From Candidatus Eisenbacteria bacterium (GTDB lineage: Bacteria; Eisenbacteria; RBG-16-71-46; SZUA-252), in contig VBOZ01000012.1 in NCBI GenBank assembly GCA_005893305.1, positions 9,139 to 73,138 of the forward strand: a stretch of 64,000 bases of DNA, written 5' to 3'. Position 1 is the stretch's first letter, and the number at the start of each line of letters is the position of its first letter. Shown piece after piece: positions 1-64,000 of the stretch. A model generated the notes under the pieces. The model was not told where the DNA came from. It searched no databases and saw only the letters and a program-made list of their open reading frames with translations. Position numbers and translations under genes: made by a program.

Positions 1-1280
1 AGCTCTGCGAAGTATTCGATCGCATAGCGGGCCTTCTTCGCGGCGATCCGGAGCGCGTGGAGGTCCGGCTCCTCCATCGTCTGTTCCGCCTTCTCGTAGG
101 CGTCCTTCATGCCGCGCTTCCAATGCTCGATGATCCGGGGCGCGATCAGATAAGCGGGCGCAACACCCTCAGGCACCGAATCGGCCGCCGGCGGACCGGC
201 CTCGAGCGTGGCGCGCGCCTGGGATGCGACGGTCCGGAACCGCTCCGAGTCGAGGCGTTCGATCATCTCGAGGCGCCGCGCGGCGCGGCGCACCGAGAGC
301 CCTTGCGCGAAAATCCGATACGCGGGCCGCTCGAACGAGGTGGCCTCGGCCTCCATCGCGCCCACGCGCGCGATGGCGACGTCCAGGTCGCGAACGGCGC
401 CGAGACCGCGACCGATCCACCGGAGCTCCCCGCGCAGGGCCTCGCGAAGCACCTCGGGGTAGCCCTCGCCCAGAACCTCGAGCGCGGTACGAAGCCGCCG
501 GCACGCCACGCGCATGTCGTGGACGTAGTCGGGATCGACGCCGAGCCGGGTGCCGGGCTCGTTCCAGAACAGCCGGCCCAGCTGCCTCCCGAACGTCTTG
601 TGCGCGACATCCAGGAGCCGGTCGGCGTGGTCGAGCGCGAACGCTCGCTCGTCCCGCTCGGGGAGCTTCTCGCCGAGGGCGGCCATCGCTGCTGCGAGCT
701 TGGTTTCGGCGGTCTGCTGGAGCCCCAGCCGCTCCTCCACGGCCCGCTCGACCTCGCCGAGCGCCTCGCCTGCGCCGTTCTCAAGCTCCACTTCGATCTC
801 CTGGAACGAAGCGGGCGGAACGCTGACGTGGTCGACGGTGAGCGATCCGAGCAGCGTCTCCCCGCGGAGCCAGCGGAAGCGCTCGCGGTCGTTCCGGACC
901 CGCGCGCGGACCTGAAGCCGCATCACGGTCCCTAGTCCATCGAGGGGCTGCAAAAGCCCCGTCACCGGGCCGGGATCGAGCGCGGCCCAGGGAGGATCCC
1001 CGTTCGGCGCGTCCTGGGTCCACTCGGTGCGGGCGAGAGCCTCCGTCTCGGTGGATCGAAGCGATTTCGCCTCCAGGCGAAGCCGGTGACCGTCCGCGCG
1101 CAGCCGCAAAGCGATCCCTGCCCGGTAGAGCGTCCAGTCCTCGGTGTCCAGGTAGCGGTCTTCCTGCGCGATAGTGCCGCTCGGCTCGAGACGAAATCCC
1201 GCCGACTCGACGGCCGCGCGAACGGACTCGGCGTCGCGCCCCTCGGGCAGGCGGAACTTGATCTCGCGCTCGATCATCAT
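1..1280 (-). CDS. CYTH-CHAD domain protein (partial, C-terminus outside window)
   Basis: Reading leftward from ATG 1280 the frame stays open to the window edge, about 426 codons. The N-terminus carries the CYTH triphosphate-tunnel signature ExExK (EREIKF, residues 4-9) and a later EIEVELE strand. From about residue 210 a CHAD domain follows, with VHDMRVACRRLRT and, near the edge, LHALRIAAKKARY, the basic His/Arg helices typical of CHAD. CYTH enzymes act on inorganic triphosphates and CHAD domains bind polyphosphate; this role is known for the families and inferred here. It starts 8 nt after the sixA stop, so the two are probably co-transcribed, divergently from ppx and ppk. ATG 1277 is an equally possible start. 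Confidence 0.9.
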   Translation of the reverse strand, partial: MMIEREIKFRLPEGRDAESVRAAVESAGFRLEPSGTIAQEDRYLDTEDWTLYRAGIALRLRADGHRLRLEAKSLRSTETEALARTEWTQDAPNGDPPWAALDPGPVTGLLQPLDGLGTVMRLQVRARVRNDRERFRWLRGETLLGSLTVDHVSVPPASFQEIEVELENGAGEALGEVERAVEERLGLQQTAETKLAAAMAALGEKLPERDERAFALDHADRLLDVAHKTFGRQLGRLFWNEPGTRLGVDPDYVHDMRVACRRLRTALEVLGEGYPEVLREALRGELRWIGRGLGAVRDLDVAIARVGAMEAEATSFERPAYRIFAQGLSVRRAARRLEMIERLDSERFRTVASQARATLEAGPPAADSVPEGVAPAYLIAPRIIEHWKRGMKDAYEKAEQTMEEPDLHALRIAAKKARYAIEYFAE

Positions 1281-1288
1281 GGCCTCGA

Positions 1289-1795
1289 TCACGTCTCGGC
1301 GATCCGACGGAGCGCGGCAGGCTGGATCAGCCACTCGAGGAAGCCCAAGCCGGGCGCGGCCTCGGCGGGGAAGCCGATCAACGCCGCCGCGCCCTTCCGA
1401 AATACGAGCGAGGCGGTGTTGCTGGGACCAGAGAGCAGGTACGACGCGAAGCCGCTCAGGTGCGGCTCGTGCCCGACCACGGCGACCGATTTCGCGCCGA
1501 GCACGGCGACGGCGCCAAGCGCCTCGGCGAAGTCGGCGTCCGGTTTCAGGTGTGGCGTGTACTCGATCTCCAGGTCAGGCCGTACGGCGTCGCGCAAGAT
1601 TTCGGCCGTCTGGCGGGCGCGAATGAGCGGGCTCGAGAGGATCCGCTCGGGGCGCACCTCGAGCTTCTCCAGGCCCCTGGCGGCGAGGCGGAACTTGTGA
1701 ATTCCCTCTGGGGTAAGCGGGCGGTCGTCGTCCCAGGGATAGGCGGGGTCGCCGCGCTCGACGGCGATGGCGTGACGCACGATGTAGAGATTCAC
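1289..1795 (-). CDS. sixA: Phosphohistidine phosphatase SixA-like
   Basis: A 168-residue histidine phosphatase-superfamily protein, close to the usual size for SixA. It has the phosphate-pocket motif IVRHA (R7, H8), the SSPLIRARQTA segment at 55-65 and the second catalytic histidine in VVGHEPHLSG (H109). SixA removes phosphate from phosphohistidine proteins; other branches of the superfamily hydrolyse small phosphoesters, so the exact substrate is not certain. It uses a GTG start with an aggggaga ribosome site directly upstream. It precedes the CYTH-CHAD gene and diverges from ppx/ppk, which suggests a role tied to polyphosphate metabolism. Confidence 0.88.
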   Translation of the reverse strand: MNLYIVRHAIAVERGDPAYPWDDDRPLTPEGIHKFRLAARGLEKLEVRPERILSSPLIRARQTAEILRDAVRPDLEIEYTPHLKPDADFAEALGAVAVLGAKSVAVVGHEPHLSGFASYLLSGPSNTASLVFRKGAAALIGFPAEAAPGLGFLEWLIQPAALRRIAET

Positions 1796-1946
1796 TCTCC
1801 CCTCGGGGAAAAGCCTGGCATTACAAGACTTGTGGCGAGGCTAGCGATATCGTAGCCGCGGAATTGTCTCATAGGCGGAGCCTTCTGGTCAACCGTGACG
1901 GGGCGCCCCAGCCGCAACTTGACGGACCCCCCTCCGGCGGGGGAAG

Positions 1947-3515
1947 ATGCCGTTAATGCCTTCACCGACAAAGACTTCCTTTCCCATCCGCTGCGCCGGA
2001 ATGGACGTCGGCTCGAACGCGCTGCGGCTCGCGATCGCGGAATTCAGAAGCCCCACCCAGTATGAAATCCTAGAGCGGGTGCGGGCCCCGGTCCGCCTGG
2101 GCGAGTCGGTCTTCAAGACCCAGCGGATCGACCCGGCGACCATGGAGGCGGCGCTCGACGCGTTCCGCTCGTTCCGTCGCAAGATGGAGCAGCACGGCGT
2201 GGTCGTCCACCGCGCGGTCGCGACCAGCGCGACGCGCGAGGCGAAGAACCGGGCCGCCTTCCTCGAGCGCGTGCGAAGCGAAACGGGCCTGGATCTAGAA
2301 CTGATCCAGGGAACGGAAGAGGCGCGCCTCGTCGCCCTGGGCGTCAAGACCAAGATCTCCCTCGAGCGCGGGCTCTCGATGATCCTCGACGTGGGTGGCG
2401 GTTCGAGCGAGATCGCGCTCGTCGGTCACGGCGAGATCCTCATCGTCGAGTCCCACGACGTCGGCGCGGTTCGGCTTCTGGATCGCGCGGGAAAGGGATC
2501 GCCCGAGAAGCTGCTCAAGATGATCCACGCGACGCTCCGCTCGGCGCGGTTTCCGATCCTCGACTACTTCAAGCGCAGGAAGCTCCAGCGCCTTGTCGGC
2601 ACGGGGGGAAACATCGAGACGATCGCGACTTTAGCCTCGACCAACGGCGCCGCCAAGGGGAGCGGATCGGAGCGGCCGCCCACGCGCGTGACCGTGCCGC
2701 GGCTTCGGAAGCTCCTGAGCCAGCTGGCCAAGCTCTCCCCGGCCGAGCGGGTCGAGCATTTCGGGTTCAAGGCCGATCGCGCCGACGTGATCGTTCCCGC
2801 GGGCGCGATCTTCGAGTACGTGGCGACTCGCGTCCGCGCGCGTGAGATCTGGGTACCGTTCGTGGGGCTGGTCGACGGCGTCCTGATCGACGTGGCGCAG
2901 GCGGCGGGCGCCGAGGGGATGAAGCAGCTCGAGGTCTCGCAGACGAGGAACGCCGCCGTCGCGATTCTGAAGAAGTACGACCCGGAGCCGAAGCACGCGC
3001 AGCGCGTGAGCACGCTCGCGGCCTCGCTCTTCGACCAGCTCAAGCCGATGCACGGCCTGGGCAAGCGCGACCGGCTGCTCCTCGAGATCGCGGCGCTCCT
3101 CCACGAGGTTGGGAACTTCATCGGGCCGAACGGCCATCACCGCCACTCGTTCTACATCATCGCCCAAACGCCGATCCTGGGTCTCACCGACGATGAGCTG
3201 ATGATCGTCGCGAACGTCGCGCGATATCACCGGAAGGCCCCGCCCGATATGAGCCACGAGGGCTATCGGGACCTCTCGGAGGGTGACCGCGAGCGGGTGC
3301 GCGTGCTGGCGGCGATCCTGCGCGTGGCCGACGCGCTCGACCACGACCACCGCCAGCGGGTGACCGCAGTGCGGGCGAAGCAGCGGGGCTCCGAGCTGCG
3401 GCTGAAATTGCGCACGCGTGGCGACATGACCCTGGACGAGTGGTCGGTGGGCGACAAGGGTGACCTCTTCCAGGGCGAGTTCGGGCTCAAGCCCGTGGTA
3501 TCGGGTCGTGAGTGA
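1947..3515 (+). CDS. ppx: Ppx/GppA exopolyphosphatase with C-terminal HD domain
   Basis: A 522-residue protein of the Ppx/GppA family, which degrades polyphosphate or pppGpp from the end. The ASKHA nucleotide-fold signatures are DVGSNALR at 20-27 and DVGGGSSE at 148-155, and AVATSATREA near 90 matches the family. The C-terminal third (about 350-480) is an HD-type hydrolase domain with LLHEVGNFIGPNGHHRHS. ATG 1947 lies just after a GGGGGAAG stretch; ATG 2001 (MDVGSN) is an alternative start that would remove an unconserved leader. Its stop overlaps the GTG start of a second, diverged copy, and ppk follows. Confidence 0.92.
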   Translation: MPLMPSPTKTSFPIRCAGMDVGSNALRLAIAEFRSPTQYEILERVRAPVRLGESVFKTQRIDPATMEAALDAFRSFRRKMEQHGVVVHRAVATSATREAKNRAAFLERVRSETGLDLELIQGTEEARLVALGVKTKISLERGLSMILDVGGGSSEIALVGHGEILIVESHDVGAVRLLDRAGKGSPEKLLKMIHATLRSARFPILDYFKRRKLQRLVGTGGNIETIATLASTNGAAKGSGSERPPTRVTVPRLRKLLSQLAKLSPAERVEHFGFKADRADVIVPAGAIFEYVATRVRAREIWVPFVGLVDGVLIDVAQAAGAEGMKQLEVSQTRNAAVAILKKYDPEPKHAQRVSTLAASLFDQLKPMHGLGKRDRLLLEIAALLHEVGNFIGPNGHHRHSFYIIAQTPILGLTDDELMIVANVARYHRKAPPDMSHEGYRDLSEGDRERVRVLAAILRVADALDHDHRQRVTAVRAKQRGSELRLKLRTRGDMTLDEWSVGDKGDLFQGEFGLKPVVSGRE

Positions 3516-5134
3516 CACGACCGTAGAGAACGGGGCAGGCGGGGCGGCGGTCGCGCCAACGCCGCCCGCCGCGGCGCCCTCAGCGGCGCCCGCAGCGGCG
3601 CCTGGCCCGCCGGCTGTCGCCGCTCCGCCGATCATGTCGGTCATCGACGTCGGGGCGAGCGGGATCCGCATGCTGATCGCGGAGCTTCATCCCGACGGCG
3701 AGGTGAAGACGCTGGAGCAGCTCGAGCGGCCGCTCTCGCTGGGTCGCGATACCTTCCGCACGGGGACGCTCTCGGCGGCCAGCATCCAGAAAGCGGTCAA
3801 CGTCCTCCGCCAGTATCGCGCGCTCATGGAGCGTGACCCACACCCGTGCCGTCGCCACCAGTGCGGTGCGCCAGGCCCTGAACCGCGACACCTTCGTCGA
3901 CCGTGTCTTCCTCGCGACGGGGATCGAGATCGAGATCATCGAGGGCTCGCAGGAGACCCTCCTCACGTTCGCCGCGGTCCAGCGCGCGCTCGGCGGCCAC
4001 CCGGAGGTCGGCACCGGCGACGCCCTCATGTTCGAGCTGGGCGGCGGCGCGACCGAGTGGGCGCTCATGCGCGACGGCGAGGTCGTCGCGTCGATCACGC
4101 ACGACCTGGGCACGGTGCGGATGCGCGAGCTCCTCCGCACGGGAGAGACCGAGCGGCGCGCGAAGACGCGGCTGATCCAGCACAACGTGCGCGAGATGAT
4201 GAACGTGGTCCGCCGCTCACTCCCCTTCAAAGACGTCGCGAACCTGATCGCGGTCGGCTCGGAGGCGCGGTTCGCCGCGCGGGCGATCGCCGGCGGAGAG
4301 GGCGCGGCGGTCGCGGCCAAGGACTTGAGGAAGCTCGCCGACCAGATCCTTCCGATGACGCCCGAGCAGGTGGCGTCGGCGTACGGCGTGGCCGCGAACG
4401 AGGCCGAGTCGCTCGCGCCGGCGCTCCTCGCCTATGCCGAGCTGATCCGCTTGAACCAGGTGGAGCGCTTGCTCGTGCCCAGCGTCAGCATGCGCGACGG
4501 GCTGGTGCTCCAGATGGCGAAGTCGATCCAAAGCGGATCGAGCGTTTTCTTCCCCGAGCAGACGATCGCGGCCGCGGTGAATCTCGCGCGGAAGTACTCG
4601 GCCGACGAGAAGCACGGGACCCACACCGCCGCGCTCGCCCACGCCATCTTCGAGGCGACGCGCGCCCAGCACCGGATGGGTGACCGCGAGCTCCTGCTGC
4701 TCGAGGTGGCGTCGATCGTCCACGACATCGGCGGCTTCGTCGCCGCGCGCGGGCACCACCGCCACGCCTATTACCTGCTGACCCACTCCGAGATCTTCGG
4801 GCTCTCCGGCCAGGATCTCGAGATCGTGGCGAACGTCGCCCGCTACCACCGCAAGGGCGGGCCGCAGTCGGACCATCCCGAGTACGCGTCGCTCCCGCGC
4901 CCCGCCCGGCTCACCGTGAATCGCCTCTCGGGCATCCTTCGCGTGGCGGACGCGCTCGACAAGGGGCACACCCAGCGGATTCAAAACCCCAAGATCTCGG
5001 TCGACGGGGACGAGCTTCGCATCGAGGTCGGCGCCGGGGAGGATCTGGCGCTCGAGCGGATGGCGCTCGATTCCAAGAGTAGCCTCTTCGAGGAGGCCTT
5101 CGGCCTCAAGCCGGCCCTGGTCGAAGAGGCGTGA
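3508..5134 (+). pseudogene. Second Ppx/GppA-HD phosphatase, frameshifted near 3832
   Basis: A paralogue of the gene before it, overlapping its stop (GTG 3508 / TGA 3513). An Ala/Pro-rich leader is followed by IDVGASGIRMLIAEL, then SLGRDTFRTG and YRALMER in one frame. At 3832 the similarity moves to another frame: VTHTRAVATSAVRQAL, ELGGGATEWAL and the HD motif IVHDIGGFVAARGHHRHA, ending at 5134. The paralogue reads MEQHGVVVHRAVATSA at this point, so 8 nt (Arg-His-Gly codons less one base) appear to be missing. It is either an assembly error or a real disruption of the N-terminal nucleotide-binding domain. The downstream part is otherwise intact, and ppk begins inside its stop codon. ATG 3634 is an alternative start. 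Confidence 0.8.
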
Positions 5135-7218
5135 GCGAGCCCAAGTACCTGAACCGGGCGCTGACCTGGCTCGGGTTCAACGGGCGCGTGCTCGAAGAGG
5201 CGCAGGACGCATCGAACCCAATTCTCGAGAGGGCCCGCTTCCTCGGAATCTTCGCGTCGAACCTCGACGAGTTCTTCATGATCCGCGTCGCCGGCGTCCG
5301 GGAGCTGGTCCGAGCCGGGCTCGACCACCGCGAGCCGGATGGGCTGGCACCGGCCGAGCTGCTCGAGAAGATCGCCGGCAGGGCGCGCGAGCTGAGCGCC
5401 GCGGCGGCCGCGGTCTACGTGAAGGAGATCGTGCCCGCGTTGCGCGACGCGGGAGTGCGCTTTCTCGCGCTGGCCGATCTGGAGCCGCGTGAGCGCGCAT
5501 TCCTCGATAATCTCTTCGCGAAGGAAATCTTTCCGGTCCTGACCCCGGCGGCGATCGACGCCCTGCTTCCGTTTCCGCACGTCACCAACCTTGCCCTTTA
5601 CCTCGCCGTCCGCCTGGAGCGCGAGGGTGCGGAGCCGCGCCTCGCGATCCTTCAGCTCCCGCGGACGGCGCCGCGCTGGATCCAGGTCGGGGGGAAGGAC
5701 GCCGTGCGGTTCGTGCTTTTGGAAGAGGTGATCCGCGAGCACATCGGCGATCTCTTCGAGGGGCACACGGTGGCCGAGGCGGTCGCCTTCCGCGTGACGC
5801 GGGACGCCGATTTCGCCACGGACGACCAGGAAGCAGAGGATCTTGTCGACGCGGTGCGGCTGGTGTTGAAGAGCCGGCTCCGAGGCGATCCGGTGCGGCT
5901 GGAGGTGGAGGAGGGCGGAAGCGACGCGATCGTCGCCCAGCTCGCCGGGGCCCTCGGGCTGGCCTGCCACGACGTCTTCAAGCTTCCGGCGCCGCTCGAT
6001 CTCAGGTTCCTGATGGAGTTCTCGCGCCTTCCGTCCCTTCCTGCCCCGCGAGCCGAGCCGTGGGCCCCTCAGCCTCATCCTGGGCTCCGGCCGAACGAAG
6101 GGATCTTGAGCGCGCTCGCCGAGCGGGACATTCTCCTCTTCCATCCCTACGAGAGCTTCGAGCCTGTGATTCGGATGCTGCGGCTGGCGGCAGAGGACCC
6201 TTCGGTCCTCGCGATCAAGCAGACGCTCTACCGCACGTCCTCGGGCTCCGAGGTGGTGCGCGCCCTCGAGCGCGCGGCCGAGAACGGGAAGCAGGTGACC
6301 GTCCTTCTCGAGCTTCAGGCCCGATTCGACGAGGAGCGTAACGTGAACTGGGCCCGCCGCCTCGAGGACGCGGGGGCCCAGGTTCTCTACGGGCTCGCCG
6401 GGTTGAAGACGCATGCCAAGGCGCTCCTGATCGTCCGGAGGGGTCCCGGAGGGATCGAGCGCTACGCTCACCTCGGGACCGGTAACTACAATGAAAGGAC
6501 GGTCCTCGAGTACTCCGACCTGAGCCTCCTCACCGCAGACGAGGATCTCTGCGCCGATCTGACCGCGTTCTTCAATGTGGTGACCGGCTACTCCGAGCCG
6601 CTCCCGTGGCGGCGCCTCGCGATGGCGCCGCTGGGACTTCGGCAGCGCTTTCTCGGCCTGATCCGCCGGGAGATCGATAAGTCGAGTGCGGAGGAGCCAG
6701 GGCAGATCCGCGCGAAGATGAACGCCCTCGTCGACACCGCGTTGATTGACGCCCTCTACGAGGCCTCGGGGGCGGGCGTGCGGATCGATCTCAACGTCCG
6801 CGGGTCGTGCCTCCTCCGGCCGGGGGTGAAAGGGATGAGCGAGAACATCCGCGTCGTGACGATCGTGGACCGGTTCCTCGAGCATTCTCGAATTTTCGAG
6901 TTCCGGAACGGCGGCGACATCGAAGTCTTCATGGGCAGTGCCGATTGGATGCCGCGGAACCTCGACCGGCGCGTCGAGCTGGTGGCACCAATCGTGGACC
7001 CGGAGCACCGCGAGCGGCTCAGCCTGATCCTGGACACGTTCTTCGCCGACAACGTGAAGGCCCGGGAGCTCAAGTCCGACGGCACGCTCGTGAAGCGGGA
7101 CGGTCGGAAGAAGCCGTTCCGCGCGCAGGAAGCACTCTGGCATGAGGCGCAGGAACGGGCCACCCGACCGCCGCATCCCGAGCGGGAGGCGGTCCGCCCG
7201 ATCCGGAAGGCGCCGTGA
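5131..7218 (+). CDS. ppk: Polyphosphate kinase PPK1
   Basis: A 695-residue full-length PPK1, which reversibly makes polyphosphate from ATP. It begins YLNRALTWLGFNGRVLEEA, and FASNLDEFFMIRVAGV matches the N-terminal domain. The autophosphorylated histidine lies in GLKTHAKALL (H428), followed by HLGTGNYNERTVLEYSDLS, and the second PLD-like half has RGSCLLRPGVKGMSENIRV. The GTG start overlaps the previous stop by 4 nt, so synthesis and breakdown enzymes are translationally coupled. No PPK2 is present in the window. Confidence 0.96.
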   Translation: MSEPKYLNRALTWLGFNGRVLEEAQDASNPILERARFLGIFASNLDEFFMIRVAGVRELVRAGLDHREPDGLAPAELLEKIAGRARELSAAAAAVYVKEIVPALRDAGVRFLALADLEPRERAFLDNLFAKEIFPVLTPAAIDALLPFPHVTNLALYLAVRLEREGAEPRLAILQLPRTAPRWIQVGGKDAVRFVLLEEVIREHIGDLFEGHTVAEAVAFRVTRDADFATDDQEAEDLVDAVRLVLKSRLRGDPVRLEVEEGGSDAIVAQLAGALGLACHDVFKLPAPLDLRFLMEFSRLPSLPAPRAEPWAPQPHPGLRPNEGILSALAERDILLFHPYESFEPVIRMLRLAAEDPSVLAIKQTLYRTSSGSEVVRALERAAENGKQVTVLLELQARFDEERNVNWARRLEDAGAQVLYGLAGLKTHAKALLIVRRGPGGIERYAHLGTGNYNERTVLEYSDLSLLTADEDLCADLTAFFNVVTGYSEPLPWRRLAMAPLGLRQRFLGLIRREIDKSSAEEPGQIRAKMNALVDTALIDALYEASGAGVRIDLNVRGSCLLRPGVKGMSENIRVVTIVDRFLEHSRIFEFRNGGDIEVFMGSADWMPRNLDRRVELVAPIVDPEHRERLSLILDTFFADNVKARELKSDGTLVKRDGRKKPFRAQEALWHEAQERATRPPHPEREAVRPIRKAP

Positions 7219-7266
7219 CAGCGGTCCGCGCGCGGCTGAGCGTTCCCAACCACGGAGGGTAGGGCC

Positions 7267-7814
7267 ATGGCGTCTTGGGTTCAGCGGATCGTGGGAGCGG
7301 CGAAGCTCGACGTCGCCACCTACGAAGAGGTCGAGGCGGACTCGACCGCCACCGTTCAGGCGATGGGAGTGGTGCTCCTCTCGGCGGCGGCGGCGGGAGT
7401 CGGCGAGATCGGATACGGCGTGCGCGGAATCACCGTGGCGGTCGCCGCCTCGTTGATCGGATGGGTCGCGTGGGCCTTTCTCATTTGGCTGATCGGGACG
7501 AAGTTTCTCGCGGAGCCGGAAACGAACGCCGACGTGGGGCAGCTGATGCGAACGATCGGCTTCGCGGCCGGCCCCGGGATCATCCGCTTCCTCGCGTGGA
7601 TTCCGATCCTAGGGCCGCTGATCGATCTCGCCGCGTGGGTCTGGATGTTGGTCGCGATGATCGTGGCGGTGCGCCAGGCCCTCGACTACAAGAGAACCGG
7701 CCGGCCATCCTGGTGTGTGGGATCGGCTGGTTCGTGAACGTCATCATCTTCGTCTCGCTCGCCTCGCTCCTGGGCATCGCCGTGCTCAGCGTGAAGAACA
7801 TGACCGGGGTCTAG
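7267..7814 (+). pseudogene. Yip1-like membrane protein, frameshifted near 7700
   Basis: ATG 7267 follows a GGAGGG site. The first frame gives WVQRIVGAAKLDVATYEEVEAD, several hydrophobic helices (VAVAASLIGWVAWAFLIWLIG and later LIDLAAWVWMLVAMIVAV) and ALDYKRTGR, as in Yip1-domain proteins. It then runs to a premature stop at 7735. The adjacent frame continues the expected last helix AILVCGIGWFVNVIIF...SLLGIAVLSV to 7814. One G missing after CCGG around 7703 would restore a single frame of about 182 residues. The function of bacterial Yip1-domain proteins is not established. The restored stop overlaps the convergent gene by 4 nt. Confidence 0.7.
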
Positions 7815-9397
7815 TAGCGGAGCTCGGCCGCGAGCCGCGCGAGCCAGGCGTTCTCCGTGGCGCCGCTCACGTGATCCACGTTCTCGCGCCGGCGGTAGCC
7901 GGCGCCGGCGCTCAGGTCGACGTTATCGCGCGGGAGCCACCGCAGATCCCCCCAGACCTCGCGCCGCTCCTCGACGACGCCGGAGAGCCCCGAGCCCACC
8001 TCGCCCTGGGCGGGGCTCCACGACTCTCCGAGACGTCCTTCGCCCTTGTTGACGAACTCGCCGCTCCAGCGCAGCTGCCAGTCGCGCGATAGGTCATAGC
8101 CGGCCTCGACCCAGAGGTTCTCGACGTCGGGACCGTACAGGTATCCGAGCGGCCGGCCCCGGTACTCGAAATTCTGGCCGTAGTAGACGCTGTAGGTGTA
8201 GATGCGGACCCGGGCGTACTCGGCGAGGAAGTGGATCATCCCGTCGCCCATCGGGCGGTCGCTCCGGAAGCCGGCCTGCCACGCGAACCGATCGGGCATC
8301 GCCTTGTTCTCGGTGGTGAAATCGTCGACAAGAAGCTCGCCGTAGAGCGTCAGGTTGGGCGAGACGCGCACGACGGCGTCGGCGGACGCCATCGCGTTCG
8401 AGCGCTCGAGCGTCCGCACCGAATCGGTCGAGGCTTCGCGGATGTGTATCCGCTCGACGAGCGTGTAGGGGATCGCGCCGATTCCATAGAGCAGGTCGAT
8501 GCCGTCCCCGGTGTAGCGGACCGCCTCGGCGAGTCCCAGGTTCAGCCACGGCGTGGCCGCGAGCTCGAGGCGGTGCGCGGCGAACATCCGGTGCTCCGCG
8601 CTCGAGAGGATTCCCGAGACGGCGGTCGCGGTGACGCGACCCGCGGCGTTGCCCTGGAGCCACAGGAATCCCATCGGTCCCGCGGCGTCGGCCAGGAGAA
8701 GCGTGCCGCGGCGCCCCGGGCCCCAACGGAAGTAGTCATAGCCGACCGCCGCCGTGACCGCGCTCAGGCGTCCCGTCAGCTCCGTGTGGAGTACGGCCAT
8801 CTCGACGTCGGTGCGGACGGCGAGCGGATCGATGAAATTCCGCTGGCCGCGGATCCGCGTGATGCCCAATTCCAGAAATTCGCCGAAGCCGGGCTGGATC
8901 TGAAGTCCCATCCGGGCGCTGACGGCCGTTTCGTCCCGGAATCGGAAATGGGCCGCGTTCCGCTTCTCGTCGTAATCGCCGCGGGCGTGCCCCGCGCTCA
9001 CGATCCGGAAGCGGGTATCGCCGCCGCGCCAATCCGCGAGGGGTCCGGTCTCCGGACGCTCGGGTGCTTGGCCCAGATCGGTCAGCTCGCGCGCGAGCTC
9101 CCGCTCGAGACGCCGGTAGCTGAGATTTCGCTCCACCTCGGGGTGGAGGCGGCGGGCACGTAGGAGGGCGCGGGCCACGTCGACGCGGACCAAGGGGCGC
9201 GTGTAGATTCGCAGGGAGTCGAGCAGACCGCGCGCGGCCAGGACTTCGATCTCCTCGTACGCGGCGCTTCGGACCGGGAGAAACTCGGCGGGGTCCGCGG
9301 AGGCCGGGCGCGGGCTCCACGCCGCGGCGCCAGGGCCGCCCCACGCGGCAATGCATGCGCCAATGAGAACCGCGCGGAAGGGTGTGCCGAAGCGCAT
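7811..9397 (-). CDS. Wzi-like capsule assembly / outer-membrane beta-barrel protein
   Basis: A 528-residue exported protein when started at ATG 9397, where MRFGTPFRAVLIGACIAAWGG forms a signal peptide; an upstream in-frame extension to 9499 has no such signal. After the signal comes an alpha-helical segment, PVRSAAYEEIEVLAARGLLDS and LVRVDVARALLRARR, typical of the Wzi capsule-assembly family. A long alternating-strand barrel region follows, ending in LRY with a terminal aromatic residue. Wzi anchors surface polysaccharide in the outer membrane; no polysaccharide export genes lie nearby, so substrate and role are inferred from family only. Confidence 0.7.
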   Translation of the reverse strand: MRFGTPFRAVLIGACIAAWGGPGAAAWSPRPASADPAEFLPVRSAAYEEIEVLAARGLLDSLRIYTRPLVRVDVARALLRARRLHPEVERNLSYRRLERELARELTDLGQAPERPETGPLADWRGGDTRFRIVSAGHARGDYDEKRNAAHFRFRDETAVSARMGLQIQPGFGEFLELGITRIRGQRNFIDPLAVRTDVEMAVLHTELTGRLSAVTAAVGYDYFRWGPGRRGTLLLADAAGPMGFLWLQGNAAGRVTATAVSGILSSAEHRMFAAHRLELAATPWLNLGLAEAVRYTGDGIDLLYGIGAIPYTLVERIHIREASTDSVRTLERSNAMASADAVVRVSPNLTLYGELLVDDFTTENKAMPDRFAWQAGFRSDRPMGDGMIHFLAEYARVRIYTYSVYYGQNFEYRGRPLGYLYGPDVENLWVEAGYDLSRDWQLRWSGEFVNKGEGRLGESWSPAQGEVGSGLSGVVEERREVWGDLRWLPRDNVDLSAGAGYRRRENVDHVSGATENAWLARLAAELRY

Positions 9398-9578
9398 CGC
9401 GCGAGAGTACCTGGGGTGTGGCCCGGAGGCCACAGGGTGTTCCCGGGGCAGCGACCGGTGTGCCCTCCCGATCGCCCGGCATCCCCCTAACTCGTTCATT
9501 TACAATGAAAACTCCCATGGCACGTCGGCTGCAAAGGATGGGTGTGGTTGGTGGTCACTCTAAACCCCGGAGGCCGTC

Positions 9579-10403
9579 ATGGAGCGCCGTGCGCGCAGAT
9601 CGAAGAGAGTCGCCGTGAATCCCTATCGAACCGTCCTGGTTGGAGCGGGCCTGGCCGCAGTCTGGCTCCTCGCGTTGTCCGCGAAACCGTCCGCTTCCGC
9701 CGCATCGGAAGATACATCCACCTTCCTTCGCGGCGATGTGTTCGCCAAGGAATCGTTCGCATCGATGTCGGAGCGTCCGCTCCGTCGCCGCGGCTCTCGA
9801 CGCTCGGACGACTACGGGTACCGGCGCCAATCGTCGTACGGCTTCTTCAATGTCGGCGGGGGCGTCTTCGATCCCTCGAACCAGCCTGGGACCGGGTTCT
9901 ACGGGACCGTGTCCGGCGGCACCGAGGCCGGCGACGCGATGGATCTCGGCGCCCAGCTCTCGTGGTATCACCGCGGCTCGCGCGGCGAGCGCGTGTTCGC
10001 CTCGTATACCGACCCGGCCGGAAATACCGTGCGGCAGGAGGTCGAGACGCAATCGGTCAACACGGACCTCGTGCCCCTGATGGGGATCGTCCGCGTGAAA
10101 TTCCCGCTCACGCCGCAATTCCAGCCCTACCTCGGCGCGGGCGCCGGGTACGAATGGCTCCTCGTCGAGGGGACCGACAGCCAGGGCAATGCGTTCAGCA
10201 ACGATTACGCGGGCTTCGGAGCCCAGCTCATGGCGGGAGTCAACCTCTCGGCGTCGTCCTCGACCGCGCTCTACGCCGAGACCACGTATAACTTCAGCAC
10301 CGTGCACGCGGACTTCTACGACCCCTTCATCAACGCGAACGTTCGGGAGTCGCTCGACTTCGACGGGCTCGCGCTCCACGGCGGCATTCGCGTTCGGTTC
10401 TAG
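9579..10403 (+). CDS. Exported outer-membrane beta-barrel protein
   Basis: A 274-residue protein with a basic start and hydrophobic segment (TVLVGAGLAAVWLLALSAKPSASA) consistent with a signal peptide. It then has strands rich in Gly and aromatic residues, QPYLGAGAGYEWLLVEG, and a C-terminal GGIRVRF, the terminal phenylalanine expected for barrel insertion. It resembles the OmpW/porin-fold group in pattern, but I cannot name a family. GGAGG sits 5 nt before ATG 9579. A TACAAT box at about 9500 may be a -10 element, with no convincing -35. The next gene encodes another small barrel. Confidence 0.65.
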   Translation: MERRARRSKRVAVNPYRTVLVGAGLAAVWLLALSAKPSASAASEDTSTFLRGDVFAKESFASMSERPLRRRGSRRSDDYGYRRQSSYGFFNVGGGVFDPSNQPGTGFYGTVSGGTEAGDAMDLGAQLSWYHRGSRGERVFASYTDPAGNTVRQEVETQSVNTDLVPLMGIVRVKFPLTPQFQPYLGAGAGYEWLLVEGTDSQGNAFSNDYAGFGAQLMAGVNLSASSSTALYAETTYNFSTVHADFYDPFINANVRESLDFDGLALHGGIRVRF

Positions 10404-10505
10404 TTGTCTCCCAAACGCTTGTGGGTTACCTTGGCGACGAGCAGGGCCGTCCGCGTGGGGACCGGGGGGGTCTGAACCCAACGCAGTCCAAGGAGGAAAT
10501 TCGCG

Positions 10506-11087
10506 ATGACACGAGCTTCGTTCCGCTTCGTTGCGCTCTTCACCGCGATTGGGCTTTGCTGCGCCCTCTCGCCCGCTTTCGCGCAGCAGCACGCGCAGAC
10601 CGCGGCCCAGAATGACGTCGGCCTCGGATTCAAGGGAATCGGCGGAAGTCTCGGCTTGGTCGACCCCGAGAACGCGAGCAGCGCGGTCGCTCTGGGATTC
10701 CACGTCGACGCGGGCACGATCGTCCGCAACGTCCACCTGATCCCGTCGTTCAGCTACTGGAATGTCGGCACCGACGTCGGCGCGTATCACGCCGACGTGA
10801 AGGACCTCGCGTTCGCAACGGATGTGAACGTCGACTTTCCGCTCCAGGGCGGCCGCTTCACGCCCTACCTCGGCGGAGGGCTCGGGCTGAACTTTCTCTC
10901 CTTCGATTCCAACGCCCCGAACAGCGTCAGCGCCAACGACACCAAGCTCGGCCTGAACCTCCTGGGAGGCATGAGGAACGACGTCATGCCGAACCTGGCG
11001 ATCTTCGGGGAGCTCCGGTACTCCTTCGTGACCGACGCGAACCAGCTCAAGATCCTGGGCGGGTTCACCTACAAGTTCATCTACTAG
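10506..11087 (+). CDS. Small outer-membrane beta-barrel protein
   Basis: A 193-residue exported protein. It has a signal peptide FRFVALFTAIGLCCALSPAFA followed by GLGFKGIGGSLGLVDPEN and strands such as FTPYLGGGLGLNFLSF, ending GGFTYKFIY with terminal aromatic residues. The pattern is that of an 8-strand OmpA/OmpX-like barrel. A strong AAGGAGGA site lies 8 nt upstream of ATG 10506. It sits between another barrel protein and a lipoprotein on the same strand, which suggests an envelope gene group. Its specific function is unknown. Confidence 0.65.
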   Translation: MTRASFRFVALFTAIGLCCALSPAFAQQHAQTAAQNDVGLGFKGIGGSLGLVDPENASSAVALGFHVDAGTIVRNVHLIPSFSYWNVGTDVGAYHADVKDLAFATDVNVDFPLQGGRFTPYLGGGLGLNFLSFDSNAPNSVSANDTKLGLNLLGGMRNDVMPNLAIFGELRYSFVTDANQLKILGGFTYKFIY

Positions 11088-11114
11088 GCGCGCGAAGCGC
11101 CTGAGGAGGGAAAG

Positions 11115-11948
11115 ATGAGACAGATACGCCTTTTCGGAGTGATTTTCCTTGCGCTGTTCTTGGCAGTCGGCCTGTCGGCTTGCAACAAGAAGGCCGAGAC
11201 CGACGTTTCCTCGACGACAACCGAGGGGAGCCAGGCTACCGCCTCGAACCCGGCGACCACGCAGGAAACCCCTTCGCCCGAGCCGAGCACGTCCCAGCCG
11301 GCGCCAACGACCACGACAACCACCACCACGACCACGACATCCTCGAAGCACACGACCAAGTCGTCGCCCTCCAAGACGACGAAGGCGGTGCCTGCGGCGG
11401 AGACGCATACCGTCTCAATGCCCGCCGGGGCGGCGTTCGACGTGCAGCTGACCACGCCCGTGAGCACCAAGACCTCGAACGTGGGCGACAAGATCGAGGC
11501 GACGCTGATCCAGCCCTTGGTCGCGGCGGATGGGCAAGTGATCGCAAACAAGGGGGCGTTGGTTCGGGGAGAGATCGCCGAGCTGACCCGTGCTAGCAAG
11601 TCGAGGGCCGCGGAAGATCGCGCTTCGCTGAAGTTGGCCTTCACGTCCATCCAGACCGTGGACGGCGAAAAGAGCTTGAGCACGACCGTGACCAACTCCG
11701 AGGGGAAAATGGTCGCGGGGAGCACGACCAAGCGTGACGCGCTCGTGATCGGCGGCAGCGCCATGGCCGGCGCGATCCTGGGCAAGATCATCGGGAAGGA
11801 TACGAAGGGTGCGGTCGTCGGGGCGTTCGGAGGCGCCGTGCTCGGGACCGGCGCGATGATGGCGTCGAAGGGCCACGAGCTCGAAGTCCCCGCCGGGAGC
11901 AAGGTCTCGCTCCGGGCCGAGGAGCCGATTACCGTCGTCTCGAAGTAG
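11115..11948 (+). CDS. Lipoprotein with Thr-rich linker and glycine zipper
   Basis: A 277-residue lipoprotein. It has the signal FGVIFLALFLAVGLSAC with the lipobox cysteine at residue 23. A low-complexity Ser/Thr/Pro linker (about 30-100, from ACC/ACG codon runs) leads to a folded part, MPAGAAFDVQLTTPVSTKTS to SLSTTVTNSEG. A glycine-zipper helix pair GGSAMAGAILGKIIGK / GAVVGAFGGAVLGTG follows at about 212-250. Glycine zippers associate with membranes; the linker would let the domain reach from the inner leaflet of the outer membrane. No specific family is recognised. GAGGGAAAG precedes the ATG. Confidence 0.7.
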   Translation: MRQIRLFGVIFLALFLAVGLSACNKKAETDVSSTTTEGSQATASNPATTQETPSPEPSTSQPAPTTTTTTTTTTTSSKHTTKSSPSKTTKAVPAAETHTVSMPAGAAFDVQLTTPVSTKTSNVGDKIEATLIQPLVAADGQVIANKGALVRGEIAELTRASKSRAAEDRASLKLAFTSIQTVDGEKSLSTTVTNSEGKMVAGSTTKRDALVIGGSAMAGAILGKIIGKDTKGAVVGAFGGAVLGTGAMMASKGHELEVPAGSKVSLRAEEPITVVSK

Positions 11949-11952
11949 CGCG

Positions 11953-12486
11953 ATGGGAGGCGCGGTGTTCAATCTGTCGAACCCGCTCCTCAACATCGTC
12001 GCGCGCACCGCGGTCATCTATCTGGCGCTCCTCGTGGGGCTCCGCCTCACGGGGAAGCGTCAGGTAGGGCAGTTCACTCCGTTCGACCTCCTTCTCCTCC
12101 TCCTCCTCTCGAACGCGGTTCAAAACGCGATGGTCGGCCCCGATACGTCCGTGGCCGGCGGGCTCATTGCCGCGTGCACGCTGTTCGGGGCGAACCTGAT
12201 CGTCGCGGCGATCGCGCGGGGGAGCCGCCGGGCGGCGAAGGTGGTGGAGGGCACGGCGACCTTGCTCATCCGCCACGGCCAGGTCATCCAGCAGAATCTC
12301 GACAACGAAGGGATCTCGGCGGAAGACTTGCGGAGGGCGCTCCGGGAGCACGGCATCGACGACGTGAAGTTGGTGCGCGCCGCGATCCTGGAAGTCGACG
12401 GCTCGATCAGCGTGCTGCGCGAGGACGAATTCCCCAAGGTCGAAAGGCCGTATCACCACATCCGCGGCCTGAAGCGAAAAGCTTAG
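11953..12486 (+). CDS. DUF421 (YetF-like) membrane protein
   Basis: A 177-residue protein. The first ~80 residues form about three membrane helices (NIVARTAVIYLALLVGLRL, PFDLLLLLLLSNAVQNAMVG, GGLIAACTLFGANLIVAAIA) and include the family motif GKRQVGQFTPFDLL. The soluble C-terminal part has LIRHGQVIQQNLDNEGIS and EDLRRALREHGI..VKLVRAAILEVDGSISVL, which matches DUF421/YetF. The biochemical function is unknown. The stop codon lies in the first copy of a 22-bp tandem duplication, and the convergent arginase gene stops in the second copy. Confidence 0.85.
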   Translation: MGGAVFNLSNPLLNIVARTAVIYLALLVGLRLTGKRQVGQFTPFDLLLLLLLSNAVQNAMVGPDTSVAGGLIAACTLFGANLIVAAIARGSRRAAKVVEGTATLLIRHGQVIQQNLDNEGISAEDLRRALREHGIDDVKLVRAAILEVDGSISVLREDEFPKVERPYHHIRGLKRKA

Positions 12487-12507
12487 CGGCCTGAAGCGAA
12501 AAGCTTA
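12464..12507. repeat. Perfect 22-bp tandem duplication at a convergent gene end
   Basis: Two identical, directly adjacent 22-bp units (12464-12485 and 12486-12507), each beginning GCGGCCTGAAGCG and ending AAGCTTA. Copy 1 holds the last codons and part of the TAG stop of the DUF421 gene; copy 2 supplies the TAA stop of the arginase gene on the opposite strand. Confidence 0.95.
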
Positions 12508-13425
12508 GAGGATCCGCTTTCCCAGAAGGCTCTGGGCCAGCTCCACCGCGAGAATCCCCGTCATGTTCCGCGTGTCCAGGACCGGGTTGACCTCCACCAG
12601 GTCGAGCGAGAGGACGTTCGCGCGCTCGCTCAGGATCTCCATGGCGAGGTGCGCCTCGCGGTAGCTGATCCCGCCCCAGAGGGCCGTTCCCACGCCCGGC
12701 GCGTCCTCCGGATCCACCACGTCGAGGTCGAAGGAGACGTGGATTCCCGCGGTGCCTTCGCCCGCGATCCGCATGGCGTCGCTCACCACGTCTCGCATGC
12801 CGCGCTCGTCCACGTCGCGGATCGTGTAGACGGTGACGCCGCTCTTCTTCAAGATTTCCCGCTCGCCGGGATCGAGGTCGCGCACGCCGACCAGGACGAC
12901 GCGGCCCGGCTCGACCTTCCGTCCCCGCCCGCCGAGACCCACGAGGTCGGGATCGCCCATTCCCATGGAGATCGCGAGGGACATGCCGTGGATGTTCCCG
13001 GACGGGGTCGTCTCCGGCGTGTTGGCATCGCCGTGCGCGTCGAACCAGATGACGCCCATCGAGCCGCCCTGGCGACTGACATGGTTGCTCACGCCCGCCA
13101 ACGAGCCGATCGTGATGGAATGGTCGCCGCCCAGGACGACCGGCATCCGGCCCTCGCCGAGGCTTCGCTCCACCTCGCGCCGGAGCGCGTCGCACGCGGC
13201 GAGGATCGCCCGCTTGTAGCGGAGCACGGGGGCGCCGACCTCGAGCGTCTCGGGGATCATCACGTCGATGTCGCCGAAGTCGACAACGGTGTGGCCCAGG
13301 GCCTCGAGATGGCGCTCGAGGTCCGCGATCCGGATCGCCGAGGGTCCCATGTCGACCCCGCGGCGGCCCTGGCCGAGGTCGACCGGGGCGCCGATGATCT
13401 CGAGCTGGCGCGTGCGTGGGTTCAT
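12505..13425 (-). CDS. rocF: Arginase
   Basis: A 306-residue ureohydrolase starting at ATG 13425 (MNPRTRQLEIIGAPVDLGQ); an upstream in-frame extension to 13506 is unconserved. The manganese-binding motifs are VLGGDHSITIG, WFDAHGDANTPE and SFDLDVVDPEDAPGVGT. DAHGDANT and the downstream GNIHGMSLA favour arginase (arginine to ornithine and urea) over agmatinase. It ends within the duplicated 22-bp repeat, against the DUF421 gene, and diverges from the M42 peptidase. No urease or ornithine genes are nearby. Confidence 0.9.
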   Translation of the reverse strand: MNPRTRQLEIIGAPVDLGQGRRGVDMGPSAIRIADLERHLEALGHTVVDFGDIDVMIPETLEVGAPVLRYKRAILAACDALRREVERSLGEGRMPVVLGGDHSITIGSLAGVSNHVSRQGGSMGVIWFDAHGDANTPETTPSGNIHGMSLAISMGMGDPDLVGLGGRGRKVEPGRVVLVGVRDLDPGEREILKKSGVTVYTIRDVDERGMRDVVSDAMRIAGEGTAGIHVSFDLDVVDPEDAPGVGTALWGGISYREAHLAMEILSERANVLSLDLVEVNPVLDTRNMTGILAVELAQSLLGKRIL

Positions 13426-13459
13426 AGGGCCGAGCAGTCTAGCAGAGGCGGGCGAGTCC

Positions 13460-13488
13460 TTGACACCTCCACGTCCGGGGCGGATACT
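13460..13488 (+). promoter_or_regulatory. Candidate sigma-70 promoter for the M42 peptidase gene
   Basis: TTGACA at 13460-13465, a 17-nt spacer and GATACT at 13483-13488, located 48 nt before ATG 13536 in the gap between divergent genes. Confidence 0.6.
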
Positions 13489-13535
13489 CCCGCATTCCTT
13501 TCCCAATTGGGCCTACGAGACGAGGAGCTTCCTGG

Positions 13536-14600
13536 ATGGACGCCACCCACGCACTGCTCAAAGAACTGACGGAGGGCTTCGGCCCGCCGGGCCACGAGGA
13601 AGAAATTGCCACCCAGATGCGGAAGCACCTGAAGGGCCTCGGCGAGGTCTCGCAGGATGGTCTGGGCAGCATCATCTGCAAGAAGAAAGGCACCTCGGAC
13701 GAGCCCCGCATCATGGTCGCCGGGCACATGGACGAGGTCGGCTTCATGGTGAAGGGGATCACGCCCGAGGGATTCATCAAGTTCCTCCCCATGGGCGGCT
13801 GGTGGGGCCACGTCCTCCTCGCCCAGAAGGTGAAGATCCGCACGAAGCGCGGCGACGTCGTCGGCGTCGTGGGGTCCAAGCCGCCGCACGAGCTTCAGGA
13901 AGAGGAGCGGAGGAAGGTCCTCGAGCTCAAGGACATGTTCATCGACGTCGGGGCGACCTCCTACTTCGACGTGAAGAAGAAGCTCGGCGTCCGCGCGGGC
14001 GACCCGATCATCCCTGACGCGCCGTTCTCGGTCATGAACAACGAGCGGCTCTACCTGGCGAAGGCCCTCGACAATCGCGTCGGCTGCGCCTTGGTGGTGG
14101 ATACGCTCCGGAAGCTCAAGGCCACGAGCCACCCGAACACCTTCTACGGCGTCGCCACGACGATGGAGGAGGTCGGGCTGCGCGGCGCGCAGACGAGCGT
14201 CGCGTCGGTCAAGCCGGACGTCGCGATCGCCGTGGACGTGGGCATCGCCCACGACACGCCCGGCTCCATCGGGGACGGCGACGAGAAGCTCGGCGCCGGG
14301 GTCGGAATCCTGGTCTACGACGCCACGTTGGTGCCGAACCGGAAGCTCCGCGATCTCGCGGTCGACATCTGCGAGAAGGGCAAGATCACCTACCACCTGG
14401 GCACGGTCGAGCGCGGGGGGACCGACGCGGGCCGCTTCCACGTCTACGACACCGGCATCCCCTCGCTCGTGATCTTCATTCCGACCCGGTACATCCACAG
14501 CCACTCGACGATCATGGATCGGAAGGACTATGACCAGGCGGTGCGGCTCCTGACCGAGCTCACGAAGCGCCTGGACAAGAAGACGGTGGCGTCGCTCTAG
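13536..14600 (+). CDS. M42 family metallopeptidase (glutamyl aminopeptidase/FrvX-like)
   Basis: A 354-residue cytosolic aminopeptidase, the usual size for M42 enzymes, which form large dodecamers that trim peptides. Family landmarks in order: GFGPPGHEEEIA at the N-terminus, MVAGHMDEVGFMVK with the first metal histidine and catalytic Asp (about 66-78), KALDNRVGCALVVDTL with the bridging Asp, ATTMEEVGLRGAQ with the catalytic Glu, AVDVGIAHDTPG, and PTRYIHSHSTIMD with the last histidine near the C-terminus. All catalytic positions are present. A TTGACA-17-GATACT promoter precedes it; an aquaporin gene follows. Confidence 0.93.
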   Translation: MDATHALLKELTEGFGPPGHEEEIATQMRKHLKGLGEVSQDGLGSIICKKKGTSDEPRIMVAGHMDEVGFMVKGITPEGFIKFLPMGGWWGHVLLAQKVKIRTKRGDVVGVVGSKPPHELQEEERRKVLELKDMFIDVGATSYFDVKKKLGVRAGDPIIPDAPFSVMNNERLYLAKALDNRVGCALVVDTLRKLKATSHPNTFYGVATTMEEVGLRGAQTSVASVKPDVAIAVDVGIAHDTPGSIGDGDEKLGAGVGILVYDATLVPNRKLRDLAVDICEKGKITYHLGTVERGGTDAGRFHVYDTGIPSLVIFIPTRYIHSHSTIMDRKDYDQAVRLLTELTKRLDKKTVASL

Positions 14601-14640
14601 AGGCGTCCCCCGGCGATTCTCTCGAGTGGAGGGAGGGCGG

Positions 14641-15309
14641 ATGAGCCAGGAGGCGAAGAAGTTTCTGGCCGAGCTGATCGGGACTTTCGCGCTGGTCTTC
14701 TTCGGCGCGGGGGCGATCCTCCAGCAGAACGCGACCCAGAGCGTCGGAACCACGGGCATCGCGGTCGCGCACGGCATGGCGATCCTCGTCGGCGTCTACG
14801 CGTTCGGCCACATCTCCGGCGGCCACTTCAACCCAGCGGTCACATTCGGAATGCTGGTGACGCGCCGCATTCGCCCCGGCGGGGCGATCTCCTATTGGGT
14901 CGCCCAGCTCGTCGGCGCTACACTCGGGGCATACGTCCTCTGTCGCGCCTACGGCGGCCCCACCGAGGCGCACCTGGGCGTACCGACGGTCTCGGCGGGC
15001 GTGACCCCGCTCATGGCGATGAGCCTCGAGGGCCTGATGGCCTTCCTGCTCGTCATCGTGATCTTCGGCACCGCGGTCGATCCCCGCGCGCCGAAGGGGT
15101 TCGCCGGTCTCGCGATCGGCTTGACCCTGGTCGGAAACATCCTGGCGGGCGGCTCGCTCACGGGCGCGGCGTTCAATCCGGCCCGCGCGTTCGGCCCGGC
15201 GTTGATCGCGGGTTATTGGCAGGATCAATGGCTCTACTGGGTCGGGCCGCTGCTCGGCGGCGCGATCGCCGCCTTGGTCTACGAGCGGGTACTACTCCAG
15301 CGCGCCTGA
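14641..15309 (+). CDS. Aquaporin family (MIP) channel
   Basis: A 222-residue membrane channel with six predicted helices. Both half-helix signatures are intact: GHISGGHFNPAVTFG (first NPA) and GAAFNPARAFGPAL (second NPA, with the pore arginine). The short length and loops look more like a water channel (AqpZ type) than a glycerol facilitator, but selectivity cannot be decided here. ATG 14641 follows a GGAGGG site; ATG 14626 is less likely. It lies between the M42 peptidase and a 2-hydroxyacid dehydrogenase on the same strand. Confidence 0.92.
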   Translation: MSQEAKKFLAELIGTFALVFFGAGAILQQNATQSVGTTGIAVAHGMAILVGVYAFGHISGGHFNPAVTFGMLVTRRIRPGGAISYWVAQLVGATLGAYVLCRAYGGPTEAHLGVPTVSAGVTPLMAMSLEGLMAFLLVIVIFGTAVDPRAPKGFAGLAIGLTLVGNILAGGSLTGAAFNPARAFGPALIAGYWQDQWLYWVGPLLGGAIAALVYERVLLQRA

Positions 15310-15334
15310 AAACACACCTCGGGCGGGGGATCTG

Positions 15335-18265
15335 ATGGACCCACGTCCGGCCGCAATCGAGCGTGATCTCGGTCCTCTCCTCGAAGGCGAGGTCCGGACC
15401 GACCCGATCACGCTCGCTCTCTTTTCCACCGCCGCGTGCATCTTCCGCCGTAAGCCGGTCGCGGTCGTCTCCCCCCGCGGAACCGCCGATGTCGCGCGCA
15501 CGGTCGAGTACGCGCGCTCGAAGGGGATCCCGGTCACGCCCCGAGGCGGCGGCTCGAGCCTCGCGGGGCAGGCTCTGGGCGACGGCATCATCCTCGACTT
15601 CTCCACCCACACCCATCGCATCCTCGAAGTCGACCCGGACCGCCGGCTCGTGCGCGTGGAGCCGGGCGCGATCCACACGCGCGTCCAGCGCGCCGTGGGG
15701 AAGCATGGGCTTCGGCTCGGCCCGGACCCCTCGAGCGGCGATTTCTGCACGATCGGCGGGAACGTAGGGACCAACGCGGCCGGGGCGCACACGCTCCGGC
15801 ACGGCGCGATGAAGGACCACGTCGCCGCGCTCACCGTCGTGCTCCACGACGGCTCGGTCGTGACCCTCTCCGAGGAGGGCTCCTCGGGGAGCCCGGCGTG
15901 GGGGCCGATCGAGCGCGAGCTGACCGACCTGCTCCGGCGCGGCGCCTCCGCGTTCCTCCCCGAGAAGCCGAAGTCGAACAAGAACTCGGCCGGGTACGAC
16001 CTCTGGGGCGCCTGGAACCCGGGCGATTCAGTTTCCTCGATCGGTCCCCGCTTCGACCCGATCCGGCTCTTCGTGGGATCCGAGGGAACGCTCGGCGTCG
16101 TCGCGGAGGTCACGATGCGGCTGGTGGAGAAGCCCAGGGCCACCGCGGTCGCGCTCCTCTACTTCGCGAGCTGGACGGACGCGAGCGAGGCGGTGCTCGA
16201 GGCGAGGGGCATGGGCGCGTCCGCGGTCGAGGCGATGGACCACACGTTCCTCGCCTTCGTTCGCGATTACCGTCCCGATCTTCGCGATCTCGTCCCGGAG
16301 AAGTTCGTGGCGGGGATTTTGGTGGAGTTCGAGGGAGACACCGAGGAGGAGGCGCGGACCGGGATCGCGGCGCTCGAGGAGTGGGTCGCGCCGCGGCGGG
16401 GGAAAGTGATCGACTTCCGCGCGGCCCGCACCGGCGAGGAGCGATCGGCGCTCTGGGGCGTGCGGCGCGCGGCGCTGCCGCTGGTCTACCGGGCCTCGCC
16501 CGTCGAGAAGCCGATGAACTTCATCGACGACACCGCCGTCCCCGTGGAGAAGCTGGGCGAATACATCGAGGGGCTGCGCGCGATCTTCGCGAAGCATCGG
16601 ACGCGGTACGTCATCTTCGGCCACGCGGGCAACGGGAACGTGCACGTCATGCCTCTGATGGATCCGCACGAGACGACGTTCGCGGCGCGCATGGCCGCGA
16701 TGGCGGAGGAAGCCTTCGAGCTGACGTGGCGCCTCGGCGGCACCATCACCGGGGAGCACGGCGACGGGGTCCTCCGCGCGCCGTACCTGCGCCGGCAATA
16801 TCCGGAGTCGTACCCGGTCATGGCGGCGGTGAAGCAGGTGCTCGACCCGGACGGGATCCTGAACCCCGGAAACGTCATCTCGGGGGAGACGACGTTTCCC
16901 GAGAAGTTCCTGAGGTTCACGAACTCGTTCGTGCAGACCGGCACCGTCTTCGACGAGCCGGAGTACCGCGCGATGATCGAGCTTTGCCATGGGTGCGGCA
17001 CCTGCCGCGATTACTGCCCGGTGGGGAGCACGACGCTGCGGGAGCCGCACACGGCGCGCGCGAAGTCGGTACTCCTGCTCGAGGTGATCCGGGGCGAGCT
17101 GCCGCGGGCGCTCCTGACCGAGAAGCCGTTCAAGGAAGTCATGGATTCGTGCTTCAACTGCAAGCTCTGCCTGACCGAGTGTCCGAGTCAGGTGGACATC
17201 CCGGGTCTCGCGATCGCCGCCCGGAAGGAGTTCGTGGAGGCGCGCGGGATGCCGCTCCGGAATTGGGTGTTGGGGCGCGCCGACCGGGTCGGGAGCCTGG
17301 TTGGAGCCGCGCCCGGCATCGCCGGCCTCGCCAACCTCGCGATCGGGAACCCGGTGGAGCGCGCCGCGCGCGAGAAGCTCGGTGGGATCGCCGGGAAGCT
17401 CGATCTCCCGCGGTTCCGCCGCTCGTTCGGGACAGGCGACCAAGGATCGAAGCGGGTGCTCGCGTTGCCGCTCACGCCGGCGGCGCCTGGACCGGGCGGC
17501 ACCCACGCGCGGCTGGGGCCGATGCCATACCGCGACGTGCCGCTCACCAAGCGGGTCGCCTACTTCGCCGGCTGCTTCGCGCGCTTCCACGATCCCGAAG
17601 GGGAGGCGGCCGCCACCGTGAAGGTGCTCGAGGCGAACGGGATCGAGGTCATCGTTCCCGAGCAGCACTGCTGCGGCATCGCGCTGATCACGATGGGAGC
17701 GGAGCGGTCGGTGCGCGCGGACGCGGAGCGCAACCTCAGGTCGCTCCTGCCGCTCGTGGATCGCGGCTTCACGGTGGTGGCGAGCGCGCCCTCGTGCGGC
17801 CTGGCCCTGATCGAGGATTATCCCCGGATCCTGGGGACCGACGACGCGAGGCGTCTCTCGGACCACACGATCGACGTGCACCAGTACCTCTGGCGCCTCT
17901 ACCAGCGAGGGGAGATGCGCACCGACTTCCGGGCCGTGCCGATCTCGGTCGTCTACCACAACGCCTGCCACTCGGTGGCCCAGGGGATCACCGAGGAGCC
18001 GATCCAGCTGCTCAAGCTGATCCCGGGTGTCGACGTCCGTCCGATCGACGATTCCTGCTGCGGGATCGCGGGGACCTACGGGATGAAGGCCGAGAACTAC
18101 GACCGCGCGATCGAGATCGGCGACCCGCTCTTTCGCGAGATCGATCGCACCAAGGCCGAGGCGATCCTCACCGGATGCGGCACCTGCAACATCCAGATCG
18201 CTCACGGCGTGAAGCGCCCGGTCGTCCACACGATGTCGATCCTGCGCCGCGCGTACGGTGTTTGA
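15335..18265 (+). CDS. FAD-binding and Fe-S 2-hydroxyacid dehydrogenase (YdiJ/D-lactate dehydrogenase type)
   Basis: A 976-residue fusion of a GlcD-like FAD oxidoreductase and a GlpC-like iron-sulfur subunit. The FAD domain has VTPRGGGSSLAGQALG (about 70-85) and GNVGTNAAGAHTLRHG. The substrate domain has GHAGNGNVHVMPLMDP and GEHGDGVLRAPYL. From about 550 come two 4Fe-4S motifs (CHGCGTCRDYCP, CFNCKLCLTECP), then CCG domains with EQHCCGIALI (777) and DSCCGIAGTYGM (907). The architecture and size match YdiJ-type enzymes that oxidise D-2-hydroxyacids (2-hydroxyglutarate, lactate, glycolate) and pass electrons to the membrane. The exact substrate is not resolved. The gene stands alone. Confidence 0.9.
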   Translation: MDPRPAAIERDLGPLLEGEVRTDPITLALFSTAACIFRRKPVAVVSPRGTADVARTVEYARSKGIPVTPRGGGSSLAGQALGDGIILDFSTHTHRILEVDPDRRLVRVEPGAIHTRVQRAVGKHGLRLGPDPSSGDFCTIGGNVGTNAAGAHTLRHGAMKDHVAALTVVLHDGSVVTLSEEGSSGSPAWGPIERELTDLLRRGASAFLPEKPKSNKNSAGYDLWGAWNPGDSVSSIGPRFDPIRLFVGSEGTLGVVAEVTMRLVEKPRATAVALLYFASWTDASEAVLEARGMGASAVEAMDHTFLAFVRDYRPDLRDLVPEKFVAGILVEFEGDTEEEARTGIAALEEWVAPRRGKVIDFRAARTGEERSALWGVRRAALPLVYRASPVEKPMNFIDDTAVPVEKLGEYIEGLRAIFAKHRTRYVIFGHAGNGNVHVMPLMDPHETTFAARMAAMAEEAFELTWRLGGTITGEHGDGVLRAPYLRRQYPESYPVMAAVKQVLDPDGILNPGNVISGETTFPEKFLRFTNSFVQTGTVFDEPEYRAMIELCHGCGTCRDYCPVGSTTLREPHTARAKSVLLLEVIRGELPRALLTEKPFKEVMDSCFNCKLCLTECPSQVDIPGLAIAARKEFVEARGMPLRNWVLGRADRVGSLVGAAPGIAGLANLAIGNPVERAAREKLGGIAGKLDLPRFRRSFGTGDQGSKRVLALPLTPAAPGPGGTHARLGPMPYRDVPLTKRVAYFAGCFARFHDPEGEAAATVKVLEANGIEVIVPEQHCCGIALITMGAERSVRADAERNLRSLLPLVDRGFTVVASAPSCGLALIEDYPRILGTDDARRLSDHTIDVHQYLWRLYQRGEMRTDFRAVPISVVYHNACHSVAQGITEEPIQLLKLIPGVDVRPIDDSCCGIAGTYGMKAENYDRAIEIGDPLFREIDRTKAEAILTGCGTCNIQIAHGVKRPVVHTMSILRRAYGV

Positions 18266-18306
18266 GACGGAAGATCTTCTGGGCCAGTAAGGGGGAGGGG
18301 AAAATC

Positions 18307-18807
18307 GTGCTCGGCGGACTCGAGATTCATCCTGCCATCGTCCACTTTCCGATCGCGCTGACCGCGGTCGCGGCTCTCTCGGCGATTGTCTACATGCTGT
18401 TCCGCGTCGAGTGGATCCGTTGGTTCGCGCCGGTGCTCCTATCGCTCGCGCTCCTGGGTGCCGTCGGCGCGTACTTCAGCGGAGAGTCGGCGAAGGATCG
18501 CGCCGAAACGTTGGGCGTCCCGGAAGCGGCGATCGAGAAGCACGAGGAGACCGGCATCTGGGGCCTAGGGACGACCGGGCTGGCCTGCCTGCTCACGTGG
18601 GCGACCCATACGCGGCGCCGCGGCGTCTTTCTCTCCACTGCGCTAACGCTCGCGGCGGCGGGGATATTCCTCTGGAACGGCCACCTCGGCGGGCAGCTCG
18701 TCTTCATCCACGGCGCAGGGAAGGTGAGCGCGCCGGTGGCGCCTCGAGCGGCGGCTCACCCCGGAACGGCGCAGCCCCGCGCGCCGCACCCGCGGAAGAA
18801 GCGCTAG
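18307..18807 (+). CDS. DUF2231 membrane protein
   Basis: A 166-residue integral membrane protein started at GTG 18307 behind GGGGGAGGGGAAA. It has the DUF2231 signature EIHPAIVHFPIALTA at its N-terminus and about four hydrophobic helices, with conserved-looking SGESAKDRAE and EKHEETGIWG between helices 2 and 3, and a Pro/Ala/basic tail. The function is unknown; family members are often near redox or haem proteins. It overlaps the convergent LysE gene by 4 nt. Confidence 0.85.
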   Translation: MLGGLEIHPAIVHFPIALTAVAALSAIVYMLFRVEWIRWFAPVLLSLALLGAVGAYFSGESAKDRAETLGVPEAAIEKHEETGIWGLGTTGLACLLTWATHTRRRGVFLSTALTLAAAGIFLWNGHLGGQLVFIHGAGKVSAPVAPRAAAHPGTAQPRAPHPRKKR

Positions 18808-19424
18808 AGGCGAATCACGCTCAGCATCGCGGCGACGCCGAACGCGGTGATGATCCCCCCGGATACCCGATTCACCCATCGAAGAGGGCCCGCGTCGAAG
18901 CGGGCGCGAAGGAGGCCCATCGTCCCGCTCAGCGACAGCCACCAGAGCGCCGAGCCCAGGAAGACCCCGAGGACGAGGCTCGCCGGGGCAAGCGGATTGG
19001 AATGCGAAGTCCCGACGCCGATCGTGGCGAAGATCGCGACGAACGAGAGGATGGTCATCGGGTTGGTGAGCGTCAGGATGAACGTCGTGGCATAGGCGCC
19101 AAAGAGCCCCGTGCCGCGCAATCGGGCCGCCCTCTCGGCAGGCTCGGTGCGAATGGTGCGGACCCCCAGAAAGAGCAGGAACGCCCCGCCGATGAGGCGA
19201 ATCCAGGTCTGTCCCCCGACCAGGAAATCGGTGAGCGCCGTGAGCCCGAAGGCCGCCACCAAGCCGTAGATCGTGTCGGCCGTCGCGGCGCCCAGGCCGG
19301 TCACGAAGCCGGCCGCGCGCCCTTCCGCCAGGGTGCGCCGGATGCAGAGCACCCCGATCGGGCCCACCGGGGCCGCGATCGAGAACCCGATCACGATCCC
19401 ACGCACCAGGTAGCTCCAGCTCAC
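18804..19424 (-). CDS. LysE/RhtB family amino-acid exporter
   Basis: A 206-residue inner-membrane protein with six hydrophobic segments. It begins YLVRGIVIGFSIAAPVGPIGVLCIRRTL, the family's N-terminal GxxxxxxPGP-type motif, followed by GFVTGLGAATADTIYGLVAAFG. TNPMTILSFVAIFA matches the central NP motif. LysE-type proteins export basic or small neutral amino acids; the substrate cannot be inferred. It diverges from efp and overlaps the convergent DUF2231 gene by 4 nt. Confidence 0.88.
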   Translation of the reverse strand: MSWSYLVRGIVIGFSIAAPVGPIGVLCIRRTLAEGRAAGFVTGLGAATADTIYGLVAAFGLTALTDFLVGGQTWIRLIGGAFLLFLGVRTIRTEPAERAARLRGTGLFGAYATTFILTLTNPMTILSFVAIFATIGVGTSHSNPLAPASLVLGVFLGSALWWLSLSGTMGLLRARFDAGPLRWVNRVSGGIITAFGVAAMLSVIRL

Positions 19425-19430
19425 GTCGGG

Positions 19431-19459
19431 TTGTCTCCTCGCATAGGGTTCGGTATACT
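19431..19459 (+). promoter_or_regulatory. Candidate sigma-70 promoter for efp
   Basis: TTGTCT at 19431-19436, a 17-nt spacer and TATACT at 19454-19459, 42 nt upstream of the efp start. Both boxes are close to consensus. Confidence 0.7.
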
Positions 19460-19501
19460 AATCGGCTCGCAGCGAAATCCCAAGAGCAAGGAGACATTTC
19501 C

Positions 19502-20059
19502 GTGATTCCGGCGACACAGGTCAAAGTTGGCATGGTGATCCTGCACAAAGGGGAGCCCCTGCGCGTGACCAGCGTACTCCACGTCACCCCGGGCAATTGG
19601 CGGGGCATGGTGCACGCGAAGATGGTGAACCTCGTGACCGGCTCCCAGGCGGAACACCGGTTCCGTTCGGAGGACAAGGTGGAGCGGGCCGAGCTGGACC
19701 ATCATCCGCTCCAGTACACCTACCGCTCCGGCGACGAGTTCACGTTCATGAACACCGAGAATTACGAGATGGTGAACGTGCCCGCGGATCACCTGGGCGA
19801 CGCCGTGAACTACCTGGTCGAGGGCATGACCGTGGAGATGTCGTACTTCGACGGGAAGCCGGTCGGCGTGGATCTCCCGATGTTCGTCGAGCTGGAGATC
19901 GTCGAGACCGATCCGGTCATGAAGGGCGCGACCGTCACTTCATCCCCCAAGACGGCGAAGCTCAACACGGGTCTCGTCACCAAGGTCCCGCAGCACATGT
20001 CGACCGGAGACCGCGTCAAGATCGACACTAGGGATGGATCTTTCGTCGAGCGGGTGTAG
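19502..20059 (+). CDS. efp: Elongation factor P with atypical tip (Asn32)
   Basis: A 185-residue, three-domain EF-P that relieves ribosome stalling at polyproline. The frame begins with GTG 19502, 5 nt after an AAGGAG site. Domain I contains the acceptor loop HVTPGNWRGMVHAKM, where the residue at the usual Lys or Arg position is Asn32. Domain II has EFTFMNTENYEM and domain III ends DLPMFVELEIVETDP, KGATVTSSPKTAKLNTG and VPQHMSTGDRVKIDT. The full length and conserved domain III favour true EF-P over the YeiP paralogue. No EpmA/EpmB, EarP or deoxyhypusine-type modifying enzyme is in the window. Confidence 0.92.
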   Translation: MIPATQVKVGMVILHKGEPLRVTSVLHVTPGNWRGMVHAKMVNLVTGSQAEHRFRSEDKVERAELDHHPLQYTYRSGDEFTFMNTENYEMVNVPADHLGDAVNYLVEGMTVEMSYFDGKPVGVDLPMFVELEIVETDPVMKGATVTSSPKTAKLNTGLVTKVPQHMSTGDRVKIDTRDGSFVERV

Positions 20060-20071
20060 TATCCGGGGATC

Positions 20072-20731
20072 GTGACCCGGCGATCCCTCCATCCAACCTT
20101 GGCCCTCCGAGCAGCAGCCTTTCTTGGGGCGCTCCTGCTTCCACTGCCCTGCTGTGTCTGCCTCGCAGGCGAGGAAGGAGAGCCGAAAGCGGCCGCCGCG
20201 ACCCGCGGGTTCACCTTCAGGCCCCATCCTCTGCCGTATTCCCGATCGTACGGCGTCTTCGATCTTGGGCTCTCCTATCGATTGAACAAGGACAAGGGCT
20301 ACTACTCGACCGACAGCCGCGTCGGAGTCTCGCTCGATCTCGGATATATGTGCAATCTGTCGCCGGAGAACGCGGTCGGAGTTAGCGTTTTCGGGTTGTC
20401 CGACGAGAGGTCGGAACGAGGCGGCGTCCGCGCTCGGTATCGGCGATGGCTGACCCCTGCGGTCGGCGCCGATGCCACCGTGGGGTTAGCGCTCGCGAAT
20501 AGCGATGCGTACTACAGCCAGGCACCCAGATTCGTCGGGAGCGTCGGGGTTCAAGCGGGGGGCCTCGTGGGGGCTACGCTCGAGGCGGAGCAGATCGGCT
20601 CTTCTCGTGGCGCTGGGTCAGTCTGGGATTGGCGAATCGGGGGTCGTCTGGGATCGGGAGCGGGTGTGGTCGGGACGGTTCTGCTTATCGGCGCCCTGGC
20701 TGCCTTTATCGCCACGTATAGTTATGATTAG
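20072..20731 (+). CDS. Exported protein of unknown function, paralogue 1
   Basis: A 219-residue protein with a GTG start (GTG 20072) and a hydrophobic leader LRAAAFLGALLLPLPCCVCLAG that could be a signal peptide; cysteines inside it leave a lipoprotein possible. The mature part has alternating strands (SYGVFDLGLSYRLNKDKGYY, VGVSLDLGYMCNLSPENAVG), VRARYRRWLTPAVGADATVG and a hydrophobic end. It shares the RYRRWLTPAVGADA segment and overall layout with the gene at 20835, so the pair is probably a tandem duplication. No family is recognised. Confidence 0.55.
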   Translation: MTRRSLHPTLALRAAAFLGALLLPLPCCVCLAGEEGEPKAAAATRGFTFRPHPLPYSRSYGVFDLGLSYRLNKDKGYYSTDSRVGVSLDLGYMCNLSPENAVGVSVFGLSDERSERGGVRARYRRWLTPAVGADATVGLALANSDAYYSQAPRFVGSVGVQAGGLVGATLEAEQIGSSRGAGSVWDWRIGGRLGSGAGVVGTVLLIGALAAFIATYSYD

Positions 20732-20834
20732 TCTCGCTCGGAAGGCTCGGTGGTAAGCTCGTAGTCAGTCCTCCCGCTCTGCTAGCCCCGGCCCCCAGCT
20801 CTACGGTTTTCGCCGGCCGGTTGTAGGAGGCCCT

Positions 20835-21755
20835 ATGCGGCCCCGGGTCGCTGTCCTCGCCGCTGTTCTTGCTCTTGGATTCCCCTCGCGTTCGACCGCC
20901 TCCAGTACCGGATCTCTAGATTCGGCCGCGCCTCCCACGCCGGTGGTATTGGTCCAGCTGGAACGGGATTCGACGTTGATCGTCGCGCGGGTCGAGCCGT
21001 CTTCGCTTGGGATCGTGAGGGTGATTCATGAGGACGGCTCCGAGGAGTTCGTCGCGAATCACAGGATCCGCTGGATCCGGGACGCGGACGGCCGAGACAG
21101 GACCTCCTACGTTCTCGATCGAGGGAAAAGCCTCGGTGACGCCCCAGTTTCCATCCGATACGCGGCGCGGCGGGCGTCGCGGACACTCCGAGGAAGCCCG
21201 CTTCCGACCCGGAAATCGTTCCCCGTGATCCAAGCCGGGCTTCTCGCTCGCCTCGATCGGGATCAAGACCATCCGAGCGACCATCCAGTCTCAATGATGC
21301 TCGACCTCGGAGGAATGAAAAACGTGACCGAGCGCTGGAGCGCAGGCTGGAGCCTATGTTTCGCGGGCGATGAGGATTTCTCGCGACTGGGAACGAAAGT
21401 GAGATTCCGGCGATGGCTCGGCCCTGCGATCGCGATCGACGCCGCGCCGGGGATTCTCTTCGCCAAGGACATCAGTTCTTACGGGAGCCACTACCTTCCG
21501 GGGTTCGTGGGAGAGCTGGGAGTGAGCTTCGGAGATTGGGTGTCTGTGACCGCTCAGATGGAGGCGTCACGCCGAGAGCGCTATTATTTTTACCGCCAGG
21601 CAGGTTGGTTTGAGGGCGTGTCTCGGCTGGAAGGACGAACGGAAGTTTCCTGGTACTTCGGTGGCAAGTTCGGTGGAGAGGCGGCGATCGTGGGGACCTT
21701 TGGCACCCTTCTGCTCGCCATGATCTTAGCAGGGGGGGTGTCCCCGACGTTTTGA
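20835..21755 (+). CDS. Exported protein of unknown function, paralogue 2
   Basis: A 306-residue protein with the signal peptide VAVLAAVLALGFPSRSTASS. An N-terminal domain not present in its neighbour contains VVLVQLERDSTLIVARVE and FVANHRIRWIRDADG. The C-terminal half resembles the protein at 20072: MMLDLGGMKNVTERWSAGWS, VRFRRWLGPAIAIDAAPG and a final hydrophobic stretch IVGTFGTLLLAMILAGG. Strand-like alternation suggests a barrel or envelope protein. ATG 20835 follows TAGGAGG. The function is unknown. Confidence 0.6.
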   Translation: MRPRVAVLAAVLALGFPSRSTASSTGSLDSAAPPTPVVLVQLERDSTLIVARVEPSSLGIVRVIHEDGSEEFVANHRIRWIRDADGRDRTSYVLDRGKSLGDAPVSIRYAARRASRTLRGSPLPTRKSFPVIQAGLLARLDRDQDHPSDHPVSMMLDLGGMKNVTERWSAGWSLCFAGDEDFSRLGTKVRFRRWLGPAIAIDAAPGILFAKDISSYGSHYLPGFVGELGVSFGDWVSVTAQMEASRRERYYFYRQAGWFEGVSRLEGRTEVSWYFGGKFGGEAAIVGTFGTLLLAMILAGGVSPTF

Positions 21756-21774
21756 TCCCCTCGATGCCCCGCCC

Positions 21775-22704
21775 TCACCCCGCCTTCCCCAACCGCCGCG
21801 CGATCTCCCACCCGGCGGCGGCGCCCTGGCCGGCGGCGTTCGCGATCGAAGGCCAGCGGGGAGAGCAGACATCCCCGGCTGCGTAAACGCCCGCGGCGCT
21901 CGTGACGCCGCCCCAGCCGACCTGAATGTATCCGCCCCGATCGAGTCGGAGCTTCCCGCGCAACAGCTCGGTGCGGGGCTCCCACCCGACGCGGATGAAT
22001 ATCGCCTCGGCCTTCGCGACGCGCACCGTCCTCGACCCGCGCGTTAGGTACTCGACCGCTTCCACTCGATCGGCGCCGACGATCCGGCGAACGCGCGCGT
22101 TTCGGACGATCCGAATGCTCGGATCCTTCTTCGCTCGCGCCAGGAAGTCGGGCCGGGCGCGGAATCGGGAGGAGCGGTGCAGGAGGGTGACCTGGGAGCC
22201 GACCTCGGAGCAGAGGAGCGCGTCCTCGACTGCTGCCGTGCCGCCTCCCACCACGACCACCGGCCGCCCCGCGTAGGCGGTGCGGTCGCGGTTCGCCGAG
22301 TGGCTCACGCCGCGGCTCTCCAGCTCCCTCTCGCCCGGAACGCCGAGGGCCCGGCGCCTTAGCCCCGTGGCGATCAGGAGCGTCTTCGCCTGGTATCGCT
22401 CGCTCCCGCGCATCACGGTCTTCGTGCGGACGGCGATCCGGGTGATCGGCGAGCCCACGAGGATCGAGATCCCGGCGGTGCGCACGTCGTTCAGGAAGGC
22501 GGCGGCGAAGCGGTCGCTTTCCCATCCGATCCCCAGGAGATAGTTTTGGATGGGCGCGTGGATCTCGTGGAGCTGGCCGCCGGGCTGGAGCGCTTCCTCC
22601 ACGATCAGGTACTCGACCCCGAAATCCCGGAGGAAGAGCGCCGCGGAGAGGCCGGCGACCCCGGCCCCGACGATCAGCGCCTCGACGCGTTTCCGTCGGG
22701 GCAT
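21775..22704 (-). CDS. Thioredoxin reductase-like flavoprotein lacking the CxxC
   Basis: A 309-residue FAD/NAD(P)-binding oxidoreductase with the fold of low-molecular-weight thioredoxin reductase. It has FAD motif IVGAGVAGLSAAL (11-23), GGQLHEI, ATG (ATGLRRR), NAD(P) motif VVVGGGTAAVEDAL, and the C-terminal FAD motif GVYAAGDVCS. Where TrxR has CATCDG the sequence reads SHSANRDRT, so both redox cysteines are absent. It may be a ferredoxin/flavodoxin-NADP reductase-like or other electron-transfer enzyme; thioredoxin reduction is unlikely. It overlaps the upstream glycosyltransferase gene by 31 nt. Confidence 0.85.
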   Translation of the reverse strand: MPRRKRVEALIVGAGVAGLSAALFLRDFGVEYLIVEEALQPGGQLHEIHAPIQNYLLGIGWESDRFAAAFLNDVRTAGISILVGSPITRIAVRTKTVMRGSERYQAKTLLIATGLRRRALGVPGERELESRGVSHSANRDRTAYAGRPVVVVGGGTAAVEDALLCSEVGSQVTLLHRSSRFRARPDFLARAKKDPSIRIVRNARVRRIVGADRVEAVEYLTRGSRTVRVAKAEAIFIRVGWEPRTELLRGKLRLDRGGYIQVGWGGVTSAAGVYAAGDVCSPRWPSIANAAGQGAAAGWEIARRLGKAG

Positions 22705-23441
22705 AGGGTTCCCGCCACCTCCCAGAAGGTTTTTGGCTCGATCGGTCCGAGCCCGTGGCGCCGGCTGAGCTCGTCCAGGAAGCGCTTTCGATCGGTGAGC
22801 CGGTCCGGGGTAAGCGCGCTCAAGCCGTCGGAGTGGATTCGGATCGTCGTCGAGACGCCGCGCACCCGCTCGATCTTTCCGCCTCCGCGCGCTACGCGCA
22901 GCAGCCAGTCCCAGTCCTCGGAGTAGGCCATCTTGGGGTCGAAGAGTCCGAATCGCTCGAACGCGTCGCGCCGCGCCGCGAAGGAGCTGGGTGGGATGAA
23001 CCCGTCGCGCCCGAACAACGCCAAGTCGAAGTCGACGGCGAGCAGCCTCTGACCGCCGCTCGCCTCCTCCACGATCCGCGCGTCGGAGTAGACGACCGAC
23101 GCTTCCGGGTCGCGATCGAGCGCGTCGGCCAGCTGCTTCACGTGCCCGCGCTCCCAGAGATCGTCGTCGTCGAGAAACGCGATCGCATCGCCGCGCGCGC
23201 GCTCGATCCCTCGGTCGCGAGCCAGGGCGAGCCCCTCCGGCGGGTCGTCGCGCTCGACCAGGATGTAGGGAAACTCGAGCGTCGCGAGAAACCCTCGTGC
23301 CTCGTCATCGAGCGGTGTGCCGCCGTCCCGCACCAGGACCAGCTCCATCTCCAGATGACTCTGGGCCGCGACGGTCGCGAGCGCTTCGCGGAGAAACGCG
23401 GGACGGTTCCGCGTGGGAAGGACGACGGAGATCGAGGCCAC
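22674..23441 (-). CDS. Glycosyltransferase family 2
   Basis: A 255-residue GT-A fold glycosyltransferase. It begins ISVVLPTRNRPAFLREAL, has LVRDGGTPLDDEA and ALARDRGIERARGDAIAFLDDDDLW with the metal-binding DDDD (about 85-95), and later FGLFDPKMAYSEDWDWLLR, the usual acceptor-site ED motif. It would transfer a sugar from a nucleotide donor, probably to a surface polysaccharide or lipid, but no glycan cluster surrounds it. It starts 3 nt after folE ends and its end overlaps the flavoprotein gene, so these are probably one operon. Confidence 0.88.
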   Translation of the reverse strand: MASISVVLPTRNRPAFLREALATVAAQSHLEMELVLVRDGGTPLDDEARGFLATLEFPYILVERDDPPEGLALARDRGIERARGDAIAFLDDDDLWERGHVKQLADALDRDPEASVVYSDARIVEEASGGQRLLAVDFDLALFGRDGFIPPSSFAARRDAFERFGLFDPKMAYSEDWDWLLRVARGGGKIERVRGVSTTIRIHSDGLSALTPDRLTDRKRFLDELSRRHGLGPIEPKTFWEVAGTLCPDGNASRR

Positions 23442-23444
23442 GAA

Positions 23445-24050
23445 TCAGCCGCGCTCGGCTCGGCGCGCTTCGGTGACGAACTGGACCCGCTGCTCGACCC
23501 CGCGCATCTCGGCGCAGAGGTGGCGCGAGCGAACCGTCACCTCCAGCGTCGCCGGCTCGAGGGCGCGCTCCAAGTGGTCGGCGATGGCCTGGGTCAGATT
23601 TTCCTGGATGCGCGGGATGCGGGCCAGGTCCCGCACGAGGCGCGCGATCGACGAGGGCCCCGCCACCTTGCTCCGCGGCGCGTAGCGCACCTGGGCTTCG
23701 CCGAAATAGGGAACGAGGTGGTGCGGGCAGAGGCCGTAGACCGGAATCTCCTCCAGCGCGACCGTCTCGCCGGGGTGCCCGCGGTATCGCGCGGTTTGAA
23801 GCGGGCGGATCTCTTCCCGCAGCCCGGCGGTCCGGTCCGCCAGAAATGCGGCGGCCAGCTCGGCGGTCTTCGTGTACTCAGGGTCGAGCCTCGGATCGAT
23901 CCCGATCGACCGGAGGAACTGCTCGAGGGCCGCCACGTCGGGTCCGAGGCCGCGCGCCTGGGCGCCGTCGTGCGTCCCAGCGTCGCCCGGCGCGTGGCTC
24001 TCGGTGGCTCCGCCGTTGGTCCGTCCCGACCGACCCCGCTTCGGGCTCAT
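23445..24050 (-). CDS. folE: GTP cyclohydrolase I
   Basis: A 201-residue enzyme for the first step of tetrahydrofolate synthesis (GTP to dihydroneopterin triphosphate). ATG 24050 overlaps the previous stop in ATGA. A ~40-residue Gly/Arg-rich leader precedes the catalytic domain, which has IPVYGLCPHHLVPYFGEAQV (zinc Cys and His), SKVAGPSSIARLV and VTVRSRHLCAEMRGV (third zinc ligand Cys). All zinc ligands are present. The folB and folK genes of the same pathway lie 20 kb away in this window. Confidence 0.93.
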   Translation of the reverse strand: MSPKRGRSGRTNGGATESHAPGDAGTHDGAQARGLGPDVAALEQFLRSIGIDPRLDPEYTKTAELAAAFLADRTAGLREEIRPLQTARYRGHPGETVALEEIPVYGLCPHHLVPYFGEAQVRYAPRSKVAGPSSIARLVRDLARIPRIQENLTQAIADHLERALEPATLEVTVRSRHLCAEMRGVEQRVQFVTEARRAERG

Positions 24051-24634
24051 AGGCCCAACGCCTTGGCCTCGCCCTGAAGCGCGGCCAGCACGAACGCGAC
24101 GTGCTCTTCCAGCGGAACGCCCAGCTCGCTCGCGCCCTGCTCGATCTCGTCCCGATTCACCGAGCGCGCGAACCCCTTCGTCCGCATCTTTCGAAGCACC
24201 GAGTCGGGCGTGACCTCGGCCAGCGACTTGTTGGGTTGGACGAGCGCGGCCGCCGTGATCAGGCCGCAGAGCTCGTCGCTCGCGAAGAGGGCGCGGGCCA
24301 TCGGCGTCTCGCGCGGCGTTCCCGAATAGGCCGCGTGGCCGAGGATCGCCTGGATCATCTCCTTGGGATATCCCCGCTCTTCGAGGATGCGGCATCCCAC
24401 GAACGGGTGCTCTTCCCGGCTCGGATGCTTCTCGTAGTCGAAATCATGGAGAAGCCCGGTCACGCCCCAGAGCTCCTCATCCGCGCCCTGCTTCCGGGCG
24501 TAGGCGCGCATGGCGGCTTCCACCGCGTAGGCGTGCTTCCGGAGCCCAGGCCCCTCGGTATGCTCGTGGAGCAGGGCGAGCGCCGCGTCGCGGCTCAGGG
24601 AAGCGTTCTGGGATGGTTGCGGGTGGGGGGTCAT
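24047..24634 (-). CDS. HD domain protein
   Basis: About 195 residues from ATG 24634 (MTPHPQPS); in-frame ATGs at 24664 and 24688 are alternatives. The conserved part begins SRDAALALLHEHTEGPGLRKHAYAVEAAMRAYAR and contains the HD pair GVTGLLHDFDYEKHPSREEHP, then RGYPKEMIQAILGHAAYSGTP. It belongs to the small HD hydrolases often annotated as HDIG-related phosphohydrolases; the substrate is unknown. It is translationally coupled to folE by a 4-nt overlap. Confidence 0.8.
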   Translation of the reverse strand: MTPHPQPSQNASLSRDAALALLHEHTEGPGLRKHAYAVEAAMRAYARKQGADEELWGVTGLLHDFDYEKHPSREEHPFVGCRILEERGYPKEMIQAILGHAAYSGTPRETPMARALFASDELCGLITAAALVQPNKSLAEVTPDSVLRKMRTKGFARSVNRDEIEQGASELGVPLEEHVAFVLAALQGEAKALGL

Positions 24635-24697
24635 GATAGCGCCGTCGAGGCGCTCGAAAATCATAGGCGCGTGCGCGCCGTGTGACAAGCGGGATCG

Positions 24698-24721
24698 CCC
24701 CGGCCGCCGCGGCGGCCGGGG
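24698..24721. other. Perfect 24-nt GC palindrome between two minus-strand genes
   Basis: CCCCGGCCGCCG followed by its exact inverse complement, 7 nt downstream of the stop of the lipoprotein gene ending at 24728. It could act as a transcription-terminating or mRNA-stabilising hairpin, but there is no T-run after it on the minus strand. Confidence 0.5.
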
Positions 24722-24727
24722 GCGAGG

Positions 24728-25279
24728 CTAGAGCTTCTTCTTCGTGATGACGGTGGCGAGGAGCTGCGTGATCGTCTCGGTCCCGGTCACGAACTGGAGC
24801 GGAGGCGTCGCCGTCGTATCGAAGGTGACGCGCACTCCGATCCGCGCCGAATTGTGCACCATCGCCTGCGCGAGGGCGATCGAGGTGACCTCGGTGCTCA
24901 CGTTGGTGACGTTGTTGGGCGTGAGGACGACCGGCAGGCTCGCGATCGGCGCCGTGGTGAACGGGTCGGTCGAGTCCGCCGACGCGATGTAGATCAGGAG
25001 TGCTCCCGAAGCGGTGCCGGTCTGGTTGGCGAAGGAGGCGCCGATCTTCAGGGTCGCGGACATGACCTCGGTCACGTCCTGGACACCCGGGAGAAGGTTG
25101 ACGCTCTCGCTCGCGACGTCCAGCGTGTCGGCGGCGAAGCCGCCCGGGATCGAGTAGCTCTGCGACACGTCGCTGGGGCTCAGGAAGCTCAGCACGTCGA
25201 CGGTCAAGATCAAGCTCCGGTCCCCGCACCCGCCCAGCAAGAGCGGGAGAACAAGAAGCCAAGCCGCCCGACGCCGCAT
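24728..25279 (-). CDS. Lipoprotein of unknown function
   Basis: A 183-residue lipoprotein with leader AAWLLVLPLLLGGCGDRS (lipobox LGGC, Cys18). The mature part is rich in Ser/Thr/Val strands (LKIGASFANQTGTASGALLIY, TNVSTEVTSIALAQAMV) and ends TQLLATVITKKKL, suggesting a beta-sandwich. No domain is recognised. It lies 9 nt downstream of the outer-membrane protein gene on the same strand and is probably co-expressed with it. Confidence 0.65.
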   Translation of the reverse strand: MRRRAAWLLVLPLLLGGCGDRSLILTVDVLSFLSPSDVSQSYSIPGGFAADTLDVASESVNLLPGVQDVTEVMSATLKIGASFANQTGTASGALLIYIASADSTDPFTTAPIASLPVVLTPNNVTNVSTEVTSIALAQAMVHNSARIGVRVTFDTTATPPLQFVTGTETITQLLATVITKKKL

Positions 25280-25288
25280 TCCGGCCTC

Positions 25289-26629
25289 CTAGTACAGCGT
25301 GACGGAGGCGCAGAGCTCGACCGCCCGCGCCTCCTGCGTATTTCGTTGGTTGGTTCCCACCGCCGTGTCGAGGCCGATGCCGCCGAAGCGGAGCCCGGTC
25401 CCGCCGGTGAATTGCCAGCGATCGTTCGAGTCCCGGTACGTGCCGCCGCGAAGGGCGACCCGGCCGAGCCAGGTCTCCGCGCCCATGTGGATTCCGGTGA
25501 AGAGCTCGTTCCGCACGACGTCTGCCGCCAGCGTGGTCGGCCCCATCCGCTTGGCGAGGTTGAACGTCGCCGTGGACGGGATCCGGGACGAGAAGCCCGC
25601 GTTCTGGGCCACCTTCACGTTCGTGAACTGGTTGAGCGAATCGTCGTAGGTCAGCAGGTTTCGGGACGTTGACCAGTGGATCGTGCTTCCAACGTCTGTC
25701 ACGCCGACGCCCAGCTCGAAATTTCTCCAGTAGAGGACGGTTCCGAGGTCGGCGCCCAAACCGTGCCCCATGCCTCCCTCGCCGCCGACCGCGGCGTGGC
25801 GCGTGAGGCCGGCCATGTCGACCGCGACGGGATTGCTGCTCCCGAAGAGCGTGTCGCCGGTCGTCACGCCCGCGTTCGAGATGATCTGACCATAGGCCAG
25901 TCCCATGAGGTACTTGGGAGCGGCGCCGACGTAGATCGCGGTCCCGCCGTTCCGGCGCGGATCGGCCGAAGCGCTCTCAGCGTGCGCCGCGTGAAAGGCC
26001 CGGACCGCGTATCCCACCTGATAGGCGAGCGCGGCCTGGGCGACCCCGTCATCCTTGATCCCGTATCGGGTATTTGACGTGAACGGCTCCGCATCGCGGA
26101 GCGCCCGGCGGAACTTGTCGCTCAGGCTGATCTCGTTCCGCACGTGGACGAGGGGGCTGAACTGCACGAAGAATGCCCCGAAGCTCTTTCCGATCCCAAA
26201 GAGGTGATAGACGCCGCCGAATTTCATCGACTCCTTGGGAATGGCCTTTCGTACGTCCGCGAGGTCGACCTGGAGCGAGTCCTTGGCGACGAAGATCGAG
26301 ATGTCGCTGGAGACGTTGCCGGGGTCGCTCAACTTCAGCGTCATGGGCGGGTTCGCCACGAGGTCCAGGATCGAGAAGACGTTGAAGTCCGAGTCGTTGG
26401 GATCGAACGAAGGGTGGTCGCTCAGGTACTGGATGATCCCCAGCGGCAGCGGGATCGACCCCCACCCGGTCCCCTTGGGGACGGCCCGGAACGCCACATT
26501 GGCGGTCGTCGACGCGCCGTTGTCGCTGGTCGCGACCATGCCCATTCCCAGCCTGCGCGCATCCAATGTCTGGGCCCCGGCCGGGGAAGCCAGAATCGCT
26601 CCGAGAAGAATGCCTGCGAGTAGTCTCAT
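25289..26629 (-). CDS. Outer-membrane protein (FadL/PorV-like pattern)
   Basis: A 446-residue exported protein with signal MRLLAGILLGAILASPAGA and mature start QTLDARRLGMGMVATSDNGAS, similar in kind to the LGMGGA starts of FadL- and PorV-type barrels. Many strands follow (FGGVYHLFGIGKSFGAFFVQF, TAIYVGAAPKYLMGLAYGQI, WRNFELGVGVTDVGS), with a C-terminal VELCASVTLY ending in an aromatic residue. The lipoprotein gene follows at once. Transport or structural role cannot be assigned. Confidence 0.6.
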   Translation of the reverse strand: MRLLAGILLGAILASPAGAQTLDARRLGMGMVATSDNGASTTANVAFRAVPKGTGWGSIPLPLGIIQYLSDHPSFDPNDSDFNVFSILDLVANPPMTLKLSDPGNVSSDISIFVAKDSLQVDLADVRKAIPKESMKFGGVYHLFGIGKSFGAFFVQFSPLVHVRNEISLSDKFRRALRDAEPFTSNTRYGIKDDGVAQAALAYQVGYAVRAFHAAHAESASADPRRNGGTAIYVGAAPKYLMGLAYGQIISNAGVTTGDTLFGSSNPVAVDMAGLTRHAAVGGEGGMGHGLGADLGTVLYWRNFELGVGVTDVGSTIHWSTSRNLLTYDDSLNQFTNVKVAQNAGFSSRIPSTATFNLAKRMGPTTLAADVVRNELFTGIHMGAETWLGRVALRGGTYRDSNDRWQFTGGTGLRFGGIGLDTAVGTNQRNTQEARAVELCASVTLY

Positions 26630-26739
26630 CCGCTTGTATATCGGCGAGTTGGCGCCCCTCCTTGAGGCGCGGCGGAAGGGCCGGCCGAGGGGCTGGCAGG
26701 TGGCCGGCAGGCTCCCCTGGGAGCCGGCGGGTGTCCGAA

Positions 26740-26768
26740 TTGACCCTCCAATGGCCCTATGGTACTGT
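26740..26768 (+). promoter_or_regulatory. Candidate sigma-70 promoter for the valS operon
   Basis: TTGACC at 26740-26745, a 17-nt spacer and TACTGT at 26763-26768, 87 nt upstream of the valS start in the divergent intergenic region. Confidence 0.6.
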
Positions 26769-26855
26769 TCTTCACTTGCTTGAAAACGCGGCAGTTAGAC
26801 CCGCGCCGCAGCGCGCGGCGCCGCGACGGGGACGCGAGGTAACGCCCAGCCCGAA

Positions 26856-29501
26856 ATGAGCCAGCCCGAACTACCGAAAAATTACGAGCCCACCCAGGTG
26901 GAGAAGCGTTGGTACAGCCACTGGGAGGAGCGGGGATATTTCCGCCCGAAGGACGGCCCGGAGCCGCCTTTCGTGATCATGATCCCGCCGCCCAACGTGA
27001 CCGGAAACCTCCACTTCGGCCACGCCTTCGATCACACGATCCAGGATCTCCTGATCCGCTGGCAGCGGATGACCGGTGTGCCCACGCTCTGGCTCCCGGG
27101 CACCGATCACGCCGGGATCGCGACCCAGAACGTGGTCGAGAAGCGGCTGGCCGAGGAGGGAAAGTCCCGCCACGAGCTGGGGCGCGAAGCGTTCGTCGCC
27201 GAGGTCTGGAAGTGGAAGGAGCACTACCACGCCCGCATCACCGAGCAGATGCGGCGCCTGGGCGACTCGGTCGATTGGTCCCGCGAGCGCTTCACCATGG
27301 ACGAGGGGCTCTCCCGCGCGGTGCGCGAGGTCTTCGTCCGCCTCTACCGGAAGGGGCTCGTCTATCGGGGCAACCGGATCATCAACTGGTGCCCGCGCTG
27401 CCTCACCGCGCTCTCCGACGAGGAGGTCAACCACGTCGAGACCGACGGCAAGCTCTACTACATCCAATATCCGATCAAGGATTCGAAGCGGAAGGTGACC
27501 GTGGCGACCACGCGGCCCGAGACGATGCTGGGCGACGTCGCGGTCGCGGTTCATCCCAAGGACAAGAGGTACGCGCCGCTCCACGGAAAGATGGCGATCC
27601 TCCCGTTCCTGCGCCGCGAGATCCCGATCATCCTGGACGACGCCGTCGATCCGAAATTCGGCACCGGCGCGGTCAAGGTGACCCCGGCCCACGATGCGAA
27701 CGACTTCGAGATGGGGCAGCGCCATGGGCTCACGCCCATCACGGTGCTGGATCCGACCGCCGTCATGAACGAGAACGCGGGCGATTTTCGCGGCCTCACG
27801 CGCGAGGTGGCGCGGGAGCGGATCGTGGAAGCGCTTCAAGATCGCGGTCTCCTGAAGCGCGTCGAGCCGCACAAGCTCTCGGTGGGGCACTGCGACCGGT
27901 GCGACACGGTGGTGGAGCCCTATCTCTCGCTCCAGTGGTTCGTGAAGATGAAGCCCCTCGCCGAGCCCGCCTATCGCGCGGTCGAGATGGGGCAGCTGGT
28001 AATTCTGCCGAGGCGCTGGGAGAAGGTCTACCTCCGCTGGCTCGAAGGAATCCGCGACTGGTGCATCTCGCGCCAGCTCTGGTGGGGGCACCGGATCCCG
28101 GTGTGGACCTGCGGCAATTGTGGAGAGACGATCGTGGAAGTCGAGACGCCCGCGAAATGTCCCAAGTGCGGCGGCGCGTCCCTGTCCCAGGACGAGGACG
28201 TGCTCGACACGTGGTTCTCGTCGTGGCTTTGGCCCTTCTCGACTTTAGGCTGGCCCGAGCAGACCGAGGACGTGAAGCGCTTCTATCCTTCCAGCGTTCT
28301 CGTCACCGGGCCCGACATCATCTTCTTCTGGGTCGCGCGCATGGTGATGGCCGGCTTCGAGTTCATGGGGGCGACCCCCTTCAAGCAGGTCTACCTCCAC
28401 GGGATCGTGCGCGACGCGCAGGGGCGGAAGCTCTCGAAGTCCCTCGGGAACTCCTCCGACGCGATCGAGCTGATGGACCGATCCGGCGCCGACTCCCTCC
28501 GGATGAGGATGGTGCTCCTCTCGCCGCAGGGGGCCGACATCCATGGCTTCTCGGACGATAAGGTCGACCTGGGCCGCCACTTCGCGAACAAGCTCTGGAA
28601 CGCGTTCCGCTTGGTGCAGCCGTACCTCCAGGGCTACGAGCCCGACGAGTCGAAGGCCCGGCCGGTCCTGAACGACGCCGATCTCTGGATCCTGAGCACG
28701 GCCGCGTCGACCGTGCGGTCGGTGACGCGGAATCTCAAAACGTATCGGATAGGAGACGCGGCAAAGGATATCTACGATTTCACGTGGAAGGAGCTCTGCG
28801 ATTGGTACCTGGAGATGGCGAAGCCGCGTCTCTACGCGGGAGCGGATAGTCCCGACGCGGCGGCGGTCCGGTACACGATCCATCACGTGTTCAGCACGGT
28901 GCTCCGCCTGCTCCACCCGTTCATGCCGTTCATCACCGAGGAGCTGTGGCACGCGCTGCCGGGGACGCAGGGGGACATCTGCGTGGCCGAGTGGCCGATC
29001 CCCCCTCGCGGCGCCGCGAGTACGTCGGCGGAGGCGAAGATCGCCCTGCTCAAGGAGGTCGTGGGCGCGGTGCGGAACGTCCGCTCCGAGATGAACATCT
29101 CACCCGCGCGAAAGGCTCCGATCCTGATCCGCGCGACCGGACACGACGCGGACATCCTCCGCGAGCAGCGGGACCTGATCGCCCTCTTGGGCCGCGGCGA
29201 GTCGCTCGAGGTGGGCCCCCAGGTGCAGAAGCCGGATGTCGCGGCCTCGGCCGTGGTCCGGAATCATGAGATCTTCCTACCCCTGATGGGGTTGATCGAC
29301 GTGGACCTGGAGCTAAGGCGGCTCCAGAAGGAATACGACCGGGTTCTCAAGGAGTTCGACGTTTCGAGGCGGAAGCTTCAAAACGACGACTTCCTCGGCA
29401 AGGCCAAGACCGACGTGGTGGAGCGGGAACGGGAAAAATTCGAAACGCTCGGCACCACGAAGGAGAAGCTCGAGCGCAATCTGGAGGTACTGAAGCAATG
29501 A
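26856..29501 (+). CDS. valS: Valyl-tRNA synthetase
   Basis: An 881-residue class I synthetase, the normal length. Signatures: [19 protein letters not shown] (HIGH-type motif, about residue 52), the editing-domain [12 protein letters not shown], the zinc-like [16 protein letters not shown] insert, and [11 protein letters not shown] (KMSKS-type, about 526). The C-terminus has the coiled-coil arm ([22 protein letters not shown]) typical of ValRS. PPNVTG and the arm distinguish it from Ile and Leu enzymes. It is the first gene of a long coupled operon; its stop overlaps the next start (ATGA). Confidence 0.97.
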
Positions 29502-30940
29502 GGTGGAGACTCGGGATGGTCGCGTCGGTCGCGGCGGTCGCGGCGGTCGCGTCGGTCCTCCTGGGCGCCGCACACGCGGCGGGGGCGCAGCCTCGAGACA
29601 CAGGGAAGCCCGCGGTCGCCTCGCCCGCGCCGGCCTCGGCCGCGGCGGGAGAGGGGCGCGAGGTCGCGGTCACCGTCTACAACGAGAACCTGGGCGTCGT
29701 GAAGGACCGCCGGCGCTTCTCGATCTCGAGCGGCCTCTCGGAGCTCCGCTTCGCCGACGTCGCCTCGCTGATCGAGCCGACGTCCGTCCACCTCCGCTCG
29801 CTCGGGAAATCCCCGCTCGAGATCCTGTGGCAGGACTACCGATTCGATCTCGTGAGCACCGACAAGCTCCTCGAGCGCTATGTCGACCAGCCGATCGAGG
29901 TATCAACCAAGGACGACCAGGTGAAGCGCGGGACGCTGCTCTCGTACGATCCCGTGTCGCTGGTCATTCAGGAAACCGGCGGGGGGCTCTCGCTCTTGAA
30001 CCGCGCCGAGGTGCGCCAGGTCGGGCTCAAAGAGGTGCCGAAGGGCCTGATCACGCGGCCGACGCTTGTCTGGCGCCTCCGCTCGGGAGCGGGCGGCGAC
30101 CAGCCGCTCGAGGTTTCCTACATGACGGGCGGCATGGGCTGGCACGCGGAGTACGTCGCGGTGGTCGACGACGCGGGATCGAGCCTGGACCTCCAAGGGT
30201 GGGCCTCGGTCGAGAACCGCTCGGGCGCGACGTTCGACGACGCCAAGATCAAGCTGGTGGCCGGCTCGATTCACCGCGCGGGGCCGGAGCGGCCGCCGCA
30301 GCCCCTCTTCGAGCGCGGCGTGGCGGTGGACATGATGGCGAAGATGGAGGAGCGCGGCTTTTTCGAGTACCACCTCTACGAGGTCCCGCTCCGCGCGGCG
30401 CTCGCAAACAACGAGGTGAAGCAGCTGGGGCTCCTCCAGGCGTCGGGAATCAAGTCGACCAAGAAGTACACCTACGACGCGCAGAAGGACCCGAAGCAGG
30501 TGATGGTCACGGTGGAGTTCGAGAACGAGGCCGCGTCCGGTCTGGGCATGCCGCTGCCCGCGGGGATCGTCCGGGTGTTCCAGCGCGACAAGGACGAATC
30601 GCTGGAGCTGGCGGGCGAGGACCGGATCGACCACACGCCCAAGAACGAGACCGTCCGCGTTTCCGTCGGCGGGGCGTTCGACATCACGGCGGAGCGGAAG
30701 CAGACCGACATGAAGCAGGTCACCCCGCGGATCGCGGAGACCGCGTTCAGCATCACCCTCAAGAATCACAAGGCGGAGGCGGCGGAGGTGACGGTGGTGG
30801 AGCACGCGTACGGCGACTGGGAGATCGTCGAATCGACCCTCCCGGCCAAGAAGAAGGACGCGACGACCTTCGAGTTCGTCGCGCGCTGCGCGCCCGAGAA
30901 ACCGTTCACCATCACGTACAGACTCCGCACCCGGTCGTGA
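29498..30940 (+). CDS. DUF4139 domain exported protein
   Basis: A 480-residue protein with a long hydrophobic Ala/Val leader (9-bp repeats in the DNA) that acts as signal peptide, a Pro/Ala linker, then [21 protein letters not shown], the start of the DUF4139 fold. Family features include [43 protein letters not shown] and the C-terminal [21 protein letters not shown]...GDWEIVES. The function is unknown; the protein is presumably periplasmic. It is coupled to valS upstream (ATGA) and uvrB downstream (GTGA). Confidence 0.85.
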
Positions 30941-33102
30941 GCGCCGGCGGGCTGAGCGGCGGCGCCTCCCGCCCCGCGCCCGTGCGCTCGAGCACCCTCC
31001 TGACGCGGGAAGAGCCGGCCGCGCCGTTCCAGCTCCGTTCGCCCTACGAGCCGACCGGGGACCAGCCGCGGGCGATCGCCGAGCTGACCGAGGGGCTGAA
31101 GCGTGGGGACAAGTACCAGACGCTCCTCGGCGTGACCGGGTCGGGGAAGACCTTCACGATGGCGAACGTGATCGCGGCCGTGAACCGGCCGACGCTCGTC
31201 ATCTCCCACAACAAGACGCTGGCGGCCCAGCTCTACGCCGAGTTCCGGGGCTATTTCCCGGAGAACGCGGTGGGCTACTTTGTCTCCTACTACGATTACT
31301 ACCAGCCTGAGGCGTATGTCCCGCAGACGAACACGTACATCGAGAAGGACGCCTCGATCAACGACGACATCGACCGGCTGCGCCTGGCCGCGACCGGCGC
31401 GCTGCTCGAGCGGCGCGACGTGGTCATTGTCGCGAGCGTCTCGTGCATCTACGGCTTGGGCTCGCCCGAATCGTTCCGCCGCGAGATGCTCCTGATCCAA
31501 ACCGGGGAAAAGGTGACGCGCGAGGAGATCCTGGCCCAGCTCGTCCACAACCAGTATTCCCGGGGAGACCTGGAGCTGAAGCGCGGCACGTTCCGCGCGC
31601 GGGGCGACGTGGTCGAGGTGCATCCGGCCTATGAGGAGACCGCGATCCGGATCGAGCTGAACGCCGACCATGTCGAGCGGATCGCCGTGATCGATCCGCT
31701 CACTGGCCGCACCATCCAGTCGATCGGCACGGCGGCGATCTATCCGGCCAAGCACTTCATCACGACGCCGGCGCGGCTCCAGGAAGGGCTCTACGCCATC
31801 CGGAGGGAGCTGGACGAGCGCGTGTCCCTCTTCGAGAAGGAGGGGAAGCTCCTCGAAGCGCAGCGGATCAAGATGCGCACGGAATACGACCTGGAGATGC
31901 TTCGGGAGATCGGGTATTGCCCCGGGATCGAGAACTACTCCCGCCCGCTCTCGGGCCGCGCGGCGGGCGAGCGGCCTCACTGCCTCATCGACTACTTCCC
32001 GGACGACTTCCTTCTCATCATCGACGAATCGCACGTCACGATTCCCCAGATCGGCGGCATGTACGAGGGCGACCGCTCCCGGAAGCAGACGCTGGTCGAT
32101 CACGGCTTTCGCCTCCCGTCGGCGCTCGACAACCGCCCCTTGAGATTTGACGAGTTCGAGTCGCTCACGGGCCAGACGGTCTACGTCTCGGCGACGCCGG
32201 CCGAGTTCGAGCTGAAGAAGGCGAGGGGCGTCGTGGTGGAGCAGATCATCCGTCCCACGGGGCTGATCGACCCCAAGCTCACGATCCGCCCGACGAAGGG
32301 GCAGATCGACGACCTCCTGGAGGAGATCCGGAAGCGCGTCGACGTGGGAGAGCGGGTCCTGGTCACGACCTTGACCAAGCGGATGGCCGAGGACCTCACC
32401 GACTATCTGTTCCAGGCCGGGGTCCGCGTCCGGTACATCCACTCGGACATCGAGACGATCGAGCGGGTCGAGATCCTCCGCGCCCTCCGCCTCAAGAAGG
32501 TCGACGTGCTGGTCGGGATCAACCTCCTGCGCGAGGGCCTCGATCTGCCCGAGGTTTCCCTCGTCGCGATCTTGGACGCGGACAAGGAGGGATTCCTCCG
32601 CTCCGAGACCTCGTTGATCCAGACGGCGGGGCGCGCGGCGCGCCACGTGCGGGGGGAGGTGCTTCTCTACGCCGACCAGGTGACGGGAGCGATGCGGCGG
32701 GCCATCGAGGAGATGAACCGGCGGCGCGACGCCCAGCTCCGCTACAACGCCGAGCACGGCATCACGCCCCAGACGATCCTCAAGTCGGTCGAGGAGATCA
32801 TGCGCTCCACCTCGGTGGCCGACGCGGCCACCGCGATCGCCGCGGAGGAGATTCTGCCGAGCGCCGCGCTCGATCTCGATCAGGATGCGCTCATGGAGCT
32901 GCTGGAGCGGGAAATGCTCGCCGCCGCGGCCCGTGAGGACTTCGAGGTGGCGGCGGTCTTCCGGGACCGGTTGGACGAAATCCGCCTCTCGACGAGAAAG
33001 GAACCCGGCCATGCGCCTCGAAGCGATCGCCCTGCCCCTGGTCCGCCTCGCGCTGACGGAGGACCTCGGGGGAGGGGACGCGACAACCGACGCGGTCGTT
33101 GA
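30937..33102 (+). CDS. uvrB: UvrABC system protein B
   Basis: A 721-residue helicase-like damage-verification subunit of nucleotide excision repair. After a ~45-residue leader, [20 protein letters not shown] begins the conserved part. Walker A is [11 protein letters not shown] (about 66-76), the beta-hairpin is [13 protein letters not shown], motif II is [11 protein letters not shown], motif VI region is QTAGRAARH, and the UVR domain [29 protein letters not shown] is near the C-terminus. The protein is longer than usual (~670) because of the leader and a basic Pro/Gly/Arg tail. That tail is encoded by DNA that also encodes the first ~30 codons of nadC in another frame. Confidence 0.96.
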
Positions 33103-33859
33103 CGAAAGCGCCGCCGGGCGCGCCCACATCGAGGCGAAGCAGGAAGGGGTCCTCGCGGGCACCGAGGTGGCCGCGCTCGCGTTTCGGGAGCTGGACCCTG
33201 CGGCGAAGGTGGAGTGGCTGATCGCGGAAGGGGGCGCGCTCTTGAAGGGCGCGCGCGTGGCGACGATCGCGGCGAAGGCGCGCGCGATCCTGAGCGCCGA
33301 GCGGGTCGCGCTCAACTTCCTCCAGCATCTCTCCGGCATCGCCACGCTCGCCCGGGCCTACGTGAAGGCGGTGGAGGGGACCGGCGTGAGGATCCTCGAC
33401 ACGCGGAAGACGACCCCGGGACTTCGATTCCTCGAGAAGCACGCCGCGCTCGCCGGCGGGGCGGGGAACCACCGATTCGGGCTCTTCGACGCGGTCATGA
33501 TCAAGGAGAACCACATTCGGGCATCGGGAGGAATGAAGCAGGCGGTCGAGCGCGCGCGAAAGACGGCGGACGGGCTCCAGATCATCGTGGAGGCGAGGAC
33601 CCCGGAAGAGGCGCTGGACGCCGCGGAGCTGAAACCGGACCGGATCCTGCTCGACAATTTCACGCCGAGCGCGCTCGTCACGGTCTTGAGGCGGCTGCGC
33701 GGCGGGCCCGAGATCGAGGTGTCGGGCGGGATCCGGCTCGCGAACGTCCGCGACTTTGCCGTTCCCGGCGTGAGCTATATCTCGGTCGGGGCGATCACCC
33801 ATTCGGCCCCCGCGCTGGACCTCTCACTCGTGATGGACGATATGAAGGCGGGGAAATGA
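33011..33859 (+). CDS. nadC: Nicotinate-nucleotide pyrophosphorylase (quinolinate phosphoribosyltransferase)
   Basis: A 282-residue NadC that converts quinolinate and PRPP to nicotinate mononucleotide in NAD synthesis. It contains [52 protein letters not shown] and [19 protein letters not shown] 33011 is preceded by AAAGGA. The first 92 nt lie inside the 3' end of uvrB in a different frame. nadA and nadB are not in the window. The stop overlaps birA by 4 nt. Confidence 0.96.
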
Positions 33860-34608
33860 TCGGGCGCGTGCCGGTGGAGCGACACTCGTCGATCGGCTCC
33901 ACCAACGACGAAGCGTTCCGGCGCGCGGACGAGGGCGCCCCGGAAGGGCTCGTCGTGGTGGCGCGGGTCCAGACCGCGGGACGCGGCCGTCAGGGACGCT
34001 CCTGGTGGGACGCGCCGGGTGCCTCGCTCCTCTTCTCGGTGCTGCTCCGACCCTCGATCCCTCTCGCCCAGTGCCCGCTTCTCGCGCTCGCGCTCGCCTG
34101 TTCCGTGGCGGACGCGGGAACCGAGGCGACCGGGGCAACACTCGGGATCAAGTGGCCAAACGACGTGCTCCACGACGGACGAAAGCTCTGCGGCGTCCTG
34201 GCCGAGTCCCGGGTTTCGGGAGCCTCGTCGACCAAGCGCCCGGCCGTCGTGATCGGGGCCGGCGTGAACGTGAATCAAACGGCGGAAGATTTCCCCGCCG
34301 AGCTTCGTGGGAGCGCTACCTCCCTCCGGATCGCGGGCGGCGGGAACCCCCTACGCCCGGACGACCTTCTTCCGGCGATTCTCGTCCAGCTCGAACGCTA
34401 TGCCGCGCTCGCCGCCTCGGGCGACGGCGCGGGGCTCTGGCGCGAGGTGGCGGGCCGGCTGCCGAAGCCGGGCTCCGAGGTGACGGTCGTGAGCGGGGGC
34501 CGCCGGATCGAGGGCGTCGTCGAGGGAATCACCGAGAGCGGAGCGCTCTGGCTTCGGGAGCCCGGCCGCGCCGAGGCGACCGTGGTCTCGGCCGGGGAGC
34601 TGGCGTGA
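33856..34608 (+). CDS. birA: Biotin--protein ligase (BirA, no DNA-binding domain)
   Basis: A 250-residue class I biotin ligase that activates biotin with ATP and attaches it to biotin carboxyl carrier protein. Catalytic landmarks: [10 protein letters not shown], the biotinyl-AMP loop [22 protein letters not shown] (GRGRxG), [20 protein letters not shown] (catalytic Lys, KWPND), and [11 protein letters not shown]. An SH3-like C-terminal domain follows. There is no N-terminal helix-turn-helix, so it should not regulate transcription. ATG overlaps the nadC stop and its own stop overlaps nrdR. Confidence 0.94.
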
Positions 34609-35054
34609 AGTGCCCTTCCTGCGGCCACCTCGAGGACAAGGTGATCGACTCCCGTTCCGCAAAGGAGGGGCAGGCGATCCGCCGCCGCCGCGAGTGTCTC
34701 CAGTGCCGCAGGCGATTCACGACCTATGAGACGGTCGAGACGACCCCGCTCCTCGTGATCAAGAAGGACGGCAGGCGCGAGTCGTTCAGCCGCGAGAAGA
34801 TCCTGAACGGGCTCCTGCGCGCCTGCGAGAAGCGGCCGATCGCCGCCGAGCGGCTCCACTCGATCGTCGACGGGCTGGAGGCGGATCTCCTCCGCCAGGG
34901 CCTGGACGAGGTCAAGTCGAGCGAGATCGGCGAGCGCGTGATGGAGGCCCTCCACGAGCTGGACGAGGTGGCGTACGTCCGGTTCGCCTCGGTCTACCGC
35001 CACTTCAAGGATCTGAACCAGTTCCTGGAAGAGCTGCGGTCCCTTCTCAAGTGA
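34605..35054 (+). CDS. nrdR: Transcriptional repressor NrdR
   Basis: A 149-residue repressor of ribonucleotide reductase genes. The N-terminal zinc ribbon is [17 protein letters not shown]...[16 protein letters not shown] (four Cys), and the ATP-cone has [29 protein letters not shown] and ends [18 protein letters not shown]. The length is typical. The GTG start is coupled to birA and the stop to tatC. No nrd genes are in the window, so its targets lie elsewhere. Confidence 0.96.
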
Positions 35055-35821
35055 TCCCGCCCTCGGAGGCCACAGCGGCCGCAAGCGACACGCCGATGTC
35101 GTTCCTCGACCATCTCGAGGAGCTGCGGCGCTCGATCATCCGCGCGTTCTTCGTCGCGATCGTGCTCGTGGCGGCGGCCTGGTTCTTCTCGGACCGCCTT
35201 CTCGAGGCGCTCATCACGCTCCTGGTGCCCGGGCAGCGGGTGCTGGCGCTGGCGCCGGCGGAGGCATTCTCGGCGCGCATCAACGTGGCGATCTGGACCG
35301 GCGGCCTCCTCGCGGTCCCGTATCTGATGTACGAGGTGTGGCGCTTCGTCGCCCCGGGCCTGAAGCGCCGGGAGCGGCGCTTCGCCGTGCCGTGGATGGT
35401 CGCGTCGTCGGTCCTCCTCTACAGCGGCATCGCGTTCGCCCTCCAGCTCCTCCTCCCGGTGCTGATGGGGATGCTCGCTTCCTACGCGACGCCGCACGTC
35501 GAGGCGCGCACGTCCCTGACCGCGCTCCTCTCCTTCGCGATCCAGCTCGCGGCCGGGTGCGGCCTCCTCTTCCAGCTGCCCCTGGTGCTCTGCCTTCTGG
35601 TCTGGTTCGGCATCGTGTCGCCCGGGACGCTCGCGCGCGCTTGGCGGCACGCGGTCTTCTTCATCGCGCTGGGCGCCGCGATCATCACGCCCGGGGACGG
35701 GCCCTCGATGCTCGTGCTCGCCGCGCCGCTCGTGGTGCTCTATTTTCTGAGCGTCCTGGTGGCGACGGCCCTCTGGAAGATTCGCGGCCACGGACGGGCC
35801 AAGGACGCGGAGGGTACCTAG
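35051..35821 (+). CDS. tatC: Sec-independent protein translocase TatC
   Basis: A 256-residue inner-membrane protein with six helices, the substrate-receptor core of the Tat system for folded proteins. The N-terminal signature is [41 protein letters not shown] contains the loop motif with the conserved FxxPGL-like segment. GTG 35051 overlaps nrdR; ATG 35096 (MSFLDHLEE) is an alternative start. A TatA homologue is encoded at 48752. Confidence 0.95.
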
Positions 35822-36676
35822 ATGCTTCTGGCGATCGATATCGGGAACACCGAGGTCACGATGGGTCTCTTCGACGGGACCGACCTCCGCCGGTCGTTCC
35901 GCGTTTCGAGCGAGACGCGGCGGACGGCGGACGAGGTCGAGCTGCTCCTCCGGCAAGCGTTCCCCGAGCTGGGGGACCGGAAATCGCGCGCGATCGCAAG
36001 AGCGGGGGCCCAGGGCATGGCTCCACTCCGCGAAGACGCCCAGGGTCACGCCGCCATCGTGGGCTCGGTCGTGCCCGCCCAGACGCCGATCTACCTCGAT
36101 GCGGCGAAGCGGATGACCTTGGGTGAGCCGCTCCTCGTGACCGCCGCGACGACGGCGCGCGTGAAGATCGAGTACCGGGACCCCGAGTCGGCGGGGGCGG
36201 ACCGGATCGCGAACGCTGCCGCCATCGTGGTCGACTTCGGGACCGCGACCACGTTCGACGTGCTCTTGAAGGGGCGACGCTACCGGGGCGGCGTGATCGC
36301 GCCCGGCATCCTGACCGGCGCCGAGCACTTGGTCCGGCGCGCCGCCCGGCTGAGCGCCTTCGAGCTCAAGCCCCCGCGCCGCGTCGTGGGCCGGAATACC
36401 GAGGAGAGCCTCCAGTCCGGCGTCTTCTACGGGGCGGTCGGCCAGGTTGACGCTATCGTCCGGCGGATCGCGGCCGAGGAGAAGATCCAGCCCAAGGTGA
36501 TCGCCACCGGCGGTCTGGCGGCGGCGATCGCGGCCCACTCGGAGACGATTCAAGAAGTCGATCCCGACCTGACCCTGCACGGACTTCGCCTGATCCATCA
36601 CCGCCACGGGCCGCGCCATGGGCAGAGCCACGGGCGGGGCCACGGGCCGCGCAAGCCCAAGCCGCGGCGCCAATAA
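35822..36676 (+). CDS. coaX: Type III pantothenate kinase, with short internal gap and His-rich tail
   Basis: A 284-residue CoaX that phosphorylates pantothenate in coenzyme A synthesis. ASKHA motifs: MLLAIDIGNTEVTMGLF at the N-terminus, GADRIANA and IVVDFGTATTFDVL, GGVIAPGILTGAEHL, and VIATGGLAAAIA. Between GADRIANA and IVVDFGT the usual stretch of about ten residues (NAVAAxELYGGP type) is missing in frame. The last ~28 residues are HHRHGPRHGQSHGRGHG and a basic end, not part of the family. ATG directly follows the tatC stop. panB and panC are in this window. Confidence 0.9.
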   Translation: MLLAIDIGNTEVTMGLFDGTDLRRSFRVSSETRRTADEVELLLRQAFPELGDRKSRAIARAGAQGMAPLREDAQGHAAIVGSVVPAQTPIYLDAAKRMTLGEPLLVTAATTARVKIEYRDPESAGADRIANAAAIVVDFGTATTFDVLLKGRRYRGGVIAPGILTGAEHLVRRAARLSAFELKPPRRVVGRNTEESLQSGVFYGAVGQVDAIVRRIAAEEKIQPKVIATGGLAAAIAAHSETIQEVDPDLTLHGLRLIHHRHGPRHGQSHGRGHGPRKPKPRRQ

Positions 36677-36704
36677 GGGGAAGCCCCCGCTCCAAAATGC
36701 CTAG

Positions 36705-38438
<1,734 letters not shown>

Positions 38439-38475
38439 CAGCCGATCCCGGCCGGCTGAATTCTGGGAATATTTG

Positions 38476-38517
38476 GGGGCTGCCGGGGCGTATTACCCGA
38501 CAGCCCCTTCAGTTTTT
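38476..38517 (+). terminator. Rho-independent terminator after groEL
   Basis: A 12-bp stem with one mismatch (38476-38487 pairs with 38496-38507, GGGGCTG...CAGCCCC), followed by CTTCAGTTTTT with five T at 38513-38517. Confidence 0.85.
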
Positions 38518-38643
38518 CGGGCTTCGTGCCGATCCAAATGTCACGGCCCGCGCCGCTTTCGGCCTCTAGGGAATGCCTTGGTCCGATCCGACCACGGCCG
38601 TATCCTCGGGCGCCGGAACAGATACGACACCAAGGAGAATGAG

Positions 38644-39570
38644 TTGAGCTTCGAGACGCTGGCCGTCACCCCGCAAGAGCTGGTGCTGCGCAAGAGCGCG
38701 CCGATTGCCCCGTATACCACGCTCGGCATCGGCGGTCCCGCGGACGTTCTGACCGAGGTCTACACCGAGAAGGCGCTGCAGCAGGTCGTGAGCGAGGCGG
38801 TCCGGACCGGGACCAAGTGGCTCCTGATCGGCGGCGGCTCGAACCTCCTCGTCGGCGACACCGGATTCCGCGGGGTCGTGATCGTGAACAAGATCGAGCA
38901 CATGAACGTGAAGGGGACGCGCATCGTGGCCGGCGCCGGAGCCGATCTGGGCGAGCTGGTCGAGGCGGCCCGCGAACATTCGCTCTCCGGCCTCGAATTC
39001 GCGATCGACATTCCCGGCACCGTCGGCGGCGCCGTGCGCGGCAACGCCGGCGCCTTCGGGCGCGCGGTGGGCGACATCATCACCCGCATCCGGGTCCTCG
39101 AGGGAACGAAGCTCGTCGACCGGACTCCGGCCGAGCTGGGCTTCGCGTATCGCCACAGCAAGCTCAAGGAGAACTCCGATATCGTGGTGGAAGCCGAGTT
39201 CGTGCTCAAGCAAGGCGACCGCGCCGAGATGGATCGCATCATGGGGCAGCACGCCGCGCAGCGCGCCCGGCGCCAGGAAAAGGGGCTACACACCGCCGGG
39301 TGCTTCTTCAAGAACCCGGTGCTCCCCGACGGAACCAAGATCGCCGCGGGGCAACTCTTAGAGGCGGCCGGCGCGAAGGAGATTCGCGACGGCGGGGCAG
39401 GGGTACACACCTACCACGCCAACTACATCGTGAATAAGGGCGGCGCCACCGCCCACGAAATCCTCCGCGTCGCGAAGGAGATGAAGCGACGCGTCGAGGA
39501 GGCGAACGGCATCACGCTCGAGGAAGAGGTGATGGTGGTCGTCGATCCCCCGAGCGCGGGAGCCGTCTAG
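38644..39570 (+). CDS. murB: UDP-N-acetylenolpyruvoylglucosamine reductase
   Basis: A 308-residue FAD enzyme of peptidoglycan precursor synthesis. The TTG 38644 start is chosen because AAGGAG lies 6 nt upstream and the frame then begins SFETLAVTPQELVL; the nearby ATG 38639 reads into a stop at once. Motifs: YTTLGIGGPAD, LLIGGGSNLLV (FAD), GLEFAIDIPGTVGGAVRGNAGAFG, ELGFAYRHSKLK and GCFFKNPVLPDG. It is MurB type I in layout but reads AAGQLLEAAGAKEIRDGGAGVHTYHANYIVN near the end. It stands alone. Confidence 0.94.
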   Translation: MSFETLAVTPQELVLRKSAPIAPYTTLGIGGPADVLTEVYTEKALQQVVSEAVRTGTKWLLIGGGSNLLVGDTGFRGVVIVNKIEHMNVKGTRIVAGAGADLGELVEAAREHSLSGLEFAIDIPGTVGGAVRGNAGAFGRAVGDIITRIRVLEGTKLVDRTPAELGFAYRHSKLKENSDIVVEAEFVLKQGDRAEMDRIMGQHAAQRARRQEKGLHTAGCFFKNPVLPDGTKIAAGQLLEAAGAKEIRDGGAGVHTYHANYIVNKGGATAHEILRVAKEMKRRVEEANGITLEEEVMVVVDPPSAGAV

Positions 39571-39600
39571 CACTCCGCACGTCCGCCCGCGGCCCCTGGA

Positions 39601-41040
39601 TCACCCTCGGCCGAGACACATCAAGGCAGCCCGCATCCGTTCCTCCAACGTGACGCCATGAAGGTTCGCTGCAATCGCCGCTGCGCGACGTGCCTGGTCG
39701 GCTCGGCATCCGAGGTTTTGTAATCCAGCCAACACGTCGCGGACCTGCCCCCGGGCAGCGCACTCCTTCTCCAACGCTGCACGCTCCCTGGCATCGGTCC
39801 CTTCCAACATGCCCCGGGGCATGTTGAGCGCGGCCCGCGCCCGTGCTTCCGCCACGTTCCGCGCCCGTGATTCCGCTACGTTCCGCGCCCGTGATTCCGC
39901 CGCCGCGAGTCGCGCCTCATGACGCTTCTGGCTCATGAACCCCGCCCCGAACATGCGCTCCGCCTCGTACTGATTGTGCGCGCGGCAGCGGAGCCGCATC
40001 CCCTCTACCGTGGCCCGTCCCCCTCGCGCCACCGGGTCGATATGATCGAACTCGAGCAATCGCCGCGACTCGCAGCGGTGGCCCGCCGCACCGACGAAGG
40101 TGCATTGGCCCTGGTCCCGCTCCCAGACGGCACGCCGGACCTGCGCCGGGATGTAGCGGTCGCGGGCGGGCGCTCCCCGCCGGGAAGGAACCCGCTGCCT
40201 CGAGTGCTGGCGCGTTCCGGCTGCGGGGAGTGCAGTCGGTTCGGGGGCGGTCAGCTTCGGCCGCCGGCGAGTGCCGGCCCCGACCTTTCGTTTCTCGAGG
40301 TCAACGATCAGGGCATCGAGTGCCCGGTCGAGCACCTGAGCGACATCCCTCGACGGAACGGCATGGCTGAGCAAGTCCTGGGCGTAGCGGAGCTTGTCCC
40401 GCGTGCTCTTCCCGATCGTGAGCTTGAGAAAGAAACTCTCGGCCGTAGCGGAGACCTCCGCGTGCGAATCGCCAACATGCCCCAGGGCATGTGCGGGGTC
40501 GACGCCGCCGCCAGCCGTGAAAGCGTCACCATCAACATGCCCCGGGGCATGTTGATGTAGGACATCTCCTACATGCGCTGGCACACACTCGGGGACGACG
40601 ACCGGGATGGCACCCACCATCGCCGGCAGTCCCAGCTTCGGGAAGAGGCGGGCCAGCAGTTCCTCGATCTCGGCCTTCCGCCGATGGGTCGCCGCCTCCA
40701 TCAGCCATTCGGCGCTCTCCACCGTTAGATGCGGAGCCAAGAGGCATACCGCGGCCAGGTGTAGCCGCCCGTCAGCCAGCGCGTCGAACAAGGCCGGGAA
40801 CTGCCGAGCGGCCCGGGCCGCCTGGATCCGCTTCGAGGCCGCGTCCTCGGACAAGCGCAGCTCCCCGACACAGTAGGCATGCATGGAGGGGTAGCCTGCC
40901 GGCGCGTACAGCCGCCGTGCATCGACCTCGGCGATATGGGCGAGGACCACGGCCGTGGTCACGCGATCGTGGGCGATGAGCGCCGCCAGATCGCTAAGGA
41001 GAACGGTGTCGCTGAGATGGGTCAACGAGAAGTCGCGCAT
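39601..41040 (-). CDS. DUF222/13E12-like HNH endonuclease
   Basis: A 479-residue protein with an N-terminal helical region (LSDLAALIAHDRVTTAVVLAHIAEVDARRL, then LRLSEDAASKRIQAARAARQFP) typical of DUF222/13E12-family proteins. The C-terminal HNH nuclease domain at about 310-370 has RRAVWERDQGQCTF, LEFDHIDPVARGG and MRLRCRAHNQYEAE; the catalytic His and metal ligands are present. A HNH motif implies Mg-dependent DNA cleavage, but the biological target is unknown. Three copies of a palindrome sit inside the reading frame, two in the central linker and one near the C-terminus, plus a 24-bp tandem repeat encoding ESRARNVA. ATG 41040 is the start. Confidence 0.85.
   Translation of the reverse strand: MRDFSLTHLSDTVLLSDLAALIAHDRVTTAVVLAHIAEVDARRLYAPAGYPSMHAYCVGELRLSEDAASKRIQAARAARQFPALFDALADGRLHLAAVCLLAPHLTVESAEWLMEAATHRRKAEIEELLARLFPKLGLPAMVGAIPVVVPECVPAHVGDVLHQHAPGHVDGDAFTAGGGVDPAHALGHVGDSHAEVSATAESFFLKLTIGKSTRDKLRYAQDLLSHAVPSRDVAQVLDRALDALIVDLEKRKVGAGTRRRPKLTAPEPTALPAAGTRQHSRQRVPSRRGAPARDRYIPAQVRRAVWERDQGQCTFVGAAGHRCESRRLLEFDHIDPVARGGRATVEGMRLRCRAHNQYEAERMFGAGFMSQKRHEARLAAAESRARNVAESRARNVAEARARAALNMPRGMLEGTDARERAALEKECAARGQVRDVLAGLQNLGCRADQARRAAAIAANLHGVTLEERMRAALMCLGRG
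39805..39826. repeat. Perfect 22-nt palindrome inside the HNH gene, copy A
   Basis: CAACATGCCCC followed by its exact inverse complement. On the minus strand it is read as NMPRGML, a different frame from copies B and C. Confidence 0.95.
39851..39898. repeat. 24-bp tandem repeat in the HNH gene
   Basis: Two adjacent 24-bp units differing at one base (GCCACGTTCCGCG.. and GCTACGTTCCGCG..), with a partial third unit upstream at 39833-39850. They encode two ESRARNVA repeats in an Arg/Ala-rich helix. Confidence 0.93.
40473..40494. repeat. Imperfect palindrome inside the HNH gene, copy B
   Basis: Matches the 22-nt palindrome at 19 of 22 positions (central G to A, and the last TTG reads TGC). On the minus strand it encodes HALGHVG. 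Confidence 0.9.
40530..40557. repeat. Perfect 28-nt palindrome inside the HNH gene, copy C
   Basis: The 22-nt core CAACATGCCCC plus inverse at 40533-40554 extends by three more paired bases on each side. On the minus strand it encodes QHAPGHVD. Confidence 0.95.
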
Positions 41041-41376
41041 GAGAACACCTGCTCACGGGGCATCTCCTTCAAACTGCCTGGATCACAAACCAGGCTTTGA
41101 TGGGGGTGCTCGTTTTATATCACGACACATTTCGTCGGCCGCAGAGGCTCGCAGCGCACGCGTGGGAGGGCAGGGAGTCTTTTGCGATTCCGGGTTCAGA
41201 ATCGCTCTCGCTGTGACACGCACGGGGATGTGCCGGTGCCTCCGGTTGGGGCCGCGGAAGTTCGGTGATGTGACCTCCAAAACCCGTCAACAAAATTCTT
41301 CGTGTCCTGCTGAAGAATTTAGAAAATTCCTCGTCCTCTTCTCGAATCCACGACGTTCGGGTAGGATCCCGGCTCC
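41041..41376. other. Intergenic region, HNH / methyltransferase divergent gap
   Basis: No credible gene. Near the HNH start it holds CGGGGCATCT (41056-41065), close to one arm of the palindrome found inside that gene, and an AT-richer part at 41285-41330 with a 9-bp inverted repeat. It must contain the promoters of both divergent genes; I see no clear -35/-10 pair. Confidence 0.6.
41293..41320. promoter_or_regulatory. 9-bp inverted repeat upstream of the methyltransferase gene
   Basis: AAATTCTTC, 10 nt, then GAAGAATTT, a perfect inverted repeat in an AT-rich patch 57 nt before ATG 41377. It may be an operator or a hairpin. Confidence 0.5.
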
Positions 41377-42192
41377 ATGAGGAGCGAGCGGGACTACGTC
41401 CTCGGCACCCATGACGAAGAGATCGAGCGCCTCGCACTCCAGAATCGCGTCTGGCGTCCGCGGACCCTCGACGCTTGGCGTCGTGCCGGGTTCACGGTCG
41501 GGCAGACACTGATCGACATCGGATGCGGTCCGGGGTACGCGTCGATCGATCTCGCGGAGATCGTCGGCCGCTCGGGCAAGATCGTCGCGATCGACCGGTC
41601 GCGGAGATTTCTGGACGCCCTCGAGTCGTCCCGCGAGCGGCTCTCGCTTCCTCAGATCGAGCCGCACGAGCTGGACCTGGACGAATCGCCGCTGCCTCAA
41701 ATTCAAGCCGACGGAGCCTGGTCGCGCTGGGTCTTCGCGTTCGTCAAACGGCCGCGCGAGCTTCTGGAGCGCGTCGCCAAGCGGCTGAAGCCCGGGGCCC
41801 CCTGGGTGCTCTACGAGTACTTCCAGTATTCGACCTGGCAATTCGCGCCCCGCTCTCCCGTGATGGACGAGTTCGTCCGCGCCGTGATGGAGAGCTGGCG
41901 GGCCGCGGGAGGCGAGCCGGACATCGGCCTCGATCTGCCCCGTTGGCTCGAAGAGGTGGGGTTCGAGCTCAGGCAGCTCCGTCCCATCATCGACGTGGTC
42001 ACGCCGAAGAGCTACGCGTGGGAGTGGCCGAAAGCCTTCGAGCAGGTGGGGCTGGATCGGCTGATCGACCTGGGCGCAGTAACCAAGGAGCGCGCCCGGA
42101 CCATGGCGCAGGAATTCGCCGCGCGGAGCGCTGACCCGAACTCCCTCGTGATCGCGCCAGCCGTCCTCGAGATCATCGCCGTTCGGCGCTGA
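41377..42192 (+). CDS. SAM-dependent methyltransferase
   Basis: A 271-residue class I methyltransferase. Motif I is LIDIGCGPGYASIDLAEIVG (about 46-65), followed by the acidic end of strand 2 in KIVAIDRSRRFLDAL; motif IV-like VFAFVKRPRELLERVAKRLKPGAPWVLYEYF and the downstream strands match the Methyltransf_11/25 fold. The C-terminal part (PKSYAWEWPKAFEQVGLDRLIDLG) is specific to this subgroup, often labelled ubiquinone/menaquinone-methyltransferase-like, but the substrate is unknown. ATG 41377 is the start. Confidence 0.85.
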   Translation: MRSERDYVLGTHDEEIERLALQNRVWRPRTLDAWRRAGFTVGQTLIDIGCGPGYASIDLAEIVGRSGKIVAIDRSRRFLDALESSRERLSLPQIEPHELDLDESPLPQIQADGAWSRWVFAFVKRPRELLERVAKRLKPGAPWVLYEYFQYSTWQFAPRSPVMDEFVRAVMESWRAAGGEPDIGLDLPRWLEEVGFELRQLRPIIDVVTPKSYAWEWPKAFEQVGLDRLIDLGAVTKERARTMAQEFAARSADPNSLVIAPAVLEIIAVRR

Positions 42193-42251
42193 GGCAGGCG
42201 AATCGCAGCGCGCCATCAGGCGCTGAGGGGCGCCTCATAAGCCTAGCCACC

Positions 42252-42320
42252 CGCCCCTTGAAAGCGCCCACCCGCCTCGCCCCTTGAAAGCGCCCCCGCC
42301 CACCCCGCCCCTTGACGCCC
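42252..42320. repeat. Short direct repeats upstream of the aminotransferase gene
   Basis: Two exact copies of CGCCCCTTGAAAGCGCCC (42252-42269 and 42278-42295, 26-nt period) and a shortened third copy at 42306-42320. They fill the gap before the aminotransferase start. Confidence 0.85.
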
Positions 42321-42349
42321 GTTCGTCCGCCCCGTTAACGTCGGGGGCT

Positions 42350-43555
42350 ATGGCGGAGATAGAACCCAGCAAGCGGCTTCAGGTCCTGCCGCGATACCTC
42401 TTTGCGGAGCTGGAGCGAAAGCGCCGAGACGCGGAGTCCGCGGGACGCGAGGTCTTCGATCTGTCGATCGGGGACCCCGACCTTCCTACGCCCCAGCCGA
42501 TCCTCGATCAGCTCGCGGTGGCGGCCGTCGCGCCCCAGAATCACCGGTATCCGACCAGCGCGGGACTCCTCGAGGTGCGGTCGCGCATCGCGCAGTGGTT
42601 TCAGAAGCGCTACGGCGTATCGGTCGACCCGGCACGGGAGGTCGCGATCCTGATCGGGTCGAAGGAGGGGATCGGACATTTTCCGCTCGCGATCTTGAAT
42701 CCCGGCGATGAGGCCTTGGTGCCCGATCCGGGCTATCCGGTCTACACGGCGGGGACCGTGTTCGCGGGAGCGACCCCGGTGCGCTTCCCGCTCCAGGAGG
42801 AGCAGGGATTCGTGCCCAAGATCTCGGACCTGGACCGGCTCGTGACCGACAAGACCCGCCTCGTGTTCGTGAACTATCCGAACAATCCCACCGGCGCGAC
42901 CGCCCCGCTCGAGTTCTACAGTCTTCTCACGGATTGGGCGGTGCGGCGTGGGCTCCTGATCGTCAGCGACGCGGCGTACTCCGATCTCTATTACGACGAC
43001 GCGCCGCATTCCATCTTCGAGATCGCGGCCGCGCGCCCGCATTCGATCGAGTTTCACTCCTTCTCCAAGACCTTCAACATGACCGGATGGCGCATCGGCT
43101 TCGTCGTGGGCGCGGCCCCGCTCGTCGAGGCGTTGGTCCGCCTCAAGGCGAACGTCGACTCGGGCGCGCCGCAGGCGATCCAGCTCGCTGCCTCGTGGGG
43201 GCTCTCGGCGCTCCCAACCCATGGTCCCGCGCTCCGCGCGGTCTACAAGGAGCGGCGCGATCTCGCGCTTCAGGCGCTCCGCCGGATGGGTTGCCAAATA
43301 CGCACGCCGGGCGGCGCGTTCTACCTCTGGGGGCGCGTTCCCGCCGGCGAGTCGTCGATGGACTTCGCGTCCCGGGTCTTCGAGCAGACCGGCGTGCTCT
43401 TGACGCCTGGCATCGGCTTCGGGAGCGCGGGCGAAGGTTATTTCCGGATCGCGCTCACCTGCCCGGTCGAGAGCTTCGAGCGGGCCCTCGCGAAGCTCGA
43501 GGCGCTCCAGCCCTGGAAGGCGCCCCATGCCTCCGCGTCGCCGGCCGCGCGCTAA
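42350..43555 (+). CDS. dapL: LL-diaminopimelate aminotransferase-type class I/II aminotransferase
   Basis: A 401-residue PLP enzyme starting at ATG 42350 (MAEIEPSKRL). It has FDLSIGDPDLPTPQPILDQL, HRYPTSAGLLEVRSRIAQWF, the DapL-like ILIGSKEGIGHFPLAILNPGD and PDPGYPVYTAGTVFAGATPV, FVNYPNNPTGA, SDAAYSDLYYDD, and the PLP lysine in EFHSFSKTFNMTGWRIGF. GSKEGIGH and NPGDEALVPDPGYPVY favour DapL, which makes LL-diaminopimelate in one step from tetrahydrodipicolinate; other aminotransferases of this group remain possible. It overlaps folB by 29 nt. Confidence 0.82.
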   Translation: MAEIEPSKRLQVLPRYLFAELERKRRDAESAGREVFDLSIGDPDLPTPQPILDQLAVAAVAPQNHRYPTSAGLLEVRSRIAQWFQKRYGVSVDPAREVAILIGSKEGIGHFPLAILNPGDEALVPDPGYPVYTAGTVFAGATPVRFPLQEEQGFVPKISDLDRLVTDKTRLVFVNYPNNPTGATAPLEFYSLLTDWAVRRGLLIVSDAAYSDLYYDDAPHSIFEIAAARPHSIEFHSFSKTFNMTGWRIGFVVGAAPLVEALVRLKANVDSGAPQAIQLAASWGLSALPTHGPALRAVYKERRDLALQALRRMGCQIRTPGGAFYLWGRVPAGESSMDFASRVFEQTGVLLTPGIGFGSAGEGYFRIALTCPVESFERALAKLEALQPWKAPHASASPAAR

Positions 43556-43997
43556 GGCGGGCCGCGTGGTCCGCGCCGCCCCCACCGCCCGCACCGCGCG
43601 CGCCGTTCGCGCCGCTCGCGTCGCGGGGCGAGCTGCATACGACTGGCTCCGGCTGATGGGAGTGCAGGCATACGGCCACCTTGGAGTGACGTCCAAGGAG
43701 CGCGATCTGGGCCAGCGGGTCGAGGTCGACATCGAGATCGCCTACGAGGCGTCCGCGCGTCGCCGCCCCGATTCGCTCGAATCGTTCGTGGACTACGAGG
43801 ACCTGGGAAAGCTCGTGCGGGCCCGGATCGAGATGTCGCGTTGCAAGCTCATCGAGACGTTGGCCGAGGAGGTCGCGCTCGCGCTACTCAAAGAGTTCCA
43901 GACGCCGCGCGTCCGGGTCCGCCTCCGGAAACTTCATATTCCGGTGGCCGGATTCAGCGGCATTCCCGAAGTGGAGATCGAGAGGGCACGGGCGTGA
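43527..43997 (+). CDS. folB: Dihydroneopterin aldolase
   Basis: A 156-residue protein; the conserved FolB part begins YDWLRLMGVQAYGHLGVTSKERDLGQRVEVDIEI. It then has DSLESFVDYEDLGKLVRARIE, LIETLAEEVALALLKEF (with the catalytic region) and VRVRLRKLHIPVAGFSGIPEVEIER. It converts dihydroneopterin to 6-hydroxymethyl-dihydropterin, the step before FolK. The first ~38 residues are Arg/Ala low complexity overlapping the dapL end, so GTG 43566 or ATG 43656 may be the real start. The stop overlaps folK (GTGA). Confidence 0.88.
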   Translation: MPPRRRPRAKAGRVVRAAPTARTARAVRAARVAGRAAYDWLRLMGVQAYGHLGVTSKERDLGQRVEVDIEIAYEASARRRPDSLESFVDYEDLGKLVRARIEMSRCKLIETLAEEVALALLKEFQTPRVRVRLRKLHIPVAGFSGIPEVEIERARA

Positions 43998-44491
43998 CGC
44001 GGGTGTTCGTCGGCATCGGATCGAACCTGGGCGACCGGGAGTACCTCATCCGGAAGGCCGTCGGGGAGCTTCGCGCGCTGCCCGTGACCGCGCTTGTCCG
44101 GGTCTCGTCGCTATACGACACCGACCCGGTCGGCGAGATCGAGCAGCCGCCCTTCCTGAACGCGGTCGCCTGGCTCGAGACCGAGCTCGAAGCGCGGGCC
44201 CTCCTCTGGCAGCTCCTCCTGATCGAGCAGCGGATGGGGCGCGTCCGCGCGCAGCGCTGGGGCCCACGGTCGATCGACCTCGACCTTCTCTTCTTTGGAG
44301 ACACGTCGCTCGACGAGCCCGACCTCAAGCTTCCGCACCCCGAGGCGCACCGCCGTGCGTTCGTGCTGTATCCGCTCCAGGAGCTGGATCCCGATTTCCT
44401 GCACCCCCTGACGCGCGAGCACATCCGCAAACTGATACGCCGGCTCGACCCCACTCCCTCCGTCCGCAAGGGCGGCCGTTTCTGGTACTGA
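43994..44491 (+). CDS. folK: 2-amino-4-hydroxy-6-hydroxymethyldihydropteridine diphosphokinase
   Basis: A 165-residue HPPK that pyrophosphorylates 6-hydroxymethyl-dihydropterin. It has VFVGIGSNLGDREYLIRKA, SLYDTDPVG, PPFLNAVAWLETEL, LLLIEQRMGRVRAQRWGPRSIDLDLLFFG (the RWGPRxIDLDLL signature with Mg-binding Asp pair) and LPHPEAHRRAFVLYPLQEL. The GTG start is coupled to folB. The folP gene is not in the window. Confidence 0.96.
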   Translation: MTRVFVGIGSNLGDREYLIRKAVGELRALPVTALVRVSSLYDTDPVGEIEQPPFLNAVAWLETELEARALLWQLLLIEQRMGRVRAQRWGPRSIDLDLLFFGDTSLDEPDLKLPHPEAHRRAFVLYPLQELDPDFLHPLTREHIRKLIRRLDPTPSVRKGGRFWY

Positions 44492-44501
44492 GGCGGAACG
44501 C

Positions 44502-45161
44502 GTGACCTCGGCGCTCGGCCGCTACATCGCGATCGAAGGGGTGATCGGGGTGGGGAAGACCTCGCTCGCCAAGCTCCTGGCCGAGCGCTTCCACGCGCGG
44601 CTCGTTCTGGAAGAGCCAGAGGCGAATCCGTTCCTTCCGGATTTCTACAAGGATCCCCGGCGCTACGCGTTCCAGACGCAGATGTTCTTCCTCGTCAGCC
44701 GCTACAAGGATCTGCGCGAGCGAGTTCACCCCGATCTCTTTCACGAAGGAATCGTGGCGGACTATCTCTTCCAGAAGGATCGCATTTTCGCGAACCTGAA
44801 CCTGAACGATCGGGAGCTGACGCTCTATAACGCGATCGCGCCGCAGCTCGAGGCCGAGGTCCCGACGCCCGACCTGGTCGTCTATCTCCAGGCGAGCCCC
44901 GAGGTCATCGCTCAGCGGGTGCAACAACGGGGGCGCCAGTACGAGCGGCTGATGGATCCGAAGTACACGGCGACGCTCACGGAAGCGTACAATTACTTCT
45001 TCTTCCACTATCGCGAGGCACCGCTTCTGGTGGTCAGCACCGACGAGATGAACTTCGTCGACCGCCGCTCGGACCTCGAGGATCTCATCCACCGGGTCGA
45101 GCAGCATCGCGAGGGGGTCGCCTACGTGAATCCAGGCGCGCGGGCGGGGGAGGGGCGTTGA
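44502..45161 (+). CDS. Deoxynucleoside kinase (dAdo/dCyd/dGuo type)
   Basis: A 219-residue kinase of the dNK family. It has P-loop YIAIEGVIGVGKTSLAKLL (9-27), LEEPEANPFLPDFYKDP, the substrate-binding ERVHPDLFHEGIVADYLFQKDRIFA (EDR-like segment) and the LID-like VIAQRVQQRGRQYERLMDP. It salvages deoxynucleosides to dNMPs. In several phyla this gene sits between folK and panB, as here. The GTG start follows folK by 10 nt and the stop overlaps panB. Confidence 0.88.
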   Translation: MTSALGRYIAIEGVIGVGKTSLAKLLAERFHARLVLEEPEANPFLPDFYKDPRRYAFQTQMFFLVSRYKDLRERVHPDLFHEGIVADYLFQKDRIFANLNLNDRELTLYNAIAPQLEAEVPTPDLVVYLQASPEVIAQRVQQRGRQYERLMDPKYTATLTEAYNYFFFHYREAPLLVVSTDEMNFVDRRSDLEDLIHRVEQHREGVAYVNPGARAGEGR

Positions 45162-46099
45162 CGCCTCGGACGCCCGATTCCAGCCAGGGCCCCGCCGGCG
45201 CCCGCGACGCAGGCGCCCGCCCCGCCGGAGCCCGGGACGCAGGCGCCCGCGACGCCCGCCCCAAGGTGACCGTGCGTACCTTCCGCGAGATGAAGCAGCG
45301 GGGGGAGAAGATCACCTCGGTCACGGCGTACGACTACCCGACGGCGCGGCTCGCCGACGAAGCGTCGATCGACCTCATCCTCGTCGGCGACTCGCTCGGG
45401 ATGGTGGTCCTCGGATACGACACCACGATCCCGGTCACCATGGCCGAGATGATGCACCACCTCCGCGCCGTGGTCCGCGCCCAGCCTCGCGCCCTCGTCG
45501 TGGCCGATCTTCCGTTCGCTTCCTTCCAGGCGGGTCCAGAGGACGCCGTCCGGAACAGCGCTCGCTTCATCAAGCGCGGGTCCGAGGCGGTGAAGCTGGA
45601 GGGCGGGAAGCGCGTGCTGCCCCAGGTCGAGGCGATCCTCGCGGCCGACATCCCCGTCCTCGGGCATCTCGGCCTCACGCCTCAGTCGGTCCATCGCTTC
45701 GGCGGGTATCGGGTCCAGGCGCGCGGCCGCGAAGCGGGCGCGGCGCTCCTCGAGGACGCGCTCGCGCTCGAGCGCGCCGGCTGCTTCGCGATCGTGCTCG
45801 AGGGAATCCCGCTCGAGCTGGGCGCCGAGGTGACCCGCGCGCTCCAGATCCCGACCATCGGGATCGGCGCCGGCGCCGACTGCGACGGCCAGGTGCTGGT
45901 CCTCCACGACCTGATCGGGCTCTCCTTCTCAAAGCCCGCCAAATTCGTCCGCCGCTACGCCGACGTGGCGGGGACGATTCGCGGCGCGCTCACGACGTTT
46001 CGAGAGGACGTGCGGGCCGGACGCTACCCGGCGGCCGCGGAGAGCTACGCCGCCGCCCCGGAAGCAGCCTCTCCCGAGAAAGATCCTTGCGCCTCGTGA
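45158..46099 (+). CDS. panB: 3-methyl-2-oxobutanoate hydroxymethyltransferase
   Basis: A 313-residue ketopantoate synthase. The conserved TIM-barrel part begins VTVRTFREMKQRGEKITSVTAYDYPTARL. It has LILVGDSLGMVVLGYDTT (Mg-binding Asp), TMAEMMHHLRAV, VVADLPFASFQ, AVKLEGGKRVLP, GHLGLTPQSVHRFGGY, CFAIVLEGIP and GIGAGADCDGQVLVLHDLIGL. The N-terminus has a 35-residue extension with two PAGARDAGAR repeats (30-bp DNA repeats). TTG 45158 follows GGGGGAGGGG and overlaps the kinase stop; GTG 45266 would give a start without the extension. panC overlaps its end by 13 nt. Confidence 0.95.
   Translation: MTPRTPDSSQGPAGARDAGARPAGARDAGARDARPKVTVRTFREMKQRGEKITSVTAYDYPTARLADEASIDLILVGDSLGMVVLGYDTTIPVTMAEMMHHLRAVVRAQPRALVVADLPFASFQAGPEDAVRNSARFIKRGSEAVKLEGGKRVLPQVEAILAADIPVLGHLGLTPQSVHRFGGYRVQARGREAGAALLEDALALERAGCFAIVLEGIPLELGAEVTRALQIPTIGIGAGADCDGQVLVLHDLIGLSFSKPAKFVRRYADVAGTIRGALTTFREDVRAGRYPAAAESYAAAPEAASPEKDPCAS
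45191..45250. repeat. 30-bp tandem repeat at the panB N-terminus
   Basis: Two adjacent 30-bp units with two mismatches, each encoding PAGARDAGAR. Confidence 0.93.
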
Positions 46100-46950
46100 G
46101 CCGCCCCGCGGCGATGCGCGAGCTTTCCCGCCGCGCGCGCAGGAGCGGCGAGTCGATCGGCTTCGTCCCCACGATGGGCGCGCTCCACGCGGGACACCTC
46201 TCGCTGATGCGCCGCGCCCGCCGCGAGAACCGCAGGCTCGCCGTGAGCGTCTTCGTGAACCCGCTTCAATTCGGCCCCCACGAGGACTTCGCCCGCTACC
46301 CGCGGAACGAATTACAAGACTTGCGCCTCTCCCGCGAGGAAGGGTGCGATTGGCTCTTCATGCCGTCCCCGCGGGGCATCTATCCTCCCGGGTTCGCGAC
46401 GCGCGTCGTGCCCGGGCCGATCGGGGACCAGTGGGAGGGGGCTGCACGGCCGGGGCATTTCGGCGGCGTGCTCACCGTCGTGCTCAAGCTGCTCGAGATG
46501 GTCGAGCCGGACACGATCTACCTGGGTCAGAAGGACGCCCAGCAGGCGGCCCTCGTGACGCAGATGGTGCGCGACCTCGATCTCCCGGTGCGCGTCGTGG
46601 TCTGTCCCACGGTGCGGGAGCGGGATGGGCTGGCGCTCTCCTCTCGAAACGTATTCCTGACCGCCTCGGAGCGGGAGCGGGCCCGCGGCATCGTCGTCGC
46701 GCTCCGCGCGGGAAAGCAGGTCGCGCGGGCGGGGCGCCGTGACGCGGCCGCGATCGTGGCGGAGACGCGCCGTGCGCTGGTGCGCGAAGCGGCGCCCGAC
46801 CGGATCGATTACGTCGGGGTCGTCGATCCCAAGAGCTTCGAGCCGCTCCCGCGCCTCACCCGTCGCGGGCTCCTGATCGCCGCGGTCCGGATCGGCAAGA
46901 CGAGGTTGATCGACAACATGCCGATCGTGGCGCCCGGCGGGGGCCGCTGA
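46087..46950 (+). CDS. panC: Pantothenate synthetase
   Basis: A 287-residue ligase that joins pantoate and beta-alanine with ATP. Motifs: GFVPTMGALHAGHLSLMRRAR (HIGH-like), VFVNPLQFGPHEDFARYPR, FGGVLTVVLKLLEMVEPD, YLGQKDAQQ, ERDGLALSSRNVFLT (KMSKS-like SSRN). The TTG 46087 start gives the usual ~24 residues before GFVPTMG; GTG 46096 is an alternative. It overlaps panB. panD is not in the window. Confidence 0.96.
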   Translation: MRLVSRPAAMRELSRRARRSGESIGFVPTMGALHAGHLSLMRRARRENRRLAVSVFVNPLQFGPHEDFARYPRNELQDLRLSREEGCDWLFMPSPRGIYPPGFATRVVPGPIGDQWEGAARPGHFGGVLTVVLKLLEMVEPDTIYLGQKDAQQAALVTQMVRDLDLPVRVVVCPTVRERDGLALSSRNVFLTASERERARGIVVALRAGKQVARAGRRDAAAIVAETRRALVREAAPDRIDYVGVVDPKSFEPLPRLTRRGLLIAAVRIGKTRLIDNMPIVAPGGGR

Positions 46951-46991
46951 GATGGCCGCGCCGCGGGGAGACCGCTGAGATGGTCGCGCCG
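46944..46991. repeat. 28-nt-period duplication at the panC/glmU junction
   Basis: CCGCTGAGATGGCCGCGCCG at 46944-46963 recurs at 46972-46991 with one change. Each copy carries a TGAGATG: the first supplies the panC stop and a spare ATG, the second the ATG of the nucleotidyltransferase gene. Confidence 0.9.
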
Positions 46992-47738
46992 TTCACCGGA
47001 GTGATCCTGGCCGCGGGGCTCGGGAAGCGTATGAACTCGGATCTTCCCAAGGTGCTCCATCCGGCCCTGGGACGACCCCTGGTCTCCCACGTTCTCGACC
47101 AGCTCGCGCCGCTCCACCCGGTGCGGCTGATCGTGGTTGTGGGGCACCGGGAGGAGCTGGTGCGGTCGGCGTTGAACGACCGCGATCTCCACTTCGTCAC
47201 GCAGTCGCCGCAGCTCGGCACCGGGCACGCGGTCCAGATGGCGTGGGAAGAGGTGGAGCGGGGAGCCGAGAAGGGAGGCGAGACCGTGCTGGTTCTCGCC
47301 GGCGACATGCCCCTGGTCCGGACCATGACCCTCCGCCGCCTGCTCGAGCGGCACGTCGCGGACATGAGCGGCGCCACGTTCCTCTCGGGGGAGCTCGACG
47401 CCCCCTCCGGCTACGGGCGCGTCGTCCGGGACCGCCGGGGCGACTTCGTGAAGATCGTCGAGGAGAAGGACGCGACGGCGGCGGAGCGGAAGATCGCGGA
47501 GGTGAACTCCGGGGTCTACGCGTTCCAGCGAAAGGCCCTCGGCGAGGCCCTCGGCTTGCTCCGCGCCGACAATACCCAGAAGGAGTATTATCTGACCGAT
47601 ACGCTCGCGATCTTGAAGGGACGGGGGATGCGGGTCGGGATCGTCCAGGCCTCGGACCCCCGCGAGCTGTTTGGCGTGAACACGCCCGAGCAGCTCTCCT
47701 TGGTCGACGAGACCCTGCGCGCCTGGGGGGAGAGCTGA
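46980..47738 (+). CDS. GlmU-type N-acetylglucosamine-1-phosphate uridylyltransferase (N-terminal domain only)
   Basis: A 252-residue sugar-nucleotide pyrophosphorylase. It has FTGVILAAGLGKRMNSDLPKVLHPALGRP (the GlmU uridylyltransferase motif), FVTQSPQLGTGHAVQMA, VLVLAGDMPLVR, SGYGRVVRDRRGDFVKIVEEKDA, EVNSGVYAF and NTQKEYYLTDTLAIL. It ends after the nucleotidyltransferase domain; the left-handed beta-helix acetyltransferase half of GlmU is absent. Acetylation of glucosamine-1-phosphate would need another protein. The start lies in the second copy of a duplicated junction. Confidence 0.88.
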   Translation: MVAPFTGVILAAGLGKRMNSDLPKVLHPALGRPLVSHVLDQLAPLHPVRLIVVVGHREELVRSALNDRDLHFVTQSPQLGTGHAVQMAWEEVERGAEKGGETVLVLAGDMPLVRTMTLRRLLERHVADMSGATFLSGELDAPSGYGRVVRDRRGDFVKIVEEKDATAAERKIAEVNSGVYAFQRKALGEALGLLRADNTQKEYYLTDTLAILKGRGMRVGIVQASDPRELFGVNTPEQLSLVDETLRAWGES

Positions 47739-47739
47739 G

Positions 47740-48261
47740 ATGGAGCGGCTCTGGGCGCCGTGGCGCATGGAGTACATCGCGGAGGCTTCGGGCAAGCGCG
47801 CGAAAAAGGCGAAGTGCCTCTTCTGTTCGCTCGGCCGGGCGAAGCCGGGACCCGGGAATCTCGTGCTGGCCCGCACGCCGCAGGTCCTCGTGATGCTGAA
47901 CCTCTACCCTTATAATGTGGGGCACGTGATGGTGGCCCCGATTCGGCATCGAGGGTCGCTCGCCAAGCTCGCGCCGGAAGAGTCGCTGGAGCTGACCGAG
48001 TGGCTCGGCAAGATCGAGCAGGCGCTGAAGCGTGAGTACCGGCCGCACGGGTTCAATCTGGGGATGAACCTGGGGCGCACGGCGGGGGCGGGGGTGCTGG
48101 GGCACCTTCACTGGCACGTCGTGCCGCGCTGGAACGGCGACACCAATTTCATGCCGGTGATCGCGGGGACGAAGGTGCTCCCCGAATCGCTGAACCGAAC
48201 GTACCGGCGGCTTCAGGCCGCGCTCGGTGGCCGCGCGGCCGCCGGGCGGCGGCGACGCTGA
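47740..48261 (+). CDS. HIT family hydrolase/phosphorylase
   Basis: A 173-residue HIT protein beginning LWAPWRMEYIAEASG, then CLFC, LNLYPYNVGHVMVAPIRHRGSL and the HIT motif HLHWHVVPRWNGDTNFMPV with the catalytic His (about 122-130). WAPWRMEYI and HLHWHVVPRW are typical of the Ap4A phosphorylase-like HIT branch known from actinobacteria. It would cleave Ap4A or related nucleotides; this is inferred. It starts 1 nt after the uridylyltransferase stop. Confidence 0.9.
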   Translation: MERLWAPWRMEYIAEASGKRAKKAKCLFCSLGRAKPGPGNLVLARTPQVLVMLNLYPYNVGHVMVAPIRHRGSLAKLAPEESLELTEWLGKIEQALKREYRPHGFNLGMNLGRTAGAGVLGHLHWHVVPRWNGDTNFMPVIAGTKVLPESLNRTYRRLQAALGGRAAAGRRRR

Positions 48262-48279
48262 CGGCCGGACGCCCGGACG

Positions 48280-48699
48280 GTGGCCAAGAAGGAAAGCCGC
48301 GAATCGAAGACGCTCGACATCGCGATCGCGACACTCTTCGTCCTGATTGCGGGGTTCGCGGTGTCGGTGGCGCTCCGCGTCGGTCCGCAGCCGATGGGGA
48401 AGCCAAAGCATCCGATCCGGATTGAGCTCCTGAACGGGAGCGGCCGGCCCGGCCTCGCGGGGGATCTGGCGTCGTACCTCCGCGACGGCGGATTCGACGT
48501 GATCGAGGTGAGCAACGCGGATCGGGCCGATTACCGGAACACCCTCGTGGTGTGCCGGACCGAGGCGCCGGAGCCGGGCAAGATCGTGGCCGAGTACCTG
48601 GGCACGCGGCACGTGATCCAGCAGATCGGGACCCAGGAGATGATCGAAGTCACGGTGATCGTGGGCCGCGACGCGCGGCGCTGGACGCAGCCGCGTTAG
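48280..48699 (+). CDS. LytR C-terminal domain protein, membrane-anchored
   Basis: A 139-residue protein with one N-terminal membrane segment (LDIAIATLFVLIAGFAVSVAL) and a LytR_C-type domain: PIRIELLNGSGRPGLAGDLASYLRDGGFDVIEVSNAD...RNTLVVCR, ending VTVIVGRDARRW. The NGSGxxGLA motif is the family mark. It lacks the LytR-CpsA-Psr catalytic domain. GTG 48280 is the start. Its place between the HIT and tatA genes gives no clear functional clue. Confidence 0.85.
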   Translation: MAKKESRESKTLDIAIATLFVLIAGFAVSVALRVGPQPMGKPKHPIRIELLNGSGRPGLAGDLASYLRDGGFDVIEVSNADRADYRNTLVVCRTEAPEPGKIVAEYLGTRHVIQQIGTQEMIEVTVIVGRDARRWTQPR

Positions 48700-48751
48700 A
48701 CCACCACGGAGCCTCCCCAAAGGAAGGCTCAGAGAGGCGGGGTTTCAGCAA

Positions 48752-48961
48752 ATGTTCAATCTGGGTCCACAGGAGCTCTTCTGGCTCTTTCTCATCGTGC
48801 TGTTCATCTTCGGAGCGAAGCGCATCCCGGAGATCGGACGTTCGATCGGGAAAGGGATTCAGGAGTTCAAGCGGGGCATGAAGGAAGTCGAAACCGAGCT
48901 CACGACCACCGAGAAGAAGTCGGTGGGTGATGGCACGGCGGAGGAGCACCGGAAGAGCTGA
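48752..48961 (+). CDS. tatA: Sec-independent translocase TatA/TatE
   Basis: A 69-residue protein with a single N-terminal helix and amphipathic helix, FNLGPQELFWLFLIVLFIFGAKRIPEIGRSIGKGIQEFKRG. FG at the helix hinge and the short acidic/basic tail are diagnostic of TatA. It forms the pore of the Tat system with TatC encoded at 35051. A small hairpin (GAGCCT/AGGCTC, 48710-48732) precedes it and a terminator follows. Confidence 0.94.
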   Translation: MFNLGPQELFWLFLIVLFIFGAKRIPEIGRSIGKGIQEFKRGMKEVETELTTTEKKSVGDGTAEEHRKS

Positions 48962-49010
48962 GGAAGCACGCTGGAGCCGAGACGGAGCTCAAAACGGAAC
49001 TCCAAAGAGA

Positions 49011-49054
49011 AGCGGCGGGACCAGGTGTACCCAGGACCCGCCGCTCTATCTTTT
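49011..49054 (+). terminator. Rho-independent terminator after tatA
   Basis: AGCGGCGGG (49011-49019) pairs with CCCGCCGCT (49037-49045), followed by CTATCTTTT. It lies between the convergent tatA and peptidyl-prolyl isomerase genes. Confidence 0.75.
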
Positions 49055-49094
49055 GCGTTCTTGGACGGCGGCCGAAGCCGCCGCCCGCCAGCGT

Positions 49095-50918
49095 CTAGAC
49101 TTCGAAGAAGTTCTCGCGGTAGTCGACGATCTTCGCCCGCCGCCGCACCTCCTGCATCCACTCGGTGAAGGCCACCTGCCGGCGCTCGTTCAGGATGCTC
49201 TGGCGGATCGTCCCCGCCTGTTTCTGAAACTCCTCTTCCGGCGGGGTCGCGTGAGCATCGATAAAGGCGAAGAGAACGCTGCTCTCGCTCGTCAGGACGG
49301 GGCTCCATGCCTTCGCCGGCAGAGCGAAGAGCGTGCCCACCAATTTGGGCTCGCGTCCGAAGTTCGAGATGTATCCGTTCCGCGTGACGTCCTTCGCCTC
49401 CCCGCTGCGGGAAGCCCGGTATCGCTTGGCCGCATCCTCGACCTTCATCCCCGCCAGGATGGCCGCTCGCGCCTGCCTCGCCGCCTCGGTCGCCTTCGCG
49501 GTCATGAGCGATCGGATCAGGGCGACCTTGGCGTCACGCTCCACCGATTCCAGCGGCCGCAGCCCGGCCTTCCGCTGATCCAGGATCTGATAGAGGTACC
49601 ATCCGACCTCCGACGGGAGGGCGCGGGAGACGTCACCGACCTTGCCCTTGAAGCACCAGAGCTCGACGTCCGGGAACTTCTCGAAGAGCGCGTTGTGGCT
49701 CTGCCCCTCGGAGAAGAAGTCGGACTGGAACGTTCGGAGGCCGTGCGCCGTCGCGGTCGCCGCGATGCCCGAGCGCTTCGCTTCCTTGGTGTACGCGGCA
49801 ACCGTCTCGCGGGCCACGCGGATCGCCTCCGCGCCCGGCATCACCCGCACCGCGATCTCGTGGTACTTGATCCGCTCGCGCCCCGTGGCCTTGTCGGGGT
49901 GGCGGTTGTCGACGCGGAAGATGTGGAGGGATTTCTCTTCGCGCAGGATGTCGGAGATCTGCCCCGCCTTCACGTCTCTCAGGCCCTTGACGAAGGAAGG
50001 GCGCATTTCATCGGAGTACGGCTCCCCCGGGACATTGCCTCCCGCGGCGGCGCTTCCGATCTCGGAATAGGTCCGGGCAAACGCCTCGAAGGAGTCCGGC
50101 TCGGCCCGGATCTGGTCGAGGACCCCCTGGAGCCGCTCCTTCGAAGCGGCGAAGTCCGACTCGTTCGGGGCCCGCGGGATGAGCATCACCTGAACCTTCG
50201 CCTCGGCCGGTCCGACGAACAGCTCGGGGTGAGCCTTGTAGTAGGTCTCGACGTCCGCCCCGCCGATCCGGGTCGTGTCCACCGGGAACGAGTCGGGCGA
50301 GAAGCCGACGAAGTGCAGATCGAGCTTGTCGTTCTGGAGAAGGAACCGGTCCCGAACGTCCCCCTCGGAAACCTTGGCGCTGGCGACGATCTCGTCCTGG
50401 AGCTTCTGGGCGGGCAGGTTCGCCGCGACGTATGCCTCCACCTGCGACCAGGGGAGCTGGGAGTTGGGATTGTCGACCTCGCTCAGGTACTTCCGGTAGT
50501 CGAACTGGCCGTTGGTCTGAAAGACCGGGGCCTTCATGAGGAAGTCGGGAGGGGTCAACCGGATCGCTGCCTTGATCTCCTCGGGCGTGACCTGGATGTG
50601 GCGGCGGCGAGCCTCCTGCTCCATGAGCTTGGCGCGCACGATCTGCTGCCACGCCTGCTCGCGCACATAGCTGTCCTCGCCCTCCTGCATCGCCCGCTGC
50701 GCCGTGAGCTGCTGGACCATCTGCGTGTAGAGCTGGTTGAAATCCTGGTAGCGGACCGGGTCCCCGTTGATCGTGGCGATGACCCCCTTGGGTCCCTGCC
50801 CCTGCGAATTCGACTGGCCGACCACCCCGCCCAATTCCAAGATCCCGAATCCGACCAGGAAGACGATGGCCGTAATCCAGATGATGAGCTTCATGTTCTC
50901 GCGCAGCGACTGCATCAT
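49095..50918 (-). CDS. PpiD/SurA-like periplasmic chaperone with PPIC domains
   Basis: A 607-residue inner-membrane-anchored protein: KLIIWITAIVFLVGFGILELG is an uncleaved N-terminal helix. The SurA_N-type chaperone region follows (VIATINGDPVRYQDFNQLYTQM, QIVRAKLMEQEARRRHI), then a PPIC parvulin-type region at about 240-340 (EAKVQVMLIPRAP.., EIGSAAAGGNVPGEPYSDEMRPSF.., GQISDILREEKSLHIFRVDNRHP), and a long C-terminal extension. The architecture fits PpiD, which assists folding of outer-membrane proteins leaving Sec. It diverges from the histidine kinase gene. Confidence 0.88.
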   Translation of the reverse strand: MMQSLRENMKLIIWITAIVFLVGFGILELGGVVGQSNSQGQGPKGVIATINGDPVRYQDFNQLYTQMVQQLTAQRAMQEGEDSYVREQAWQQIVRAKLMEQEARRRHIQVTPEEIKAAIRLTPPDFLMKAPVFQTNGQFDYRKYLSEVDNPNSQLPWSQVEAYVAANLPAQKLQDEIVASAKVSEGDVRDRFLLQNDKLDLHFVGFSPDSFPVDTTRIGGADVETYYKAHPELFVGPAEAKVQVMLIPRAPNESDFAASKERLQGVLDQIRAEPDSFEAFARTYSEIGSAAAGGNVPGEPYSDEMRPSFVKGLRDVKAGQISDILREEKSLHIFRVDNRHPDKATGRERIKYHEIAVRVMPGAEAIRVARETVAAYTKEAKRSGIAATATAHGLRTFQSDFFSEGQSHNALFEKFPDVELWCFKGKVGDVSRALPSEVGWYLYQILDQRKAGLRPLESVERDAKVALIRSLMTAKATEAARQARAAILAGMKVEDAAKRYRASRSGEAKDVTRNGYISNFGREPKLVGTLFALPAKAWSPVLTSESSVLFAFIDAHATPPEEEFQKQAGTIRQSILNERRQVAFTEWMQEVRRRAKIVDYRENFFEV

Positions 50919-51121
50919 ATCGGCGATACCTCGATTTGAAGTTGAGTGGGACGGAGACGCCGCCCGGGGTGCCGCGGGAATCGCGGAACGATCCCAATAA
51001 GGCTAACAGTCGCGAAACGACCGCGCAAGTCGGCCATCGGCACGCGTTTTCCATTGACGTGCCAGCGGTCGCGAGGCAACGTCATGATTCATGATGCGCC
51101 ACCCCGAGCGGAGATCTCGCA

Positions 51122-52219
51122 ATGCCGCGCGCTGAAGCCCCGGAAGCGGAACGGGAGCTCTTCGAGCACGTCCTCGACGCGCTCGATACGGGGCTCCTCG
51201 TGCTCGATCAGGACCGTCATGTCGCCGCGATCAACGATACGCTCGCCCGCGGCTGGGGCGTCGATCGCGAGGACGTGATGGGCCGCCCGATCGGCGAGGT
51301 CTTCGACTCGGAAGCGGAACGGTGGTACTTGCCCGAGCGCGGTACCCGCGGCGAGCAGGGCCGCGCGACCCGCGAGGTGCGCGGCACCGTGGCCGAGCGT
51401 GAAGTCCTGATGCGCTACAGCTCGAGCGGCCTCGGGGAAAGCGGCGCGGTCCTGATCCGGATCGAGGACCTCGTCGACGCGGACTCGGAAGAAGAGGTGT
51501 TCCGGAACACCGAGCGCCTGATCTCCCTGGGCGAGCTCTCGGCGCGGGTCGCGCACGAGATCCGGAACCCGCTCACCGGCGTCCGGACGACCGTTCAGTT
51601 CGTGGCGTCGAAGCTCCGCGCCGGCGACTCCCGCCGCGACGACCTCCAGGATGTCCTCAAGGAGCTCGATCGGATCGAGCAGATCATCACCGACCTCCTC
51701 CTCTTCGCGCGGCCGCAGGCCGGGCGTCCCGTTCCGACCGACCTCCGGGAGATCGCCGAAAAGGTTCTCGACAACCTCGCGCGCCGGCTCGAAGACGCCT
51801 CGATCGAGGTCGAGCGGGACCTGGACGAGGATCTCCCAGAGGTGACCGTCGATCCCGACATGGCGCAGCAGGTCGTGCTGAACCTCCTGATCAACGCGAT
51901 CCAGGCGATGCCCGAAGGCGGGACCTTGAAGGTCGGGGCCGGGCTCAGGCGTACCCGGTACAAGAAGGCATACGTCGACGTTGTCGTCGTGGACAGCGGC
52001 TCGGGGATCCCGGATGAGGTGAAGGAGAAGATCTTCGATCCCTTCTTCACGACGCGTTCCATGGGCACCGGGCTCGGGCTATCGATCTCACTCCAGATCG
52101 CGCGCGAGCACGGCGGGAACCTGACCGCGCGAAACCTCGCCCAGGGCGGGGCCGCGTTCCGGTTCAGCCTGCCGGCGCTCCTGACGCCCGAGATCGAGGA
52201 AGGGCGGGAGGAGAAATGA
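51122..52219 (+). CDS. NtrB-like sensor histidine kinase
   Basis: A 365-residue cytosolic kinase. An N-terminal PAS domain (HVLDALDTGLLVLDQDRHVAAINDTLARGWG) is followed by HisKA with the phosphoacceptor in LISLGELSARVAHEIRNPLTGV (His about 145), and a HATPase_c domain with N-box NLLINAIQAMPEGG, G1 VDSGSGIPDEV, F-box FDPFFTTRSMGTGLGLSIS and G2 regions. No membrane segment, so it senses an internal signal. Its stop overlaps the cognate sigma-54 regulator by 4 nt. Confidence 0.93.
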   Translation: MPRAEAPEAERELFEHVLDALDTGLLVLDQDRHVAAINDTLARGWGVDREDVMGRPIGEVFDSEAERWYLPERGTRGEQGRATREVRGTVAEREVLMRYSSSGLGESGAVLIRIEDLVDADSEEEVFRNTERLISLGELSARVAHEIRNPLTGVRTTVQFVASKLRAGDSRRDDLQDVLKELDRIEQIITDLLLFARPQAGRPVPTDLREIAEKVLDNLARRLEDASIEVERDLDEDLPEVTVDPDMAQQVVLNLLINAIQAMPEGGTLKVGAGLRRTRYKKAYVDVVVVDSGSGIPDEVKEKIFDPFFTTRSMGTGLGLSISLQIAREHGGNLTARNLAQGGAAFRFSLPALLTPEIEEGREEK

Positions 52220-53646
52220 AGCTCCGCATCCGGATCGCCGACGACGAGGAGCTGATCCGGAAGTCCCTCGTGAAGCTCCTCCGGGACGAGGAATACGACG
52301 TCGACGCGGTCGGCACCGCGGCCGAGGTATTGGAATCCGTCCGGCGCGACCCTCCCCACCTCCTCGTCCTGGATCTGCGCCTCCCCGACGGGAGCGGCCT
52401 CGATCTCCTCCCGCGCTTGAAGACGCTGGCCCCGGAGATGAAGGTCATCGTCATCACGGCGTTCGGGGACCTCCCGACCGCGGTCGAGGCGATGCGGCAG
52501 GGGGCCACCGACTTCCTCAAGAAGCCGTACGAGATGCACGAGATGCTGCTGGCCGTGGAGCGGCTGAAGTCGGGCATCGTCCGCGAGACCCAGCTCGACG
52601 CCTTCCGCCGCGGCGAGCTCGAGTCGTTTCTCAAGACCCGGATCATCGGCGAGTCGCCGGCCATGCGCCGGATCTGGGACGTGGTGGGGAAGGTCTCGCT
52701 CAGCGAGGCGACGACCGTCCTCATCGAAGGGGAGAGCGGCACCGGGAAGGAGCTGGTCGCCCGCGCCGTCCACTTCCAGAGCAGCCGGAAGGACGCCCCC
52801 TTCCTGGCTCTGAACTGCTCCTCGTTCCAGGAGCAGCTTTTGGAGAACGAGCTTTTCGGCCACGAGCGCGGCGCCTTCACCGACGCGCGGGAGCCGAAGC
52901 GCGGGCTGGTCGAGCTGGCCGACCAGGGAACGCTCTTCCTGGACGAGGTCGGCGACCTGCCCGCCGCGACCCAGGCGAAGCTCCTCCGTTTCATCGAGGA
53001 CCGGACGTTCCGTAGGGTCGGCGGCGCGGCCGACATCACGGTGGACCTTCGGATCGTTGCCGCGACAAACCGGGAGCTCGACCCCGCGGTCCGGGACGGC
53101 GCATTCCGCCAGGATCTCTTCTACCGCCTCAAGGTCGTCTCGGTCGACCTGCCGCCGCTTCGAGAGCGGGGCGAGGACGTGATCCTCCTCGCGCGCCACT
53201 TCCTGGCTCTCTACAACGACAAATTCCGAAAGCGGTTCCTCTCGCTCGATGCGGAAGTGGAGTCGATCTTCCGCTCCTACGGCTGGCCGGGGAACGTTCG
53301 CGAGCTCAGGAACCTCCTCGAGCGGATCGTGCTGCTCGAGGACGACGAGGTGCTGCGCGAGGATCATCTCCCCGGCGAGATGGTCGCGCAGTTCGAATCG
53401 GTGCCGCGCGTGCTCCGCGACGCGCTCGCGGCCCGGGGCGAGGGCGAGGAAGGGATGCCGACCCTCGCCGAGGTGGAGCAGGAGCACATCCTCCGCGTGC
53501 TCGAGCACTCCGAAGGGAATCGGTCGCGCGCCGCGCGCGTGCTCGGCATCTCCCGCCAAAGCCTGATCGAGCGATTGAAGCGAATCGCAGCCGCGCGCGG
53601 ATCGCTCGCGAGCGAAGAATCCGCGCGTCCCCGCCTCCCGCGCTGA
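52216..53646 (+). CDS. NtrC-family sigma-54-dependent response regulator, GAFTDA variant
   Basis: A 476-residue bacterial enhancer-binding protein. The receiver has LLVLDLRLPDGSGLDLLP (phospho-Asp about 54) and the conserved Lys in FLKKPYEMHEM. The AAA+ domain has Walker A IEGESGTGKELVARAVH (about 171-187), Walker B TLFLDEVGDLP, and SYGWPGNVRELRNLLER. The sigma-54-contact loop reads GAFTDA instead of GAFTGA (about 219-224). A Fis-type helix-turn-helix NRSRAARVLGISRQSLIERL ends the protein. It is phosphorylated by the adjacent kinase; target promoters are unknown. Confidence 0.94.
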   Translation: MKLRIRIADDEELIRKSLVKLLRDEEYDVDAVGTAAEVLESVRRDPPHLLVLDLRLPDGSGLDLLPRLKTLAPEMKVIVITAFGDLPTAVEAMRQGATDFLKKPYEMHEMLLAVERLKSGIVRETQLDAFRRGELESFLKTRIIGESPAMRRIWDVVGKVSLSEATTVLIEGESGTGKELVARAVHFQSSRKDAPFLALNCSSFQEQLLENELFGHERGAFTDAREPKRGLVELADQGTLFLDEVGDLPAATQAKLLRFIEDRTFRRVGGAADITVDLRIVAATNRELDPAVRDGAFRQDLFYRLKVVSVDLPPLRERGEDVILLARHFLALYNDKFRKRFLSLDAEVESIFRSYGWPGNVRELRNLLERIVLLEDDEVLREDHLPGEMVAQFESVPRVLRDALAARGEGEEGMPTLAEVEQEHILRVLEHSEGNRSRAARVLGISRQSLIERLKRIAAARGSLASEESARPRLPR

Positions 53647-53714
53647 TCGCGGAATAAACTTCCGCGCCGATCACGGATCAACGTCCGCGCTGATCGCGCG
53701 CCGAACTTCCGCGC
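53638..53714. repeat. Imperfect 47-nt-period repeat after the NtrC-like gene
   Basis: CCGCGCTGATCGCG at 53638-53651 recurs at 53685-53698; each is followed by AACTTCCGCGC (53657-53667 and 53704-53714). The first copy includes the end of the regulator gene. Confidence 0.8.
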
Positions 53715-54041
53715 GAATCTTCCGCGCGCGAACCCACCAATCGCCTGTCGTCTTTCTTGGGATGTCGCGTTTCTCGACAGTCGATGACATTCACACGCTG
53801 CGCCTCGTGAATCGCGCGCGCGCGAAGATTCGCTGTCCATTCCCGTTACAGATCGATCTGAAATCACGGCGCGAGCGCGCGCTTCATTTCGTTTCGAAGT
53901 ATCGCGCGTAAGAGTCGGACGCGATGCGCGATCACTGCTCGCCGCACGTCCGCGTTCGTGCGCGCGATCAGTTGGCTCGCTTCGTGCTTCATCTATACGC
54001 GCGATGAACTCAGCGTGGACTATGGGAGGTGTGGATTGCCG
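53647..54041. other. Gene-free region before the receiver gene
   Basis: About 395 nt without a credible gene. It is rich in GCGCG, GATCGCG and TTCCGCGC words, including the 47-nt-period repeat at its start. The right end holds the GGGAGG ribosome site of the next gene. No promoter or RNA gene is recognisable. Confidence 0.55.
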
Positions 54042-54422
54042 ATGTCCGTCCTCATCGTGGACGACGAGCAGCTTCTGGTTCGCACCGTCTCCAGCGTCCT
54101 CAAGGAAGCGGGATATCGGATAGCGGTCGCGGGATCGGCGGAGCAGGCCGAGAAGCACGTCTTCGGTGCCACTCCGTTCGATCTGATCGTCGTCGACAAC
54201 CGCCTCCCGAAGGAGAGCGGGATCGAATTGATCAAGCGGCTCCGCGAGGCCGCAGTGAAGTCGAAGGTCATCCTCATGACGGCGTACGAGACGCCGGAGG
54301 TGAAGTCCGAGGCCAAGCGCCTCAAGGTGGACCGGTACCTGAGGAAGCCGTTCGACCTGACGGTTCTCGTGGACGAAGTTCAGAGCCTGATCGGGCCCGG
54401 CGGCAATTCGGCCGCGGGCTGA
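54042..54422 (+). CDS. Single-domain response regulator (receiver only)
   Basis: A 126-residue CheY-like protein: SVLIVDDEQLLVRTVSSVLKEAGY with the acidic pair, FDLIVVDNRLPKESGIELI with the phospho-Asp (about 53), VILMTAYETPEV with the switch Thr, and VDRYLRKPFDLTVLVDEV with the conserved Lys. There is no output domain. ATG 54042 is used; TTG 54036 is better spaced from GGGAGGT (54024-54030) and may be the true start. The partner kinase is unknown; the NtrB/NtrC pair lies upstream. The Lys-rich micro-ORF follows 39 nt downstream and may share its transcript. Confidence 0.9.
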   Translation: MSVLIVDDEQLLVRTVSSVLKEAGYRIAVAGSAEQAEKHVFGATPFDLIVVDNRLPKESGIELIKRLREAAVKSKVILMTAYETPEVKSEAKRLKVDRYLRKPFDLTVLVDEVQSLIGPGGNSAAG

Positions 54423-54461
54423 TACCGAAGCAAGTCAAACGTGAGGGGAGGTGATTTGCGA

Positions 54462-54512
54462 ATGCCGGCCAAGAAGAAGGCTGCCAAGAAGAAGGGCGCC
54501 AAGAAGAAGTAA
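54462..54512 (+). CDS. Lysine-rich 16-residue micropeptide
   Basis: A complete ORF, ATG 54462 to TAA 54510, encoding MPAKKKAAKKKGAKKK: 9 of 16 residues are Lys, arranged as three AKKK repeats. The ribosome site GGGGAGGTGAT (54445-54455) is an almost perfect anti-Shine-Dalgarno match 6 nt before ATG, stronger than that of most genes here. A strong Rho-independent terminator follows 30 nt after the stop. The sequence resembles histone H1-like or ribosomal-protein basic tails and could bind nucleic acid or polyphosphate. Function is unknown; a leader or remnant role is not excluded. Confidence 0.7.
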   Translation: MPAKKKAAKKKGAKKK

Positions 54513-54542
54513 CAAGATTCAAGCGGATTGGGCACGTCCTCA

Positions 54543-54579
54543 AGGGTCGTCCGGCTTCGGCCGGTCGGCCCTGTTTTTT
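54543..54579 (+). terminator. Rho-independent terminator after the micropeptide ORF
   Basis: A 13-bp stem with two mismatches around a TTCG tetraloop (54543-54555 with 54560-54572), followed by TTTTTT at 54574-54579. It closes the receiver/micropeptide unit. Confidence 0.92.
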
Positions 54580-54696
54580 CTCCATCTTTGAGTATTAGGG
54601 CGGCCGAGTTCATCGAAATCGATGGGTCCTGCAGCACAATTCAGGTACCCTCAGGGTGGTTCGCCCCTCCCGAGCTGCCACAGCCGAGGGGAACCT

Positions 54697-56712
54697 ATGC
54701 CTGGATATCTTCGATTCCACACCATCCCCGCGTCGGCCCTGCTCATCAGCCTGTTTGCCTGCTCGACAGCGAGCACTGCGCTGGCGGCGACACACACTCC
54801 TTTTCTGACTTTGACCTCCGATGGTTCCGCCCAGTACTTCGCGCGATCGGTTGCCTCAGGTCGGGACGTGAATGGTGACGGCTACGAGGATGTGCTCATC
54901 GGGGCTACGCTTAACGGCCCTGGAACGACGCTCCTGGGCGAGGTCCTACTGTACTTTGGCGGCCCGGGAATGGACTCGATACCCGACCTCACGATCCCGA
55001 GCGAGCCAGACTACGCTGCGGGCAATTTCGGGGCGTATGGAACGGCCCTGGTCGACGTGAATGGGGACGGGTACGCGGATGTCGTGGCCGGGAACATCTA
55101 CGGCAACTCCAAGGGCCAGGTCTTCGTTTATTTCGGCGGCCCCGCCATGGATGCCATCCCGGATCTCGTGTTGTCAGGCACGTTCACCGGCGAATTGTTC
55201 GGTTTTGCAATCTCTTCGGCGGGGGATCTCAATGGAGACGGGTATGAGGACCTCGTCGTCACCTCCCCGAATTTCATTCCTCTGACTGATCCCGAGGCCG
55301 AAGTGCAGGGTCGCGCGTACATCTATTTCGGGGGACCGACGGTCGATGCCACCCCGGACCTGATCCTGGAAACCCCTTATCCGAAGGTGAGGCAGTTCTC
55401 TACACACTTCGGCAATGCGGTGGCACCGGCTGGTGATCTCAACGGGGATGGAATGACCGATCTGGTAGTCGGATACGCGGAGGTTCCGGATGCCGGCCCC
55501 TGCTGCTTCGCGAGGGCGTTCATCTATTACGGCGGTCATAGTCTTGACGGCAGCCCCGACTGGGCTGTCAGGTCTAGCTTCTCGAATGGCCTGAACCACT
55601 CTGTCTCTGGCGCGGGGGATTTCAATGGAGACGGTTATGACGACGTGGCCCTTACAGGACATGTCGCCGACTCGACAGGCGTAATCTCCACCCGCGCCTA
55701 CCTGTACTTCGGCGGCCCCGTTACGACCGCAAATCCCACTCCAAATCTGATCTTGGTTGGCGACCCTTCGGGGCACCAATTTGGAAGGACAATCCTCGGT
55801 GGCCGGGACTTGAACGGTGACGGGAAGCCGGACTTGTTGATCGGGGATTTTGGACGGGCGTTCGTGTTCTACGGTGGAGCCGGCGCTGATTCCGTTCCGG
55901 ACGACGTCGTTTGCGCCTTGTTTGAGCGGAGTGATTTCGGAGCGAGAATGGCGGTGGGCGATCTGAATGGCGACGGCGTAGCGGACGCCGTGGTGACCGC
56001 GACAGACTACTTTGGTGGCTCGGGGCACGTTTACGTCTTCGACGTCTCCTCACCACTTGAATCGCGTGCCTTGCCCCGACATGGCACGATCACCCTGAAT
56101 TCGGGGTCCCCGCCGGTATGTCTTCGTTTTGAACCGGTCAACGGCTCTTACTCTAACGCCGATGTGGACCCGGCTAGCCTCCGACTGGTCTCGCCGGGGA
56201 CGGGTGATGTCGGGGAGATCTCAGCCATCCCCTCCAAGTTCCCCGATGAGGGCGACACGGACCGGAACGGAATCGCGGAGCTCGCGGCGTGCTTCACGAA
56301 GGCCGATCTCTCACGCCTGTTCTCCACGATTCGGGGCCGCCGCACTGTGGAAGTCGCCCTGGAAGGGCGCCTGGTCCGTGGCCGGCGTTTCCGCGCGCCA
56401 CTCTCACTGGCAGTGGCTGGGGGAGGCGGAGGGAAGGAGCCGAACCTCTCGCTGCGGCCAAATCCCTTCAACCCGACCGGAACTCTGTCCTTCGAGACGG
56501 TCAATCTGGGGCGAGTCACCGTTCGTCTGTTCGACGTCAGGGGCCGATGCGTCAGGAGGGTTTGGACCTCCGCCTTCACCGACGCGGGAATCCACGACGT
56601 CCGGATCGACGGGCGTGACGATCGCGGGTCCGCGCTCGCCTCCGGAGTCTATTTCTACCGGATCGAGAGCTCAGACGGGGTCCTCGGAGGCCGGATCGTC
56701 ATCGCCAAATAG
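54697..56712 (+). CDS. FG-GAP repeat protein with C-terminal FlgD-like/sorting domain
   Basis: A 671-residue secreted protein. ATG 54697 begins the signal peptide YLRFHTIPASALLISLFACSTASTALA behind GAGGGGAA. At least seven FG-GAP/VCBS-type repeats follow, each with DxNGDGYxDVxxG calcium-binding loops and a YFGGP segment, which form an integrin-like beta-propeller (about 40-450). A linker domain leads to a C-terminal ~80-residue unit, LSLRPNPFNPTGTLSF..VTVRLFDVRGRCVRRV..DGRDDRGSALASGVYFYRI, of the FlgD-Ig or Por-type sorting class found in FCB-group bacteria. Codon use is less GC-rich than in its neighbours. Probably a surface or extracellular adhesin-like protein. Confidence 0.85.
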   Translation: MPGYLRFHTIPASALLISLFACSTASTALAATHTPFLTLTSDGSAQYFARSVASGRDVNGDGYEDVLIGATLNGPGTTLLGEVLLYFGGPGMDSIPDLTIPSEPDYAAGNFGAYGTALVDVNGDGYADVVAGNIYGNSKGQVFVYFGGPAMDAIPDLVLSGTFTGELFGFAISSAGDLNGDGYEDLVVTSPNFIPLTDPEAEVQGRAYIYFGGPTVDATPDLILETPYPKVRQFSTHFGNAVAPAGDLNGDGMTDLVVGYAEVPDAGPCCFARAFIYYGGHSLDGSPDWAVRSSFSNGLNHSVSGAGDFNGDGYDDVALTGHVADSTGVISTRAYLYFGGPVTTANPTPNLILVGDPSGHQFGRTILGGRDLNGDGKPDLLIGDFGRAFVFYGGAGADSVPDDVVCALFERSDFGARMAVGDLNGDGVADAVVTATDYFGGSGHVYVFDVSSPLESRALPRHGTITLNSGSPPVCLRFEPVNGSYSNADVDPASLRLVSPGTGDVGEISAIPSKFPDEGDTDRNGIAELAACFTKADLSRLFSTIRGRRTVEVALEGRLVRGRRFRAPLSLAVAGGGGGKEPNLSLRPNPFNPTGTLSFETVNLGRVTVRLFDVRGRCVRRVWTSAFTDAGIHDVRIDGRDDRGSALASGVYFYRIESSDGVLGGRIVIAK

Positions 56713-56799
56713 GTTGAGCACCAAGGGTGCACCCCCCGTCACACTCGGTAGAACTCGCGGCCGTTTGACACCGACACGCACCGCTGGGACAATCGGGCC

Positions 56800-59580
56800 G
56801 TGCCCGACCGCGCCGCGACCGCCGGCGTCCCGATGGTTCGCCTCTTCGGGGCCCGGCAGAACAACCTCAAGAATATCGACGTCTCCTTTCCGCGCGCGTC
56901 ACTGACGGTCGTGACCGGCGTGAGCGGCTCGGGGAAGTCGTCGCTCGCCTTCGACACGATCTACGCCGAGGGCCAGCGACGGTACGTCGAGTGCGTCTCC
57001 ACCTACGCGAAGCAGTTCCTCGACCGCCTGCCCCGTCCCGATTACGACCGAGTCGAGGGCCTCGCGCCGGCCCTCGCGATCCGCCAGGGAGCCGCCGCGC
57101 AGACGGGCCGCTCCACGGTCGGGACGATCACCGAGATCGCCGATCACCTGCGCCTGCTCCTCGCCCGCGTGGGCGAGACCTGGTGCGGGAAGTGCGGCAC
57201 GCTGGTGCCGCGCCACAGCGTCGACTCGGTGCTGGAGGCGATCCTGGGCGTGGAGGAGACCGGCGTAACGATCTCGTTCGCGATACCCGCCGCCGCAGGC
57301 GACAGCGTCGACGCGCTCTGGGCGCGGGCCTTGAGCCGCGGATTCCTCCTGGCGCGCGGGCAGGGGAGCCGCGAGTGGGCCCGGCTGGACGAGGCGAAGC
57401 CGGCCCGCACCCGTGCGCCGATCGAAGTCCTCGTCGACCGCCTGCCCGCGACGGCCGCGAATCGGATGCGGCTCCGGGAAGCGCTGGAGCTGGCGTGGCG
57501 CGAGGGCTCGGGGAGCGTGGACATCACGCGCGCCTCGGGACAGAAGCTCTCGTTCTTCGACGGCCGGACCTGCGCCACGTGCGGCCGATCCTTCCCGGAG
57601 CCGAGGCCGCAGCTCTTCTCCTTCAACAGCCCTTATGGTGCCTGCCCCGATTGCCGCGGGTTCGGCAACATCCTCACCTTTACGCTGGAGCGGGTCGTGC
57701 CCGACCCGGGCAAGTCGGTCCTGGATGGCGCGCTCGATCCGTGGGCGAACTCGTGGCGGGCACATTTCCTACCCAAGCTGAAGGCGGTGGCGGCCGAGCA
57801 CGGGATCCGTCTCGACAAGCCGTTCCGATCGCTTCCGAAGGAGCACCAGAAGATCCTTCTCCACGGCGCCCCGGGATTCCGGGGAGTCTTTCCGTTCTTG
57901 GAGCGGCTCCGCGCCAAGGCCTACAAGTCGAGCGCGCGGTTTCTCGTGAAGCGGTACCAGGAGACGATGCTCTGCGGCACCTGCCAGGGCGGACGGCTGA
58001 AGCCGGAGGCGTACGAGGTTCGAGTGGGCAGGAAGAACGTCTCCGAGCTTCTCGGCATGACGGTCGGGGATCTCCGCGCGTTCCAGGCAACCCTGACGCT
58101 CGACGCGGCGCGCGAGCGCGTCGCATCTCCCATCCTCGCCGAGCTTCGGGGGCGCCTCGAGTACCTGGGCGAGGTGGGCCTCGACTACCTAACGCTCGAC
58201 CGGCCGTCCAAGACGCTCTCGGGCGGCGAGGCCCAGCGGATCGAGCTCGCGAACGCGCTCGGCGGAAGCTTGAGCCATGCCCTCTACGTCCTCGATGAGC
58301 CGACCGTGGGGCTCCACCCGCGCGACACCGAGCGCCTGATCCGCGTGCTCCTCCGGCTTCGGGAGCGCGGAAACACCGTTCTCGTCGTCGAGCACGACGC
58401 GGAGGTCATCGGATCGGCCGACTGGATCGTGGAGCTGGGTCCGGGCGCGGGGCACCGGGGCGGGCAGTCGCTCTATCAGGGCCGCCTCGATGGGTGGCCG
58501 GGACGGACGGAAGCCGCCGTTGAAGCCGCCGACCTCGTCGCCGAGCCGAGGCCCGCGCGATACGCGGCGAAGCGCAAGCCGGGGTGGATCGAGGTGCGCG
58601 GCGCCCGCGAGCACAATCTCAAGAACATCGACGCCCGCTTCCCGGTGGGCGCGCTCACCGGCGTCTGCGGCGTCTCGGGGTCCGGCAAGTCCACCCTGGT
58701 CGAGGAAGTGCTCTGGCGCGCGGCGGCCCGGGCCCTGCGCCAGGACGCGCCCGTGCCGGGCGCGCACGATCGGGTGTCCGGCCTGGAGCCGTTCGGCCGC
58801 GTGTCGCTGGTCGACCAATCGCCGGTCGCCCGCTCCAACCGCTCGAACCCGGCGACCTACGTCAAAGCGTTCGACCGGATCCGCGAGCGCTACGCGCGGA
58901 CGCCGCTCGCGCGGCAGCGCCGGTACACGCCCGGCACCTTCTCCTTCAACGTCGCGGGCGGCCGGTGCGAAGCGTGCGAGGGCGCAGGCCAGACGCGCGT
59001 GGAGATGTACTTCCTCGCCGACCTCTGGGTCCCCTGCGAGTCGTGTCAGGGACGGCGGTATCGTCCCGAGGCGCTGGAGGTGAAGGTGCACGGCCTCTCG
59101 ATCGACGCGCTCCTCGACCGGACGATCGAGGAGGCGCTCGCGCTCTTCCAGGGAGAGACCGAGATCCAGGAGCCGCTCTGGGTGCTCGATCAGGTCGGCC
59201 TGGGCTATCTAAGATTGGGGCAGTCGCTCTCGACGTTGAGCGGCGGCGAGACCCAACGCCTCAAGCTCGCGCGCGAGCTGGCCGATCGGGCGCCGGCGGC
59301 CGGCCTCTACATCCTCGACGAGCCGACGGTCGGGCTCCATCGGAAGGACGTCGCCACGCTCCTCCGCGTGCTCCACGAGCTTACGCGCCGCGGCGGCACG
59401 GTGATCGCCGTCGAGCACAATCTCGACTTTCTGGCCGCCTGCGACTACCTGGTGGAGCTGGGACCCGAGGGGGGCGAAGCGGGTGGGTTCGTGGTCGCGG
59501 CAGGAACCCCGCCCGAGCTTGCCCGCGCGGAGGCGTCGCCCACGGCCGGCTACCTCAGGAGAATGGCGGCCTGCGCGTAA
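56800..59580 (+). CDS. uvrA: UvrABC system protein A
   Basis: A 926-residue damage-recognition ATPase. It has two ABC modules: Walker [25 protein letters not shown] (about 43) and [18 protein letters not shown]; signatures [13 protein letters not shown] and [13 protein letters not shown]; Walker [13 protein letters not shown] and [11 protein letters not shown]. Zinc modules are [35 protein letters not shown] and [32 protein letters not shown]. The GTG start is supported by the short distance to [15 protein letters not shown]. It works with UvrB, encoded 24 kb upstream. uvrC is not in the window. Confidence 0.97.
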
Positions 59581-60170
59581 TCGAGCGTGTGATGGGCCGG
59601 GACGCTGAACCGGCCCCTCACGAGAATGCCGAAGCGGCGCGTGAGGAGAAATTCCACGCCGCCGTAAGCATGGGTCTTGAGGTACGACCTCGCGCGGTAG
59701 CTGGTCTCGGTGAATCCAATGATGTCGGCGGCCTGGACGACCAGGTGCGCGCCGGGGCCCACCTCCAATAGCGGCCGGACCCGCCACTCCTCGCGGAAGG
59801 TTTTCAACGGCCGGAGGAAGTAATAGAGGCTCAGCGACCCTTCGATCAGGTAGTCCTTCTTCATCCCGGTGACTTCCACCTGCATCGACTGCTCGAACTG
59901 CCCGCTCTGGTAGATGAATCTGCGATACGCGAACGTGCCCACGACGTCGAAGTAGCCGTCGGGCGCGGCCACCCCGAGCTCGAATCGGTCCCGCTCCTCG
60001 CTCGTTCGCCCCAGCCGCGACGTAATGGGATTCTGCGGCGAAGGAGGAGTCGCCTCCACCTGCGCGCGGGCGGATTCGCCGAGGCACAGAAACGCAGCGA
60101 AGCCGAAGATGAGCGCGCGACCGATCGTGGGCTGGCCACGACCGATCGTGGGCCGGCCACGACCGATCAT
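59550..60170 (-). CDS. Exported protein with heptad-repeat signal-peptide leader
   Basis: A 206-residue protein when started at ATG 60170: MIGRGRPTIGRGQPTIGRA precedes the hydrophobic signal core LIFGFAAFLCLGESARA. The N-terminal region is encoded by three 21-bp DNA repeats. The mature part is strand-rich: FELGVAAPDGYFDVVGTFAYRRFIY, MKKDYLIEGSLSLYYFLRPL, VGPGAHLVVQAADIIGF, and YAQAAILLR at the end, resembling a small outer-membrane barrel. It overlaps the convergent uvrA end by 31 nt and lies 30 nt downstream of the lipoprotein gene. Function unknown. An upstream in-frame extension to 60305 is possible but lacks support. Confidence 0.65.
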   Translation of the reverse strand: MIGRGRPTIGRGQPTIGRALIFGFAAFLCLGESARAQVEATPPSPQNPITSRLGRTSEERDRFELGVAAPDGYFDVVGTFAYRRFIYQSGQFEQSMQVEVTGMKKDYLIEGSLSLYYFLRPLKTFREEWRVRPLLEVGPGAHLVVQAADIIGFTETSYRARSYLKTHAYGGVEFLLTRRFGILVRGRFSVPAHHTLDYAQAAILLR

Positions 60171-60180
60171 GGGCCGGCCG
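60118..60180. repeat. Three 21-bp tandem repeats at the start of the exported-protein gene
   Basis: Units at 60118-60138, 60139-60159 and 60160-60180, each CGACCGATCGTGGGC.. with 1-2 changes. In the third unit ATCGTG reads ATCATG, which on the minus strand turns an ACG codon into the ATG start of the gene. Confidence 0.92.
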
Positions 60181-60199
60181 AGATCCGCCGCTCTCAACC

Positions 60200-60637
60200 T
60201 CACGGAACCGCCACGTCGCTGGTCGAGAGGAACTGCTCCGACTCGAAGTAGACGCGGTAGTCCCCGGCCGGCACTCGTTTCCCGTTCTTGTCCGTGAAGT
60301 CCCAAGGAATGGGTGGGGTCCGGAAGTAGCCGGGGAGCGTCGCGGGCTCGAGCGCGAAGAAGAGGACCTTCACGAGCGCCGCCCTGCTGTCGAAGACGGC
60401 GATCCGGACCGGGGCCTCGTTCGGGAGAAAGAATTGGATGTTGTAGCTCGCCTCGGTGTGGCCGGGCAGCACGCCCATCGAGCCGCAGATCAGGATCTCG
60501 GTCGAGGTCGACTGGAACTTGTTACAGGAATCCCAAGAGGTGTGCTGGGAGCCGGGGAAGAACTTCTGGGGAGAGAACACGCCGTCGGCGCTACAGCCGA
60601 CAAGCGAGACGGTCGCCAGAACGAGCAGAATTCGCAG
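60200..60637 (-). CDS. Lipoprotein with apparent CTG start
   Basis: The first ATG/GTG in frame (GTG 60580) would cut into the protein. Upstream, the same frame encodes LRILLVLATVSLVGCSADGVF, a complete lipoprotein signal with lipobox LVGC, and no ATG, GTG or TTG occurs before the stop at about 60678. CTG 60637, 10 nt after AGGAG, is therefore the most likely start. The mature part (QFFLPNEAPVRIAVFDSRAALV; PIPWDFTDKNGKRVPAGDYRVYF) matches the FlgD-Ig-like fold seen in FCB proteins. A frameshift near the start is the alternative explanation. Confidence 0.65.
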   Translation of the reverse strand: MRILLVLATVSLVGCSADGVFSPQKFFPGSQHTSWDSCNKFQSTSTEILICGSMGVLPGHTEASYNIQFFLPNEAPVRIAVFDSRAALVKVLFFALEPATLPGYFRTPPIPWDFTDKNGKRVPAGDYRVYFESEQFLSTSDVAVP

Positions 60638-60988
60638 TCTGAGCCCGCTCCTATCCGGCGCCGGGGGGACGAATCAAAATTGAGGAAGTTCCCCGCGCAT
60701 CCACGTGTGTCGCAAAGTAAAACCCCGCAAGAAACAACCCGCTGGAAGGACTAGGTTTTATCTGCGGATTGGGCACGAGGCGACAGGGAACTCCGCTCGC
60801 GTCAAGATTAGTGGCCGGCCATTTTCGGTGTCAATAGACTTATACGAGTTTGAGCCTCCAACGCGAAAATTTTTGCCAGTTCTGGCCGCGGACTGCCCCA
60901 ACATGGCGGTTGTCTCGTCGGACCCAGGATGGTAGTCTCCAGCGTTTATGGCTTTCGGCTTGACACGTCCCCGCTGGGCACGTTTCCC
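60638..60988. other. Divergent intergenic region before ffh
   Basis: About 350 nt, AT-richer than the rest of the window. It contains TTATACG at about 60840, a T-run at 60870 and TTGACA at 60960 without a matching -10. No SRP RNA or other RNA gene signature is visible. It must hold the ffh promoter, which I cannot place firmly. Confidence 0.5.
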
Positions 60989-62311
60989 ATGTTCGAAGAG
61001 CTGAGCGACCGCCTCGCCGGAGTATTCCGGAAGCTGCTGGGGCGGGGTCGGTTGAACGAGCAGGACGTCCGCGAGACCCTGCGCGAGATTCGGCGCGTTC
61101 TGCTCGAGGCCGATGTGAATCTCGACGTCGCGAAATCGTTCCTGCGCGCCGTCGAGGAGCGCGCGGTCGGGGCGGACCTGCTCTCGAGCGTCACGCCGGG
61201 GCAGCAGATCATCAAGATCGTCCACGAGGAGCTGATCCGGCTCCTGGGCGGGACCAGCCCGGCGGCGCCGATGCAGTTTCCGTCGAATCGGGCGGCGGCC
61301 GTCCTCCTCGCGGGACTTCAGGGTTCGGGGAAGACGACAACCGCGGCGAAGCTCGCGCGGCACTGGAAGGACCGCGGTAAGCGGGTGCTCCTCGCCGCGC
61401 TTGACCTCCAGCGACCCGCCGCGATCGCCCAGCTCGAGGTTCTCGGGCGATCGATCGGCGTGCCGGTGCACCTCGACCGCGAGGCGAAGGATGCGGTCGC
61501 CTTGGCGAAGGCGGCCCGGGCTCGAGCGGATAGAGAAGGGTTCGATCTCCTCATCGCGGACACCGCGGGGCGGCTCCACGTCGACGAGGAGCTGATGACG
61601 GAGGTCGCCAAGGTTCACGCGGCGCTCGATCCGCACGAGACGCTGCTGGTGCTGGACGGCATGACGGGCCAGGACGCGGTCTCGATCGCGGAGGCCTTCA
61701 CGAAGCGGCTCCCGGTGAGCGGGTTCGTGCTCACGAAGATGGACGGCGACGCGCGCGGGGGAGCGGCGCTCTCGCTCCGCGCGGTTTGCGGGGCGCCGAT
61801 CCGCTATCTGGGGATCGGGGAGAAGGTCGAAGGGATCGAGCCCTTCCACCCCGATCGGCTGGCGTCGCGCATCCTCGGCATGGGGGACGTGCTCACGCTG
61901 GTCGAGCGTGCGCAGGAACGGCTCGACGTCGGGAAGGCCGAGGCGCTGGAGCGGAAGCTCCGCAAGGATCGCTTCACGCTCGAGGATTTCCTCGGGCAGC
62001 TCCAGGAGATGAAGAAACTGGGGCCGCTCGAGGAGATCGTGAAGATGCTGCCGGGGGTCAAGCTGCCGGCGGGCGCCCAGGTCGACGAGCGCGATCTCAA
62101 GCGGACGGAAGCGATCATCCAGTCGATGACGCGGGAGGAGCGCGAGCGGCCCGCGGTCATCAACGGAAGCCGCCGGAAGCGCATCGCGCGCGGCAGCGGC
62201 ACCACGGTGCAGGACGTCAATCGTGTGCTCCGGCAGTTCGAGCAGACGCAAACCATGTTGAAGCGCTTCGGCGGCGGACGGCGCGGCAAGCTCCCTACGG
62301 GGCGCTTCTAG
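60989..62311 (+). CDS. ffh: Signal recognition particle protein Ffh
   Basis: A 440-residue SRP54 GTPase starting at ATG 60989 (MFEELSDRLAGVFRKLLGRG); the in-frame extension upstream is not conserved. The N domain has RETLREIRRVLLEADVNLDVAKSF. The G domain has G1 LLAGLQGSGKTTTAAKLA, ALDLQRPAA, G3 DTAGRLHVDEEL, G4 TKMDGDARGGAALS and G5 YLGIGEKVEGIEPF. The M domain has LEDFLGQLQEMKKLGPLEEIVKMLPG and the RNA-binding RRKRIARGSGTTVQDVNRVLRQF. It targets nascent membrane proteins to FtsY, and heads the classic ffh-rpsP-rimM-trmD cluster. Confidence 0.97.
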   Translation: MFEELSDRLAGVFRKLLGRGRLNEQDVRETLREIRRVLLEADVNLDVAKSFLRAVEERAVGADLLSSVTPGQQIIKIVHEELIRLLGGTSPAAPMQFPSNRAAAVLLAGLQGSGKTTTAAKLARHWKDRGKRVLLAALDLQRPAAIAQLEVLGRSIGVPVHLDREAKDAVALAKAARARADREGFDLLIADTAGRLHVDEELMTEVAKVHAALDPHETLLVLDGMTGQDAVSIAEAFTKRLPVSGFVLTKMDGDARGGAALSLRAVCGAPIRYLGIGEKVEGIEPFHPDRLASRILGMGDVLTLVERAQERLDVGKAEALERKLRKDRFTLEDFLGQLQEMKKLGPLEEIVKMLPGVKLPAGAQVDERDLKRTEAIIQSMTREERERPAVINGSRRKRIARGSGTTVQDVNRVLRQFEQTQTMLKRFGGGRRGKLPTGRF

Positions 62312-62356
62312 CGGGTCGGCCGGGCGCGATCGTACTCACAACGGAGGAACCCAGGA

Positions 62357-62830
62357 ATGTCCGTCGTCATACGAATGAAGCGCGCGGGCGCGAAGAAGCG
62401 TCCGTTCTTCCGCGTCGTCGTCACCGACTCGAGGAACCCGAGGGACGGGCGCTACATCGAGCAGCTGGGCTATTACGACCCGCTCACCAATCCTGCGACG
62501 TTCCGGATCGACACGGACCGGTTCTCCGAGTGGATCCGGCGCGGGGCCCTGCCATCGGAGTCGGTCGGCGTGATGGTGTCCAAGCACGCCCCGGACGCGC
62601 TCCGTCCGGCGCCTCTCCCGAAGCCCGAGCTCTCCGAGGTTCCCGTCGCGGCGCCGAAGCCGAAGAAGGCGAAGGCCGCGAAGCCGAAGGCGGCGAAGGC
62701 CAAGCCCGCGAGGAAGGCGAAGGCGGCGACCAAGGCGAGCGTGAAGAAGGCGAAGACCAAGGCCAAGGCGAAGGCGAAGAAGAAGAGCGGGATCGCAAAG
62801 CCGAAGAAGGCCAAGAAGGCGAAGAAGTAG
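62357..62830 (+). CDS. rpsP: Ribosomal protein S16 with long lysine-rich tail
   Basis: A 157-residue protein. Residues 1-~80 are S16: SVVIRMKRAGAKKRPFFRVVVTDSRNPRDGRYIEQLGYYDP and WIRRGALPSESV. The remaining ~70 residues are almost only Lys, Ala and Pro (for example KPKKAKAAKPKAAKAK), far beyond the usual 80-90 residue length. Basic AKKA tails are known on ribosomal proteins of some phyla and probably contact rRNA; the role here is not known. ATG 62357 follows ACGGAGGA. khpA begins 7 nt after the stop. Confidence 0.95.
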   Translation: MSVVIRMKRAGAKKRPFFRVVVTDSRNPRDGRYIEQLGYYDPLTNPATFRIDTDRFSEWIRRGALPSESVGVMVSKHAPDALRPAPLPKPELSEVPVAAPKPKKAKAAKPKAAKAKPARKAKAATKASVKKAKTKAKAKAKKKSGIAKPKKAKKAKK

Positions 62831-62837
62831 GCCCTCC

Positions 62838-63068
62838 GTGAAAACCCTCATCGAGTACTGCGCCCGCCGCCTCGTCGATCACCCCGAGGGCGTGCACGTC
62901 GACGAGCACGAGACCGGGGAGACCAGCGTGTTCACGCTCCGGGTCATGCCGGGCGACCTGGGCAAGGTGATCGGCCGCGAGGGGCGGACAGCGCAGGCGA
63001 TGCGCCTCCTGCTCTCGGCCTCCGCGGCGGCGCAGGGGCGTCGCGCCACTCTCGAGATTGCCGACTGA
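62838..63068 (+). CDS. khpA: KH domain RNA-binding protein KhpA
   Basis: A 76-residue single-KH protein: LIEYCARRLVDHPEGVHVDEHETGETSVFTLRVMPGDLGKVIGREGRTAQAMRLLLSASAAAQGRRATLEI. The GxxG loop is IGREGR. The position between rpsP and rimM is conserved for KhpA, which acts with KhpB on RNA and translation or cell-size control in other bacteria. The GTG 62838 start is used, and the stop region overlaps the rimM TTG start by 11 nt. Confidence 0.93.
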   Translation: MKTLIEYCARRLVDHPEGVHVDEHETGETSVFTLRVMPGDLGKVIGREGRTAQAMRLLLSASAAAQGRRATLEIAD

Positions 63069-63597
63069 GCCGGGCGGCGAGCCGCCGATCCTCGTCGGGG
63101 TGATCGCGCGGGCGCACGGCCTCGACGGCGAGGTCGTCGTCGACGCGTACAGCGACGCTCCGGAGCGCTTCCAGCCGGGTAGCGTGCTGACGGCGGCATT
63201 CCCCACCGGGAAGACCGCGAGCCTCGTCGTGGCGAACATGCGCCAGTTCCAAAAGCGACTCCTGGTTCAATTCGAAGGCGTCGCGACCCGGACCGAGGCG
63301 GAATCGCTCCGCGGAGCCGACCTCTTGATCGCGCGAAGCGAGGTGAAGCCGCTTCCCGAGGGGCAGTACTACCGCTTTGAGCTCGTCGGCCTCGCGGTCA
63401 AGTCGCGCGCCGGTGAGCCGCTGGGCGAGGTGGCGGACGTCTTCTCGACCGGGAGCAACGACGTCTACGTGGTGCGCGGCCCCCGGGGCGAGATCCTGCT
63501 CCCGGCGATCGCCGGCGTGATCGTCGAGATCAATCTCGCGCAAAAGACGATGACCGTCGCGCCGCCGGCGGGCCTCCCGGGATGGGACGGAGACTGA
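63058..63597 (+). CDS. rimM: Ribosome maturation factor RimM
   Basis: A 179-residue 30S maturation factor that binds S19. N-terminal barrel: ILVGVIARAHGLDGEVVVDAYSDAPERF and LLVQFEGVATRTEAESLRGADLLI; PRC barrel: LPEGQYYRFELVGLAVKSRAGEPLGEVADVFSTGSNDVYVV and EILLPAIAGVIVEINLAQKTM. TTG 63058 overlaps khpA; no better start lies before VGVIARAHGLDGEV. It is followed after 3 nt by trmD. Confidence 0.95.
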   Translation: MPTEPGGEPPILVGVIARAHGLDGEVVVDAYSDAPERFQPGSVLTAAFPTGKTASLVVANMRQFQKRLLVQFEGVATRTEAESLRGADLLIARSEVKPLPEGQYYRFELVGLAVKSRAGEPLGEVADVFSTGSNDVYVVRGPRGEILLPAIAGVIVEINLAQKTMTVAPPAGLPGWDGD

Positions 63598-63600
63598 GCG

Positions 63601-64000
63601 GTGCGTATCTCGATCTTGACGCTCAATCCCGGATTCTTCGAGGGTCCCCTCGGCGAGGGGATGATCCGCATCGCCCGGGAGAAGGGCATCGTCGACATCG
63701 CGGTCATCCAGATCCGGGATTTCGCGGCCGACCGCTACGGCACGACCGACGACACGCCCTACGGGGGCGGCGCCGGGATGGTCATGAAGGTGGACACGAT
63801 CGTCGGAGCCCACGAAGCCGCGGTGGAGCGGGCGGGAGGGCTCGAGGCGCGGACGCTCGTGACGACGCCCCAGGGCCGGCCACTGACGCAAGCTTGGGCG
63901 AGGGAGCTGGCCGGCGTGGAGCACCTGGTCCTTGTCTGCGGGCGGTACAAGGGGATCGACGAGCGGGCTATCCCACTCCTCCGCGCCGAGGAGATCTCGA
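63601..64000 (+). CDS. trmD: tRNA (guanine-N1)-methyltransferase TrmD (partial, cut by window end)
   Basis: GTG 63601 begins RISILTLNPGFFEGPLGEGMIRIAREKGIVDIAVIQIRDFA; DDTPYGGGAGMVMKVDTIV is the SAM-trefoil-knot signature and HLVLVCGRYKGIDERA the conserved G37-methyltransferase motif. About 133 codons are present; the C-terminal domain lies beyond the window. It methylates G37 of tRNAs to keep the reading frame. The order ffh-rpsP-khpA-rimM-trmD is the conserved bacterial cluster. Confidence 0.96.
   Translation, partial: MRISILTLNPGFFEGPLGEGMIRIAREKGIVDIAVIQIRDFAADRYGTTDDTPYGGGAGMVMKVDTIVGAHEAAVERAGGLEARTLVTTPQGRPLTQAWARELAGVEHLVLVCGRYKGIDERAIPLLRAEEIS

Follow-up and report, generated by a model that had tools for sequence, protein, structure and literature searches.

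The 64-kb stretch of Candidatus Eisenbacteria DNA analysed here (the window) contains the gene for a protein with a helix-turn-helix (HTH) region and an HNH nuclease domain, and palindromes lie within its reading frame (Table 1). The second copy of this gene in the genome, on C33, is 83% identical to the window gene.

Table 1. Features of the HTH-HNH gene and its palindromes in the window.
Feature	Position	Strand	Remarks
HTH-HNH protein gene, 479 aa	39601..41040	-	ORF and weak Pfam HNH match; one of two copies in the genome
N-terminal helical domain, residues 1-140	40621..41040	-	ParB/Noc-like, weakly DUF222-like; AlphaFold2 model, modest confidence
Helix-turn-helix, residues 61-80; recognition helix 65-80	40801..40860	-	Secondary structure; contains three covarying residues
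Residue 66 codon (Asp)	40843..40845	-	Covaries with N3, z 12.4, top column
Residue 69 codon (Ser)	40834..40836	-	Covaries with N1, z 10.8, top column
Residue 73 codon (Gln)	40822..40824	-	Covaries with N2, z 7.8, top column
Middle domain, residues ~205-260	40261..40428	-	Ribbon-helix-helix-like by eye in alignment; putative domain name
HNH nuclease domain, residues ~295-365	39946..40158	-	Pfam HNH; C313, C323, D332, H333, C352, H355 near-invariant
Upstream region of copied unit	41041..41290	-	TTGAC at 41286-41290; GTGATATAAA box closer to start codon
Linker palindrome copy 1, perfect, 28 nt	40530..40557		20-bp core AACATGCCCCGGGGCATGTT; read QHAPGHV
Linker palindrome copy 2, 19/22	40473..40494		Centre CpG changed to CA/TG; read HALGHV
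Third palindrome copy, perfect, 22 nt	39805..39826		Within C-terminal in-frame insertion, homologues lack the insertion; read NMPRGML
Imperfect inverted repeat ATGTAGGA(GATG)TCCTACAT	40555..40574		Directly beside linker palindrome; also in second gene copy

The AlphaFold2 model of the N-terminal domain had a pLDDT of 67, and its top Foldseek matches were Noc and ParB (probability 0.91, TM 0.50, E 1.1). Nearly all of its best PDB fold matches were Noc or ParB structures, some of them solved with palindromic DNA, although this modelled resemblance is suggestive only. In the HTH region, the model placed helices at residues 53-59 and 65-80. The match of the N-terminal domain to DUF222 (E 0.0057, 16.4 bits) fell below the Pfam cut-off of 24.4, a PDB sequence search with the protein returned nothing usable, and the Pfam matches included an HNH domain instead of a CTP-binding domain of the ParB/Noc kind. 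The zinc-binding and catalytic residues of the HNH domain were conserved across the family, and the Pfam match was above cut-off in two homologues (L033 and L045). The central Asn of the HNH domain was replaced by Gly (residue 347, positions 40000-40002) in the window copy, a change that 15 of the roughly 60 aligned copies show, and the activity of these copies may differ. One HNH homologue (L035 768-2081, minus strand) carried a RuvA C-terminal-like domain at its C-terminus (PF07499, E 9e-6); RuvA was also matched by the full-length model.

The three palindromes that the original prediction had placed in the HNH reading frame were all recovered with their positions and lengths, and their readings (HAPGHV and HALGHV in the linker, NMPRGML for the third copy) were correct. 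With up to three mismatches allowed, the 64-kb sequence held three matches compared with 0.01 expected from dinucleotide shuffles, far above chance. Pattern searches of the whole 2.75-Mb draft genome found the 18-mer core exactly five times, twice in the window gene, twice in its paralogue on C33 and once inside kdsB, while a reversed control pattern was much rarer; the window gene has one further core copy with a single mismatch. Among 84,980 species genomes, the exact 20-mer AACATGCCCCGGGGCATGTT occurred in 13 stretches, 11 of them from Candidatus Eisenbacteria MAGs and two from Streptomyces (L036 2766 and L039 2654); the latter lie in apparently the same ORF context in both genomes and are possibly due to chance. 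The exact palindrome was not found in viral contigs (IMG/VR), nor did we find it mentioned in the literature. Other repeats adjoin the palindromes: three tandem 24-nt repeats (39835-39906) lie beside the third copy in the same C-terminal insertion, and at another locus (L010 2802-2836) an additional imperfect inverted repeat, ACATGCGC-CA-GCGCATGT, borders the linker palindrome.

The sequence CAACATGCCCCGGGGCATGTTG belongs to a family of palindromes of the form AAC-N1N2N3-CCCC·GGGG-N'N'N'-GTT. The HNH family itself is multicopy in the phylum: it was present in 30 of the 49 genomes searched, with up to 23 matches per genome, and absent from the other 19, most of which belong to the same class (most genomes compared were draft MAGs). 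Most full-length paralogues carried a palindrome at the same place, at gene nucleotides ~440-600, within the linker that joins the N-terminal HTH domain to the remainder of the protein. We fetched 60 paralogue loci irrespective of palindromes as a blind set, and of the 55 genes scored, 40 had a linker palindrome with at least 9 of 10 paired positions in phase, compared with 0 of 50 when a control segment from these genes was scored; a clear palindrome was missing in 15. Perfect 20-bp palindromes numbered 31 in 27 kb of linker versus none in 160 kb of flanking sequence, and up to five copies were found in a single gene. The cores differed among paralogues, yet the frame was retained and the dyad kept at the DNA level. 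For instance, two siblings from one genome (L101 and L102) had three palindromes each at matching places, and all three cores differed in concert; the flanks around them were only moderately similar. Outside the phylum, three close paralogues in G222 contained a perfect 22-bp linker palindrome. A distant HNH homologue (L272, in G283) had a 29-nt linker palindrome, AAATTTACCGCCGC-G-GCGGCGGTAAATTT. No plasmid or phage homologues of the HNH protein were found, and anti-phage defence models gave no match.

The strong linker copies were nearly all in one reading phase, encoding Q-[LH]-[AS]-P-[GE]-x-V, in which residue x (Q, R, P, H, T, K or I) tracked the codon of the opposite arm, even at the third, synonymous position of Leu codons. 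It is therefore the DNA dyad that is conserved and not the peptide. Resampling of synonymous codons gave 3.5 palindromes (at least 9/10) expected against 72 observed, which, together with the changes of x (Q, R, P) alongside the synonymous Leu base, bears out the earlier claim that protein constraint does not explain the shared DNA sequence. The arm mismatches comprised 12 of the G-U and 20 of the A-C type and thus bore no signature of RNA pairing; since an excess of G-U was absent, we rejected the reading of the palindrome as an RNA hairpin.

When palindrome type was compared with local protein similarity, a single sharp peak was found outside the linker, at residues 61-75. Among about 340 alignment columns, residues 69, 73 and 66 ranked top for N1, N2 and N3, respectively, and the same was true in the blind set alone. 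At N3, Asp66 was paired with G in 48/48 cases and Gln66 with T in 8/8. At N1, Tyr or Phe at residue 69 went with T (31/35), Ser or Ala with A (15/16), Cys with C (3/3) and Lys with G (2/2), and at N2, Arg73 went with G (15/20) and Gln73 with T (22/29); exceptions exist, such as Phe69 with A and Arg73 with C. A rule fixed before further genes were fetched was correct in 43 of 55 cases on 24 unseen genes (null 27.9, p<1e-4). Similarly, a homologue from outside the phylum (in G164) with D66, Y69 and Q73 carried a TCG palindrome, matching the prediction of the rule. On a tree constructed without the HTH and the linker, Pagel tests supported the dependence at N3 (p 1.5e-6), N1 (p 5e-8 and 2e-9) and N2 (p 9e-6), whereas three mismatched controls gave p values of 0.03-0.57. 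Furthermore, N2 and N2' are spaced 11 bp apart, one turn of the DNA helix, a spacing that would place two recognition helices on the same DNA face. The covariation between HTH and palindrome, the performance of the rule and the tree-controlled tests together make it most likely that a dimer of the protein binds the palindrome within the gene that encodes it, giving strong sequence-based support to the suggestion in the original prediction that these are sites bound by the protein itself. Residue 122 (40675-40677 in the window) also covaried with a palindrome base, C6 of the half-site (z 10.6; K/R with C, N/Q with G), and is a possible second DNA contact. The strand of the putative ribbon-helix-helix was rejected as a specificity element, as its residues do not track the core.

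Palindromes were also found outside the HNH genes. The pattern AACNNGCCCCGGGGCNNGTT, with its inner bases left free, occurred at 66 sites among 79 genomes, and 65 of these were palindromic at the free NN positions. Such sites were present in 16 of the 30 genomes with the HNH family but in none of the 19 without it (Fisher 4e-5), so that all 16 genomes with sites carry the family. Of the copies in G001 and G004, both close relatives, the majority lay outside HNH genes. The locations were intergenic, often near gene ends, or in arrays with AT-rich spacers, or in frame within genes, and in these two genomes and that of the window the dispersed types were mostly those of the resident HNH genes. 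Perfect in-frame copies were found inside kdsB, queA and a HAD hydrolase gene. The kdsB copy, in the genome of the window, lies in an insertion of ~45 nt that is missing from 29 relatives, at a loop whose length varies anyway; queA of G001 (L171 1258-2595, minus strand) has ~60 extra residues with three perfect palindromes and one imperfect one. The comparison made earlier with in-gene palindromic elements such as those of Rickettsia is therefore apt as regards in-frame insertion, but the elements described here are ~20-28 nt long and tied to HNH genes, and hence are not of that kind. In G004 (L183, L187 and L192), arrays consist of GC-rich palindromes, of two types, that alternate with AT-rich TTAATATATATTA-like spacers, and in two genomes the sequence TTGACATAATC immediately precedes dispersed palindromes (L163 27-56, L174 and L188).

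Most pairs of paralogues at different loci shared homology from ~150-235 nt before the ATG to the stop codon or nearby and no further, as expected of a copied unit. Neither the promoter region of the gene nor the sequence immediately following it contained an own-type site, an argument against a promoter operator of the ordinary kind, and no operator or terminal repeats were found at the gene ends. The upstream CGGGGCATCT, previously proposed as a related site, did not hold up, since own-type sites upstream of 49 HNH genes were no commoner than sites of other genes' types.

We propose that the HNH protein recognizes the palindrome as its cognate DNA target and that its own gene carries this target, in frame, within the linker. 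A dimer would read it through the ParB/Noc-like HTH, with residues 69, 73 and 66 contacting N1, N2 and N3 of each half-site, and the paralogues would have split into types as recognition helix and palindrome changed together. The perfect copies outside HNH genes would be the same targets after their spread across the genome; as no frame of the common types contains a stop codon, genes would tolerate them. The HNH domain may nick or cut at or near bound palindromes, and new copies of the short palindrome, as well as of the ~1.6-kb unit containing the HNH gene, might then be placed elsewhere by repair. The outcome would be a selfish pair resembling a REPtron, with an HTH-HNH enzyme as its basis. 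We put the probability of this whole explanation, from self-target and HTH code to dispersed targets and spread through cutting and repair, at roughly 0.7 on the comparative evidence. A self-cutting nuclease would harm its host unless cutting were regulated or limited to nicking.

It is possible, if rather unlikely, that the palindrome is an intragenic operator, bound by the protein only for autorepression as a roadblock, with the HNH domain serving otherwise and the dispersed copies being ordinary regulatory sites. Intragenic operators are known in other systems, self-binding is supported by the covariation and the tests described above, and the site lies at a fixed place downstream of the promoter. 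Against this reading stand the lack of own-type sites near the promoter, the copies within kdsB, queA and the HAD gene, and the presence of up to five copies in one gene, and regulation does not require diversification inside one genome. We consider it improbable that the system serves chromosome organisation, with a ParB/Noc-like protein that acts in segregation or occlusion by marking dispersed parS/NBS-like sites, of which its own gene contains one. In B. subtilis, a parS is located within spo0J. The best fold matches of the modelled domain were indeed Noc and ParB, which act on palindromic sites, and specificity in ParB/Noc is set by four interface residues (PMC7383237), but many paralogues of differing specificity occur in one genome, the protein has an HNH domain with no CTPase domain seen, and 19 of the 49 genomes searched, the greater part of the same class, lack the family.

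The remaining alternatives are contradicted by the covariation. The in-frame copies in kdsB, queA and the HNH genes, along with the dispersed copies, could be mobile palindromes like those of Rickettsia that landed in HNH genes by chance, unconnected to the protein; this is very improbable, given that the palindromes are confined to genomes with the HNH family and obey a recognition code. Even harder to credit is a neutral correction of quasi-palindromes by template switching, which would keep the arms symmetric without function and explain why they change in concert, yet cannot give rise to base-to-residue covariation and leaves the restriction to the linker of one gene family unaccounted for. 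Least credible of all is selection for an mRNA hairpin at the domain boundary, where it would pause translation or stabilize the RNA. Pairing as RNA is possible and the palindrome is located between domains, but the mismatches show no G-U excess, intergenic copies occur, and covariation with HTH residues is not predicted by, and contradicts, such a role.

Returning to the self-target explanation, we think it fairly likely that these genes represent a new class of system, either selfish or self-regulating, comprising multicopy HTH-HNH nucleases, most of whose genes carry a translated linker palindrome read by the product through an amino-acid-to-base code, with targets that spread even in frame into housekeeping genes. 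As reader and target reside in one gene and would have diversified together many times, the natural sequences would spell out a recognition code of three residues and three bases, a protein-DNA code that is testable and reusable. The system would provide a concrete enzyme candidate for the spread of short palindromes into coding sequences, a question open since the Rickettsia palindromic elements, and would assign a likely DNA target to a large HNH protein family of unknown function, in a poorly known phylum of soil bacteria.

Several known systems share features with the one proposed. HNH homing endonucleases likewise combine an HNH nuclease with a long specific site and gene copies at several loci, but here it is the endonuclease gene itself, and not an empty allele, that contains the intact site, and there is no intron or intein. 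We know of no intragenic cognate palindrome in the DUF222/HNH REP13E12 family of mycobacteria. The likeness to that family (mentioned in PMC10589994) lies in the multicopy HNH genes and the weak DUF222 match. In the ParB-parS and Noc-NBS systems, a dimeric HTH protein binds a palindrome of 14-16 bp and few residues set the specificity (PMC7383237); the reading head of the HNH protein may be of this kind, given the modelled fold, in contrast to the attached nuclease, the CTPase domain that was not seen and the many paralogues with different sites in one genome. Rickettsia palindromic elements, which are ~100-150 bp long, encode a conserved in-frame peptide and, in the review describing them (PMC10969869), have no link to an enzyme, resemble the present palindromes in their in-frame insertion into unrelated housekeeping genes, here kdsB and queA. 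Unlike them, the palindromes described here are ~20-28 nt long, stop-free in several frames, tied to HNH genes and read in different phases (NMPRGML and HAPGHV).

The closest parallel is with the REPtrons of REP sequences and TnpA-REP (RAYT), in which short dispersed palindromes of several types co-evolve with a cognate enzyme (PMC8266576, PMC2817692), and the covariation reported here points to such co-evolution of palindrome and enzyme, though with a different enzyme. RAYT is an HUH/Y1 enzyme acting on single-stranded hairpins, whereas the protein here is of the HTH-HNH type, and REP palindromes are extragenic, whereas many of those found here lie inside their own ORF and other ORFs (HNH genes, kdsB, queA). 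No recurring tag like the GTAG/CGTC foot of REP was seen beside the copies inspected by eye. The Y1 transposase (PF01797) was found in single copies in several f8 genomes and was absent from G000-G007, which include the genomes richest in palindromes. Because the enzyme class differs, the Y1 transposase is missing in G000-G007 and many of the palindromes are intragenic, the system works like a REPtron but is not one.
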